This document shows, piece after piece, positions 1 through 43,700 of a stretch of 43,700 bases of DNA (within the stretch, counting starts at the first letter, position 1; every line of letters starts with the position of its first letter). A model generated the notes under the pieces. It was not told the DNA's origin, made no database searches, and saw only the letters and a program-made list of their open reading frames with translations. The stretch is from Thaumarchaeota archaeon casp-thauma3 (GTDB lineage Archaea; Thermoproteota; Nitrososphaeria; Nitrososphaerales; Nitrosopumilaceae): contig LFEY01000031.1 of assembly GCA_001510275.1 (NCBI GenBank), positions 1-43,700 of the forward strand, written 5' to 3'. The position numbers and the translations under genes were made by a program.

Positions 1-41
1 GTCATAAACCAAAAGATGAAAAGGTGTTACCTAAGAAATGA
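1..41 (+). CDS. C-terminal tail of a gene entering from the left (partial)
   Basis: Frame 3 reads a lysine-rich tail, HKPKDEKVLPKK, and stops with TGA at 39-41. Its charged composition is typical of a protein C-terminus. Frame 1 is also open here but its translation is Asn/Cys-rich and not protein-like. Nothing can be said about function. A weak call, because only twelve codons are visible. Confidence 0.35.
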   Translation, partial: HKPKDEKVLPKK

Positions 42-137
42 CCACAAAAGATTACCAGACATAATCTTACAACAAATTTCTTTTCTTAATATTATTTTTT
101 CAACAAACTATATGAACAATGCATCTTGTAATTACTT

Positions 138-632
138 TCATAATTTTTTGGTCAAGTAATCAAACCCTTCCTCGATTGTAGGCAGTTCATATTTTTCGAT
201 TTGTTCCTCGACAAGCATTGCAGGAATTGATTTGCTTTCGATAACCTTTCTATGTTCCAATCTTTGCCAAATAACATTCTCCGGAGTAACAAAGTACACT
301 CCTTTGAAGATAATTGTTTTTCCATATTTTCTTGCCATTTCCCTGAGTTTCAAAATAAGACTACACCTCATTTCAGAGCCCAGGTTAGTTCTGTCAATCA
401 CAAAATCTTTGTCGTTTCTTATACAGTATTCAATGTCCTCGTAAAAGTACTTTGTAAATTTCTTGAATATTCCAGTTGACTGTGATATCTTAAATGCGTT
501 ATCATAACTTACTCCAAGTATACTTGCCTGTTCTTCGACATATTTGTCTGTGGAACAAATTACCTGATCTAAGGTCTTGGCATGAGTAGACTTGCCACTT
601 CCGCTTGTGCCAACTAAGATTGTTGTTAACAT
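138..632 (-). CDS. Small P-loop kinase (AAA_33 / polynucleotide-kinase-like)
   Basis: A 164-aa ATP-binding protein. The Walker A motif GTSGSGKST sits at residues 8-16. A STDKY segment (about 27-31) and the VIDRTNL strand (about 79-85) match the layout of AAA_33-type kinases related to the kinase domain of T4 polynucleotide kinase, where that Asp/Thr region contacts substrate. An arginine-rich lid, QRLEHRK, lies near residue 124-130. The family phosphorylates RNA/DNA 5' ends or small molecules, and the substrate here cannot be read from the sequence. The gene is monocistronic and leftward. The ATG start lies directly before the P-loop strand, as is usual for these short kinases. Confidence 0.7.
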   Translation of the reverse strand: MLTTILVGTSGSGKSTHAKTLDQVICSTDKYVEEQASILGVSYDNAFKISQSTGIFKKFTKYFYEDIEYCIRNDKDFVIDRTNLGSEMRCSLILKLREMARKYGKTIIFKGVYFVTPENVIWQRLEHRKVIESKSIPAMLVEEQIEKYELPTIEEGFDYLTKKL

Positions 633-698
633 TTCTCATCAATACAATAAACATTCAATGCAAAAACACCATTTGATATTTTAACTAGAAAATCATTC

Positions 699-806
699 CT
701 AAGCTATAGATCTTGCTTTTTGGGCTCTATCCCTTTTACAGATAGTACAATACTCCTCTGAGGAATTACGATTAATTGGAGTTAAACAATCATGGCAATA
801 TTTCAT
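699..806 (-). CDS. 35-aa zinc-binding microprotein
   Basis: A short ORF from ATG to TAG carrying two CxxC pairs: YCHDC at residues 3-7 and YCTIC at 20-24. This gives a Cys4 zinc site about 12 residues apart, followed by a basic tail (KRDRAQKARS). Single tiny zinc fingers like this are common in Nitrososphaerota and are missed by length cut-offs. No function can be assigned; nucleic acid or protein binding is a guess. The four cysteines in correct spacing make chance unlikely. Confidence 0.55.
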   Translation of the reverse strand: MKYCHDCLTPINRNSSEEYCTICKRDRAQKARSIA

Positions 807-942
807 GATTACTAAATGTTAAACCAGGTATATTAAGAAAACAAACTGAATATTCCAAAGATACTATAATTCTTCATGTATTGCATATGGAAAGAACTCT
901 GAAATTAATTCCACATTAGTTACAGAATGGTGGTTACCACAA

Positions 943-1053
943 TCAAGATACAAACTGAAAACGGTCTTGTTTGTATCCTTCTTGCAATTTACCTTCTATA
1001 GGAATACGATTCCCACAAAATTGACAATAGTTGTTTTTATCAAGATGCCTTCT
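943..1053 (-). pseudogene. Zinc-finger gene remnant
   Basis: The frame ending in TGA at 943-945 encodes about 37 residues with a YCQFCGNRIP knuckle near the start. It has no ATG, GTG or TTG after the in-frame tandem stops (TGA TAA) just upstream. The frame above those stops reads FCQ, which could be the lost first half of the finger. It is either a decayed gene or chance. Confidence 0.25.
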
Positions 1054-1169
1054 TTATCATTGGCAGAAAATTGAAACGTCATACCTTAGAATGAAAATCA
1101 GATAGTAAAAACTTTCATTATTTTGATAATTATAGATCATTTTTTATCTTAGAAGTGTGTATTAGTATT

Positions 1170-1280
1170 AGGAAGCCAACACAATAACCTATTGTCATAA
1201 AGCTCCCATCGTGTTACTGGTGTCGCATACATACGGCATCACGTAAAGGGTGAGTATAGTTGGCTTCTTGGTATTTTTTT
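1170..1280 (+). ncRNA. Candidate free-standing structured RNA (about 105 nt)
   Basis: The outer stem 1172-1180/1259-1267 is 9 perfect pairs and extends outward by G-U and A-U. Inside are a hairpin 1181-1186/1190-1195 (6 perfect pairs, 3-base loop) and a long arm with CTC/GAG and CC/GG (1203-1207/1249-1254, one bulge), TTAC/GTAA (1214-1217/1243-1246) and GGUGUCG/CGGCAUC (1219-1225/1234-1240). A TATA-like ttttatctt at 1142-1150 would start transcription at about 1172. Seven T residues follow at 1274-1280. I do not recognise the family. A 5S rRNA was considered, but the first arm is far too short. Confidence 0.5.
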
Positions 1281-1461
1281 CAAGATTCAAATCCCTAGAG
1301 GCTTGAAGCATTTTTGGAATTAATTTTAGATTAATTGGAATGATTCTGTCTGAAAGTGAAAATATGAATAGAAAGTTATGAAGTTAATAATTATTTTTTT
1401 ACAAGTTTCTTAAATAATTTTTAGGCACGAATTTTTCGTTTAGGATATAGCTAAATAAATT

Positions 1462-3345
1462 CTAGCTAAGTTTAGGAACAAAGATGTAGATAATTGCAAT
1501 TATCTCTAGTCTACCAAATATCATCAAAAATCCCAAAACCATCTTTGTAGCAGAATCTGTATCTGTGTCAATTACTCCTGCTGATAGTCCACTCGTAGTG
1601 ATAACTCCTACTGCCTCAAAGAATGCATCTTGGTATGGCACATCCTCAATTGCTGCAAGATGTAATCCTGTAATTGCAGCAATTGTAGGAAATAGTGCAA
1701 TAATGATTATCGTAGATATGAGTTCTTTTTTTGTTTGATTTGATAATTCGGCTCTTTTTACTTTATTAACAAAAGATCCGATATCCCTCAAGTGGAATAG
1801 TCTAAATATTTTCAAACCTCCTGCAGTTGAGAATCCACATCCCCCAATCAACATCAAAATTATCAAAATAGTGTGGGCTCCACCATTAAGTCCTACAAGA
1901 CTTTCTTGTTGAAGTCCTGCAGTGGTACTAGCTGATACAGAATAAAATGCACTTTGTAAAGGATCAAGTCCGCTAACTGCCACAAATAAGATCGTCGCAC
2001 TACCTAAAATTGCAAAGTATGTGAGAACCTCCTTTCCAAGTTTTGGTGAAAGAAATTTTTTCCTAACAAACGCATAGTGAAATGTAAATGGTAATGCCCC
2101 AAGTATCATTGCACCCATCAAGACTATGTATTCTTGCCAAAGTAAATCATCAAGAATTGTAGATGTGGGGAGGAATCCTCCTGTTGAAAGAGTACTCATA
2201 GCCAATGAGAAATTATCAAGTATGTCTCTTTCACCAAAGAAATACAATAGGGTTGCAACAATCACAATGTAAATTGAAAAAATGACTGTGATGGTCAAGA
2301 AAAGTTCTTTCATGTGAAGTGTTCTTCCTGATATGAAACCACGCATAGATTGTAGTTTTGATTCTGGATAAAATGCGGTAATTACCAAGTAAATAAAACT
2401 CATGCCACCTACAAGCTGTGTGTAGCTTCGAAAGAATGTAAAACTCTGAGAGAGATTTTCTGGCTCATCAAATAATGATATTCCACCAGTTGTAAATCCT
2501 GCAGCACTTGAAAAGAACGCATTTGCAAATACATCTACACTACTTTCATCACTTGGAAATACATACAGATACGGAACAGTTCCAACTAGTGATAGTAAAA
2601 ATAGACTAGAAAATACCAGGATAGATGCCTGCTGTAAGTTGAGACTTGATTTTTCACCATAAGAGTTTAGAAAGAATCCAGTAATTAGCAAAAGAACTGT
2701 AGTTAGGTAAATTCCAGTAGCAATTACTGTATCTTCTAAAACTGTTGCGACAAGAGCAGGTACAAGCAACAAAACTCCTGCAAATTGCAATACAAAACCT
2801 AAGTTACCCAGAACTGCTTTTACAGGTGGACTCAAAAGGCGAGGAGCAGTGGCAGTAGCGTTTCTGATTACATTTGCAATAGTTGTCTGAAGGATCATAC
2901 CGACAACTTGATTTTTCTTTGATAGTACGGGAAGTTTTCTAATGTCATTATTTCTCATTTTATGCAAAGCGTCTTGCAATGTCGCCTTTTCATTAATTGT
3001 AATAAGTGGGGTACTCATAATGTCCTTTAGTGTAGTAGCTTCGGCGTAAACTGTAATGTCGCCCACTTTACTTAGAATGTCTTCATCTGTGACAATTCCA
3101 ACTGGAAGATTTTTTTCATTAGTAACAATAATGTCATCTGTTTCATAGTTATGCAACATTCTAGCTGCATCTCTAGTTTGTGTATTCAGACTAAGGATCA
3201 ATACATCCTTGTCCATGTATTCTGTAACATACTTGCTTAGAACGTATGAAACTGCACGTTCTGGATTTGTTGACATTAAGCTACCCACAGTTGGGGATTT
3301 TAAATAATTTTGGGTTGCTCGATAATCTTGATTGTTAAAAAACAA
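1462..3345 (-). CDS. trkH: CBS-TrkH potassium transporter
   Basis: A 627-aa membrane protein. Residues about 40-160 form a pair of CBS domains (motifs VGIVTDEDIL and VVGMILQ), which in other proteins bind adenine nucleotides. From about residue 175 a TrkH/KtrB-type channel follows. The four pore loops are visible as SSAAGFTTGG, STLSTGGF, ASTTAGL and ITTSGLSAG, each with the filter glycine. Such proteins take up K+ together with a cytosolic TrkA/KtrA ring, and none is encoded nearby. The N-terminal CBS pair is unusual for TrkH and suggests direct nucleotide gating in place of, or besides, TrkA. The gene is divergent from the DUF151 gene across 63 bases. Confidence 0.88.
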   Translation of the reverse strand: MFFNNQDYRATQNYLKSPTVGSLMSTNPERAVSYVLSKYVTEYMDKDVLILSLNTQTRDAARMLHNYETDDIIVTNEKNLPVGIVTDEDILSKVGDITVYAEATTLKDIMSTPLITINEKATLQDALHKMRNNDIRKLPVLSKKNQVVGMILQTTIANVIRNATATAPRLLSPPVKAVLGNLGFVLQFAGVLLLVPALVATVLEDTVIATGIYLTTVLLLITGFFLNSYGEKSSLNLQQASILVFSSLFLLSLVGTVPYLYVFPSDESSVDVFANAFFSSAAGFTTGGISLFDEPENLSQSFTFFRSYTQLVGGMSFIYLVITAFYPESKLQSMRGFISGRTLHMKELFLTITVIFSIYIVIVATLLYFFGERDILDNFSLAMSTLSTGGFLPTSTILDDLLWQEYIVLMGAMILGALPFTFHYAFVRKKFLSPKLGKEVLTYFAILGSATILFVAVSGLDPLQSAFYSVSASTTAGLQQESLVGLNGGAHTILIILMLIGGCGFSTAGGLKIFRLFHLRDIGSFVNKVKRAELSNQTKKELISTIIIIALFPTIAAITGLHLAAIEDVPYQDAFFEAVGVITTSGLSAGVIDTDTDSATKMVLGFLMIFGRLEIIAIIYIFVPKLS

Positions 3346-3388
3346 TTTACCTTCGATCTCTGCTATTTGGTCTCAATATTTTTACTAT

Positions 3389-3397
3389 CTTTATAAG
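3389..3397 (+). promoter_or_regulatory. TATA box of the DUF151 gene
   Basis: The sequence ctttataag is a clear archaeal TATA box. A start of transcription about 26 bases downstream falls near 3419. This is after the first two ATGs of the next ORF and just before the third (3427), so the true protein start may be 3427 with a nearly leaderless mRNA. Confidence 0.5.
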
Positions 3398-3408
3398 GAC
3401 TGAACACG

Positions 3409-3849
3409 ATGTTTATGCGTAATACGATGGATATTGATCAAGCACAAGAGCCTGATTATGAATCAGTCAAAATTGATTACGCTGGATTTGTTGATCCTTA
3501 TGCCGTTGAAGGAATGGTTATTCTAAAGTCTGATAGTGGAAAAGAATTTCACATGAGGGCATTTTCTGGTGAAGTTGTAAGGCACATCTCGAGTTTTGCT
3601 GAAAATGAAGAACCAGTACCATCAATTTACAAGATGGTTGAAGAAATTTGTGAGGAAAATGAATTGATTCTAGTTAAAGTGAAAATCTATGAAAGTGGTG
3701 AAGTATTAAGAGCAAATCTATACTTTACAGGTAAAAAAGACCTTGTTTTAAAAAATTATCGTGCATCTGATGCCATGGCACTTGCATCATTTTACAATAT
3801 TCCAATTCTTGTCAGAAAGAATCTACTCAAAGAAACCATGGACGTCTAA
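3409..3849 (+). CDS. Bifunctional nuclease domain protein (DUF151/BFN)
   Basis: The 146-aa product matches the DUF151 (bifunctional nuclease) fold along its whole length: FVDPYAVEGMVILKS near residue 28, then GKEFHMRAFSGEVVRHI, and the family signature RASDAMALASFYNIPILV at about 118-135. Characterised plant and Thermotoga members are dimeric nucleases acting on DNA and RNA; activity here is inferred. Three candidate ATG starts lie at 3409, 3415 and 3427. The upstream TATA box favours 3427, which would remove six residues. The neighbouring TrkH gene is divergent. Confidence 0.8.
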   Translation: MFMRNTMDIDQAQEPDYESVKIDYAGFVDPYAVEGMVILKSDSGKEFHMRAFSGEVVRHISSFAENEEPVPSIYKMVEEICEENELILVKVKIYESGEVLRANLYFTGKKDLVLKNYRASDAMALASFYNIPILVRKNLLKETMDV

Positions 3850-4018
3850 AATTAAATTTTCCATAATTCATCTTATTCAAAAAAATTATCTGAAAATATT
3901 TTCTTAATTTTGTAAAAATATGCTTCATAATTCGGCAAACTCATCAACCATCAGTTATAGCTTAGTTTTTTGATTAATCATCAGCAGTTCTACTTGTAAG
4001 TTCTATGGTATATTATTA

Positions 4019-4315
4019 TTGTATGTAAAAAACCAGAACCTTTTTGATACGATTAAAATACTTTGTAGTGTGGTTAATTTTGAAAAAATCTACAAAAAAG
4101 TTGCATTACGTGTAATTCAAAGATGTCACGGTGAAATCAAAATTACAAAACATGGGAAAATCCTTGAAGTGTATGATTTAAAACGTCATATCTGGAGCAA
4201 GGGACTTGCAGGTCTTATAATAAAAGAAGAATGCAAAGATGCTGATCTTAAGGATTGGGAGACGGCAAATGTTCGAAGTTATGTTATTCAAGAATTACTT
4301 GCAAAATCTGATTAG
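4019..4315 (+). CDS. Conserved-looking unknown protein, 98 aa
   Basis: Not recognised. The ORF opens with TTG at 4019. It is a basic protein with alternating hydrophobic and lysine residues (ILCSVVNFEKIYKKVALRVI), a central beta-like part (GEIKITKHGKILEVYDL) and an acidic-to-basic C-terminal helix. No cysteine pairs or membrane segments are seen. The stop codon overlaps that of the next leftward gene by 4 bases, a tight convergent arrangement that supports both frames being real. Confidence 0.55.
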   Translation: MYVKNQNLFDTIKILCSVVNFEKIYKKVALRVIQRCHGEIKITKHGKILEVYDLKRHIWSKGLAGLIIKEECKDADLKDWETANVRSYVIQELLAKSD

Positions 4316-4572
4316 TATGCCACTTTTCTAATCAAGTGTGGTTCTTTTAGCATTATGATGTCATCTTTTTTTGATGACAATTCTACCTGTTTGAGATTAT
4401 GATTTGTAGTTATGATTAATGCTTCACAACGAGTGCAGAGAATTGTATTTCCATTTGATCTTTCTTCTCTAATGATGTCTTTTTCTAATTTGTCTTCTTT
4501 TTGACAAGTAGGACAAAGCCTAGGCTCTTTTGCTATGATGATGATCTCTTTGATGAAGATAGTTCTGCTCAT
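4312..4572 (-). CDS. Zinc-ribbon protein, 86 aa
   Basis: Two CxxC knuckles, LCPTC (about residue 18) and LCTRC (about residue 45), are separated by a charged 20-odd-residue stretch, giving a Cys4 zinc ribbon. The frame is open 15 codons further upstream (to 4617), but that extension is hydrophobic and unlike the rest, so the ATG at 4572 (MSRTIF) is preferred. No enzyme motif is present; binding to nucleic acid or to a protein partner is a guess. It overlaps the end of the rightward gene by 4 bases. Confidence 0.55.
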   Translation of the reverse strand: MSRTIFIKEIIIIAKEPRLCPTCQKEDKLEKDIIREERSNGNTILCTRCEALIITTNHNLKQVELSSKKDDIIMLKEPHLIRKVAY

Positions 4573-4767
4573 TATTATCTGGATTCTGATTGGTAAAAAA
4601 AGAGTTTGTGTTGTCAATTGGCATCCAGCAATTTTATCTCAAACATCAAACCGTTTTAATTATTTGAGACAAAACGTTGAGTATTCAACATATTTCTCAA
4701 TCTAGCCAATTAACAAAGATAGGTAATTTTTACTGGAAATATATTTTTAGATTTTTTTTGGGATGCT

Positions 4768-5859
4768 TTATGTTACTATTTCATCAAGACGCCCTTCTTC
4801 TTGGGCTCGTTTAATCTCCATTGCAATTCGTCTACCAACACCAAATGTCTTACCATACTGATACTTTGTGTACGGGCTTGTAGTAGCAACTATTGGATTT
4901 CCAGGAACTCGTAGGGATACGTCATATACTATTAACTCCAAATCTTTTGTAATCACACTTTGAAGTGAGAATGGACCAATAATTCCTGGAGCGTATTCTT
5001 TTTTGACAGCTGCTACAAATTTGTCTCCCATCTTGATTACTTTTTCAAGTAATGACTCTCTAATACTTGCAGGTGTATGTCCTACCTCAATGTTTTGTAC
5101 ATCTACATCAATGTCTAATTGCTGTTTTGCAGGTAGTGCATTATAATCATGGATGTTTGTTTGTAACCTTCTTTCAATTCCAATAAAATCAACTTGATCT
5201 GAAATTGGTGTATGAAAGAAATTAAAATTCATGTAAGTTCCTATAACTAATTCTTCAATACTTGATTTTTCTAGATCTTTTCTTGAAATGATTCCTTGTT
5301 TGATTTTTGCCTCTGATTTTTCCTTGTAATCCTTGTACGATGAAACTGTAAAGAACGCTCTTTCTAAAGGTCTCTTTTTTTCTTGAACCTTTACAATACA
5401 AGGTCTGTTGATTCTTTTTATGTCTTTGAATAATTTAGGATATTTTATTCTGGCTTTCTCTAAAAGATAGTATTGTCCTTTTTTTGCTGTTCTTTCTTCT
5501 GCTTGGAATAATTTTCTATTTCCAAAAATCGGCACTTTGAATGTGTTTTCTATTGTTTTGTATCCAAGATAAACAGTAAGTGATCTGTGTGGAACTATGA
5601 TTGTATTTGACTCACGTAATTTTTTCTGAATTTTGGCTGAAGCCATGTCTTTGAATTTATCTAACACGATAATCTCATCTGCAATTCTTCCAAATCTTTG
5701 ATATGGTACTTCTCTTCCTTTTTGACAAAAAACACTAGTTTGAAAGTCCTCGTCTTTTGCACCATCCATCACTTCAAGTGCAGAGTGACTTCCCAAAACT
5801 CCTATTCTGACATCTGAATAATCATTTACGATCTTTTTGATCTCAGAACTCTTAATCAT
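4768..5859 (-). CDS. purP: PurP, formate-dependent AICAR ligase
   Basis: A 363-aa ATP-grasp enzyme that formylates AICAR to FAICAR with formate and ATP, the archaeal replacement for the transformylase half of PurH. Family landmarks are the N-terminal LGSHSALEVMDGAKDEGF-like segment (here VLGSHSALEVMDGAKDEDF, residues 21-39), IVPHRSLTVYLGY (about 89), RPCIVKVQEKKRPLERAFF (mid-domain), and a C-terminal SLRVPGNP followed by YGKTFGVGRRIAMEI. The length is normal. It stands apart from, and opposite to, the main purine block 3 kb downstream, so it probably has its own promoter. IMP cyclohydrolase is not in the window. Confidence 0.93.
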   Translation of the reverse strand: MIKSSEIKKIVNDYSDVRIGVLGSHSALEVMDGAKDEDFQTSVFCQKGREVPYQRFGRIADEIIVLDKFKDMASAKIQKKLRESNTIIVPHRSLTVYLGYKTIENTFKVPIFGNRKLFQAEERTAKKGQYYLLEKARIKYPKLFKDIKRINRPCIVKVQEKKRPLERAFFTVSSYKDYKEKSEAKIKQGIISRKDLEKSSIEELVIGTYMNFNFFHTPISDQVDFIGIERRLQTNIHDYNALPAKQQLDIDVDVQNIEVGHTPASIRESLLEKVIKMGDKFVAAVKKEYAPGIIGPFSLQSVITKDLELIVYDVSLRVPGNPIVATTSPYTKYQYGKTFGVGRRIAMEIKRAQEEGRLDEIVT

Positions 5860-5956
5860 ACTATGCTTAGATTATAGGATCTAATATAGCTAATTTTCAA
5901 TTTATTCGAGCGTAGAAAATCAGAAGATTTTTTTTAATTGATATCTAATTTTAGAT

Positions 5957-6094
5957 ATGCTGTATTATTTTGAACTACAAATGGCCGGAGTAATCTTACT
6001 AACTGCAATGGCAGTAGGTGGGATCTCTTTGTGGCTTAAACGAAGAAAAACAAGAAAAGAGTTAGAAAATGCTGCAGAAAACAATGAAACTTAA
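5957..6094 (+). CDS. 45-aa single-span membrane microprotein
   Basis: An ORF from ATG 5957 to TAA. One transmembrane helix (about residues 9-26, GVILLTAMAVGGISLWL) is followed at once by a basic stop-transfer RRKTRK cluster and an acidic tail. The N-terminus is therefore predicted outside and the tail in the cytoplasm. An internal ATG at 5981 would still keep the helix. It lies alone between purP and ubiX. Function unknown. Confidence 0.5.
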   Translation: MLYYFELQMAGVILLTAMAVGGISLWLKRRKTRKELENAAENNET

Positions 6095-6160
6095 AATATC
6101 TAGTGCTAAACAAATTTTTCTATCTAATACATAAAATACTCTAGTTTCTAAGATTAATTA

Positions 6161-6718
6161 TTGAAACTAGTAATTGGCATCACCGGTAGCACTGGAGTAA
6201 TTTATGGAATTCGAATGTTAGAGACTTTAAAAAAACTTGATGTTGAAACTCACTTGATAATGTCAGAGTGGGCTGAAAAATGTATTTCCATGGAAACTGA
6301 ATATACAATTGATTATGTAAAATCACTTGCAACTAATACTTCTGATGAAAAAAATATGGCATCAAGTGTTTCAAGTGGGACTCATAGAGTTGATGGAATG
6401 ATTGTTGCCCCTTGTAGTATGAAAACATTGTCTGCAATTGCAAATGGATATGATGATACATTAATTGCAAGAGCTGCTGGTGTTACGATTAAAGAATCAC
6501 GAAAATTAATTTTGATGGTAAGAGAAACTCCACTTTCTGCAATTCATTTAGAAAATATGTTAAAGTTATCTAGATTGGGAATTGTAATTTTACCTCCTGT
6601 AACCGAGTTTTATACAAAACCTAAATCAATTAATGATATTGTCAATCATGGAGTTGGAAAGTGCTTGGATCAATTTGATATAGAGCACGATTTATACCCT
6701 CGATGGGGTACTTTCTAA
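6161..6718 (+). CDS. ubiX: UbiX-type flavin prenyltransferase
   Basis: A 185-aa flavoprotein of the UbiX/Pad1 family, which prenylates FMN to make the cofactor of UbiD decarboxylases. Seen here: the N-terminal nucleotide motif GITGSTGVIYGIRMLE (residues 6-21), MIVAPCSMKTLSAIANG (about 80-96), LIARAAGVTIKESRKLILMVRETPLSAIHLENM (the conserved arginine/glutamate core, about 101-133) and PPVTEFYTKP. The ORF starts with TTG, placed exactly where the family starts. No UbiD gene is in the window. The SRPBCC gene begins 7 bases after its stop, so the two are probably co-transcribed. Confidence 0.92.
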   Translation: MKLVIGITGSTGVIYGIRMLETLKKLDVETHLIMSEWAEKCISMETEYTIDYVKSLATNTSDEKNMASSVSSGTHRVDGMIVAPCSMKTLSAIANGYDDTLIARAAGVTIKESRKLILMVRETPLSAIHLENMLKLSRLGIVILPPVTEFYTKPKSINDIVNHGVGKCLDQFDIEHDLYPRWGTF

Positions 6719-6725
6719 ATTACAG

Positions 6726-7154
6726 TTGTCAAAGTTTTCTTTAGAAAGAACAATTAATGCAAACAGAGATACTGTCTATGAAATATTGTCAAATTATGAA
6801 AATTATCAAAAATTAGTTCCTCAACATTTCCCATCTGTTAGAGTACGCTCTGTTAGAGAAAATATCTCAGTAGTGGAAGAGCACATGAATCTTGGAGATA
6901 AAGAATTGTTAATTATGGCAAAGCATGTTACTAAACCCCCAGTATTACATGAGGTTTTTATTATTGGTGGTGATGCTAAAGGGAGTTATATCAAAGAGCA
7001 GTTAATCGAAGTTTCAGAAGGAACTAGAATCATAGTTGATGTGGATTTGAAACTAAAGGGTAAAATGAAGATGTCAAGTATATTTAGAAAAAACAAATTT
7101 GAAGAAGAATATACTAAAATTTTAGATGATTTTGTAAAAATTGCTGAAAACTAG
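6726..7154 (+). CDS. SRPBCC/START-like lipid- or ligand-binding protein
   Basis: A 142-aa protein with the helix-grip layout: an N-terminal strand and helix (SLERTINANRDTVYEILSNYENYQKLVPQHFPSV), five to six central strands (including GTRIIVDVDLKLKG), and a long C-terminal helix (FEEEYTKILDDFVKIAEN). Coq10-like and polyketide-cyclase members bind isoprenoid or aromatic ligands. The position right behind ubiX suggests a role with prenylated compounds, which is inference. TTG start, 7 bases from the ubiX stop. The last four bases overlap the end of convergent tatA. Confidence 0.7.
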   Translation: MSKFSLERTINANRDTVYEILSNYENYQKLVPQHFPSVRVRSVRENISVVEEHMNLGDKELLIMAKHVTKPPVLHEVFIIGGDAKGSYIKEQLIEVSEGTRIIVDVDLKLKGKMKMSSIFRKNKFEEEYTKILDDFVKIAEN

Positions 7155-7360
7155 TCTGATTTTACTTCTTTATCTTTGGCAACGTTGTCTATTTCGTCCT
7201 TAAAGTCTTTGAGTTCTTTATCTGCTTCCATCTTTCCTTTCTCAAACTCTCCTTTGGCTTTACCAAATGTCTTTGCAAGTTGTGGAATCTTTTTTGCACC
7301 AAAAATTAACACCCCAACAACTATAATTAATATGATAATTTCTGGACCTACAACTGTCAT
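7151..7360 (-). CDS. tatA: TatA, twin-arginine translocase pore subunit
   Basis: A 69-aa protein with the standard TatA plan: one N-terminal transmembrane helix (about residues 5-21, ending in GVLIFGAKKIPQLA with the family FG-x-KKxP hinge), an amphipathic helix (AKTFGKAKGEFEKG), and a charged Lys/Asp/Glu tail. It assembles with TatC to export folded proteins across the cell membrane. The gene follows tatC directly on the same strand after a gap of 25 bases, so the two form an operon. Confidence 0.93.
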   Translation of the reverse strand: MTVVGPEIIILIIVVGVLIFGAKKIPQLAKTFGKAKGEFEKGKMEADKELKDFKDEIDNVAKDKEVKSD

Positions 7361-7385
7361 AACAAAAATTTCATTGATTTTGAAT

Positions 7386-8177
7386 TTAAATGTTCAACTT
7401 TTTACGCTCTTTACGCTCAATGAATATCATGCCTGTAACATAAAGTGCAATCATTGGACCTGCAATAAACCACATTGTTACGCCACTGCCGTCTGGGGTG
7501 ATCACCGCACCAAAGATCACAATTGCAACAATTGCATATCTAATGTTTTTTCTCCAAAAGTCTGAATCCACTGCCCCTGATGCTGATATTGCATACATTA
7601 CAAGTGGAAGCTGAAACGAGAATCCAAATGCCAATAAAAATTGCAAAACAAAAGTAATAAAATCCATAATGTTGAGAAAAGTCACCAATCCTGCAGATTC
7701 TCCATATTTATACAAAAATTCTAAAATGTAGGGGATTACAAAATTGTAAGAAAAAACACAACCTGCAATGAATAGTCCTAATGCTGGAAGTGAAATGCTT
7801 CTACTGACATTAATTTCGTTTTCTTTTAATGCTGGTTTGATGAATCCAACAAATTCTTTGATAATAACTGGCATTCCAAATACAATTCCTACAAGTACTG
7901 CAATGTATACTTGTGCAAAGAAAGCTTGTCCTGGTGCAGTTTGAATCAATTGAACATTTTCTGGAACCAGATTATTTTTCATGTGATATGTTATTTGTGC
8001 TGCAATATTGTTTAGTGGTTCAAGTGTTGGGTAATACAAAGTAATTTCTCCTACTTGAATTGCTTCTGCATGAAATGATAAAATGACTACAGTAATAATA
8101 CCAATAACTAGTACAATTCTGAGTAAACTTTTTCTTAGTTCTTCAAAATGTATATTGATCCCATCTAACTCTGACAT
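7386..8177 (-). CDS. tatC: TatC, twin-arginine translocase receptor
   Basis: A 263-aa multispanning protein that recognises RR signal peptides. The conserved N-terminal HFEELRKSLLRIVLVIG is present (family H-x2-ELR), then the first periplasmic loop, FGMPVIIKEFVGFIKPALKENE (the conserved F-x-KPAL-x2-E cytosolic loop), FIAGCVFSYNFVIPYILEFL, FGFSFQLPLVMYAISASG, and GAVITPDGSGVTMWFIAGPMIALY near the end. Six hydrophobic helices fit the family. It is the first gene of the tatC-tatA unit. The DsbA- and DipZ-like proteins in this window have plain N-terminal anchors, not RR signals. Confidence 0.94.
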   Translation of the reverse strand: MSELDGINIHFEELRKSLLRIVLVIGIITVVILSFHAEAIQVGEITLYYPTLEPLNNIAAQITYHMKNNLVPENVQLIQTAPGQAFFAQVYIAVLVGIVFGMPVIIKEFVGFIKPALKENEINVSRSISLPALGLFIAGCVFSYNFVIPYILEFLYKYGESAGLVTFLNIMDFITFVLQFLLAFGFSFQLPLVMYAISASGAVDSDFWRKNIRYAIVAIVIFGAVITPDGSGVTMWFIAGPMIALYVTGMIFIERKERKKLNI

Positions 8178-8207
8178 CTAATGTCTTTGTGTTTTAAGCT
8201 ATATCAA

Positions 8208-8675
8208 TTATGTGGGGATTGGTAATAATTTTGCCTCTGGCAGTCCTGCTTCTTTGAGTTGGTCTGCAGTTAAATTCTCAAACTCTAAAGAAATAATGGC
8301 TTTTGTATTGAATTTTGTTTCCATTTCCTTTGCCAAGTCTCCAATGTCTTTACTGGAGTAGATTTCTTTTGAATCTTTAAGGAATATTCTTTCTCCTTTT
8401 TCCATCTCTTTACCATTAAATTTCTCTTTAAGGAAACTAGTAATTGTTGGAAGTTCTTCTCTATCAATATTGTTGTAAAAGTAACAGATTCCTTTTACTG
8501 ATTCATAGTCAAATGCAGTACCGTCTCTATACATGAAGACACCAATAAAGTGGGCTTGCTCTTCTGGCTCTCTAACACATTTGATTTCCCAGTTTAACAA
8601 TTTACTTTCATCATACGTAAACCCGCCCATTTCATCTGATGTAAGCTTCCAATATCTTGATCTACCTTTTGGCAT
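8208..8675 (-). CDS. Unknown protein, 155 aa
   Basis: Not recognised. It is soluble and of mixed charge, with no signal or membrane segment. It begins with a basic MPKGRSRYWK, has a central aromatic run (IGVFMYRDGTAF, VKGICYFYNN), acidic/lysine-rich helices in the second half, and ends in a proline-rich ALLPIPT-like tail. Start ATG. Leftward, upstream of tatC by 30 bases, so it may share a transcript with tatCA, although nothing links its function to export. Confidence 0.65.
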   Translation of the reverse strand: MPKGRSRYWKLTSDEMGGFTYDESKLLNWEIKCVREPEEQAHFIGVFMYRDGTAFDYESVKGICYFYNNIDREELPTITSFLKEKFNGKEMEKGERIFLKDSKEIYSSKDIGDLAKEMETKFNTKAIISLEFENLTADQLKEAGLPEAKLLPIPT

Positions 8676-8761
8676 TATGAAATGTTGTAAATTATTCTGA
8701 TATAAATTCCAATATCTGAAATTGCTGAACCACTTTTATAGTAAATCCACGTAGTAACTTT

Positions 8762-8917
8762 GTGGGAGACAGAATAACTATTGTATTGGATTCAACAAAT
8801 AACGAGAAACTTCGTAACATTCAAGCAAAGATGATCAAAACTTCCCCAAAATCTATTAGCTTCTCACATGTATTGAATTTAGTTGTGAGTGAGGGTCTTA
8901 AGAAATTCAAATCATAG
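8762..8917 (+). CDS. 51-aa ribbon-helix-helix-like protein, leaderless
   Basis: GTG start at 8762. The product has a short N-terminal strand (DRITIVLD), a helix with NNEKLRNIQAKMIK, then SPKSISFSHVLNLVVSEGLKKF, the strand-helix-helix pattern of MetJ/Arc/CopG-type DNA-binding proteins. A TATA box, ttttata, lies at 8734-8740, so transcription should start at or next to the GTG and no leader is expected. It is probably a small transcription factor; its targets are unknown. It precedes the purine operon on the same strand by 124 bases. Confidence 0.6.
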   Translation: MGDRITIVLDSTNNEKLRNIQAKMIKTSPKSISFSHVLNLVVSEGLKKFKS

Positions 8918-9041
8918 TACAAAAATGGAAATGAATCAGGACTTTCTCTATTTCTAATTAGATGTATCTTTTAAAATAAGTATAAAAATATAAAATTATT
9001 CGGAAGATAGATTAACCTCGATTGAAATTTTCAAATTGTGA

Positions 9042-9302
9042 ATGGCGACCTTTAATGTTCATGTAACAATTGAAAATAAACCTGGCATTAGTGATCCTGA
9101 GGGTGAGACTATTCTAAATGATCTAGTTCTAAAAGGAACCCACAAAACAGTCTCTAAAATTAAAACTGCAAAGATGCTAAAATTTACAATCAAAGAAAAA
9201 GATAAAAAAACTGTTCAATCCAAAGTACAAGAGATCTGTGATGAACTACGAATATACAATCCTATGGTGAGTAAAGTAACAATAGATGTTTTTGATAGTT
9301 AG
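9042..9302 (+). CDS. purS: PurS subunit of FGAM synthase
   Basis: An 86-aa PurS, the small dimeric subunit that bridges PurL and PurQ in the three-part FGAM synthase (FGAR + Gln + ATP to FGAM). The typical core NKPGISDPEGETI (family: KPGVLDPQG) starts at about residue 13 and the C-terminal NPMVSKVTIDVFD closes the fold. It is the first gene of the purSQLF run. A long TATA-like region (tataaaaatataaaa, about 8980-8994) would start transcription near 9015, leaving a leader of about 25 bases. Confidence 0.92.
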   Translation: MATFNVHVTIENKPGISDPEGETILNDLVLKGTHKTVSKIKTAKMLKFTIKEKDKKTVQSKVQEICDELRIYNPMVSKVTIDVFDS

Positions 9303-9350
9303 GTTTTCAGATTCGATTCAAATTAAATATCGCTAAATGTAAACACAATT

Positions 9351-10031
9351 GTGAAAGTTGGGGTTGTAGTTTTTCCTGGTAGCAATTGCGATCGTGATAT
9401 GTACCATGTTCTAACTGACGTCTTTAATTTTGATGCACAATACTGTTGGCATGAAAAGGCACTTCCAAAAAACATTGATGCTGTAATTCTTCCAGGTGGA
9501 TTCTCTTATGGTGATAGACTCAGGGCAGGAGTAATCGCTGCTCACAGTCCAATCATTAAAGATGTCAAAAAGATGGCCAAAAAAGGAATTCCAATTTTAG
9601 GTGTATGTAATGGCTTTCAAATTCTAGTAGAATCAGGATTACTTCCCGGGATTTTACTCAAAAATGAATCTCTCAATTTTATGTGTGAGTGGACAAATTT
9701 GATTGTTGAAAATAACAAGACTCCATTTACAAATCAATTCAAACTACATGAAAAAATTCCGATACCAATCGCAAATGGCGAGGGACGATATTATGTTGAT
9801 GATGATACCTTAAAACAATTAAAGAAAAAAAATCAAATTGTATTTAGATACAGTCAAGTCATTAATGGCTCTTCACATAGAATTGCTGGTGTCTGCAATC
9901 AAGAAGGAAATGTTGTTGGTATGATGCCTCATCCAGAAAGAGCAGTTGAATCTGAAATTAACCCCATGGATAACAAACCATCTTCTCTTATCTTTGAGTC
10001 CCTATTGGCAAAAATTGGTGTTGGTAATTGA
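9351..10031 (+). CDS. purQ: PurQ glutaminase subunit of FGAM synthase
   Basis: A 226-aa class I glutamine amidotransferase that supplies ammonia to PurL. The nucleophile is Cys86 in GVCNGFQ, and His194/Glu196 in MPHPER complete the triad. The N-terminal FPGSNCDRD and PGGFSYGDRLRAG (oxyanion region) are typical of PurQ. GTG start. The stop codon TGA overlaps the TTG start of purL (sequence TTGA), indicating translational coupling. Confidence 0.95.
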   Translation: MKVGVVVFPGSNCDRDMYHVLTDVFNFDAQYCWHEKALPKNIDAVILPGGFSYGDRLRAGVIAAHSPIIKDVKKMAKKGIPILGVCNGFQILVESGLLPGILLKNESLNFMCEWTNLIVENNKTPFTNQFKLHEKIPIPIANGEGRYYVDDDTLKQLKKKNQIVFRYSQVINGSSHRIAGVCNQEGNVVGMMPHPERAVESEINPMDNKPSSLIFESLLAKIGVGN

Positions 10032-12193
10032 GTCTCGAATCTCAAGAACTAGCTGAACTAAAATCAAAAATTGGCAGAGATCCAACTTTTACTGAATTGC
10101 AGATTGTAGCTGCAGAGTGGTCAGAACATTGTTCTTACAAATCATCAAAGAAGCATCTCAAAATGCTACCGATGAAAGGACCACTTGTAATTCATGAGAC
10201 AGGATATGATTCTGGTGTATTGGATGTTGGTGATGGATATGTTGTTACTGCACACATTGAAAGTCATAACCATCCATCTGCTGTTGAACCATATGGTGGT
10301 GCTGCAACTGGTGTGGGTGGTGTAATTAGAGATATTTTATCTACAGGTACAAGACCTATTGCAATCTTTAATGGATTACGTTTTGGAGATATAGAAAAAG
10401 ATCAACAAGCAAGATGGCTTTTTAAAAATGCAGTTACTGGAATTGCTGACTATGGGAACTGTTTAGGAATTCCAACAATTGGAGGTGAAGTTGAGTTTGA
10501 TGAATGTTATCAAAACTATGCATTAGTTGATGTTGCAGCAATAGGGTTTGGCAAAAAAGAGAATTTGATTAAAAATCATGCCAAGAAAGATGACTTGGTT
10601 ATATTACTTGGAGGCTCAACAGGAAGAGATGGAATTGGTGGTTCTCAGTTTGCTTCAGATTCATTAGAATCTGAAGACCGCTCTGCAGTTCAAATCCCAG
10701 ATCCTTTCATCGAGAAATTAATTATTGAGGCTATATTAGAGGCACGAAATGAGAAACTAATTCATGCCATGAAAGATCTTGGAGGCGGGGGGTTATCATG
10801 TGCAATTTCAGAGACTGCTGATGCACTAGAAATTGGAATAGAGATGGATGTTGAGAAGGTTCATACTCGTGAATCTGACATGCGTCCAGATGAAATCATG
10901 GTATCTGAATCACAAGAAAGAATGTTAATTATTACAAGTAAAGCTAAATTGAAAAAACTGCAAGAAATTTGCAAGAAATTCCGTATTGCATGCTCTGTAA
11001 TTGGCCATGTAACATCTGATAATCAAATGCATGTGAAAAAAGGCAAAAAAACATTTGCAAATCTCCCTACAAATGTTGTTGCAAATGCAACTCTTCTTGA
11101 TTTACCTTCAAAAAAACCACTATATTTAGAAACAATTGAAGAAGAAAAGAAATTCAAAGCAATTTCAAATTATTCTAAAACAATGATGAAATTACTTGCT
11201 TCTCCAAATATTGCAAGCAAGATTTGGGTTTATAGACAATATGATCATGAAGTTGGAATTAGAACTGTCATAAAACCTGGAGGCGATGCATCAGTTTTAC
11301 GATTAGATAATGGAAAATTTCTTTCTGCAAAGATTGATGGAAATCCAAAACAATGTTACATCAATCCACGAGAAGGTGCAATAGGTTGCTTTGAGGAAGC
11401 ATGCAGAAATGTTGTTTGTACTGGAGCAAAACCAATTGGTATGCTTGATCATCTTCAATTTGGAAATCCAAAAGATCCTGAAATATTTTGGACATTTTTA
11501 GAATCTCTAAAGGGACTAACTGATTTTGTTAAATATTTCAACATTCCATGTGTTGGAGGTAAGGTTAGTCTGTATAATGAAACACCTGCAGGCTCAATAA
11601 AACCAACACCTGTAATTGGTGTCTTGGGACTAATTGACAAAAACCCACTAATTCCTCAAAAAATTACCGATGGTGACTGTCTTGTAATTATTGGGAATAC
11701 TAAAAATGAGATGGGCGGTTCTGAATACTTTGAGTATATTAATAAATTCATTGGAGGCAAATGTCCTTCTGTCAACTTTACAGAATCAAAGAAAAATATG
11801 AAAACTGTATTAGAAATAATAAAAAATCAATTCCTAAAATCTGCACATGATTGCTCAAAGGGTGGGTTGGCAGTTGCAGTATCTGAACTTTGTATGACAA
11901 ACCAAATTGGTTGTAAAATATCATTAGAAAAAGTTCCTGGTGAGAAACTTGACGTTGATAGAATTTTATTTTCTGAAAGTCATTCTCGTTATCTTTTGGT
12001 ATTAGAGAAGAAGAATCTCAAAAAACTGGAGGACATGCTCAAAAAGAGCAAAGTTTCATTCAAACTTATTGGCCAGTTTAGAGGAGACAAAATTCAATTT
12101 AACAAGGGAACAAAATCGATCGTTGATCTAAGAGTTGATAAAGCGCAAAAAACTTGGTTAAATTCGTTAAAGGACTTGATACTTCATGGTTAA
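10028..12193 (+). CDS. purL: PurL, FGAM synthase large subunit (short form)
   Basis: A 721-aa enzyme of the small archaeal/Gram-positive type that needs PurS and PurQ. Visible landmarks: EWSEHCSYKSSKKHL (about residue 31), the metal/ATP region AHIESHNHPSAVEPYGGAATGVGG (about 75-98), GGSTGRDGIGG (about 197), KDLGGGGLSCAISE, and the second domain's GDASVLRL and AHDCSKGGLAVAVSEL. TTG start inside the purQ stop. Its end overlaps the start of purF by 8 bases. Confidence 0.95.
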   Translation: MSLESQELAELKSKIGRDPTFTELQIVAAEWSEHCSYKSSKKHLKMLPMKGPLVIHETGYDSGVLDVGDGYVVTAHIESHNHPSAVEPYGGAATGVGGVIRDILSTGTRPIAIFNGLRFGDIEKDQQARWLFKNAVTGIADYGNCLGIPTIGGEVEFDECYQNYALVDVAAIGFGKKENLIKNHAKKDDLVILLGGSTGRDGIGGSQFASDSLESEDRSAVQIPDPFIEKLIIEAILEARNEKLIHAMKDLGGGGLSCAISETADALEIGIEMDVEKVHTRESDMRPDEIMVSESQERMLIITSKAKLKKLQEICKKFRIACSVIGHVTSDNQMHVKKGKKTFANLPTNVVANATLLDLPSKKPLYLETIEEEKKFKAISNYSKTMMKLLASPNIASKIWVYRQYDHEVGIRTVIKPGGDASVLRLDNGKFLSAKIDGNPKQCYINPREGAIGCFEEACRNVVCTGAKPIGMLDHLQFGNPKDPEIFWTFLESLKGLTDFVKYFNIPCVGGKVSLYNETPAGSIKPTPVIGVLGLIDKNPLIPQKITDGDCLVIIGNTKNEMGGSEYFEYINKFIGGKCPSVNFTESKKNMKTVLEIIKNQFLKSAHDCSKGGLAVAVSELCMTNQIGCKISLEKVPGEKLDVDRILFSESHSRYLLVLEKKNLKKLEDMLKKSKVSFKLIGQFRGDKIQFNKGTKSIVDLRVDKAQKTWLNSLKDLILHG

Positions 12194-13619
12194 AGAAAAT
12201 TGTGGCGTAGTTGGAATCTATAGTCTAAGTGGAACTAATGTGATACCTATGGTAATTGATGCATTAAGGGCACTTCAACATAGAGGCCAAGAAGCATGGG
12301 GTCTTGCAATTCCAAATAAAGCACCTCTAAAAAAACTGGGACTAGTTTCTTCAGCATCATCTGAATTCAAATCAATTACAGAAGAATATGCTTCTCCTTC
12401 AGTAATTGGCCATGTACGGTATTCTACGATGGGGCGAAGTTCCCTTGAAAATGCACAACCTCTCAAAGTAAAAGATCTATGTATTGCACATAATGGAACC
12501 ATTGCAAATGTTCAGGAACTATCCAATCTTGTAGGTGGCTGTTCGTTTACCCCACAAAATGCAAGTGATACGCTTGTTGTAGCACAAAGACTAGTTACAC
12601 TAATCGCTGAGAACGGTCAGATGGGAAAAGCACTCTCAATTCTTAAAAACGAGATGGTTGGATCTTTTTGTTTTACGTTTATCACTGATGATAATTCTGT
12701 TTATGCTGCTCGTGATCCTAAAGGATTCCGTCCAATGGTTTTAGGACATAAAGAAATAGATGATACTTACATTGTTGCATCAGAGTCTTCAGCATTATCT
12801 GCAGTTGGAGCTGTAATGCAACGAAATGTAACTCCTGGTGAATTAATCAAACTAAGCAAAAATGGATTAGAGACAGAACAATTCTCAGATGATCCTGAAC
12901 GTGCACACTGTTCTTTTGAGTTTACTTACTTTGCACATCCGTCAAGTAACATGGAAGGAACCAACATCTATGTAGCAAGAAAAAACATTGGTAGATTTTT
13001 GGCAAAGAAATTTCCAATTAAAGATGCAGATTTAGTAATACCTGTACCTGATTCTGCAAGACCTGCTGCATTAGGATATGCACAAGAACTTGGTGTGTCC
13101 TTTGATGAAGGCTTACTCAAAGACAGATATAGTAAGAAAGGTCCATTGCGAAGTTTTATTGAACCACATCAAACTGATAGAATCGAAATTAACCGATGGA
13201 TAATTCCAATTAGAGAAATAATTGAGGGAAAACATGTAGTTGTAATTGATGATAGTTTAGTTAGAGGTACAAGCTCCAAGGCAATTATCAAAGCACTTCG
13301 AAGAGCAGGCGCAAAAAAAATTAGTATGGTAATTACATATCCTCCAATTAAATTTCCATGTTATGCTGGAATTGACTTTCCATCACAAGAAGAACTTGCA
13401 ACATTTTCTAATGAAAAAGACATGACTCCAGAAGAAATGACTGAGATGGTAAGACAAAGTATTGGTGCTGACTTTTTGGGATATAATGATGCTGAAAACC
13501 TTGCAGCAGCAATTGGTATTCCAAAAGATTCGATGTGTTTTACATGCTCTTCAGGAAATTATGATTCTCTTGGAATTACGCCTGAATTTAGAAGTAGAGA
13601 AGAGATGAAGGGAGAATAG
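12186..13619 (+). CDS. purF: PurF, glutamine PRPP amidotransferase (Fe-S type)
   Basis: A 477-aa first enzyme of purine synthesis (PRPP + Gln to phosphoribosylamine). Residues 1-5 form a short propeptide before the nucleophile Cys6 (NCGVVGIYS). The PRPP loop HVVVIDDSLVRGTSSKAI spans residues 350-367. Four cysteines, C242, C392, C451 and C454, match the positions that hold the 4Fe-4S cluster in the Bacillus-type enzyme, so this is the oxygen-labile, self-processing form. ATG inside the last codons of purL. A T-rich stretch follows the stop. Confidence 0.94.
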   Translation: MVKENCGVVGIYSLSGTNVIPMVIDALRALQHRGQEAWGLAIPNKAPLKKLGLVSSASSEFKSITEEYASPSVIGHVRYSTMGRSSLENAQPLKVKDLCIAHNGTIANVQELSNLVGGCSFTPQNASDTLVVAQRLVTLIAENGQMGKALSILKNEMVGSFCFTFITDDNSVYAARDPKGFRPMVLGHKEIDDTYIVASESSALSAVGAVMQRNVTPGELIKLSKNGLETEQFSDDPERAHCSFEFTYFAHPSSNMEGTNIYVARKNIGRFLAKKFPIKDADLVIPVPDSARPAALGYAQELGVSFDEGLLKDRYSKKGPLRSFIEPHQTDRIEINRWIIPIREIIEGKHVVVIDDSLVRGTSSKAIIKALRRAGAKKISMVITYPPIKFPCYAGIDFPSQEELATFSNEKDMTPEEMTEMVRQSIGADFLGYNDAENLAAAIGIPKDSMCFTCSSGNYDSLGITPEFRSREEMKGE

Positions 13620-13656
13620 GGAATTTTTTTAAATATATTAAATTGATTTGATGATT

Positions 13657-13935
13657 ATGCAAGCAATCTGGAATGGAACTGTAATTGCCGAAAGCGATAA
13701 CACTGTAGTAGTTGAAGGAAATCATTATTTTCCATTTGATTCCCTCAAAGAAGAATATTACACAAAAACTGACATGACTACTGTTTGTGGTTGGAAAGGA
13801 ATGGCAAACTATTATTCAGTTACTATAGATGGTAAAACTAACAAAGACTGTGCATGGTATTATGCAGAACCAAATGATGCAGCATCCAAAATTAAAGGGA
13901 TGGTGGCCTTTTGGAATGGCGTTCAAGTAAAATAA
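13657..13935 (+). CDS. DUF427 domain protein
   Basis: A 92-aa protein matching DUF427: MQAIWNGTVIAESDNTVVVEGNHYFP at the start, then TTVCGWKGMANYYSV with the conserved C-x-WKG-A-x-Y core, and CAWYYAEPNDAASKIKGMVAFW. The frame also contains TTG 13648 and ATG 13651. The start at 13657 fits both the family and an AT-rich TATA-like stretch at 13631-13640 that would give a leaderless message. The biochemical role of the family is not established. It lies between purF and purC on the same strand. Confidence 0.8.
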   Translation: MQAIWNGTVIAESDNTVVVEGNHYFPFDSLKEEYYTKTDMTTVCGWKGMANYYSVTIDGKTNKDCAWYYAEPNDAASKIKGMVAFWNGVQVK

Positions 13936-13970
13936 TCACTCTTAATTATTAGAAAAACAACACAGAATCC

Positions 13971-14357
13971 GTGAAACAATATACTGCAATTATTGCTGTG
14001 GGTGTTGGAGCAATTGTGATGATGGTCGTAATTTTTGGTGCAGATATTTTGAAATTATCTGTTGCTACACAGGATTACGATATCTTTGTTGACCCAATTT
14101 TAGACAAACAAAGTCTGTTTGTAATGGGTAGAGTAATCATTCAAAATACTGGCTTTCAACCCCTAACAAATATTCATGTGAATTTTGGGGCAGGAGATAC
14201 ACTTGATCTTGGAACTCTTAAAGCAGGACAAAAAATTATAGTTTCACCTCCCTCTGAAAACCCCATGGTGTTTGTTATGATTAGTGCTGATAATGAGATA
14301 TTTGTAAACAAAGCATATCGTGAGATGCCAAAGATGGTAGGCATGATGGGCTCTTGA
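13971..14357 (+). CDS. Membrane-anchored extracellular protein, 128 aa
   Basis: The family is not recognised. A hydrophobic N-terminal segment (about residues 5-25) is followed by roughly 100 residues that read as a beta-sandwich: SLFVMGRVIIQNTGFQPLTNIHVNFGAGDTLDLGTLKAGQKIIVSPP, similar in style to the FxxG/telokin-like outside domains common in this phylum. The C-terminus is methionine-rich (MPKMVGMMGS). GTG start. It sits in the purine block but has no obvious link to it. Confidence 0.6.
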   Translation: MKQYTAIIAVGVGAIVMMVVIFGADILKLSVATQDYDIFVDPILDKQSLFVMGRVIIQNTGFQPLTNIHVNFGAGDTLDLGTLKAGQKIIVSPPSENPMVFVMISADNEIFVNKAYREMPKMVGMMGS

Positions 14358-14402
14358 TCTTTTTCATATCAGTTAAATCACATCAAAATCCAGTGTGATT
14401 GT

Positions 14403-15227
14403 TTGAAATTTCTTACTAGTGGAAAGGTAAAGGATCTTTATGATGTGGATGAAAATACTATTCTCTTCAAATTTTCTGATAGAGTTTCAGCATATGATGT
14501 CAAATTCAAGCAGGATATACCTCAAAAGGGAGAGGTTTTGTGCAAATTTGCAGAGTTTTGGTTTCAAGAATTAGATATCCCAAATCATTTCATCCGACGT
14601 GAATCAGACACTGAAATTGTTGTAAAAAAGATGCAGATGCTTCCAATAGAGTGTGTTGTTAGGGGGTATTTCTATGGAAGCTTAGTAAATCGATGGAAAA
14701 AAGGTGAGGCCACAGTACCTGAAGGAACAGATACTACACTTGCTGCAAAACTTCCTGAACCAATTTTTGATCCAACAACAAAATCAGAACATGACATCCC
14801 TATTGATAAAACAAAAGCACTCAAAATGAATCTAGTTACAGAAGATCAATACAACTGGTTAGAAAAAACGTCAATTGAAATTTATAAAAAGATGGCAGAA
14901 ATTACTGATAATGTTGGTTTTATTCTAGCTGATTTAAAATTGGAATTTGGAATCTTAAATGGAGAAATCACTTTGGGTGATTCAATTGGTCCTGATGAGT
15001 ATCGTTTATGGCCTAAAGAATCCTTTGAGGTAGGAAAAATTCAAGAAGCGTATGACAAACAACTTTTACGTGATTGGTTAACTGTTAATGGATACCAAAA
15101 ACAATTCGATGATGCACGTGATGCCGGAGAAGAACCTGTTGCACCTAATATCCCTGATGAAATAATTCAAAAAATGAGACAACGTTATGTTACTGCATAT
15201 GAAAAATTAACTGGAAATACTCTTTAA
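14403..15227 (+). CDS. purC: PurC, SAICAR synthase
   Basis: A 274-aa enzyme that joins CAIR and aspartate with ATP. Family motifs: [10 protein letters not shown] (residues 6-15), [24 protein letters not shown] ([10 protein letters not shown] core), [21 protein letters not shown] and [14 protein letters not shown] with DKQLLRDWL near the end. TTG start. The purine block thus holds purS, Q, L, F and C; with purP, six steps or subunits are in this window. purD, M, E, K, B and O are not here. Confidence 0.95.
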
Positions 15228-15248
15228 CCCTCAAACAATTGGCATATC

Positions 15249-15551
15249 ATGGAATCTGAAGACAAAAAAGAACTTGAAACATTGTTAAATGTTGTAATTA
15301 ATCAAATTCCATCTTACACTAACATGGTAAATTCTGCACACTGGGATGTAAACTCTAATGACTGCATCTTTGGCATGGTATATCATTCGTTTGTTGCAAA
15401 ATCAACTGGTTATCTAGAAAACAAATTAATTGATACTGAACAGACCATAAATGCTGAATCAACTTTTGAAATGATGAATTTAGTTACTGAAGTGTTCAAT
15501 GAGCGATTGGTAGATATTAAAAAAGCAATAATTTTTGCATCAAACTCTTAA
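15249..15551 (+). CDS. Unknown protein, 100 aa
   Basis: Not recognised. An all-helical acidic protein: KKELETLLNVVINQIPSYTNMVNSAHWD, then a long helix rich in Glu/Asn. No membrane segment. It begins 22 bases after purC and is probably read through from it. Its stop codon overlaps the stop of a tiny leftward ORF (15548-15625). Confidence 0.6.
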   Translation: MESEDKKELETLLNVVINQIPSYTNMVNSAHWDVNSNDCIFGMVYHSFVAKSTGYLENKLIDTEQTINAESTFEMMNLVTEVFNERLVDIKKAIIFASNS

Positions 15552-15625
15552 TCCACACACAACATTTCTTTTCCAACTCGAATCATATTCTTGATGATTT
15601 GTAAAATGCTTCCCTGATTGACCAT
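15548..15625 (-). CDS. 25-aa amphipathic microprotein (candidate)
   Basis: ATG at 15625 to TAA at 15548-15550. Residues 6-23 form a strongly amphipathic helix (ILQIIKNMIRVGKEML), ending CVD. A TATA-like stretch (attataaaat on this strand, near 15668-15680) lies about 45-50 bases upstream. The composition is much more protein-like than expected by chance, but the short length keeps confidence low. Its stop overlaps that of the convergent 100-aa gene. Confidence 0.35.
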   Translation of the reverse strand: MVNQGSILQIIKNMIRVGKEMLCVD

Positions 15626-15861
15626 TTGTCAACATCCATTCCAGAATTTACTTTGTTATGATATTTTATAATATTTTTAAAACCGTTACCAAAATTATTC
15701 TATTGATACTATGTATATCATAGCAATACTAGTTTTATTAGATGCATTACAATATTTTTAGTACCTACCCAATTTTTATTGGAACAAAAATAAATTGATG
15801 CGATTAGACAAAAAAATATGATACAAGGATCTTTTAGAACAGATAACAAGGTAATCTTAGT
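15626..15861. other. Intergenic region before the winged-helix gene
   Basis: AT-rich and without a further convincing ORF. It contains possible TATA elements for both strands (ttttataatattttt near 15663-15680). No repeat or stable hairpin is visible. Confidence 0.4.
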
Positions 15862-16371
15862 ATGTCTACATTATTAGAAAAGCAAATCAAAGTCAATCGT
15901 ATCGTTACGACAAGTATTGAACATGCACGTGCAATTGAAGATCCTGCACGAGCCAAAATCGTGGAATTCTTATACCATCAAGCACTTTCTGCAGACCAGA
16001 TAACAAGTGCTCTAAAAAAGGTGGGATACAAAAAAGCACTAACAACGGTTAGACATCATCTAGAAATTCTTAAGAACTCTGGATTAATTGAAATTGTAAA
16101 AATTGAAGAATCTCGAGGTGCTATAAAAAAATATTATGGTACCTCAACTAAATTATTAGATTTTCAGACTCCTAAAGATTTTGATTCAAAATATTCAAAG
16201 ATTATTGATAAGACTTCTACCAAAATTGAAAAGATTCTCAAAGGTCTAGCTCCAAAAACTACCAAATCAAAGGGTAAAAAATCTGAAGAATACTCTCAAT
16301 ACCTGGTAATGGAGATCATGAACAGAGCCATGACTAGTATACTTGAAAGTTCTGGCAAAAAACAACGATGA
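15862..16371 (+). CDS. ArsR-like winged-helix regulator
   Basis: A 169-aa DNA-binding protein. Residues about 20-95 form a winged helix: ARAIEDPARAKIVEFLYHQALSADQI, then a recognition helix TTVRHHLEILKNSGLIEIVKIEESRG with the conserved HHL-x-L-x-x-SGL pattern of the ArsR/TrmB-like group, and a wing ending in KKYYGTS. A basic linker (KTTKSKGKKSEE) leads to a C-terminal helix that may dimerise. No metal-binding cysteines are seen, so a metal sensor is unlikely. The PPOX gene follows after 6 bases and is probably co-transcribed. Confidence 0.75.
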   Translation: MSTLLEKQIKVNRIVTTSIEHARAIEDPARAKIVEFLYHQALSADQITSALKKVGYKKALTTVRHHLEILKNSGLIEIVKIEESRGAIKKYYGTSTKLLDFQTPKDFDSKYSKIIDKTSTKIEKILKGLAPKTTKSKGKKSEEYSQYLVMEIMNRAMTSILESSGKKQR

Positions 16372-16377
16372 ATAATA

Positions 16378-16782
16378 TTGGAAGAAAAATCGGTAAAATT
16401 ATTTTCTGAAAAAAATCTTGTTTTTATTGCAACAATCATGAAAGATGGTTCTCCTCAAGTATCTCCTGTTTGGGCAAACTATGAAGATGGATATGTCTTG
16501 GTAAATACTGCTGAGGGGAGAATAAAACACAAAAATGTTTTACGTGATCCTCGTGTTGCGGTATCTGTTGTATCAAAAGATAACCCGCTTGATATGACTA
16601 CAATTCGTGGAACTGTTGAAGAATTGATTCCAGACTATGAATACAAACATGCAGACAAACTTACACAACAATACATGGGACGTGAACACTATCCATTCAA
16701 ACGTGATGATGAAAAAAGAGTGATTCTAAAAATCAAACCAAACAAAGTTTTTGTTTTGCCTGAATTAAAGTTCAATGACTAG
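16378..16782 (+). CDS. PPOX-class (F420/FMN) flavin-dependent oxidoreductase
   Basis: A 134-aa split-barrel protein. The opening LFSEKNLVFIATIMKDGSPQVSPVWANYEDGYVLVNTAEGRIKHKNVLRDPRVAVSVV is the standard pattern of pyridoxamine-phosphate-oxidase-like F420- or FMN-dependent enzymes (residues 7-64). TTIRGTVEEL and a terminal KPNKVFVLPEL follow. Substrate unknown; F420 use is plausible in this phylum. TTG start. A palindromic element begins 10 bases after its stop. Confidence 0.8.
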   Translation: MEEKSVKLFSEKNLVFIATIMKDGSPQVSPVWANYEDGYVLVNTAEGRIKHKNVLRDPRVAVSVVSKDNPLDMTTIRGTVEELIPDYEYKHADKLTQQYMGREHYPFKRDDEKRVILKIKPNKVFVLPELKFND

Positions 16783-16791
16783 TAATTTAGA

Positions 16792-16819
16792 ATGTTTCTA
16801 AATTCGAGTTTAGAAACAT
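16792..16819. repeat. Palindromic element, copy A
   Basis: ATGTTTCTAAA (16792-16802), loop TTCGAG (16803-16808), and the exact reverse complement TTTAGAAACAT (16809-16819): an 11-bp perfect stem. It lies between the convergent PPOX and H1-like genes, 10 and 46 bases from their stops. The same core recurs at 19002, 19641 and 19713. Confidence 0.85.
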
Positions 16820-16864
16820 GTTGAATTGGAAATAAAAAAAATAGAAAAAAGTAAGTAAGACAGT

Positions 16865-17137
16865 TTATCGTTTACGTTTAGCTGCCTTTCTTTTTGGAGC
16901 TGCTTTACGTTTAGCTGCTTTACGTTTAGCTGCTTTACGTTTTGGAGCTGCTTTACGTTTAGCTGCTTTACGTTTTGGTGCTGCTTTTCTAGTTGCTGCT
17001 CCTCTACGTGCTGCTGCTTTTCTCTTTCGAGATGCTGCTGCTTTTGCCTGAGCTGCTGCTTTTGCTGCTGCATTTCTCTTTCGAGTACGTGCTGCTTTTC
17101 TAGCTGCTTCTGCTCGTTTGGCTTTGGATATTGCCAT
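16865..17137 (-). CDS. Histone-H1-like Lys/Ala/Arg-rich protein, 90 aa
   Basis: After MAISKAKRAEAARKAARTRKR the protein is almost only Ala, Lys and Arg with some Pro. Residues about 52-90 are a tandem array of KRKAA and KRKAAP units. Such tails bind DNA non-specifically, as in eukaryotic H1 and bacterial HctB/AlgP-like proteins, so a nucleoid role is likely (inference). The DNA is also repetitive, with 15- and 18-base units of the type gctgctttacgttta, so length may vary between strains. A TATA-like box and one GTTAAC site lie upstream (17160-17180). The opposite frame is open only as a shadow. Confidence 0.75.
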   Translation of the reverse strand: MAISKAKRAEAARKAARTRKRNAAAKAAAQAKAAASRKRKAAARRGAATRKAAPKRKAAKRKAAPKRKAAKRKAAKRKAAPKRKAAKRKR

Positions 17138-17239
17138 GACTTTTTTTCAAAACTTATGTGAGTTATATGGTTAACGTCACACATAACTACGCTAACTATA
17201 GAAAAATTTGACAATTTTTTTGATTTTAAAAAAATGCGA

Positions 17240-17725
17240 TCAACAATTTGTTATACAAATAACAGCTGTATCTGCAGTTGCTTGTTCTTTTTGTGGTCTT
17301 ATAATTATCTTGTATTGTTTTTCTTCATCAAATGGAATATCAAATTGTGTAGTTCGCTCAATTGGTTTGTTTGGTTCTAACACTTCCATAAGTAAGTCTT
17401 TAGAAGAAAATTTACCATAAACTGCCTCATGTTTTTGCTCTTTTTCATCAATAATGTAGAATTGTCCTCCTGAAAGTAGTGTTTTTTCATTACTGATGTT
17501 TTTTGCAGTAATTCCAATCTTTACAAACATGTTTTCAGGTATCGTTTCTTTATTTCCATCATGAGTTCCGTCAAATGTAATGACATATTCTACTGGACCA
17601 ACGATAATTACCTCTCCTGCTACTGATGTGATGTAATTTGTTTGGTATTGTGTATACGTGTACATCCCAGCTATCATTGTAGCTATTATTACTCCTACTA
17701 CAATTACAAGACCCATCTGTCCCAT
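17240..17725 (-). CDS. Membrane-anchored extracellular beta-sandwich protein, 161 aa
   Basis: Residues about 5-25 form a hydrophobic anchor (GLVIVVGVIIATMIAGMYTY). The remainder is outside the membrane and reads as a beta-sandwich: VKIGITAKNISNEKTLLSGGQFYIIDEKEQKHEA resembles DUF4352-type (telokin-like) domains, where a conserved N-stretch precedes an extended strand. It ends in ICITNC, so one or two cysteines could form a disulfide. Exact family not certain. Monocistronic. Confidence 0.6.
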   Translation of the reverse strand: MGQMGLVIVVGVIIATMIAGMYTYTQYQTNYITSVAGEVIIVGPVEYVITFDGTHDGNKETIPENMFVKIGITAKNISNEKTLLSGGQFYIIDEKEQKHEAVYGKFSSKDLLMEVLEPNKPIERTTQFDIPFDEEKQYKIIIRPQKEQATADTAVICITNC

Positions 17726-17785
17726 GAGAACACTGAATTATTTTGGTATATAGTTGAAACCAATTTTTAGAAAAAAAATCCAGAT

Positions 17786-17941
17786 CTAGTGCAACAAATG
17801 GCACAAGGGGGCAAGATAGATCTGAATTCTAATACTATTATCACATAGAATAACATAAAATCCGCGGAAATTTGGCTTAAAACTCCCTACCATTTTGGAA
17901 AAATATTGGCGATTAGTAGGTAAATCCAGTATTTTCTGCAC
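17786..17941 (-). other. Open frame of 51 codons, doubtful
   Basis: A GTG-started frame runs from 17941 to the stop at 17786. Its translation is rich in aromatic and rare residues (CHLLH end) and no promoter is seen, so it is recorded only to document this gap. The same stretch holds short inverted repeats (agatct at both ends of 17782-17822 and TCCGCGGA near 17873). Confidence 0.15.
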
Positions 17942-17952
17942 TAGTTATCTAC

Positions 17953-18042
17953 CTAAATGTACATTTCCGGTTCATTGTCTTTGCTCTTTTTGATCTTTTT
18001 AGGGGGTTTAACTTTCACTCCTAACAATAAAACATTGTACAT
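17953..18042 (-). CDS. 29-aa lysine-rich microprotein (candidate)
   Basis: ATG 18042 to TAG 17953-17955. A short hydrophobic start (YNVLLLGV) leads into VKPPKKIKKSKDNEPEMY. A TATA box on this strand (gatataaaa, 18078-18086) would start transcription near 18055-18060, just before the ATG. The composition looks like a real basic peptide. The same DNA read on the other strand forms a tRNA-like fold, so only one of the two readings may be functional. Confidence 0.4.
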   Translation of the reverse strand: MYNVLLLGVKVKPPKKIKKSKDNEPEMYI

Positions 18043-18119
18043 GTTTTGGTGGGAGAGCTTGGTGGTTTAGTGGTTGCATTTTATATCTAGGCACTAGTGT
18101 TCAACCCCCCATCAAAACA
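18042..18119 (+). ncRNA. tRNA-like structured element
   Basis: A 12-bp stem, 18042-18053 with 18108-18119 (one G-U), closes a 54-base interior. That interior resembles a tRNA D-arm (GGTGGTTTAGTGGTTGC, 18061-18077) and a T-loop entry (GTTCAACC). No proper anticodon stem or T-stem can be drawn, so it is not a working tRNA. The C6 run can also pair with GGGGG-TTTAAC at 18001 or GGGGGG-TTTAAC at 18167. Confidence 0.3.
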
Positions 18120-18142
18120 CATGATTTTGAAAAAATGATACG

Positions 18143-18188
18143 ATGCCTAAATGAACTAAATTTCAAGGGGGGTTTAACGTCTAGGCAT
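18143..18188. repeat. Hairpin with perfect 7-bp stem
   Basis: ATGCCTA (18143-18149) pairs with TAGGCAT (18182-18188). The 32-base loop contains GGGGGG, which could pair with CCCCCC at 18105-18110, so the two structures may interact. It is followed by an A/T-rich stretch. Confidence 0.35.
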
Positions 18189-18274
18189 GACTTTAAAAAA
18201 TTAATAATTTTAGTGAATTTTTTAACTTTGGAAAAAATGTGATAAAATCATCACTAAAATAACAAACTTGAAAA

Positions 18275-18427
18275 TTATTCTCTTTCTAGTCTGATGGTGA
18301 TTTTACCTTTTTTGGCAGTATTTACCACTTTGAGAGCTTTTGCCATCACTCCCATTCCAAACCTTGATAGTTGTACTGAAGAAATAGTTAACTCTCTTGG
18401 TTTTGATTTTGATGTTTTACTTTTCAT
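18275..18427 (-). CDS. 50-aa basic small protein
   Basis: ATG 18427 to TAA. It has a basic N-terminus (MKSKTSKSKPRE), a central hydrophobic helix with methionines (SRFGMGVMAKALKVVNTAKK), and a charged end (KITIRLERE). It is clearly protein-like but of unknown family; nucleic-acid binding would suit the charge. It lies 60 bases after the 154-aa gene on the same strand and could share its transcript. Confidence 0.6.
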   Translation of the reverse strand: MKSKTSKSKPRELTISSVQLSRFGMGVMAKALKVVNTAKKGKITIRLERE

Positions 18428-18487
18428 AATTTATGATGGTGTATTTTGGATATAAGGCCAACGTAGAACTGATAAATCGTCTATTTC

Positions 18488-18937
18488 TTAGAATGTCTTC
18501 ATCAAAAATCTTGCAGTTTTTTCATGCATTTCTGCTACTCTATCCATTGCATCAAAAACTGTTTGCTGGTTGATATTTTCTTTATCATCTAACACAACAT
18601 ACACTATAATTTTTTGCTTTCCATCTTCAGTAATAATTTTGTTAATGGCATAAATTGAATTACAAAAATCAGCTACTTTATTTTCAAATATTTCTTTTTC
18701 ATCATTATTAAATCCCAAATACCTTGCAATCTGGTTGTTTTTCATTACTACTTTGGCCCCTATCACTAAGATTCCTGGCTGTGCTTTTGGTTCAAATATT
18801 TCCTCAGGAATACCATATTGACCTGCATGTTTTACCATGATTTGAAAAGCGTTTTCAGGATTTTTTGTTTCTTCAAAAGATAAACCTTCATGTATTAACC
18901 ATCTTTCAATATTATCTCGCATTTTAGATGCACTCAT
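18488..18937 (-). CDS. DUF2299-like protein, about 149 aa
   Basis: A soluble protein resembling the archaeal DUF2299 family (tentative, from memory of the pattern): RDNIERWLIHEGLSFEE at the start, a central NPENAFQIMVKHAGQYG strand-turn, and a long C-terminal helical half with VYVVLDDKENINQQTVFDAMDRVAEMHEKTARFLMKTF. The frame is open to an ATG at 18952, but a TATA box (catata, 18960-18966) sits 25 bases before the ATG at 18937. That start (MSASKMRDN) is preferred and implies a leaderless mRNA. Function unknown. Confidence 0.6.
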   Translation of the reverse strand: MSASKMRDNIERWLIHEGLSFEETKNPENAFQIMVKHAGQYGIPEEIFEPKAQPGILVIGAKVVMKNNQIARYLGFNNDEKEIFENKVADFCNSIYAINKIITEDGKQKIIVYVVLDDKENINQQTVFDAMDRVAEMHEKTARFLMKTF

Positions 18938-19001
18938 GATAAAATGTCTCAAACAAGTCCTATATGACTCTAAATTCGAATGATTACATCTCTAAATTTA
19001 C

Positions 19002-19031
19002 AATATTTCTAAATTCGAGTTTAGAAATATT
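19002..19031. repeat. Palindromic element, copy B
   Basis: AATATTTCTAAA (19002-19013), loop TTCGAG, TTTAGAAATATT (19020-19031): a perfect 12-bp stem. It lies 33 bases after the stop of the leftward two-helix membrane protein and 65 bases before the DUF2299-like start. A half copy (ctctaaattcga) occurs at 18968-18979. Confidence 0.85.
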
Positions 19032-19063
19032 AAAAATCCATACCTAGAATCACATAGAAAATA

Positions 19064-19291
19064 CTATGTGTTTACATTAAAGCCAGAATCTATTCCTGGA
19101 ATTAGTGGACCAACTACAATATTGAAAATTATTCCAATTATCATTAATACAAGCCCCAAATACAAACAATTTTTTGCTTTATGTGGATCATCATGGCGTA
19201 ACATAAAGAACGCAATAATTCCACCAATAACTCCTAGGAATATTGGCAACAAAAACCATGCATTACTTCTTTGTTTTTCTGGATATGACAT
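19064..19291 (-). CDS. Two-helix membrane protein, 75 aa
   Basis: A small integral membrane protein with two transmembrane helices: WFLLPIFLGVIGGIIAFFML (about residues 12-31) and CLYLGLVLMIIGIIFNIVVGPLI (about 42-64). They are separated by RHDDPHKAKN, the loop typical of a widespread archaeal SHOCT-less family of small proteins. The polar MSYPEKQRSN start and DSGFNVNT end are short. Function unknown. It follows the 94-aa zinc protein by 12 bases and is probably co-transcribed. Confidence 0.65.
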   Translation of the reverse strand: MSYPEKQRSNAWFLLPIFLGVIGGIIAFFMLRHDDPHKAKNCLYLGLVLMIIGIIFNIVVGPLIPGIDSGFNVNT

Positions 19292-19303
19292 AATTCTTCG
19301 TAA

Positions 19304-19588
19304 TTATTTTGTAGTTGATGTTTTTTTCTGTATCTGTGTAATTTCTATCTCTACTGTTTCTAATGGATCTTTGACTTGGTTACGTCTAATTGAGAACATT
19401 TTTGGTTTTTCAAAGTCATCAGTACAATCAGGGCATGCATAAACTAGTACTCTATGTTCATTTGGAGCCTTTGGATTAGATAATCGGGGGTAATACACCA
19501 GTCTTGCACTACAATCAACACAATATCTATTGGTCCTTCTAGTTCTAACCAATGTAAACCTCCTGCATTCTTCTAGATATGCGATCAT
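19304..19588 (-). CDS. Zinc-ribbon protein, 94 aa
   Basis: Cysteine pairs CVDC (about residue 23-26) and CPDC (about 52-55) form a zinc ribbon around a beta-rich core (RLVYYPRLSNPKAPNEHRVLVYA). A basic N-terminal helix (ECRRFTLVRTRRTNR) suggests contact with nucleic acid. The C-terminus is charged and Thr/Lys-rich. It is the first gene of a two-gene leftward unit. A copy of the palindromic element lies 53 bases upstream of its start. Confidence 0.6.
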   Translation of the reverse strand: MIAYLEECRRFTLVRTRRTNRYCVDCSARLVYYPRLSNPKAPNEHRVLVYACPDCTDDFEKPKMFSIRRNQVKDPLETVEIEITQIQKKTSTTK

Positions 19589-19640
19589 CTATTAGATCTA
19601 GGTTGTCTAATAGAGTAAACTAATTACTATCAACCGATCA

Positions 19641-19668
19641 ATATTTCTAAATTCGAGTTTAGAAATAT
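19641..19668. repeat. Palindromic element, copy C
   Basis: ATATTTCTAAA (19641-19651), loop TTCGAG, TTTAGAAATAT (19658-19668): a perfect 11-bp stem, 45 bases from copy D. It lies between the tRNA-Asn gene and the zinc-ribbon gene, both leftward. Confidence 0.85.
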
Positions 19669-19712
19669 AATTAATATTGCCTATGCTTTGTATGCATATG
19701 TTGAAAACTAAT

Positions 19713-19736
19713 GTTTCAAAATTCGAGTTTAGAAAT
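19713..19736. repeat. Palindromic element, copy D (degenerate)
   Basis: GTTTCAAAA (19713-19721), loop TTCGAG (19722-19727), TTTAGAAAT (19728-19736). One mismatch in the left arm breaks the symmetry. It begins 4 bases after the encoded CCA end of tRNA-Asn (leftward), which fits a role at the 3' end of that transcript. Confidence 0.7.
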
Positions 19737-19742
19737 AAATGG

Positions 19743-19816
19743 CGCCGCCCGTCAGACTTGAACTGACGACCATCCGATTAACAGTCGGACGCTCTACCAC
19801 GCTGAGCTAGGGCGGC
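19743..19816 (-). tRNA. tRNA-Asn (GTT)
   Basis: A complete 74-nt cloverleaf on the minus strand. The acceptor GCCGCCC pairs with GGGCGGC, the D-arm is GCTC/GAGC, the anticodon stem TCCGA/TCGGA carries the loop CTGTTAA (anticodon GTT), and the T-arm GTCAG/CTGAC carries loop TTCAAGT. The discriminator base is G, and CCA is encoded next at 19740-19742. There is no intron. An AT-rich TATA-like box lies about 30 bases upstream. Confidence 0.97.
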
Positions 19817-19889
19817 AACATGTTTGTACCTTGGTAAAAGTGATTTAATTCTTGCTACTATTCAAATTAAACCAAAGTCAAATTCTTAG

Positions 19890-20177
19890 TCAGTTGAATT
19901 TTGAAAAAAATTCTTTGATTTCTTTTGAATGATTTTCTACTATCTCAATAATTTCTAAATGTTCATCAGCTGTAGGTTCTCTTTTATGAACAATTTGAAA
20001 TGCACTAAGTGCAGAACCCACCATTTCTCCAACAAAAAAACCACACAAAAAATCACCAATATTTGCACAATCCCATATTTCCCCAATTCTGGGAGAAGAT
20101 CCTGATGTTTTGTATAATTCTAATGTCTGTTTAATTAAATTTGTTGTTTGTTTTGTAAATTCAGGATCAAGGGTCAT
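19890..20177 (-). CDS. Unknown protein, 95 aa, at the end of the ribosomal operon
   Basis: Not recognised. It is mainly helical: an acidic N-terminus, KQTTNLIKQTLELYKTSG, then a glycine-rich hydrophobic middle (GDFLCGFFVGEMVGSALSAFQIV) that could be one membrane-touching helix, and an acidic C-terminal helix. Its ATG is 16 bases after the uL6 stop, so it is very probably the last gene of the ribosomal transcript. Its link to translation is inference from position only. Confidence 0.6.
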   Translation of the reverse strand: MTLDPEFTKQTTNLIKQTLELYKTSGSSPRIGEIWDCANIGDFLCGFFVGEMVGSALSAFQIVHKREPTADEHLEIIEIVENHSKEIKEFFSKFN

Positions 20178-20193
20178 AAGAAAAACTAGAAAT

Positions 20194-20751
20194 TTATTTT
20201 TCTATGCCTTTTTCTTTGTTGTAAATATAAATTCCATCTAGGAAAACTCTGTGGTCTTTGTTTTTTACTTTTGTTTTAAGCTCAATGTTTGCTGCAGTTT
20301 GAGTGATGTCTGTCCAAACTTCACCAGTTAGAATTATATCTTCACCTTTTGGAATTACTTTGGTGTTTCCAACTATTTTTGTAGTTCTTGCTGCACGTTC
20401 TCCTTGAAAGTTTTCAATTAAAATTTTCTTTCCTTCAACTTTTACTGTAACTGGAAAGTGTGCATACACAATTTTCATTTTAATTGTATATCCTACTATT
20501 AGACCTTCACAAATATTTCTAATAATTGATCTTGAAGTATGTAGAATTGAATAATCTTTTTTTCTAGTACCTGGTGCCTTTAAGAGAACTTTGTCTTCTG
20601 TAACCTCAATATTTACTGGAATATTGCGAAAACTCTTGAAGGTTTTACCTAATGGGCCTTCAAATTTTAACATGTGTTTATTTTGTGTAATTTTAATTCC
20701 TTCTGGAATGACTACCTCTGCTTGAAATTTTTCGACTTGCTCAGTAGACAT
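20194..20751 (-). CDS. rpl6: Ribosomal protein uL6
   Basis: A 185-aa large-subunit protein at the base of the L7/L12 stalk near the sarcin-ricin loop. It has the two related alpha/beta domains of uL6: VVIPEGIKITQNKHMLKFEGPLGK at the start and RTTKIVGNTKVIPKGEDIILTGEVWTDITQTAANIE in the second half, the archaeal/eukaryotic form. Its start overlaps the end of uS8 by 11 bases. In most archaea eL32, eL19, uL18, uS5, uL30 and uL15 follow; here they do not. Confidence 0.96.
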   Translation of the reverse strand: MSTEQVEKFQAEVVIPEGIKITQNKHMLKFEGPLGKTFKSFRNIPVNIEVTEDKVLLKAPGTRKKDYSILHTSRSIIRNICEGLIVGYTIKMKIVYAHFPVTVKVEGKKILIENFQGERAARTTKIVGNTKVIPKGEDIILTGEVWTDITQTAANIELKTKVKNKDHRVFLDGIYIYNKEKGIEK

Positions 20752-21133
20752 ATCCTATCAAAAACCCTCCAATTCCTTTCTCTACTGCTTCATGATGAGA
20801 CATTACCCCTTGATTTGTTGTAACTAGGAGCATTCCTCTATTGTATGCAGGCAAGTATTGTTGTTCCCAACTATTGTATTCATCATTTTTTACTTTGAAT
20901 CTTGGGGAAATTGCTCCACATTTTGTTATTTTTGCCATTAGTTTGATTTTGAACTTTCCGCCTCTTTTATCATCAATACGTTCAAACTCTCCAACGTACC
21001 CATCTTTTTGAAGTGTCTTTAAAACTTCACCAGCTAATTTTGAAGTTGGTAAAATTACACAACCACTTCTTCTTCTTGCTTCATTATTATATAATGTGAC
21101 AAATAGATTTGCTAAAATGTTAGTTGCTGGCAT
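20741..21133 (-). CDS. rps8: Ribosomal protein uS8
   Basis: A 130-aa small-subunit protein that binds the central domain of 16S rRNA. Recognised by ILANLFVTLYNNEARRRSGCVILPTSKLAGEVLKTLQKDGYV at the start, GAISPRFKVK in the middle and the uS8 end LLVTTNQGVMSHHEAVEKGIGGFLIGYVY. ATG just after uS14; 4 bases separate the two genes. Confidence 0.96.
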   Translation of the reverse strand: MPATNILANLFVTLYNNEARRRSGCVILPTSKLAGEVLKTLQKDGYVGEFERIDDKRGGKFKIKLMAKITKCGAISPRFKVKNDEYNSWEQQYLPAYNRGMLLVTTNQGVMSHHEAVEKGIGGFLIGYVY

Positions 21134-21137
21134 AATA

Positions 21138-21317
21138 TCACCTATTTTTCCTAAATCCTAGAGATACCGCCACTTCTCTGAAACATCGTCTACATAGCAT
21201 TAAATCATATTTCTGAATAACTGCTGTATAATCTCCACATCTTTTACACCATCTTGAACCTCTACCAAAATCATGTTTCTTTCTTCCAGTAAATTCGTAT
21301 GATCTATCTTTTGGCAT
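21138..21317 (-). CDS. rps14: Ribosomal protein uS14 (zinc-binding form)
   Basis: A 59-aa protein from ATG 21317 to TGA 21138-21140. The four zinc ligands are Cys24, Cys27, Cys42 and Cys45 (RWCKRCGDY and LCRRCFREVA). It begins MPKDRSYEFTGRKKHDFGRG and ends LGFRKNR, the typical archaeal/eukaryotic S29-like form. Its ATG shares one base with the uL5 stop (TAATG), so translation is coupled. Confidence 0.96.
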   Translation of the reverse strand: MPKDRSYEFTGRKKHDFGRGSRWCKRCGDYTAVIQKYDLMLCRRCFREVAVSLGFRKNR

Positions 21318-21838
21318 TATTCTACCGTCACTCCAAACTCTTTTACTAGATAATCCTTTGCTTCTTGACTTGTAATGATATGGGATTTTCCAACACTTGC
21401 TTTGTGTTTGCTTCTTTTTCTTATAGAATAACCTGGTCTAGTTAATGCAATTGAAATTCCAAGACCTAAAATTCCAATTTGTGGTTCATATTTTACACCT
21501 GGAATGTCTATGTGTTCATTAATTCCAAATGAATAATTTCCAAAATTATCAAATGATTTTTCCTTAACAATATCCCCTTTTGCTTCTAATAGTCTTTTTA
21601 GTAATGCGGTAGCATCATTGCCACGAACTGTTACTGACACTCCTATTGGTTCTCCTTTTCTAATTCCCCAATCTCTTTGTGTTTCTTTTGCATTACGTGA
21701 ACATGGTTTTTTTCCTGAAATTTGATTAAGTGCTTTTTTTGCAGTATCAATTACATCTCCTGATTTACCTACTCCCATGTTTAGCACCACTTTTTCTAAT
21801 GAAATTTGTTTCATTTTGGATTCTGTTATTTGAGACAT
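21317..21838 (-). CDS. rpl5: Ribosomal protein uL5
   Basis: A 173-aa protein that binds 5S rRNA in the central protuberance. Landmarks: ISLEKVVLNMGVGKSGD (residues 12-28), KPCSRNAKETQRDWGIRKGEPIGVSVTVRG, and FGINEHIDIPGVKYEPQIGILGLGISIALTRPGYSIRKRSK. It starts 4 bases after eS4. Confidence 0.96.
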   Translation of the reverse strand: MSQITESKMKQISLEKVVLNMGVGKSGDVIDTAKKALNQISGKKPCSRNAKETQRDWGIRKGEPIGVSVTVRGNDATALLKRLLEAKGDIVKEKSFDNFGNYSFGINEHIDIPGVKYEPQIGILGLGISIALTRPGYSIRKRSKHKASVGKSHIITSQEAKDYLVKEFGVTVE

Positions 21839-21842
21839 ATGA

Positions 21843-22559
21843 TCACTTTAGTTGAATTACTGGCTCCTCTTTTCCTATTGCCATTACGATGTCAGCTGGA
21901 ATCTCAATTTTTCTATCACCTAAAATAAGAACTACTCTTTTTGGAAGAATGAATGTTCCTTCTTCTATAGTTTCAATCTTACCTATTTGCCCTGTATTAA
22001 TTCCATGTGTTACCAAACATTGGCAACCTGCTTCTAATTTTATTATTTCAAGAATTTTTTGATCTGGGGTTTGCATCAAACAAGTATCTCCGACATTAAC
22101 TTTAGTATCTGAAATTATTGAACGTCCATCATGGAATCCTATTTGCATTTTCCCTTTACTAATTGTAGTTTTACTAACTACTCTAACAAGTTTTTTTGAT
22201 TTCTCTGATTCGTTAATCTTAATTGGTTTTAGTAATTTTTCTTCTGATGGAACTAGACGATACACATCTGGAACATTTTCTAATTCCACTACATCCATTA
22301 ACCCAATTGCATGGTGAAGTGATTTTCTTACAACTCCGTCAATTTTTACTTTGCCTGAATAGATTGAAGTTTTTGCTTCTCTTAGAGTTGTAACAATTTT
22401 TAGTGTATCTCTTAGAAATACTGCAGTAGGTATAGCATAGTCTTTTTTATGTGGGCCTGGTCTTACTGTAATTACAAATCTCTTACTCTTTCTGGCAATC
22501 CCCCAAAACTGTGGGGCCATTTGACGTTTGAGTTTTTTACTTCCTGAAATGCTTACCAT
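21843..22559 (-). CDS. rps4e: Ribosomal protein eS4
   Basis: A 238-aa small-subunit protein found only in archaea and eukaryotes. It has SGSKKLKRQMAPQFWGIARKSKRFVITVRPGPHKKDYAIPTAVFLRDTLK at the start, an S4-type RNA-binding stretch (SGKVKIDGVVRKSLHHAIGLMDVV) and a C-terminal KOW-like part (QCLVTHGINTGQIGKIETIEEGTF). ATG shares one base with the uL24 stop. Confidence 0.96.
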   Translation of the reverse strand: MVSISGSKKLKRQMAPQFWGIARKSKRFVITVRPGPHKKDYAIPTAVFLRDTLKIVTTLREAKTSIYSGKVKIDGVVRKSLHHAIGLMDVVELENVPDVYRLVPSEEKLLKPIKINESEKSKKLVRVVSKTTISKGKMQIGFHDGRSIISDTKVNVGDTCLMQTPDQKILEIIKLEAGCQCLVTHGINTGQIGKIETIEEGTFILPKRVVLILGDRKIEIPADIVMAIGKEEPVIQLK

Positions 22560-23032
22560 TAATTTTCATCTTCCTTTTTTTGAACTTTATCTACCTCTTT
22601 TGTTTCTTTAGGGGTTTTTTTGACTACTGTAGGTGTTTTTTTGACTTCCTCTTCTTTTATGGGTGTTTTAGGCTGTTTTTTTGGATCTTTACCTTCGAGT
22701 TTTGCCATTCTCCATTTATCGCCAGAATTGAGTGAAGTGACTAGAAGATTTGAAGTGTGAATGTACACATCAAATTTGTCCCCTTTTGTTTTTTCTTTCT
22801 TTATTCCTTCAATAGCTACACTATTTTTTTGTGTAGATATTTTTGAAATTTTACCATCAACTCCTTTGAATTCTCCTCTAACAATTGTTACATTATCTCC
22901 TTCAATAACACGAACACTTTTCTTTCCATATTTTTTGTGTAGGTCTTTTGATAATGCACTTCCAAGTTGTTTACTTTTTGTTTGGAAAGTTGCCTGATAA
23001 ATCATTTTGTTGCGCATTTTAGTTGGTTTCAT
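22559..23032 (-). CDS. rpl24: Ribosomal protein uL24 with long charged tail
   Basis: A 157-aa protein that starts assembly of the large subunit. The core (residues about 1-110) has the KOW motif [25 protein letters not shown] and [11 protein letters not shown]. About 45 further residues form a low-complexity Lys/Glu/Thr/Pro tail ([20 protein letters not shown]) not found in most archaeal uL24. Tails of this type are common in this phylum and may wrap rRNA or the ribosome surface. The start could also be the second ATG (residue 6). Confidence 0.94.
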
Positions 23033-23036
23033 TTTC

Positions 23037-23459
23037 TTATATCACCATTGATGCCAAGTTAGCTACTCTTGGCCATTTTTCTGAAGCTTCTGCTGCAACT
23101 GGTCCTTTGATATCTGTTCCTTTTGTTTCTCCTTCTGGTGTAATTAGAACTGCTGCATTATCTTCAAAACAAACTCTAACACCGTTTAATCTATGAATTG
23201 CATATTTTTGTCTAACAATTACTGCACCATGTACTTGTTTTCTTAACTCTGCTGGTCCTTTCTTTACTACAACATTACAAAAATCTCCTACAGATGCTGA
23301 TGGAAGTCTTGATGATCTAGTTTTATGTCTTGGAACATTGATTATCTCTAAAATTTTAGCACCAGAATTATCTGCACATACAATTTGTGCACCAACTGGA
23401 AGTACTTTAGTAACATATGGGCGGAATTCTTCTACTCCTTTACCTGCTTGTTTTGCCAT
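23037..23459 (-). CDS. rpl14: Ribosomal protein uL14
   Basis: A 140-aa protein at the subunit interface. The signature [67 protein letters not shown] is present (residues 16-82), and the end reads [23 protein letters not shown]. The start overlaps the uS17 stop by one base. Confidence 0.96.
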
Positions 23460-23782
23460 TATGATCTGACCTCAACTACTACGTAGGATACTGATTTTGA
23501 TATTGGTCTACATTCTGCAGTCAGTACATGATCTCCAGATTCAACATCAATACAATTTGGCACGTGTGCATGAATTGTACTTTTACCTCTTGCATATCTC
23601 TTAAATTTACTAAAGTAAATTGGTGCTTCTTTTTGTAGCGTAATTGTCTGCTTTGCTTTACTACTTGTTACTTTACCATCAAAGAGTTTTCCTCTTATTG
23701 ACAAACTTCCGTGGAACGGGCAATTTCTGTCTGTGCACTCTCTTTTTGGCTCTTTTACTTTTAATCCAATGTTTAGAGTCAT
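23459..23782 (-). CDS. rps17: Ribosomal protein uS17
   Basis: A 107-aa small-subunit protein of the OB-fold type. It has the archaeal/eukaryotic opening CTDRNCPFHGSLSIRGKLFDGKVTSSKAKQTITLQ and the motif YARGKSTIHAHVPNCIDVESGDHVLTAECRPISKSVSYVVVE. The N-terminal Cys-x4-Cys-x-x-His cluster is worth noting. ATGA overlap with the Rpp29 gene. Confidence 0.96.
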   Translation of the reverse strand: MTLNIGLKVKEPKRECTDRNCPFHGSLSIRGKLFDGKVTSSKAKQTITLQKEAPIYFSKFKRYARGKSTIHAHVPNCIDVESGDHVLTAECRPISKSVSYVVVEVRS

Positions 23783-24045
23783 GCTTTTCCTCCTATTCTG
23801 TCAAATGGTCTTTTTGTAATTTTAGAACCATCAACTACTACATCTTTATTCTCAATTGAGAATTTCCAACTATTTTTTGATTTAGAAATTGATTTCATTC
23901 CATTTTTTGTATTTATTGTAAACATTGATTTTGTTTCATTAACAATCCTTCCATTTAATCCTATAATCTCTGGATTTGATGATTGTATGATCTCAGTGTG
24001 TAATCCAATGAATTCATGTGATGTGATGTTATCGGTTGTAATCAT
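23779..24045 (-). CDS. rnp1: Ribonuclease P protein 1 (Rpp29/Pop4)
   Basis: An 88-aa RNase P subunit that, with the catalytic RNA and other proteins, removes 5' leaders from pre-tRNAs. It reads as a small Sm-like barrel: FIGLHTEIIQSSNPEIIGLNGRIVNETKSMFTINTKNGMKSISKSKNSWKF and DGSKITKRPFDRI at the end, the standard Rpp29 pattern. Its place between uL29 and uS17 is the normal archaeal one. The start overlaps the uL29 stop by 4 bases. The usual SUI1/eIF1 gene between uL29 and rnp1 is absent. Confidence 0.93.
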   Translation of the reverse strand: MITTDNITSHEFIGLHTEIIQSSNPEIIGLNGRIVNETKSMFTINTKNGMKSISKSKNSWKFSIENKDVVVDGSKITKRPFDRIGGKA

Positions 24046-24248
24046 TTCTCTTTTTTCATCTCATTTATTCTAGTTAACATTCTTGCAATGTCGTGGCGTA
24101 GTGGTTTTAATTTCCCGCTTTCTTTTCTTAGTGTACCTTTAGCCCCATCAACTCGGAGTTTTGTCAGTTCACTTCGCGTCTCTTGAATCTTACTTTTTAG
24201 ATCTTTTTCATTTAATTGCTTAATGGTCTTCATGCTAATTCTAGTCAT
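24042..24248 (-). CDS. rpl29: Ribosomal protein uL29
   Basis: A 68-aa two-helix protein near the peptide exit tunnel: KTIKQLNEKDLKSKIQETRSELTKLRVDGAKGTLRKESGKLKPLRHDIARMLTRINEMKKEK. The pattern, helix-turn-helix with LRHDIAR-x-LT near the end, is typical. The start shares one base with the uS3 stop. Confidence 0.96.
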   Translation of the reverse strand: MTRISMKTIKQLNEKDLKSKIQETRSELTKLRVDGAKGTLRKESGKLKPLRHDIARMLTRINEMKKEK

Positions 24249-25024
24249 TATTTCATCTTCGCCTCTTCTTCTTCTAGTGTCTCTATTTTTTCCATCTTCT
24301 TTGCTTCTAATTCAATTACTTCCGATTCTGATTTAGCATCATCTTCCTTTCCTTCAATTTTAATAACTTCTACTTTAACATCTTCAATTTGTATTTCTTC
24401 TACTTTAACTGGTTTTGATTTTTCTTTTTGTTTGTCAGTTTTCATTTCAAATTCTGGAATAAGCTTTTCTTTTTTTGCAATTCTAATTCTAATTCCAATT
24501 AATCCCATTGCAGTTTTTACATGTGCAATGTCTTCATCAACAATAATTTCTGCGTGGTGTCCTGCTCTTGGTAAAATTCCTGCTGTGTGTTTTTCAAATG
24601 CTGAACGGTCTCCTCTAAGCTTTCCTGAAATTGTTATCTGAACTCCCATTGCACCACCTTCCATCATTTGTTTTAATGTCCACATTGTTGCTCTTCTAAA
24701 TGCAGTTCCACGTTCAATATGGGATGCCATTCTGTTACACATTACACCTGGAACCAGTTCTGGCTTTTCAATTTCTACTACTGAAATTTGTGGATTTTTT
24801 AATCCAAAGTCTGTTGCAAGTTTTTCAGTAAGTGCCCTAATTCCAGTACCTTTTCTTCCTATGACAATTCCAGGTCTTGTTACGTGTAATGCAACTCTGG
24901 TCCCTGTTGGGGTCTTTGATATTTCTGCATGGGAAAAACCTGCATCTTTAATTGCTTCTCTTAGATAATCTTTGAGAAGCATCATGTTGTAGTTATCTTT
25001 GATTACATTTTTGACTGCTGACAT
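24248..25024 (-). CDS. rps3: Ribosomal protein uS3 with acidic tail
   Basis: A 258-aa protein at the mRNA entry. The KH domain contains [17 protein letters not shown] (residues about 55-71, GxxG loop GRKG). [10 protein letters not shown], then [46 protein letters not shown] and [30 protein letters not shown] follow. About 55 residues of Glu/Lys/Val-rich tail ([20 protein letters not shown]) extend it beyond the usual archaeal length. Confidence 0.96.
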
Positions 25025-25026
25025 TT

Positions 25027-25494
25027 CTAAATCTCCTGTGCCACCAATTCTACGTGAGTTAATACATTGTTCTTTGGAGTTGCTCTTCCCATTGCTCGTG
25101 GAGTAAATCTTTTTACAACTACTCCTTTGTGAACAGTTGCGTTTATGATTTTTAATCTATCTAAATCCATTCCTTTGTATTCTGCATTTGATTCTAAATT
25201 ATCTAAAACTTTGATGAATTCTTTTGCTGTTTTTTGTGGATAACGCCCTGACATCATTCCAGGATCTGATTTATGTCCTACTTGATTTTTAAATCGTCTA
25301 AACGCGATTGCTCGATCTTTACTAACTACTGCTAGTAAGTAATCTCTTGCTTTTTCAATTGACAATCCTTTGATTGCAACTGCTACTTCACGTGCATGTT
25401 TGTGTGAGATGTCTTTTTCTCTTAATGATGAACGCACATGTCTTGTTGCATCATAATTTTGGAAAGCGTAACCGAATCTACTCATAATAATCAC
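25027..25494 (-). CDS. rpl22: Ribosomal protein uL22
   Basis: A 155-aa protein lining the exit tunnel. Recognised by [34 protein letters not shown] and [56 protein letters not shown] (the tunnel hairpin). Starts are GTG at 25494 (overlapping the uS19 stop as GTGA) or ATG at 25485; the extra three residues are not conserved in kind. Confidence 0.95.
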
Positions 25495-25886
25495 TTCAAT
25501 GGAACGTATAGACTGGATCTTGATGCCCCTACACCTGGTGCACCATGTGAGACTTTTTTGTTTGTTATGACGTATTCTCCCAAATAATGTCCAATCATTT
25601 CTGTTTTAATTGTGACTGGACGAAATTCTTTTCCTGAATACACATTTACTGTAACATCTACCATGTAAGGCAAAATGATCAAATCTCTAACGTGAGTTTT
25701 GATAGGATTCTTTAATTTACCTGCTTTTGAAGCCTTGAACTCTTCTATTAATTTTCTCTTTCCATCAGTAATACCTCTGGTAAGGGATCTTCTTTGTCTA
25801 GAGTTGAATAACAGGAATAATTTTTCTAAAGATGTTTTGTCTAATTCCTCTTTTGGAATACCTCTGTATAAAAATTCTTTAACCAT
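25491..25886 (-). CDS. rps19: Ribosomal protein uS19
   Basis: A 131-aa small-subunit head protein. Typical archaeal/eukaryotic S15-like text: YRGIPKEELDKTSLEKLFLLFNSRQRRSLTRG and the C-terminal [50 protein letters not shown]. In archaeal S10 clusters uL2 lies between uL23 and uS19; here the gap is 44 bases and holds nothing. Confidence 0.96.
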   Translation of the reverse strand: MVKEFLYRGIPKEELDKTSLEKLFLLFNSRQRRSLTRGITDGKRKLIEEFKASKAGKLKNPIKTHVRDLIILPYMVDVTVNVYSGKEFRPVTIKTEMIGHYLGEYVITNKKVSHGAPGVGASRSSLYVPLK

Positions 25887-25930
25887 TCTTCTTCTCCTCT
25901 GTTAGTATACTTCGAGTTTTATGGTCCATA

Positions 25931-26197
25931 TTATAGCATTCCTATCTTTGTTGCCAAATCCCTAGCTTTTGCTGTATTTTCAAACTGAACAAATGCTTTT
26001 TTACCATAAATTGTTCTTGCAGTGTTTACGTTGGTAACGTTTTCATTGTAAAGTGTTTTTACAGCCTCTTTAATTTGTGGTTTGCTTGCTGAAACTTCTA
26101 CAATGAAACAAATTTTACTTTCGTTTTCTACCATTGCAAATGTTTTTTCTGTAATGTATGGTTTAACAATAATTCTACTTGCTTGATCTACATTCAT
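25931..26197 (-). CDS. rpl23: Ribosomal protein uL23
   Basis: An 88-aa exit-tunnel rim protein and docking site for SRP. It has IIVKPYITEKTFAMVENESKICFIVEVSASKPQIKEAVKTLYNENVTNVNTARTIYGKKAFVQF, matching the archaeal L23 pattern. The ATGA overlap with the uL4 stop (26194-26197) shows coupled translation. Confidence 0.96.
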   Translation of the reverse strand: MNVDQASRIIVKPYITEKTFAMVENESKICFIVEVSASKPQIKEAVKTLYNENVTNVNTARTIYGKKAFVQFENTAKARDLATKIGML

Positions 26198-27006
26198 TGT
26201 GTTTTCACCATTATCTCCAGATGTGCTGATTTAATTTTTCCAATTTCAGTTATTGCTGATTTGGAATATACTGTTAATCTAATTGGATCAGAACCTGGAG
26301 CCAAATCTAATACGCTTAAATCTTTTACATTTGTTGCTTCTACACCAAGAAGTGCACCTATTGCTTTTTTGATATTTGAAGTATCCATTGTAACAAACAA
26401 AACACTCTTTCCTACTTTTTTGCTTCTTCCTCTAAGTCTTGATTGTCCAGAACGTGGCTTTCTTGATTGTAATCTATCGACATCTTGTGTTAGTTTTAAT
26501 GAATCTAGTACTTTGACCATTTCACCTGCTTTGGAAATAGATTCAATATCATCTGATATTATAATTGGAAATGATTCAATGCCTTCAACTTTATGACCTC
26601 GTAATTCTACAAGGTCTTTTGATGCAGTTGCAGCAATTGCAGAACACAATGCTAGTTTATTTTCTTTCTTGTTTAATTTCTTGTAAATTACCTTTCCAAC
26701 AATAGGTGGATGTGCTTGTCTTCCTCCTCTAGTTGATGCAACTTCTGCACCTTGGCCTGATCTTCCGCCACCTCCACCAGTACTTCTGGCAACACGAGAC
26801 ACACCTTGACCTGTAGGTGGATCATTTGTATCTGCAACTACGTCTTGACCTGCACTTGGATGTCTTCCTTGTGGCTGGAATTTGTGTGATGTTAGATTAG
26901 TGAAAGCCTTATGAATTAACTCTCTTCTATATGGAGTTGAAAATATAATTGGAAGTTCTACTTCTCCTTCTTTTGTTCCAGTAATTGTGTATGTAGTCGC
27001 CTTCAT
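26194..27006 (-). CDS. rpl4: Ribosomal protein uL4
   Basis: A 270-aa protein whose extended loop reaches the exit tunnel. That loop is seen as RSTGGGGGRSGQGAEVASTRGGRQAHPP (about residues 74-101). The core includes LALCSAIAATASKDLVELRGHKVEGIESFP and a C-terminal LAPGSDPIRLTVYSKSAITEI. Overlaps both neighbours by 1 and 4 bases. Confidence 0.96.
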   Translation of the reverse strand: MKATTYTITGTKEGEVELPIIFSTPYRRELIHKAFTNLTSHKFQPQGRHPSAGQDVVADTNDPPTGQGVSRVARSTGGGGGRSGQGAEVASTRGGRQAHPPIVGKVIYKKLNKKENKLALCSAIAATASKDLVELRGHKVEGIESFPIIISDDIESISKAGEMVKVLDSLKLTQDVDRLQSRKPRSGQSRLRGRSKKVGKSVLFVTMDTSNIKKAIGALLGVEATNVKDLSVLDLAPGSDPIRLTVYSKSAITEIGKIKSAHLEIMVKTQ

Positions 27007-27998
27007 TATACTACTATCTCCAAAATGTTTGGTTTGTTAACTTTAGCCGGGGCATTTCTAATTTGACTTCTCAGTTTGATTAATCTTCTATATGTTCCAG
27101 GAACTGAACCCTTTAGAACAATAAAATCCCCTTTTACTAATCCAAAATGTTTGTATCCCCCGTCGGGATTAATTTTAATTTGCTCATCATCTGTATTTCC
27201 TATAATCATAATTCGTTTATCATATTCAATTCTCTGATGGAATCCCATTTGTCCTGCTCTTGGAACAGTATACATGACACTTTGTGGTGAGATTGGACCA
27301 AGTGAACCAACTTCTCTAACTGTTTTTCTTGATTTGTGTTGTTTCTTTTTTACACCCCATCTTTGAATTACACCTTGCCATCCTTTACCTTTAGTAATTG
27401 CTGCAACATCAACACTTGAACCTGTTTCAAAAATTTGATCAATCTTAATTTCTTTCCCAAGTAATTCTTTAACATGTGCGAATTGTTTTTGTACATCTCC
27501 CCCGCTAACTAAAGCCTCAAAAATATATGGTTTCTTTTGTTCTAATCCTGCTGCACGTGGAGAAACTGCAACAATTGCAAAAACTTCTTTAATTCTTCTT
27601 AATATTTTTTCTGCATTTTCTAATGCACCTTCTTTGTTTTTTAATGTAATTTCTTTTGTAATGTATTTTGGAATGTCTTCTGCATATACGTCAAACTCTG
27701 CATGCATTCCATCATGGTCTTTTGAATATCCTCTAACTCCTAAAATCAATATTGGCGGAGTTACTAAGACTGTTCCAAGAGTTACTAGTTGTTTTCCTGC
27801 ATTTGGTGTTTTTTCACGATCATCAATGCTTACTATCTGGATACAACCTGCTTTGAAACCACAATGGGCTAAAATTCTTGGCTCTTCTGAATCTATTTTT
27901 GGCCATGCTCTAATTCTTGCTTCCATACTTTTGGCACGCCCTCTAGGTAAGTATGCAAGACTTCCTCTACGTGGTTGATGTCGTTTTCGAGCTCCCAT
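27006..27998 (-). CDS. rpl3: Ribosomal protein uL3
   Basis: A 330-aa protein near the peptidyl-transferase centre and the first gene of the ribosomal run. Archaeal/eukaryotic L3 text: MGARKRHQPRRGSLAYLPRGRAKS at the start, VDVAAITKGKGWQGVIQRWGVKKKQHKSRKTVREVGSLGPISPQ in the middle, and GDFIVLKGSVPGTYRRLIKLRSQIR near the end. The gene's own promoter should lie within 27999-28045 (cctatattgg as TATA candidate). A GTTAACC-N14-GGTTAAC box stands directly upstream of it. Confidence 0.96.
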   Translation of the reverse strand: MGARKRHQPRRGSLAYLPRGRAKSMEARIRAWPKIDSEEPRILAHCGFKAGCIQIVSIDDREKTPNAGKQLVTLGTVLVTPPILILGVRGYSKDHDGMHAEFDVYAEDIPKYITKEITLKNKEGALENAEKILRRIKEVFAIVAVSPRAAGLEQKKPYIFEALVSGGDVQKQFAHVKELLGKEIKIDQIFETGSSVDVAAITKGKGWQGVIQRWGVKKKQHKSRKTVREVGSLGPISPQSVMYTVPRAGQMGFHQRIEYDKRIMIIGNTDDEQIKINPDGGYKHFGLVKGDFIVLKGSVPGTYRRLIKLRSQIRNAPAKVNKPNILEIVV

Positions 27999-28047
27999 GA
28001 TTAAAACGCATCATCGATTACCCTCTATTAAACCAATATAGGATATC

Positions 28048-28075
28048 GTTAACCACTTTGAAAATTATGGTTAAC
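28048..28075. promoter_or_regulatory. Inverted-repeat box upstream of the ribosomal operon
   Basis: GTTAACC (28048-28054), 14 bases, GGTTAAC (28069-28075): perfect 7-bp half-sites. It begins 50 bases before the uL3 ATG, next to the TATA candidate. The half-site and spacer are the same as in the box before bioB. Further GTTAAC sites lie at about 28284 and 28309. Confidence 0.5.
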
Positions 28076-28092
28076 CAACTATGACTAAAATA

Positions 28093-28203
28093 TTATGGTT
28101 TGAACAAACTTGATGTCATATTCCAAATAGTAGTTACACCAATTATGATTCCTATTACTCCCATTCCAATTGCTAATAACAAAAAATTTTTTCTTTCTGG
28201 CAT
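28093..28203 (-). CDS. 36-aa single-span membrane protein
   Basis: ATG 28203 to TAA. A polar MPERKN start is followed by one long transmembrane helix (LLLAIGMGVIGIIIGVTTIW, residues about 8-27) and a short polar end. It matches in build the other tiny membrane proteins of this window (5957, 32410, 35656). Function unknown. It lies alone ahead of the ribosomal operon. Confidence 0.55.
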   Translation of the reverse strand: MPERKNFLLLAIGMGVIGIIIGVTTIWNMTSSLFKP

Positions 28204-28343
28204 GTTATGATGTACTTTGAGCGTTAATTATTGTTTTTTGATGTGTATGAGTTACCAAGTTTACCGGTTCTAAAACGATTCAATGTTAACTTTCTACGTC
28301 AAATGTTAATGGTTAACAGTTCGGATAAAATGCTAATTTAGTT

Positions 28344-28461
28344 TTATGATTTCTCCTTGTGTATCTGAATATTTCCTTTGGTTAGATTTCCTTCTTGTTC
28401 ATAGATTACCAAACCATCAGAATTCTTTGAATAATCATGTAGTAAGATTATACTCCAGAAC
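28344..28461 (-). pseudogene. Decayed coding tail
   Basis: The frame ending TAA at 28344 has a protein-like stretch (LVIYEQEGNLTKGNIQIHKE) but no start codon after the in-frame stop near 28462, apart from an internal TTG. It may be the relic of a gene lost between uL3 and its usual SPOUT-methyltransferase neighbour. Confidence 0.2.
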
Positions 28462-28580
28462 GTATCTTAAGAAAAGTCTCTAGTGATAAAATTATTCATG
28501 ATCAATTGTTACTTGATTCTCAGATGGCATGCCACAAATTATAAGGTATAATTAAATAATTTGAAAGTGTAATACAGTAC

Positions 28581-28655
28581 AAGTGAATTCGTGATAAGAC
28601 AGCTGCACACTCTCATTAAAGTGCAGGTCTGCCTTCATTTGAATTCACTCTTTTG
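28581..28655 (+). ncRNA. Candidate free-standing structured RNA (about 70 nt)
   Basis: A 9-bp closing stem, AGTGAATTC (28582-28590) with GAATTCACT (28641-28649), encloses a second stem AGAC/GTCT (28597-28600/28627-28630) and CTGCAC/GTGCAG (28603-28608/28621-28626) with a 12-base loop. A TATA-like taattaaataat at 28549-28560 predicts a start near 28581, and tctttt follows the stem. The family is unknown. On the opposite strand a 28-codon ATG frame (28552-28638) is open and would be the alternative reading. Confidence 0.5.
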
Positions 28656-28713
28656 GAAATTGGGTACTAGACTATGTCAAAGATAACAAAACCATTTATG
28701 ATTATTCTAGAGA

Positions 28714-28797
28714 TTAGATTCTAAACTCTTTTGTTATGAGCGTTTTAGTTCCACCAATTTCTTCGGGCATGAATGTATAATGAATTTGAAAAATAAA
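28714..28797 (-). pseudogene. Decayed coding tail
   Basis: The frame ending at 28714 reads HYTFMPEEIGGTKTLITKEF, a protein-like stretch, but upstream it degenerates into Phe-rich text and then a stop. The only ATG leaves 18 residues. Likely a gene remnant. Confidence 0.2.
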
Positions 28798-28904
28798 AAG
28801 GGGGAACTTGATAAAATTAAGAAAAAATCCTAGCGATCATTAAATCAGTAAAAAAATTTGACAAAACGAGAATCATACATCAACGATTTTTCGAACTAAT
28901 CAAC

Positions 28905-29711
28905 TCATTTACACCAATTAATTATTGCTAATGTTCCAAGTAGTGCTTCTTCAAGACGTACAGTTTGAGTAGCTTGATTTGGAAAAAAGTTCAAAGTCTT
29001 TGCATTTTGTACATTTTTCATCTTTCCACCCAAGATTTCATGAACTCCTTTTTCAGGTGATCCAAACACTACTAGCGTTGGCTGATCTGATGTTGTATAT
29101 TTAGAAACCTGTTCTTTTGTTGCAGTTTTTCCTTTTCTAGATGTAATAATGATATTTCCTTTCCACTCGTTTATTATTGAAAACAAGTTTGCTCTTTCTT
29201 TAACTGAATATCCCCAATAAAATGGAATTTCACTTTTGTCAATTTCTTTTACTGATAATTTAGGATACCCTTCTTTGAATTGAACTGTAACTCTTTTTCC
29301 TATTGCAGTTTTTCCAAAAAATTGTATTAGTTGGTTAATTCCAACATCAACAAATCTTTTTCCCTTTATACTAACTACAATCCCTTCTCTTACATCCCCT
29401 CTGATGATCTTTTTTGAATTTGCTGGTGTTATGTGGCTGGGAATTTTTAATGGCTGAAGCACTCCTGCAAATTTCAAGTCATTCATTTTAGGAAATAGTC
29501 TTCTTCTCAAAAATTGTGGTGTTTCTAAATATTTTAGAATCATTACAAGCAGACTTCCATCTTGTTTACTGTCTCCCTCTTGATAGACGTAGATTGTATC
29601 TATTTTGAAAATAGAGCAAGCTCTTGCTAGAATCGATATTTTTCTAGTCTTGTCTATCTTGAGTGATTCATCAGATAGTGCTGATTCAGGAATAGCAACG
29701 GATAATTTCAA
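28905..29711 (-). CDS. SPOUT-class RNA methyltransferase (DUF171)
   Basis: A 268-aa protein with the SPOUT fold and an inserted OB-like domain (about residues 95-150, RGDVREGIVVSIKGKRFVDVGI). It opens MKLSVAIPESALSDESLKIDKTRKISILARACSIFKIDTIYVY and closes with TLVVFGSPEKGVHEIL and FFPNQATQTVRLEEALLGTLAIIN, the knotted SAM-binding region. The eukaryotic relative SPOUT1 (CENP-32) methylates RNA. In many archaea this gene directly precedes rpl3; here a 906-base gap separates them. Confidence 0.85.
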   Translation of the reverse strand: MKLSVAIPESALSDESLKIDKTRKISILARACSIFKIDTIYVYQEGDSKQDGSLLVMILKYLETPQFLRRRLFPKMNDLKFAGVLQPLKIPSHITPANSKKIIRGDVREGIVVSIKGKRFVDVGINQLIQFFGKTAIGKRVTVQFKEGYPKLSVKEIDKSEIPFYWGYSVKERANLFSIINEWKGNIIITSRKGKTATKEQVSKYTTSDQPTLVVFGSPEKGVHEILGGKMKNVQNAKTLNFFPNQATQTVRLEEALLGTLAIINWCK

Positions 29712-29743
29712 TGTAATTCAATCTCACAAGCCGTTAAAAGTAA

Positions 29744-30481
29744 TTATTTTTGTTCGTGTGGATATTTCTCTTTAGCAGTATTTGCATATTTTGCAATCTG
29801 CTCATCAGAAATTAATTCATACAAACCTGTCTCTATTTTAATGTGTGCCATTCTGATGTGACTTGTTCCTTCTTTATCTTCACTTGATAGATAAATTCCT
29901 GCAGCAGCTAATGCTGATGCATCATCTATTGCAAGATCATTTTTGTAAGTTTTTTCTAAAAAGTCAGTTACTTGTTCAGAACCTGCCCCAATTGCAATTG
30001 CTTCATAAGAAATGTATGTTCCACTTGGATCAGTTAGATACAACTGTGGTATTTTGTTTACTATCCCTCCTAGAATCAGTGAAACACCATAAGGCCTTAC
30101 ACCTGCATATTGTGTATATTGTTGACATTGATCAGCTAAATGTTTTGCAATCGTTTCAACTTCAACTGGTTCATCATAAATCATTTTATTACTTTGAGAA
30201 AAGAATCTTGCATTATCTACTTGACTTCTTGCATCTGGAATATATCCTGCTGCAGCAACTCCTACATGATCATCGACTTGGAAAATCTTTTGTGCTGTTT
30301 CAGAAATCTGTAATTTTCTTGGTTTTTCTTCAACTGCTATGACTATACCATCTTTACATTTTATACCAACTGCGATTGTTCCTCTTCTTACAGTCTCAAT
30401 GGCGTATTCAACTTGGTATAGTCTACCATCTGGTGAAAATACGGTGATTGCTCTATCATAACCTTGTTGTGCAGGAAGCAT
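29744..30481 (-). CDS. psmA: Proteasome alpha subunit
   Basis: A 245-aa 20S proteasome alpha subunit. The N-terminal gate segment GYDRAITVFSPDGRLYQVEYAIETVRRGTIAVGI (residues 7-40) is the proteasome alpha signature. There is no propeptide or N-terminal threonine nucleophile, as expected for alpha. GVRPYGVSLILGG and GTYISYEAIAIGAGSEQVTDFLEK follow. The end is Glu/Lys-rich, and the C-terminal HEQK is charged. The beta subunits are not in this window. Confidence 0.95.
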   Translation of the reverse strand: MLPAQQGYDRAITVFSPDGRLYQVEYAIETVRRGTIAVGIKCKDGIVIAVEEKPRKLQISETAQKIFQVDDHVGVAAAGYIPDARSQVDNARFFSQSNKMIYDEPVEVETIAKHLADQCQQYTQYAGVRPYGVSLILGGIVNKIPQLYLTDPSGTYISYEAIAIGAGSEQVTDFLEKTYKNDLAIDDASALAAAGIYLSSEDKEGTSHIRMAHIKIETGLYELISDEQIAKYANTAKEKYPHEQK

Positions 30482-30622
30482 TTGATTCCAATGCTTTGAA
30501 AGTTTAATTTATTGGTTGCTTTAGTTGGCAAAAATTTAAAATACGCACAAAATTCTTTAAATCAATATGAAATGTGATCGACAAGAAAGTGTATTTTAAA
30601 AGTGGCTAAGCATGCCTGAAAC

Positions 30623-31006
30623 TTGTTGACAATCATATATCTGAATTTAGAACAAGTTTGTATTATTAATCAAGAACTACTTGGTTCAAAATCAGGATTT
30701 AATTACAAAGGTGGAATGGAGTTTGTTTTGGCAAATGTTCAAACACTTTATGATGAATTGGAAGAAAAAGATGCAGTTATAGGTAAATGTGCTTATCTAT
30801 GGTACAGTATTGCATCTAATCAATACTTAACGAATGGTAACAAACGTACAGGGTATTTGGTGGCTGAAGACTTTCTGAGGCTCAATAAACTGAGACTAAA
30901 CATCACAGAAGATGAGAAACTCTTTGTGTCTAAAGCAATTGCAAATAACATCTACACAATTGATCATATCCGCCATTTGATCACAAAGGCTTTAAAGTCA
31001 GATTGA
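30623..31006 (+). CDS. Doc/Fic-like protein with altered catalytic motif
   Basis: A 127-aa protein with the helical layout of the Doc family (death-on-curing toxins): GGMEFVLANVQTLYDELEEKDAVIGKCAYLWYSIASN, then the core loop and GYLVAEDFLRLNKL. The usual H-x-F-x-D-G-N-K-R loop reads QYLTNGNKR at residues 67-75. The catalytic histidine is Gln, the Phe is Leu and the Asp is Asn, while GNKR is kept. Transfer of phosphate or AMP should be lost or changed. TTG starts at 30623 or 30626. It opens a three-gene rightward run, with no Phd-type antitoxin in front. Confidence 0.7.
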   Translation: MLTIIYLNLEQVCIINQELLGSKSGFNYKGGMEFVLANVQTLYDELEEKDAVIGKCAYLWYSIASNQYLTNGNKRTGYLVAEDFLRLNKLRLNITEDEKLFVSKAIANNIYTIDHIRHLITKALKSD

Positions 31007-31019
31007 AAGAGCATTAATT

Positions 31020-31256
31020 ATGAAACACAAAGTCAAAATAGCATCAGATGAAGAAGTAAAGAAAATCACAAACGATGTTATTGCTGAGAATAAAAATCTC
31101 TTGAAACGTTTAGAGAAAGAAGAACAAGAAATTGTAATCAAAGACCAAGTATCATATGCGGGTGAAGATTCATTTCTTGAACATGCTGAAATAACCACCA
31201 CAGGGAATTATATCACAGCGAGTGCAAACAGAAATAAAATAGAGTTAATTTCATAA
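31020..31256 (+). CDS. Unknown charged protein, 78 aa, next to Doc-like gene
   Basis: Not recognised. The first half is a long Lys/Glu helix (SDEEVKKITNDVIAENKNLLKRLEKEEQEIV), probably a coiled coil. The second half is beta-rich and polar (SYAGEDSFLEHAEITTTGNYIT). It starts 13 bases after the Doc-like stop, so it could be that protein's partner, but no known antitoxin pattern is seen. Confidence 0.5.
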   Translation: MKHKVKIASDEEVKKITNDVIAENKNLLKRLEKEEQEIVIKDQVSYAGEDSFLEHAEITTTGNYITASANRNKIELIS

Positions 31257-31266
31257 CTATAACATC

Positions 31267-31707
31267 TTGTCAACTAATCAAGGAAAATCAATTGATTTTG
31301 ATGTAGTAAGAGAACCATGGCACAAATATGAATTAAATGACAATACAACAATAAAAATAAAATACGTACTCACTAGACTTTTCAAAACACAAACAGGAGA
31401 GAAACGAAATTATGGCATAGATGGTCAGACAATTACAGTCATATTACCAACAAAAGAATCTAAAGGACAACCAGATCCTACTAAATACACTTCAGAGGAT
31501 TATAACAAAGCAATAATTCAAGAAGATGTGAGATACAATACAATTTCTGATGAGTGGTATGAATACATTGTAGATGATGGGAGTAAGATTAGATTAAAAA
31601 TGACAGTGTCAGGAATAAGTAAAACTGATAAGTTTGATGCAAATGGTGATCCTGTTTACATAGTAAATAACAATTTTATGATTCAAGTTAAACTCCCAAA
31701 ACTTTAG
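31267..31707 (+). CDS. Unknown protein, 146 aa, third gene of the Doc-like cassette
   Basis: Not recognised. A soluble beta-rich protein: REPWHKYELNDNTTIKIKYVLTRLFKT, later DEWYEYIVDDGSKIRLKMTVSGISKTDKFDANGDPVYIVNNNFMIQVKLPKL. The two parts resemble each other (WHKYELNDNTTIKIK versus WYEYIVDDGSKIRLK), pointing to an internal duplication of a beta unit. TTG start, 10 bases after the preceding gene. Confidence 0.55.
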   Translation: MSTNQGKSIDFDVVREPWHKYELNDNTTIKIKYVLTRLFKTQTGEKRNYGIDGQTITVILPTKESKGQPDPTKYTSEDYNKAIIQEDVRYNTISDEWYEYIVDDGSKIRLKMTVSGISKTDKFDANGDPVYIVNNNFMIQVKLPKL

Positions 31708-31743
31708 TAAACTTCTTTTTTCAATACTATTCGATATTCCTCT

Positions 31744-31932
31744 TTGCATTTGACAGGAATTAAAGCAAGTCAAGAGACTACAGAACTAATCAGACGATTA
31801 CAAGAAAGAGTCAGCATATTACAACCAATGCTTTCTGAGATAATTCCAAAATTTCTTCATAAAACGAACTTCGTTCAATTATTTTTCTTTAAATTAATGT
31901 TGAGAAAAATATCCAAAAAATGTTTAATTTAA
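31744..31932 (+). CDS. Short ORF, uncertain, 62 aa
   Basis: TTG-started. The first 36 residues look like a real helix (GIKASQETTELIRRLQERVS); the rest is hydrophobic and irregular. It may be a truncated gene or a small helical protein. Weak support. Confidence 0.3.
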   Translation: MHLTGIKASQETTELIRRLQERVSILQPMLSEIIPKFLHKTNFVQLFFFKLMLRKISKKCLI

Positions 31933-31953
31933 GTCTAGCCTATCAGATTTGGC

Positions 31954-32370
31954 GTGAGGTTTGAAATTCAATTTTCTGGAAATGAAAATATTAGATCAAA
32001 TCACCAAAAAACTATAGAGATTACAAAAGAGTCTCACTTGACTCCTCAGGGTGATTGTATAGTTGGTATCAATGCCACCTCAAGTTGTGCTGACTTGCCT
32101 CAAGAATTAAAAGACAAACTTAAAAATCCTGGTGCAAAAGTAACTTTTTCAATTCGTGTAGGCGAGTATGAATTTGTACTAGAGGGAAAAGGCCATCCTG
32201 ATCTAATCCTTACTCATTCTGAAGATATTGTTATTCGAAAAAGCGACTTCATATGTCCTAGAACTTTGGCTGTTAAATGTGATAAAGCATCTGATCAGTT
32301 ACCGCGAGAGATGGTCTCTCTATTACAGAATCCAAAAACAAAAGGCGTCTTTACTATCACAGTTGACTAA
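31954..32370 (+). CDS. DUF371 domain protein
   Basis: A 138-aa protein matching the archaeal DUF371 family: KTIEITKESHLTPQGDCIVGINATSSCADLPQELKDKL (about 24-60) and FVLEGKGHPDLILTHSEDIVIRKSDFICPRTLAVKCDKASDQLPRE. The family signature is the GDCIVG turn and GHP-x-L-x-x-TH segment. The biochemical role of DUF371 is not known. GTG start at 31954 directly follows the stop of the preceding short frame. Confidence 0.75.
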   Translation: MRFEIQFSGNENIRSNHQKTIEITKESHLTPQGDCIVGINATSSCADLPQELKDKLKNPGAKVTFSIRVGEYEFVLEGKGHPDLILTHSEDIVIRKSDFICPRTLAVKCDKASDQLPREMVSLLQNPKTKGVFTITVD

Positions 32371-32409
32371 TACTGTGACAATTTTATAGGCATCTATCTA
32401 ATTTTATTC

Positions 32410-32529
32410 GTGGGTCGTAAAACCAATATTTTCATTTTGATTCCCTTATCTATTTTTGCAGCCGTAATCATTGGATTTGGAATGTACATGACTTTGTGCA
32501 AAAACTCTAGCATTCCTTTGAACTGTTAG
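32410..32529 (+). CDS. 39-aa single-span membrane protein, leaderless
   Basis: GTG 32410 to TAG. A basic start (GRKTN) is followed by one transmembrane helix (FILIPLSIFAAVIIGFGMY) and a tail with two cysteines (LCKNSSIPLNC). A TATA box (ttttata, about 32382-32388) lies about 25 bases before the GTG. Function unknown. Confidence 0.55.
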   Translation: MGRKTNIFILIPLSIFAAVIIGFGMYMTLCKNSSIPLNC

Positions 32530-32615
32530 AATTTATCAAATCGTTTCTAATTTTCCTGCTTTAGTTAATTCTGGTTTAGCAAGATTCTCTTAAAGTATAA
32601 GAGATTAGAATTTTC

Positions 32616-32957
32616 ATGGCAAACCCAACCATTGAGTTACCAATTTCCAAAAAACCTACAGATATGGAACTAAAAAAACTCAAGGAATATTTCAAGGAAA
32701 TGCCTGTAGGTGAGATCCTTACAGGACTAAAATTTGCAAGAAACAGATGGTCTGCAAAAGATGCTGGAACTCTCAAAGTAGGAAGAAAAAGCATTATTCA
32801 AAAAGAGGTTCATTCTGTTACTACTGAACAAGCTCAGTGGAGATTAAAGAATTGGAAGATGATGATAGCAAATTATCGTAGACGCGGATACAGCTATCCT
32901 ACAATTTCTAGAATAAAGAAAATTCTAGTTCAGAAAAGCAAAAAGAAATTAAAATAA
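32616..32957 (+). CDS. Basic unknown protein, 113 aa
   Basis: Not recognised. A soluble protein with a helical, strongly basic C-terminal half (TEQAQWRLKNWKMMIANYRRRGYSYPTISRIKKILVQKSKKKLK) and a mixed first half (DMELKKLKEYFKEMPVGEILTGLKFARNRW). The charge suits nucleic-acid binding. It converges on cdvB with 17 bases between stops. Confidence 0.65.
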   Translation: MANPTIELPISKKPTDMELKKLKEYFKEMPVGEILTGLKFARNRWSAKDAGTLKVGRKSIIQKEVHSVTTEQAQWRLKNWKMMIANYRRRGYSYPTISRIKKILVQKSKKKLK

Positions 32958-32974
32958 GATTGACTAGAAAAATT

Positions 32975-33625
32975 CTAAATAAAGACGTCTGATCTTTTCT
33001 CAACTATTTGATGTTTGAGACTATCTGGAACCTCTGGAATTGTTGATTTAGCTTGACCTGCAATGATACTATGTGCTTCTTCTAGAATTGCTAATGTATC
33101 TGCATTTGTTTCAGCACCAACACTCAAAGTATCTCCAGTTGTCAATGATGAGCCAGACATTACATCGCCAAGTATTTGTGACAAATCTTGCATTGAAGCA
33201 TTTGCTTCTGGCATAATTCCTCTTAATGATGGACCTAGTCCTTTAATTATTGACATGCATGGGCTAAGTGTTACTACCACATCTCCTAGCTCAGATACTG
33301 TATCTAATCTAAGTTTGATTTGCTCCATGGATAATTTTGCACCACTTATCATGTTCTTCATTTTTCTAACCTGTGTTAATTCTCCTGCATATGCATGAGC
33401 ATAGCTAGTTTTGTTATTTCTTTGCGCATTTACGATTTTTTCAAATATTATATCATGTTTTTTCTGTAATTTTTCATTAATTCCTTCTAATTTTAAAATC
33501 TGAAATTGTAATTTTTTCTGTGCAAAATCGACTTTGTTTTTTAATGGTTCCCCCGGCTTTACTCTATTGATTACTTTTTGAGATATACTCTCCCCCACTA
33601 CTTTGTCCCAAGAATTACTTATCAT
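32975..33625 (-). CDS. cdvB: CdvB-type ESCRT-III (Snf7-like) protein
   Basis: A 216-aa homologue of the archaeal cell-division ESCRT-III proteins, which form membrane-bending filaments at midcell under CdvA and the CdvC ATPase. The long helices 1 and 2 span residues about 30-110 (VDFAQKKLQFQILKLEGINEKLQKKHDIIFEKIVNAQ, then HAYAGELTQVRKMKNMISGAKLSMEQIKLRLDTV). Helices 3-4 (GLGPSLRGIMPEANASMQDLSQIL) follow, and near the end IPEVPDSL looks like a MIM2 site for the CdvC MIT domain. No winged helix follows. CdvA and CdvC are not in the window; this phylum has several CdvB paralogues. Confidence 0.85.
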   Translation of the reverse strand: MISNSWDKVVGESISQKVINRVKPGEPLKNKVDFAQKKLQFQILKLEGINEKLQKKHDIIFEKIVNAQRNNKTSYAHAYAGELTQVRKMKNMISGAKLSMEQIKLRLDTVSELGDVVVTLSPCMSIIKGLGPSLRGIMPEANASMQDLSQILGDVMSGSSLTTGDTLSVGAETNADTLAILEEAHSIIAGQAKSTIPEVPDSLKHQIVEKRSDVFI

Positions 33626-33719
33626 GTCTTAATTTCCCTAGTATGACTTGAAATTTTTGTTTTAAAGAGATTTGTCACCACAGCTACTGTCACTGGAGTT
33701 ACAATGGGTAACAGTTACA

Positions 33720-34823
33720 CTATCCGAAGGTAAATGTGAACATTTGAAATCCTTTACCATTAATCTGAATTTCCATTTCGTGAGATGCACTAGTTTCACT
33801 GGTTATAATGTTGTAAAGACCAGCTTCTGATACTGTTAGGCTATTTCCTGATATGATGTCTTTTCCTGAATACTTTGCAGGAAGTGGTTCTCCGTCAAGG
33901 AAAATTTCTAGTATTGCATCATTATCAGTTACAATGTTTACTTCTTTTGCATTGTATAGTAATTTGATAACTCCTGTATCTGATACTAATTCCATACTGT
34001 CTTCTTGATTTTTCCAATCACCTGTTAGATAGAATTTGTGCAAGTCTATATTATCTGGTTCTGAATATGTTACTATTTTTTCTGGTTGGAATCCTTCTTC
34101 ACTTCCTAATTGGTTTCTATTTTGTGCAAACTTGTAACCAAAGTATAATTCAGGTGATCTAAACACTGTATGCTCAAATGATTCAATTTCTACAAGTGAT
34201 GCATCTGTTGTCATCTGAATTCCAAGTGATGCAGCTCTTTCATCTAAAAGTTGTTGAATGACTTTTTCTGTTTCCTGATATGATCCTTCTCCAATGTGAT
34301 CATATCTGATATATCCTTCATGATCTGCAATGTATTTTCTTGGCCAGTACCTATTTTCAAATGCTTTCCATGTTTCCATGTCATTATCTAAAACAACAGG
34401 ATAACTAATACCGTGTTTGTCTATTGCCATCTTGACATTTTCGGGATCTTTTTCAAATTCAAATTCTGGTGAATGAATTCCAATAATTAATAATCCTTGA
34501 TCTGCATATTTGTCATCCCATGCAGTAATGTATGGAAGTGTTCTGATACAATTAATGCAGCTATATGTCCAAATATCATAAAGTACAACCTTACCTTTGA
34601 TCTCTTCTTCTAATTCTTCAGGTGTGGTATTCAGATAATGAGCAATTCCAACTAAATTTGGTGCCATTTTGAATCCTGATTTGTCTATTTTAGTGAGTAA
34701 ATCTCCTTCAGTAGATACGTTAATTGTCTCTTTATCAAGTGATGAGAAAACTACACTCATTATGCCTATTCCTGTAGCGATTACAACTCCAAAAATTAAT
34801 GCTGTCCTTATTTCTGATTTCAT
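33720..34823 (-). CDS. DipZ-like thioredoxin with C-terminal sugar-binding-like domain
   Basis: A 367-aa membrane-anchored protein. Helix at about residues 8-27, thioredoxin domain about 45-195 with WTYSCINC (Cys89, Cys92) and a cis-Pro region near YWPRKYIADHEG. A beta-rich C-terminal domain (GYKFAQNRNQ ... FYLTGDWKNQEDSMEL ... YNIITS) resembles the carbohydrate-binding-like end of DipZ. DipZ is normally one protein with a DsbD/CcdA core; here the core is the next gene, 4 bases upstream. It probably keeps extracellular cysteines reduced. Confidence 0.85.
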   Translation of the reverse strand: MKSEIRTALIFGVVIATGIGIMSVVFSSLDKETINVSTEGDLLTKIDKSGFKMAPNLVGIAHYLNTTPEELEEEIKGKVVLYDIWTYSCINCIRTLPYITAWDDKYADQGLLIIGIHSPEFEFEKDPENVKMAIDKHGISYPVVLDNDMETWKAFENRYWPRKYIADHEGYIRYDHIGEGSYQETEKVIQQLLDERAASLGIQMTTDASLVEIESFEHTVFRSPELYFGYKFAQNRNQLGSEEGFQPEKIVTYSEPDNIDLHKFYLTGDWKNQEDSMELVSDTGVIKLLYNAKEVNIVTDNDAILEIFLDGEPLPAKYSGKDIISGNSLTVSEAGLYNIITSETSASHEMEIQINGKGFQMFTFTFG

Positions 34824-34827
34824 TTTA

Positions 34828-35559
34828 TCATCCTAATAATAATAGTTCATTGAGAAGTGGAAAATTTGCAATGTATGCTAATTGATTCGTGAATACAAGA
34901 ATTCCTAAAACAATAATGAATGCCCCCAAGATTACATTATAGTATTTGAGATGTTTAGACATTGAACGAATGAGTCTTGTAGCTCTTGAGAAAAATATCC
35001 CCATTAAGATGAAAGGTATTCCAAGACCTAACGAATATGCAAGCAATAAACTAAATGAAAGAGAGGGGGTAGTAGCTGCCAGAGTAAGTATTGTTCCAAG
35101 TATTGGACCAACACATGGAGTCCACCCTACTGCAAATGCTAAACCAAATACAAATGACATTGGATAACTTGATTTTGAACTTTTTGGGAAGAATTTTTTC
35201 TCTATATTTAATGAACGAATTTTTGTTGATAACAACATAAAGATTCCAAAGGAAATAATGATTATCCCACCTACAAAATTAAGACTCTCTGTAAATTCAC
35301 CAGCGGTAGTAGAAAGAACACTATTAATCAAAACTCCTAAAATAGAAAATACTATTGAAAAACCCAAGACAAAAAATACTGTATTTAGTACAATGTTTAA
35401 TCGATTAATAGAAAGAAGAGACCCACTTTTAGAACTAAGCTCTGTAACCGTAGTACCCGAAATGTATGCAAGAAATGCTGGAATCATGGGTAAGATGCAT
35501 GGTGCTACAAATGATCCAAGCCCTGCTAGTACTGCTACTGCTAGAGTTATCTCTACCAT
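34828..35559 (-). CDS. ccdA: CcdA/DsbD transmembrane reductase
   Basis: A 243-aa six-helix membrane protein that passes electrons from cytosolic thioredoxin to the outside. The two redox Cys sites are GLGSFVAPCILPMIPAFLAYISG (about residue 14-36) and AVGWTPCVGPILGTILTLA (in helix 4), the family's PC pairs. LAYSLGLGIPFILMGIFF closes the domain. The gene lies directly upstream of the thioredoxin-like gene, giving a split DipZ system. Confidence 0.92.
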   Translation of the reverse strand: MVEITLAVAVLAGLGSFVAPCILPMIPAFLAYISGTTVTELSSKSGSLLSINRLNIVLNTVFFVLGFSIVFSILGVLINSVLSTTAGEFTESLNFVGGIIIISFGIFMLLSTKIRSLNIEKKFFPKSSKSSYPMSFVFGLAFAVGWTPCVGPILGTILTLAATTPSLSFSLLLAYSLGLGIPFILMGIFFSRATRLIRSMSKHLKYYNVILGAFIIVLGILVFTNQLAYIANFPLLNELLLLG

Positions 35560-35655
35560 GTCTTAAAATTCTAATTTTTCCTTTAAAGCATTCTTCCATA
35601 TCTGTTCCTAATCTCTGTACAATCCGTTTTTAACTGGGATATGCACATTTTTGGT

Positions 35656-35760
35656 ATGAACAAGCGTTTCATAATTGTAGGTGTCGTTTTAGGAATAGTA
35701 ATCGTACTTGCAGTAATTATTGGTTCACCAGCCATTGGTGGCTTTGATTCTATGCGTTAA
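35656..35760 (+). CDS. 34-aa single-span membrane protein
   Basis: ATG 35656 to TAA 35758-35760; an ATG five codons upstream (35641) is also in frame. MNKRF leads into a transmembrane helix (IIVGVVLGIVIVLAVIIG), then SPAIGGFDSMR. Basic residues first, so the tail is predicted outside. Its last four bases overlap the stop end of convergent bioF. Function unknown. Confidence 0.5.
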   Translation: MNKRFIIVGVVLGIVIVLAVIIGSPAIGGFDSMR

Positions 35761-36890
35761 TTCACAAATTTTAGGTACGCTCTTTCAAAAATTTCAAGTG
35801 TATTTTCAATATCGGCACTTGTTAACCACGCAGTAACTGAAATTCTCAATCTGGCTTGATTTTTTGGAACTGTGGGATATCTAATTGGCTGTGCAAACAC
35901 TCCATTACTAAACAAAAATTCCCCAAAATCCATTGCTGATTTTTCACTTCCAATAATTATTGGTATGATATGTGTTGAAGAATTTATTTCGTATCCAATC
36001 TGTTCTAATCCTTTTGATAGTCGAGTAGTATTTTTTTCTAGTTTTTTCTTTTGTTTTTCTCTGTTTGATTCAAATCTTTTCAGGGAATGCTCAATTAAAA
36101 ATGAAGGAAGGGCTGATGTGTAAATAAATGATTTTGATTTGTTAATGCATAAATCAATTACATTGTTTTGTGATGCAACATAACCTCCAAATGATCCTAA
36201 TCCTTTACTTAGACTGCTAATATACAAATCAATTTTCTTTGTGACATTAAAATGATCTGGGGTTCCTTTACCATCTTTTCCAATAACAAAATCACCATGT
36301 GCATCATCTATAATTATAATTGCTTTTGCTTTTTCTGAGATTTCTGTAATCTGTTTTAATAATGAAAAATCCCCATCCATACTAAATATTCCTTCAGTAA
36401 TTACAAACTTGTTTTTCCCTTTCTGTTTTAGTTTTTTTTGCAAATCTTCCATATCATTATGCTTGTATATTGAAACCTTAGCATCAGATAGTTTGCATGA
36501 CTCTATAATACTTGCATGATTCAACTCATCACTAAAAATTATGTCTCCTTTTTTTGCAATTGAAGAGATTACTCCAAGATTTGCCATATATCCAGTTGGA
36601 TAAATCAAACTGTTTTGTTGTGACTTGTGTTTTGCAAGTGTGTCTTCTAATTTTTTGTATGATTCATCATTTCCAGAAACAAGTCTTGAGCTTGATTGAA
36701 GTTGTTTGAATGAAATCTTTGTTATTGGAATTCCTAGATAATCATTTGAACATAAATTGAGAAGTTTTTTGCCATTAATTGTAATATGAGCACCTTGGGC
36801 TTTCCCATATCGTAATTTTCTATAGAGGTTATTTTGCTTAATTTCCTCTAGTTCTGAATCAATAAAGTCCAGTTTACGCTTGGAGGCCAA
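35757..36890 (-). CDS. bioF: BioF, 8-amino-7-oxononanoate synthase
   Basis: A 377-aa PLP enzyme that joins pimeloyl thioester and alanine, the first committed biotin step. Features: GKKLLNLCSNDYLGI (residues 38-52), SGNDESYKKLEDTLAKHK, DDAHGDFVIGKDGKGTPDHF (cofactor Asp/His), and ISSLSKGLGSFGGYVAS with the PLP lysine. The start overlaps the bioB end by 17 bases, so it is the last gene of the leftward biotin operon. The source of pimeloyl precursor is not visible here. Confidence 0.93.
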   Translation of the reverse strand: MASKRKLDFIDSELEEIKQNNLYRKLRYGKAQGAHITINGKKLLNLCSNDYLGIPITKISFKQLQSSSRLVSGNDESYKKLEDTLAKHKSQQNSLIYPTGYMANLGVISSIAKKGDIIFSDELNHASIIESCKLSDAKVSIYKHNDMEDLQKKLKQKGKNKFVITEGIFSMDGDFSLLKQITEISEKAKAIIIIDDAHGDFVIGKDGKGTPDHFNVTKKIDLYISSLSKGLGSFGGYVASQNNVIDLCINKSKSFIYTSALPSFLIEHSLKRFESNREKQKKKLEKNTTRLSKGLEQIGYEINSSTHIIPIIIGSEKSAMDFGEFLFSNGVFAQPIRYPTVPKNQARLRISVTAWLTSADIENTLEIFERAYLKFVN

Positions 36891-37851
36891 TCTTTTTTAT
36901 CATTTCCATGTCTTTTTTAGCCTCATTTCCATCCATCGTCAAATAACCTGCAGTGATAATTCCGTTTGCACCGCTTTGAAGTAGTTCTTCACCTGCATCA
37001 TCTAGGTTTGTCTCTCTTCCACCTGAAATTTTAATGACTGATTCTGGCAAGAGAAATCTGATCACAGAAAACATTCTGATAATCTCAGAGTTGGGAAGGC
37101 CTACTTGTAATTCTAAAGGCGTCCCTGGAATTGGAACTAGCATGTTAATTGTTACTTCTTCAGGATATAGTCTAGCTAATTCTAATGATAACTCCAATCT
37201 CTGTTCTCTTGTTTCTCCAAGACCAATAATTCCGCCAGTGCATAACTCTAATCCTGCGTCTCTTGCAATTCCTAATGTCTTTAACCTATCTTCATATGTA
37301 TGAGTTGTACAAATTTCTGGAAATTTTGACTTTGCTGTTTCTAAATTATGATTGTATCTTTTCACTTTGAGTTCTTTTAGCTTTGTTGCCTGCTCTTTTG
37401 TAAGAAACCCTAAACTGCACTCTACGCTTATTCCAACTTTATCATTAATTTCACTAATAATTTTGCAAACTTTATCAAAATCTTTTAGTGATGGTTCTCT
37501 CCATGCTGCAACCAGACAATATGATTCAGCACCTTCATCTTTTGCTTTTTTAGCTTTTGTAACTATTTCTTCTGGAGTTGCTAATTGGTATGTTTCAATT
37601 CCTGTATCAAAAAAAGCAGATTGACCACAAAATGTACAGTCTTCGCTGCATGCATTTTTTTTAATATTGTTTAACTGTTCTACATCAACTTTACTTCCAT
37701 TAAAATCTCGAGTAATCTCATTTGCAGCACTTGCTAAATCTTTTAGATTTTCATCTGGGATGTTAAATAATTTCTCAGTGTCTTCTGATGAAATTCCAAT
37801 TCCAGAAAATACTCTTTCTTGACACTCTTTGATAAACTCTAGAGCACTCAT
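36874..37851 (-). CDS. bioB: BioB, biotin synthase
   Basis: A radical-SAM enzyme of about 325 aa that inserts sulfur into dethiobiotin. The cluster motif CSEDCTFC (three Cys in C-x3-C-x2-C) lies near residues 68-75, followed by SYCLVAAWREPSLKDFD, CSLGFLTKEQA, RYNHNLETAKS and GGIIGLGETREQRLELSLELA. The frame extends five codons further, to an ATG at 37866. ATG 37851 is preferred because the TATA-like tattattaatac region (about 37873-37885) would put the transcription start at that codon. It is followed by bioF. A BirA-type box precedes the promoter. Confidence 0.93.
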   Translation of the reverse strand: MSALEFIKECQERVFSGIGISSEDTEKLFNIPDENLKDLASAANEITRDFNGSKVDVEQLNNIKKNACSEDCTFCGQSAFFDTGIETYQLATPEEIVTKAKKAKDEGAESYCLVAAWREPSLKDFDKVCKIISEINDKVGISVECSLGFLTKEQATKLKELKVKRYNHNLETAKSKFPEICTTHTYEDRLKTLGIARDAGLELCTGGIIGLGETREQRLELSLELARLYPEEVTINMLVPIPGTPLELQVGLPNSEIIRMFSVIRFLLPESVIKISGGRETNLDDAGEELLQSGANGIITAGYLTMDGNEAKKDMEMIKKIGLQA

Positions 37852-37892
37852 ATTGATTTTAAACAATATTGTATTAATAATATTATTGGAAA

Positions 37893-37922
37893 TGTTAACC
37901 TTGAGGAATTTAGGGGTTAACA
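37893..37922. promoter_or_regulatory. BirA-type biotin operator before bioB
   Basis: TGTTAACC (37893-37900), 14 bases, GGTTAACA (37915-37922): perfect 8-bp half-sites. Known BirA operators in bacteria and archaea follow the form TGTAAACC-N14-16-GGTTTACA, so this fits apart from one symmetric change. It covers the bioA stop codon and stands just upstream of the bioB TATA element, where a bound repressor would block TBP/TFB. Confidence 0.65.
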
Positions 37923-39236
37923 GTTAACTACCTTTGATCTTGCAGATTTTATAGTCATAATTGTCTTTTTTAGGAGCAAATTTAGCTCTTTTTCTGAGAT
38001 TGCTAGAGGTGGAACAAGCATGACTATGTTTCCAAGAGTTCTAAGATAGATTCCATGCTTTTTTCCTTCTTCAAAAAATATCTTGTTTATTGATTTTTTG
38101 GGATGAATTGGAGTTTTTTTCTTTTTACTTGTTACTAGTTCTATACCCATTAACATTCCTTTGTGTCTGATATCTCCTACAATATCAATTTCCGAAATCT
38201 CTTGATAGAATTTCTCAAATATTTTAGATGTTTTTTGAATCTTTTTTATTAAATGATTTCTTTGATACATTTTGAGGTTTTCATTTGCAACTGCTGCGGC
38301 AATTGGGTTCCCTGTGTATGTATGACCATGAAATAGATGCTTCCAATCATTAAATTCTCCTAAAAATGAATCATAAACTTTCTTGTTTGTTAAAGTTGCA
38401 GCCATTGTAAGATATCCCCCAGTTAACATTTTTCCATATGCTACAATGTCTGGAATGCTTTTTTGCTCGTTATACTGTATCATGGAACCTAGTCTTCCAA
38501 AGCCTGTTGCAATCTCATCTAAAACAAATAATACATTATATTTTTTGCATAATTTACTAATTTTTCTTTGAAATCCTTTTGGATAAATTATAACCCCCCC
38601 TGCTACTTGTGCGCCACTTTCCATGACAAAGGCTGCGATATTATTATTTTTAGATAATTTCTTTTCAATTATTTCTAGGCAATAATCTTGATAATCTATA
38701 AAAGTAAATCCTTTGGGAATTTTGTATTTGTTTGGAACTGGAAACTGTATTGTTGAAAATAACTGTTCTTTGAATTTACTAAAAAATTCTGGTACATATC
38801 CTACTGACATTGCACCAAACGTATCTCCGTGATATCCATTTTCTATTGTGGCAATCTTTGTCTTTTTTCCTCCAATATTTTTCCAGTATTGAAGTGCTAT
38901 CTTGATTGCAATCTCCATTGCTGAAGAACCATTATCTGAAAAAAATACCTTATACATTCCTGGAGATATTTTTACTAGGCTATCTGCAAGCCTTTCTGCA
39001 GGCTCATTTGTTAGATTAAACATTGAAGAATGCTGTAATTTTTTGCTCTGATCTGTAATAGCTTTTACTAGTTCTGGATTAGAATGCCCCCAAACATTAC
39101 ACCACATTGATGCCACTGCATCAAGCATTTTGTTGCCTTTAGAATCAATTAACCACATTCCTTTGCCTTTGGTGATTGTATCAAAAGAATTCCATTCTTT
39201 CATCTGCGTGTTTGGGTGCCAAACAGAGCTTTTCAA
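37917..39236 (-). CDS. bioA: BioA, DAPA aminotransferase
   Basis: A 439-aa class III PLP aminotransferase converting KAPA to DAPA. Features: WHPNTQMKEW (residues 5-14), MLDAVASMWCNVWGHSNPEL, HSSMFNLTNEPAERLADSLVKISP, SGAQVAGGVIIYPKGFQ, VLFVLDEIATGFGRLG, and VAYGKMLTGGYLTMAATLT with the PLP lysine. SAM is the usual amino donor. It is the first gene of the leftward run, with a 50-base gap to bioB that contains the BirA box. Confidence 0.94.
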   Translation of the reverse strand: MKSSVWHPNTQMKEWNSFDTITKGKGMWLIDSKGNKMLDAVASMWCNVWGHSNPELVKAITDQSKKLQHSSMFNLTNEPAERLADSLVKISPGMYKVFFSDNGSSAMEIAIKIALQYWKNIGGKKTKIATIENGYHGDTFGAMSVGYVPEFFSKFKEQLFSTIQFPVPNKYKIPKGFTFIDYQDYCLEIIEKKLSKNNNIAAFVMESGAQVAGGVIIYPKGFQRKISKLCKKYNVLFVLDEIATGFGRLGSMIQYNEQKSIPDIVAYGKMLTGGYLTMAATLTNKKVYDSFLGEFNDWKHLFHGHTYTGNPIAAAVANENLKMYQRNHLIKKIQKTSKIFEKFYQEISEIDIVGDIRHKGMLMGIELVTSKKKKTPIHPKKSINKIFFEEGKKHGIYLRTLGNIVMLVPPLAISEKELNLLLKKTIMTIKSARSKVVNC

Positions 39237-39306
39237 CTGATTTTGTAATATTTCAGATCTTAATAACTAACCGATGAGTTAATCAACTAAAAATTCTGAA
39301 CCTAAT

Positions 39307-39993
39307 TTGTTGAAATCTCTTTTCATTACTGGAACTGATACTGATGTTGGAAAAACCTACATCACAGCAGGACTTGGGGTAGTCTTTCGAAAGATGGGAA
39401 TTGATGTTGGAGTAATGAAACCTTTTGCAGCTGGAATTGCTCAGAAGAAAGGTTACAAATCTGAAGATATTGAAATCTTATCTCGTGCTGCAATGGCATG
39501 TGATCCTGAAAAATTAGTAAATCCCCAGTTTTTTAGAATTCCTGCATCACCATACACTGCATGGAAAAAATTAAAAATAAAACCAAATATACCTACAATA
39601 TTATCTAGCTACAAAAAACTCTCAAAACTTCATGACATGATGCTTGTAGAAGGAATGGGAGGAATAATGACTCCAATTTTGAAAGACTATTACATTACAA
39701 ATTTAATAAAAGAGATGAAAATCCCTGCAGTAATTGTTACTCGAAGTAAGATTGGAACTGTTAATCATACTATAATGACTTGTAAAATGTGTGAAAAATA
39801 TAAAATTCCAGTCAAAGGAATTATAATTAATAATTTTGATGATGGTTATCCTGTCAAAGAACTAAAAAGAGACTTGCAAAATCTTACTGGAATCAAAGTT
39901 TTAGGCTCAATTCCTTTCATTAAAAATATGAGTGATGCATCTTTGTATAGAATTTTTAAAAAGAATATTGATTTTAAAATTCTATTAAAATAA
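39307..39993 (+). CDS. bioD: BioD, dethiobiotin synthetase
   Basis: A 228-aa ATP-dependent enzyme that closes the ureido ring from DAPA and CO2. The P-loop FITGTDTDVGKTYITAGLG (residues 6-24) is typical, with GVMKPFAAGIAQ next (Lys of the active site), VEGMGGIMTPIL, and a C-terminal VLGSIPF. Start TTG 39307 or 39310. It is divergent from bioA across 70 bases; only degenerate GTTAA sites are seen there, so regulation from a shared region is possible but unproved. Confidence 0.92.
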   Translation: MLKSLFITGTDTDVGKTYITAGLGVVFRKMGIDVGVMKPFAAGIAQKKGYKSEDIEILSRAAMACDPEKLVNPQFFRIPASPYTAWKKLKIKPNIPTILSSYKKLSKLHDMMLVEGMGGIMTPILKDYYITNLIKEMKIPAVIVTRSKIGTVNHTIMTCKMCEKYKIPVKGIIINNFDDGYPVKELKRDLQNLTGIKVLGSIPFIKNMSDASLYRIFKKNIDFKILLK

Positions 39994-39995
39994 TT

Positions 39996-40200
39996 TTATG
40001 CTTTTGGAATCGTAAAAAATACTGTGGTTCCTTTTCCTCCTTCACTTTCTAACCAAATCTTTCCTTTCATATCCTCAATAAACCCTTTACAAATTACAAG
40101 CCCTAACCCACTACCTCCATGTGATCTTGTATGTGATGTATCCAATAATTGAGACTAATTTTCCATATATCTCTGATTGTGATGTTGATGCCATGGTAGG
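39996..40200 (-). pseudogene. Histidine-kinase remnant (ATPase domain tail, frameshifted)
   Basis: The last 53 codons (39996-40154) read as the end of a sensor-kinase ATPase domain: [20 protein letters not shown] (G2 box), then [24 protein letters not shown] stop precedes them directly. In another frame just upstream, SEIYGKL resembles the segment that should come before, so a frameshift has occurred. No upstream N-box or dimerisation helix follows. A dead fragment beside bioD. Confidence 0.7.
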
Positions 40201-40254
40201 GCTATATGATGGTGGAAATAATAGCGACGTAATTTGTGAAACCTAGAATCTATC

Positions 40255-40806
40255 TTATACTCGTAAAATTTTGAATTTACTTTGTCCATGCACATTAACA
40301 AATTGTGCAATATCGTAGATAATTTCTGAAAATGTACTATTTTTTTTATCAATTACATATGATTTGTTTTTAAAATCCAGATCTTGAGATAAAACTAACC
40401 AAATGTTTTGTTTTTCTGGTTGTATTTTGTATATCTCTGTTAATTTTTTCTCAATTTCTTTTTTTTCACTAGTCTTTGGAATACATATGATCAAAGTTTG
40501 TTTAGGATCTTTTTCTAATGTTTTCAAATCTGGAATTACAATATCTATTTCTATTCCATTATATTCTACTTTTCTTTGACTATTTAGTAACGTATTGGTA
40601 AGAAGAAAATGAAGCAAACCTGTTGCTAAAATTCCCACACTTTCATCTTTTTCTCCTAATGTGATGATTTTATCATAACAATTCTCTATCACATCATCAA
40701 TGATTTCTGAGAATTTCTCATCAGGTATTAATTTTTGAATTTTTTCATCTGATTTTAATAAATAATCAAACAGATACTCCTTGACTGGATTAGTCTCTTC
40801 TTGCAT
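40255..40806 (-). CDS. Unknown protein with nuclease-fold-like core, 183 aa
   Basis: Not recognised as a named family. The middle part, KVEYNGIEIDIVIPDLKTLEKDPKQTLIICIPKT (residues about 80-113), has the strand-Asp-strand-x-Lys look of PD-(D/E)xK nucleases (Asp in EIDIVIPD, Lys in IICIPK). Before it lie two acidic helices and after it a Rossmann-like WLVLSQDLDF. Nuclease activity is a hypothesis only, since metal ligands are incomplete. A similar pattern is known in archaeal DNA-repair or tRNA-processing proteins. Monocistronic, leftward. Confidence 0.5.
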   Translation of the reverse strand: MQEETNPVKEYLFDYLLKSDEKIQKLIPDEKFSEIIDDVIENCYDKIITLGEKDESVGILATGLLHFLLTNTLLNSQRKVEYNGIEIDIVIPDLKTLEKDPKQTLIICIPKTSEKKEIEKKLTEIYKIQPEKQNIWLVLSQDLDFKNKSYVIDKKNSTFSEIIYDIAQFVNVHGQSKFKILRV

Positions 40807-40976
40807 TATTGTATCATACTAGAAAATTATAGTATGAAAAAGTGTTTTGTTTTCCTGAGAGATTAAAACTAATACCAATTTTGATAACATCTGTTGTACC
40901 AGTCTCACAAAATGTTAATTTTTTTTTGCATTTAGTACAAAATTTGTAACCTGTATGGGTAATGAATTAAAATTCA

Positions 40977-41078
40977 ATGAATTCTATGGCTGACTCCAGA
41001 TGTGAGCATTATTGGACTCCAAATGGGGCTTTTTTCTGTGTACATTGTGGAACAGATATTACCAAAATTTCATCGTAA
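40977..41078 (+). CDS. 33-aa zinc-binding microprotein
   Basis: ATG 40977 (or the in-frame ATG 40986) to TAA. Ligands RCEHYW and FCVHCGTD give one Cys, one His and a CxxC pair, a compact zinc knuckle. No promoter was identified with certainty. It is the second such microprotein in the window (see 699-806). Function unknown. Confidence 0.5.
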   Translation: MNSMADSRCEHYWTPNGAFFCVHCGTDITKISS

Positions 41079-41119
41079 AATACTTTCTATTAGAATAATT
41101 AATTAAAATTTGACTGTGT

Positions 41120-42514
41120 CTATTCATTAAAGATGTAACGTCTTTCACCTCTAGTCTCAATTTCAGTATTTACCTCTACTAGTACAAATTCTTTCTTTGA
41201 GTGTACCATTGATTGATCAGGTCTTAGTTTGTTTTCATGCAACTTTTCATATTCATCCCATGTTAGTTTTCTTCTCTGACCCACTTCTACTTCCAAGTTC
41301 ATATCCTTTACAACTTGTTCATACTCTGGTTGAATGACACCACTGAACACCATTGCACTACTTCCACTACCATATGATCCAAATCCAACTCTTTTCCCGT
41401 CTAAGTTAATTCCTTTTTGGTATTCAAATTCTAAACTACTTCTAAATCCCAAGTATAATGATGCAGTATACAAATTTCCAATCATAGTAGATGCAATAAG
41501 TGAACTTGCAAGTTTTGATTCGTACACTTCTTGGTATTCTGGAGTTTTTGAAAATAGTTTGGTAAATTCATGGTCTTTCGCCATAAATTCTTCATCACTT
41601 AACACTGATTCAATTGTCCCACGTGGATCCTTTGGAACTGGTTCTTCCATTCCTATTTCTTGTAAAATTCGCTTCCATCGTGGAAGTTGACGCCATTCAT
41701 GTCTAACTAAATACGCCAAGGCCTTTTTCCCCATGTTACTATATGGCAAATGCATGTGGATGTAATCCATATGATCTAAGATGGTTTCTCCAGGCTCTAT
41801 TTTAATTAGTCCTGATGAGATTACTTTTTTCTTGTATGCTTCAAGTGCTTTTCTTACTTGAATCATGTACAGTAAATTAGAATATTGACCATGCACAATT
41901 GGTGTTTCTTTTCCAAATGGTCTGTAAAAATCGTATTCATCTTTAATTGATGTAGCTGTAACTTTAGGATCAAATGCTAATAATCGTGGATTATCATTGA
42001 GAAGCATTACTACAGCTCCTGCACCTTGGGTCATCTCTCCACTAGAACCCATATCATATTTTGCAATATCTGATACTACTACTAGTGCTGCTTTTCCTTC
42101 TGCTTCTCCAGCTCTAATCCAATTGGTATTATCATAAAGTGCATAAGAACCACTAACGCAAGCAAATTTGGTCTCAACTCCTCCACAGTGCTCAAATGCT
42201 CCTTGACCATAAACCTGCTCTAGCATTCCAATAACATACGAGTTCATCGCCTTTGATTCATCAAATGCTGATTCAGTTGAAACGTATAATCTCCCAATAT
42301 CTTCTGGAGATAGTTTGTTTTTTTGCATAATTTTTAAACATGCATTTGCTGCAAGACATGCTGGGTCTTGATTGGAGTCAACAATTGACATTTGAGATAC
42401 TCCTAGGCCTTTTTGTAATTTTACTGGATCTAAACCTCTAGCTTCTGCAAAATCAGTTGCATCAAGATACAATCTAGGGATGTATATTGCAATATCATCT
42501 ACTCCTGCTGCCAT
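41120..42514 (-). CDS. hmgS: Hydroxymethylglutaryl-CoA synthase
   Basis: A 464-aa enzyme of the mevalonate route that makes isoprenoids for archaeal ether lipids: acetoacetyl-CoA plus acetyl-CoA to HMG-CoA. Catalytic residues by motif: Glu81 in STESAFDES, Cys119 in ACVSGSYAL, His255 in MHLPYSNMGKKAL. The C-terminal GVIQPEYEQVVKDM and MVHSKKEFVLVEVN complete a normal length. It is the eukaryote-type (long) form. A strong Shine-Dalgarno, GGAGG, lies 8-12 bases before the ATG, in contrast to the leaderless genes nearby. Confidence 0.93.
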   Translation of the reverse strand: MAAGVDDIAIYIPRLYLDATDFAEARGLDPVKLQKGLGVSQMSIVDSNQDPACLAANACLKIMQKNKLSPEDIGRLYVSTESAFDESKAMNSYVIGMLEQVYGQGAFEHCGGVETKFACVSGSYALYDNTNWIRAGEAEGKAALVVVSDIAKYDMGSSGEMTQGAGAVVMLLNDNPRLLAFDPKVTATSIKDEYDFYRPFGKETPIVHGQYSNLLYMIQVRKALEAYKKKVISSGLIKIEPGETILDHMDYIHMHLPYSNMGKKALAYLVRHEWRQLPRWKRILQEIGMEEPVPKDPRGTIESVLSDEEFMAKDHEFTKLFSKTPEYQEVYESKLASSLIASTMIGNLYTASLYLGFRSSLEFEYQKGINLDGKRVGFGSYGSGSSAMVFSGVIQPEYEQVVKDMNLEVEVGQRRKLTWDEYEKLHENKLRPDQSMVHSKKEFVLVEVNTEIETRGERRYIFNE

Positions 42515-42521
42515 AATTTTG

Positions 42522-42531
42522 CCTCCGGAGG
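42522..42531 (-). promoter_or_regulatory. Palindromic Shine-Dalgarno of hmgS
   Basis: The ten bases CCTCCGGAGG are a perfect palindrome whose GGAGG half is a full Shine-Dalgarno, 8 bases before the ATG. The palindrome could be a duplex-bound regulator site, or two mRNAs could pair through it. A second purine-rich block, GGGAGG, lies near 42570 on the plus strand. Confidence 0.5.
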
Positions 42532-42626
42532 TTCACTAATAAGGATATCCAGTAAATTCTAACTAGCTAGGGAGGACGTTTTAGTGCTTTTTTTGCCCTT
42601 TTATCGTTATTTGATCACTAATTCTT

Positions 42627-43352
42627 TTATTTTTTTAGTTCTGCTTCAAAAATATTTTTAAATGCCTCAAATGGTTGTGCCCCAAAAATTGATGTAGTTT
42701 TACCATCAGGCCCAATGACAAAAAATGCAGGGGTTCCTGTTAATTCAAGTGTCCTTGCATCCCTATTACTTGAAAGAATAGTTTGTGAATGTAGTCCATT
42801 TTCTATACATTCAGACCATTTATTCACATCTAAGCCAATTTCCTGGGCAAACTTTGCAAGATTTTCAGATGATGCCCACCCATTATTTTCGCCTGTCCAG
42901 TTTGAATACAAAATATCATGATATTCCCAAAACAATTCTTGATCATTTGCACAATGTGCTCCATGTGATGCTGCAATAGAATCAGAACCAATTATGTTGT
43001 AATCTTTGAAGATCATTTTCACTTTTCCAGTCTCTACATAATTTTTCAAAATACGATCTTCAGTTGAATGAAAGAAAACATTACAGAAATGACATTGATA
43101 ATCCCCAAACTCTATCAAAGTAACTGGTGCATTAGAATCACCAAGTACTGGTGATCCATTTTCTAAAAATGTTCTTATGGAAATATTTTGTGGGCCTGAT
43201 ACCTCAATATTTGCAGTTGGCTCTACAATAGTTGGAGTAGGTTTTAAAACAAGATCTGATTCATTTGAAATTGTATCAAACCCTAAAAACACTATAACTA
43301 ATACTATTGATGCAATTCCCGCACCTATTGCAAGAGATAGACCATGTATCAA
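42627..43352 (-). CDS. Membrane-anchored DsbA-like thiol oxidoreductase
   Basis: A 241-aa protein. Residues about 5-25 are a membrane anchor (LAIGAGIASIVLVIVFLGF), a linker rich in Thr/Pro follows, and the thioredoxin/DsbA domain runs from about 60. The redox site is Cys87-His-Phe-Cys90 (FGDYQCHFC), and the cis-proline is in LTGTPAFFVIG (about 208-218). It acts outside the membrane, forming or reshuffling disulfides. Together with the DipZ-like pair 8 kb away it shows active extracellular cysteine chemistry. No Tat motif in its N-terminus. Confidence 0.88.
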   Translation of the reverse strand: MIHGLSLAIGAGIASIVLVIVFLGFDTISNESDLVLKPTPTIVEPTANIEVSGPQNISIRTFLENGSPVLGDSNAPVTLIEFGDYQCHFCNVFFHSTEDRILKNYVETGKVKMIFKDYNIIGSDSIAASHGAHCANDQELFWEYHDILYSNWTGENNGWASSENLAKFAQEIGLDVNKWSECIENGLHSQTILSSNRDARTLELTGTPAFFVIGPDGKTTSIFGAQPFEAFKNIFEAELKK

Positions 43353-43700
43353 TAAATGTTAGGATTTTTTGATACATTTAGACTTTTGTGCTACGGTGAT
43401 AGCAATTTATCTAAACTATGTATCTTTAAAATTTTTAATGACTTTGCGTTCTAATATTATTATAACAATCAATCTTTGTAGGATTTTTAGTAGTATGTAA
43501 TTCTATTTTAAAAAAATTAATTTACTATGTAACTTGAAAATTTAATAGTTTTTTCTATGTTTTTAATTATACATTGTTTGAATTTAATGAACTAAAATCA
43601 CAAGATTGTTTTTCTTTTTTAATAAATAATTTCTTCTTGATCAGTTTTTTCAACTCATGAATTATGATTAATAAAATAATTTTATAATATCTCAATTTTA
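43353..43700. other. AT-rich intergenic stretch to the window edge
   Basis: About 350 bases of strongly AT-rich DNA. I find no ORF above 20 codons with protein-like text, no stable hairpin and no repeat. It should contain the promoter of the DsbA-like gene (a TATA candidate near 43380) and perhaps that of a gene beyond the edge. Confidence 0.4.

Follow-up and report, generated by a model that had tools for sequence, protein, structure and literature searches.

Methanosarcina mazei sRNA162 and sRNA154 are trans-encoded archaeal small RNAs, the latter acting via the loops of a stable structure (PMC3510493, PMC5867862). The RNA family described below is like them in consisting of intergenic archaeal RNAs for which repressive pairing at the translation start of a distant mRNA is proposed. 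The M. mazei RNAs mask ribosome binding sites, in the case of sRNA162 through an unstructured linker, whereas in our family a hairpin is complementary to its putative target over 17-20 nt that include the start codon. A further difference, drawn without comparing the sequences, is that several unlinked sibling genes would here be directed against one mRNA.

Complementary hairpins and loops, suggestive of loop-loop initiation, are also found in the kissing-hairpin antisense RNAs of plasmids, CopA/CopT and RNAI/RNAII. These are cis-encoded on the strand opposite their target, whereas the RNA genes of our family are dispersed and unlinked to it. The bacterial sibling sRNAs OmrA/B and Qrr1-4 are encoded by paralogous genes within each genome and have a conserved pairing region in common; our family likewise comprises several paralogous RNA genes with a conserved pairing region, but is archaeal and has only one strongly complementary target. 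Marine group II Euryarchaeota have an abundant structured ncRNA of unknown function, Tan1 (PMC5069720); it is alike in being a structured ncRNA of planktonic archaea and differs in its length of 229 nt and its occurrence in Thalassoarchaea (sequence not compared). A 2018 review of archaeal sRNAs mentions neither Thaumarchaeota nor Nitrosopumilus (PMC5867862). In the open-access literature, with most subscription journals outside the search, we found no regulatory small RNA of Nitrosopumilus or ammonia-oxidizing archaea and no paper on the protein family DUF5679. The nearest known kind is the trans-encoded archaeal sRNA, and the family works like a trans-encoded antisense sRNA whose transcript and regulation are unproven. 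It is distinguished by the long start-codon complementarity carried on a hairpin, by the several unlinked siblings and by an apparent freezing of synonymous sites in the target.

The window, i.e. the whole stretch of 43,700 nt that was analysed, contains one member of this family near its beginning, with the following features.

138 to 632, minus strand: neighbouring gene for an AAA_33-type P-loop kinase (Pfam), separate from the RNA
1135 to 1138, plus strand: GATC at -36 from the RNA start, first box of the promoter-like module, recurring in copies
1142 to 1147, plus strand: TTTTAT, TATA-box-like, at -29 (29 bases before 1171), recurring in copies
1165 to 1274, plus strand: small structured RNA, type A member (z -5.45; 98.9 bits with model R1; homologues), ends approximate
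1171 to 1180, plus strand: 5' arm of the outer helix (GGAAGCCAAC), covarying, double changes in 4 of 9 pairs
1179 to 1198, plus strand: putative antisense stretch ACACAATAACCTATTGTCAT; includes the 6-bp hairpin (ACAATA/TATTGT, loop ACC)
1202 to 1255, plus strand: long arm of stacked helices, double changes in 10 of the 18 pairs of its helix
1259 to 1268, plus strand: 3' arm of the outer helix (GTTGGCTTCT), from fold and covariation
1274 to 1280, plus strand: run of seven Ts, terminator-like; downstream T-runs recur among family copies
1462 to 3345, minus strand: neighbouring gene for a TrkH-type K+ transporter with CBS domains (Pfam TrkH, CBS), convergent with the RNA and separate from it

The plus strand between 1165 and 1285 folds at -40.2 kcal/mol, compared to -23.9 kcal/mol (sd 3.0) for dinucleotide shuffles, none of which was as good (0/200). 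The fold consists of the outer helix GAAGCCAAC (1172-1180) and GTTGGCTTC (1259-1267), which has 9 bp and reaches up to 16 bp (1165 to 1274) in the minimum-energy structure, the small hairpin with its arms at 1181-1186 (ACAATA) and 1190-1195 (TATTGT), and a long arm made up of a GCUCCC/GGGUGAG region, an internal loop AUCGUG and an apical stem UUACUGGUGUCG/CGGCAUCA.CGUAA closed by the loop CAUACAUA. The first-pass annotation had read the same three elements (a 9-bp outer helix, a 6-bp hairpin and a long arm with stacked helices) from the letters alone, and all of them are present in the computed fold. No open reading frame of at least 30 amino acids crosses the element on the plus strand of the gap, which agrees with the earlier description of a gap without a convincing large ORF. 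An RNA on the reverse strand, or a 38-aa reverse-strand ORF (1195-1311), was rejected, as that strand folds with a z of only -1.4 and the ORF had no Pfam match.

In an alignment of 22 copies (A1), 14 of 32 pairs underwent double changes, and 44 double-change cells were counted against 12.3 in shuffled alignments (0/500 as many). Pairing was possible in 97.6% of the cells and in 31-51% when the partners were slid against each other. A chance fold was rejected on the basis of the shuffle energies and this covariation. Two of the tests the earlier annotation had named, energy against shuffled DNA and covariation across relatives, thus did not refute the structure. The core conserved among copies corresponds to about 1171-1268 of the window RNA. 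Its outer helix and long arm covary freely in A1; the small hairpin (1179-1198), whose sequence is the best conserved of all parts, showed no double compensatory changes, only G-U pairs and a few unpaired cells. A pseudoknot between the loop and GGAU (AUCC/GGAU, ACCC/GGGU) was considered as well; it is possible in some type A copies and fails in others.

A module of GATC followed by TTT[AT]AT precedes 44 of 88 family copies and only 2 of 260 control stretches. Taken singly, GATC occurs within 65 nt upstream of 71 of the 88 copies, mostly at -34 to -43, and TTTTAT occurs in 56 of them, mostly at -28 to -30 (controls 20/260). The TATA-like element precedes the helix by 28-29 nt, the place expected for an archaeal TATA box, and hence the claim of an own promoter is supported, without a transcript having been seen. 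The seven Ts noted as a terminator are likewise in place, and Ts are usual just downstream in the family (at least four in 77 and at least five in 53 of 88 copies). From the covariation and these sequence patterns the family is taken to act as RNA; transcription itself is inferred.

The window RNA matched no known RNA, as had been stated before. A search with Rfam 15 at the gathering threshold over the whole window returned only a tRNA at 19743-19816, no match to the guide families (H/ACA, C/D box) and nothing at the window RNA; near it, relaxing the threshold to E≤5 added only a 14.5-bit match to sbrA at 1275-1327. Rfam assigned no family to six loci with relatives, and ARAGORN identified the window RNA as neither tRNA nor tmRNA. 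The description as a small structured RNA gene outside Rfam is thus supported, and we regard this gene of marine ammonia-oxidizing archaea as real and previously uncatalogued.

The existence of an RNA family is close to certain. A DNA search found copies with 74-83% identity in further genomes of the genus. A genome often has several of them; they are bounded by the outer helix, and their flanks are unrelated. A covariance model (R1) built from 22 copies matched in 61 of 95 genus genomes, and the mixed model R3 detected the family in six genera (g1, g3, g4, g14, g17 and g18) of the window's archaeal family (Nitrosopumilaceae-type), the diverged copies numbering 1-8 per genome. Among 400 genomes of the class, R3 found no member outside this Nitrosopumilaceae-type family. 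Three types can be told apart. Type A is scattered, in up to several copies per genome, and lacks a common neighbour. Type B (GAAAGCTGACAC...) mostly has one copy to a genome; its neighbourhood is conserved and includes an adjacent gene that, recognized by eye only, we take to resemble the DUF72 family. Type C (TGAAGACAGAA...) also has a conserved neighbourhood, different from that of type B. The genome of the window carries the type A copy and one of type C (contig C20:12059-12160, 88 bits with model R2). A cis-regulatory leader or riboswitch was rejected, as the window RNA runs into a convergent gene, the neighbours of type A vary and the neighbourhoods of types B and C differ. An origin in viruses was rejected too: six viral contigs contained the 17-nt seed, their best E value with R3 was 0.07, and they were taken as chance matches in unrelated sequence. 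Phage DNA gave no match to the RNA. In two genomes (G197:C67 and G139:C2; loci L081 and L084) type B and type C genes were adjacent on opposite strands, about 370-390 bp apart, an arrangement that suggests local duplication as the origin of the types. G221 and G195 (e.g. L174, L175, L303-L305) had as many as 7-8 family members, many of them degenerate type C copies with diverged seeds.

In many family genomes the DNA search also returned a match of 20-23 nt that was not an RNA copy, being the antisense of the beginning of a small gene. This gene encodes a 47-residue zinc-ribbon protein (MTIGYCVKC...; Pfam DUF5679). Around its start codon, the DUF5679 gene (G000:C9:15360-15385) is complementary to positions 1179-1198 of the window RNA, a single A-A mismatch interrupting the 20 nt; in several type A copies one base is missing from the central part of the seed. 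The complementarity is nearly unique within the genome: with up to two mismatches, the seed consensus CACAATATCCTATTGTCAT occurs at three sites only in the 1.22-Mb own genome, namely antisense to the DUF5679 start (ATGACAATAGGATATTGTGT, no mismatch), in the window RNA (one mismatch) and in the type C RNA (two mismatches), and the reversed-pattern control gave no match there. With the target, the window RNA is predicted to form a duplex of -29.7 kcal/mol and the type C RNA one of -32.7 kcal/mol, energies reached by none of 4340 window tiles and none of 2000 shuffled seeds. The best random tiles of the window attained -28.5 and -29.0 kcal/mol, so that duplex energy alone discriminates weakly. 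Cofolding of the full-length RNA and mRNA gained only -8.8 kcal/mol net, because both hairpins must open, and kinetics or a protein helper may matter. Judged on sequence, the DUF5679 mRNA is likely the target, in the absence of expression or binding data.

A trans-encoded antisense RNA should be a transcription unit of its own, unlinked to its target, and have conserved complementarity near the target's translation start. Target and RNA lie on different contigs (C9 and C31, respectively), transcription is inferred from the conserved promoter-like module only, and the complementarity is conserved, weakly so in g18. Cis-encoded antisense action was rejected, given that the target gene is on another contig and that only one RNA copy, in G158, is within 1 kb of a gene copy.

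Conservation of the target start matches the presence of the RNA. A gene-side search with a fully degenerate pattern for MxIGYCVKC showed that 60 of 72 genus genomes with the gene read exactly the 20-nt ATGACAATAGGATATTGTGT, third codon positions included; variation begins at codon 7, a valine whose third position shows all four bases. At other places in the gene (Gly16, Gly26, Cys9 and Ile30) these amino acids are encoded by several codons, a comparison made with codons 2-4 fixed in the pattern, and the invariance itself rests on the fully degenerate search. In a second DUF5679 paralogue, which does not have this start, the corresponding cysteine is encoded by TGC as well as TGT. Where gene and RNA occur together in the genus, the 20 nt are intact in 52 of 53 genomes. 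No RNA match (R1, R2 or R3, E≤0.01) was found in 11 of the 12 deviating genomes compared to 8 of the 60 intact ones (Fisher p 2.6e-7, uncorrected for phylogeny); the deviating genomes represent about 4-5 separate lineages in weakly resolved trees of neighbouring genes. The correspondence has gaps. Genome G059 keeps RNAs though its gene carries TGC, some genomes have the RNA and no gene was found, and in the eight with an intact start the RNA was not found; several genomes are incomplete. The RNA is also absent from six genomes of the genus (G193, G196, G199, G204, G209 and G210) that showed only the second paralogue. Three gene copies with diverged bodies and identical first 20 nt are present in G158. 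The extra diverged copies are on its contigs C8 and C13 (L007, L112), one about 1 kb from a type A RNA gene.

Changes on both sides were found in other genera. In g17, where the RNA reads GACGCAATAGCCAATTGACC, the DUF5679 gene of genome G034 was located by reading stretches of 1.2 Mb in all. Gene (ATGATAGGCTATTGCGTA) and RNA (GACGCAATAGCC) are exact complements over 11 contiguous nucleotides; the gene reads ATC ATG ATA GGC TAT TGC GTA, and the RNA matches it at GGC and TGC, the two synonymous sites that have changed. A prediction of this gene made beforehand was right for GGC, TAT and TGC and wrong for ATT and the preceding codon. In three g14 genomes with TGC (G014, G032 and G048) the RNA carries ACGCAG, which pairs with TGC, in an otherwise degraded seed. 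In g18 the hairpin has become CGATATTTTCACTATCG (CGATA...TATCG): its helix is kept by compensatory change, most of the complementarity is lost and the RNA persists. The g18 gene uses other codons, gene and RNA having drifted together. Taken together, these few informative changes favour pairing, as far as sequence comparison can tell. The g18 hairpin (TTTTCACTAT) also has a 10-nt match to ATAGTGAAAA, which precedes the gene in g18; this match was discounted because it probably falls within the promoter. The hairpin reads GATACGATATTTTCACTATCG in nearly all g18 species (L203, L205-L213) with the scaffold kept, and may have a different conserved target there.

The RNA might instead serve a role unrelated to the DUF5679 mRNA, such as binding a protein or metabolite, with the match at the gene start a product of chance or an ancestral relic. 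Such a role could account for g18 and part of g14, which keep the scaffold with a different hairpin sequence, and for the strong conservation of the long arm and of the GUUAC/CAUAC/GUAAAGG positions, unexplained by antisense pairing. It leaves aside the exact 19-nt antisense match at the start codon, found elsewhere in the genome only in family members, and the synonymous-site invariance of the gene, which follows the presence of the RNA, with the matching changes in G034; we therefore think it unlikely, though it deserves to be kept in mind. Pairing with the DUF5679 mRNA could also activate or stabilize it, or the 5' end of the mRNA could titrate the RNA. The mRNA start folds into a hairpin that pairing would open, and M. 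mazei sRNA154 stabilizes some of its targets (PMC5867862). Pairing that covers the AUG itself would, by inference, exclude an initiating ribosome, and we give these effects only a slim chance.

Two further explanations place the function in DNA. The palindrome ACAATAnnnTATTGT is near the 5' end in both kinds of locus and might be an operator that lies shortly after the starts of the gene and the RNA genes and binds a transcription factor, perhaps the DUF5679 protein; gene and RNA genes would then be co-regulated without pairing. Yet among 56 distinct ungapped seeds, pairing with the mRNA is possible at loop positions 10 (100%) and 11 (96%) and, beyond the palindrome, at flank positions 2 (96%) and 18 (98%). 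Transitions in the left arm keep pairing in 18 cases and break it in 3, whereas in the right arm all 12 break it; such asymmetry is unlike a palindromic DNA operator and points to an RNA hairpin, an RNA duplex or both. No other such palindrome with up to two mismatches exists in the genome, and an operator appears slightly less plausible still than activation. That the family is a non-autonomous mobile element (MITE), the outer helix being its terminal inverted repeats, can hardly be maintained. Dispersed type A copies, several per genome with unrelated flanks, would fit; the conserved promoter-like module lies outside the repeat, the internal arm shows compensatory changes, type B and C copies sit in conserved gene neighbourhoods and viral contigs hold no supported copies. 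Neither target-site duplications nor empty sites were seen by eye at the copies in an unsystematic look.

We consider it rather probable, without expression or binding data, that the family consists of trans-acting antisense RNAs repressing DUF5679 translation. Most members carry a hairpin that is near-exact antisense to the DUF5679 start codon, and hence they probably shut off translation of that gene. Each RNA of about 100 nt would be transcribed independently, with the outer helix and long arm as a stable scaffold and the small hairpin ACACAAUANCCUAUUGUCAU as the working part, antisense to the first 20 nt of the mRNA from the start codon onward. The mRNA start is predicted to fold a complementary hairpin (ACAAUA-GGA-UAUUGU). 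The two hairpins would most likely meet via their complementary loops (UCC or ACC against GGA), and the contact, inferred to take place in the cell, would extend into a duplex of 17-20 bp over the AUG. Covering of the start codon would then block translation initiation, the inferred effect, and mRNA stability may be altered too. The fuller picture, to which we lean only slightly, is a lineage-specific module in which several sibling RNAs target the start codon of one zinc-ribbon mRNA in trans by means of kissing hairpins, with synonymous sites frozen and the g18 hairpin retargeted on a kept scaffold.

Ammonia-oxidizing archaea rank among the commonest microbes of the sea. If the antisense reading is true, it provides a defined RNA family with a defined target and a pairing site that can be tested, and thereby offers a handle on the function of DUF5679. 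It would also be a natural case of synonymous sites seemingly fixed by a trans-acting RNA and released upon its loss.

Some minor observations concern the surroundings of these sequences. Within the long arm, CGUGUUAC, CAUAC (apical loop) and GUAAAGGAU (window positions 1207-1250) are almost invariant across all types; pairing with the DUF5679 start does not explain them, and they may be bound by a protein or form a further site of pairing. About 20-40 nt ahead of the DUF5679 start codon (L014-L030, L111-L130) there is a conserved stretch, either leader or promoter, that includes an inverted repeat (AAGTTCTCGCTAATAGAAC); the outline of this stretch is common to the second DUF5679 paralogue. 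Lastly, a 35-codon ORF without Pfam match at 699-806 on the minus strand of the window contains two CxxC motifs (MKYCHDCLTPINRNSSEEYCTICKRDRAQKARSIA) and may encode a very small zinc protein.
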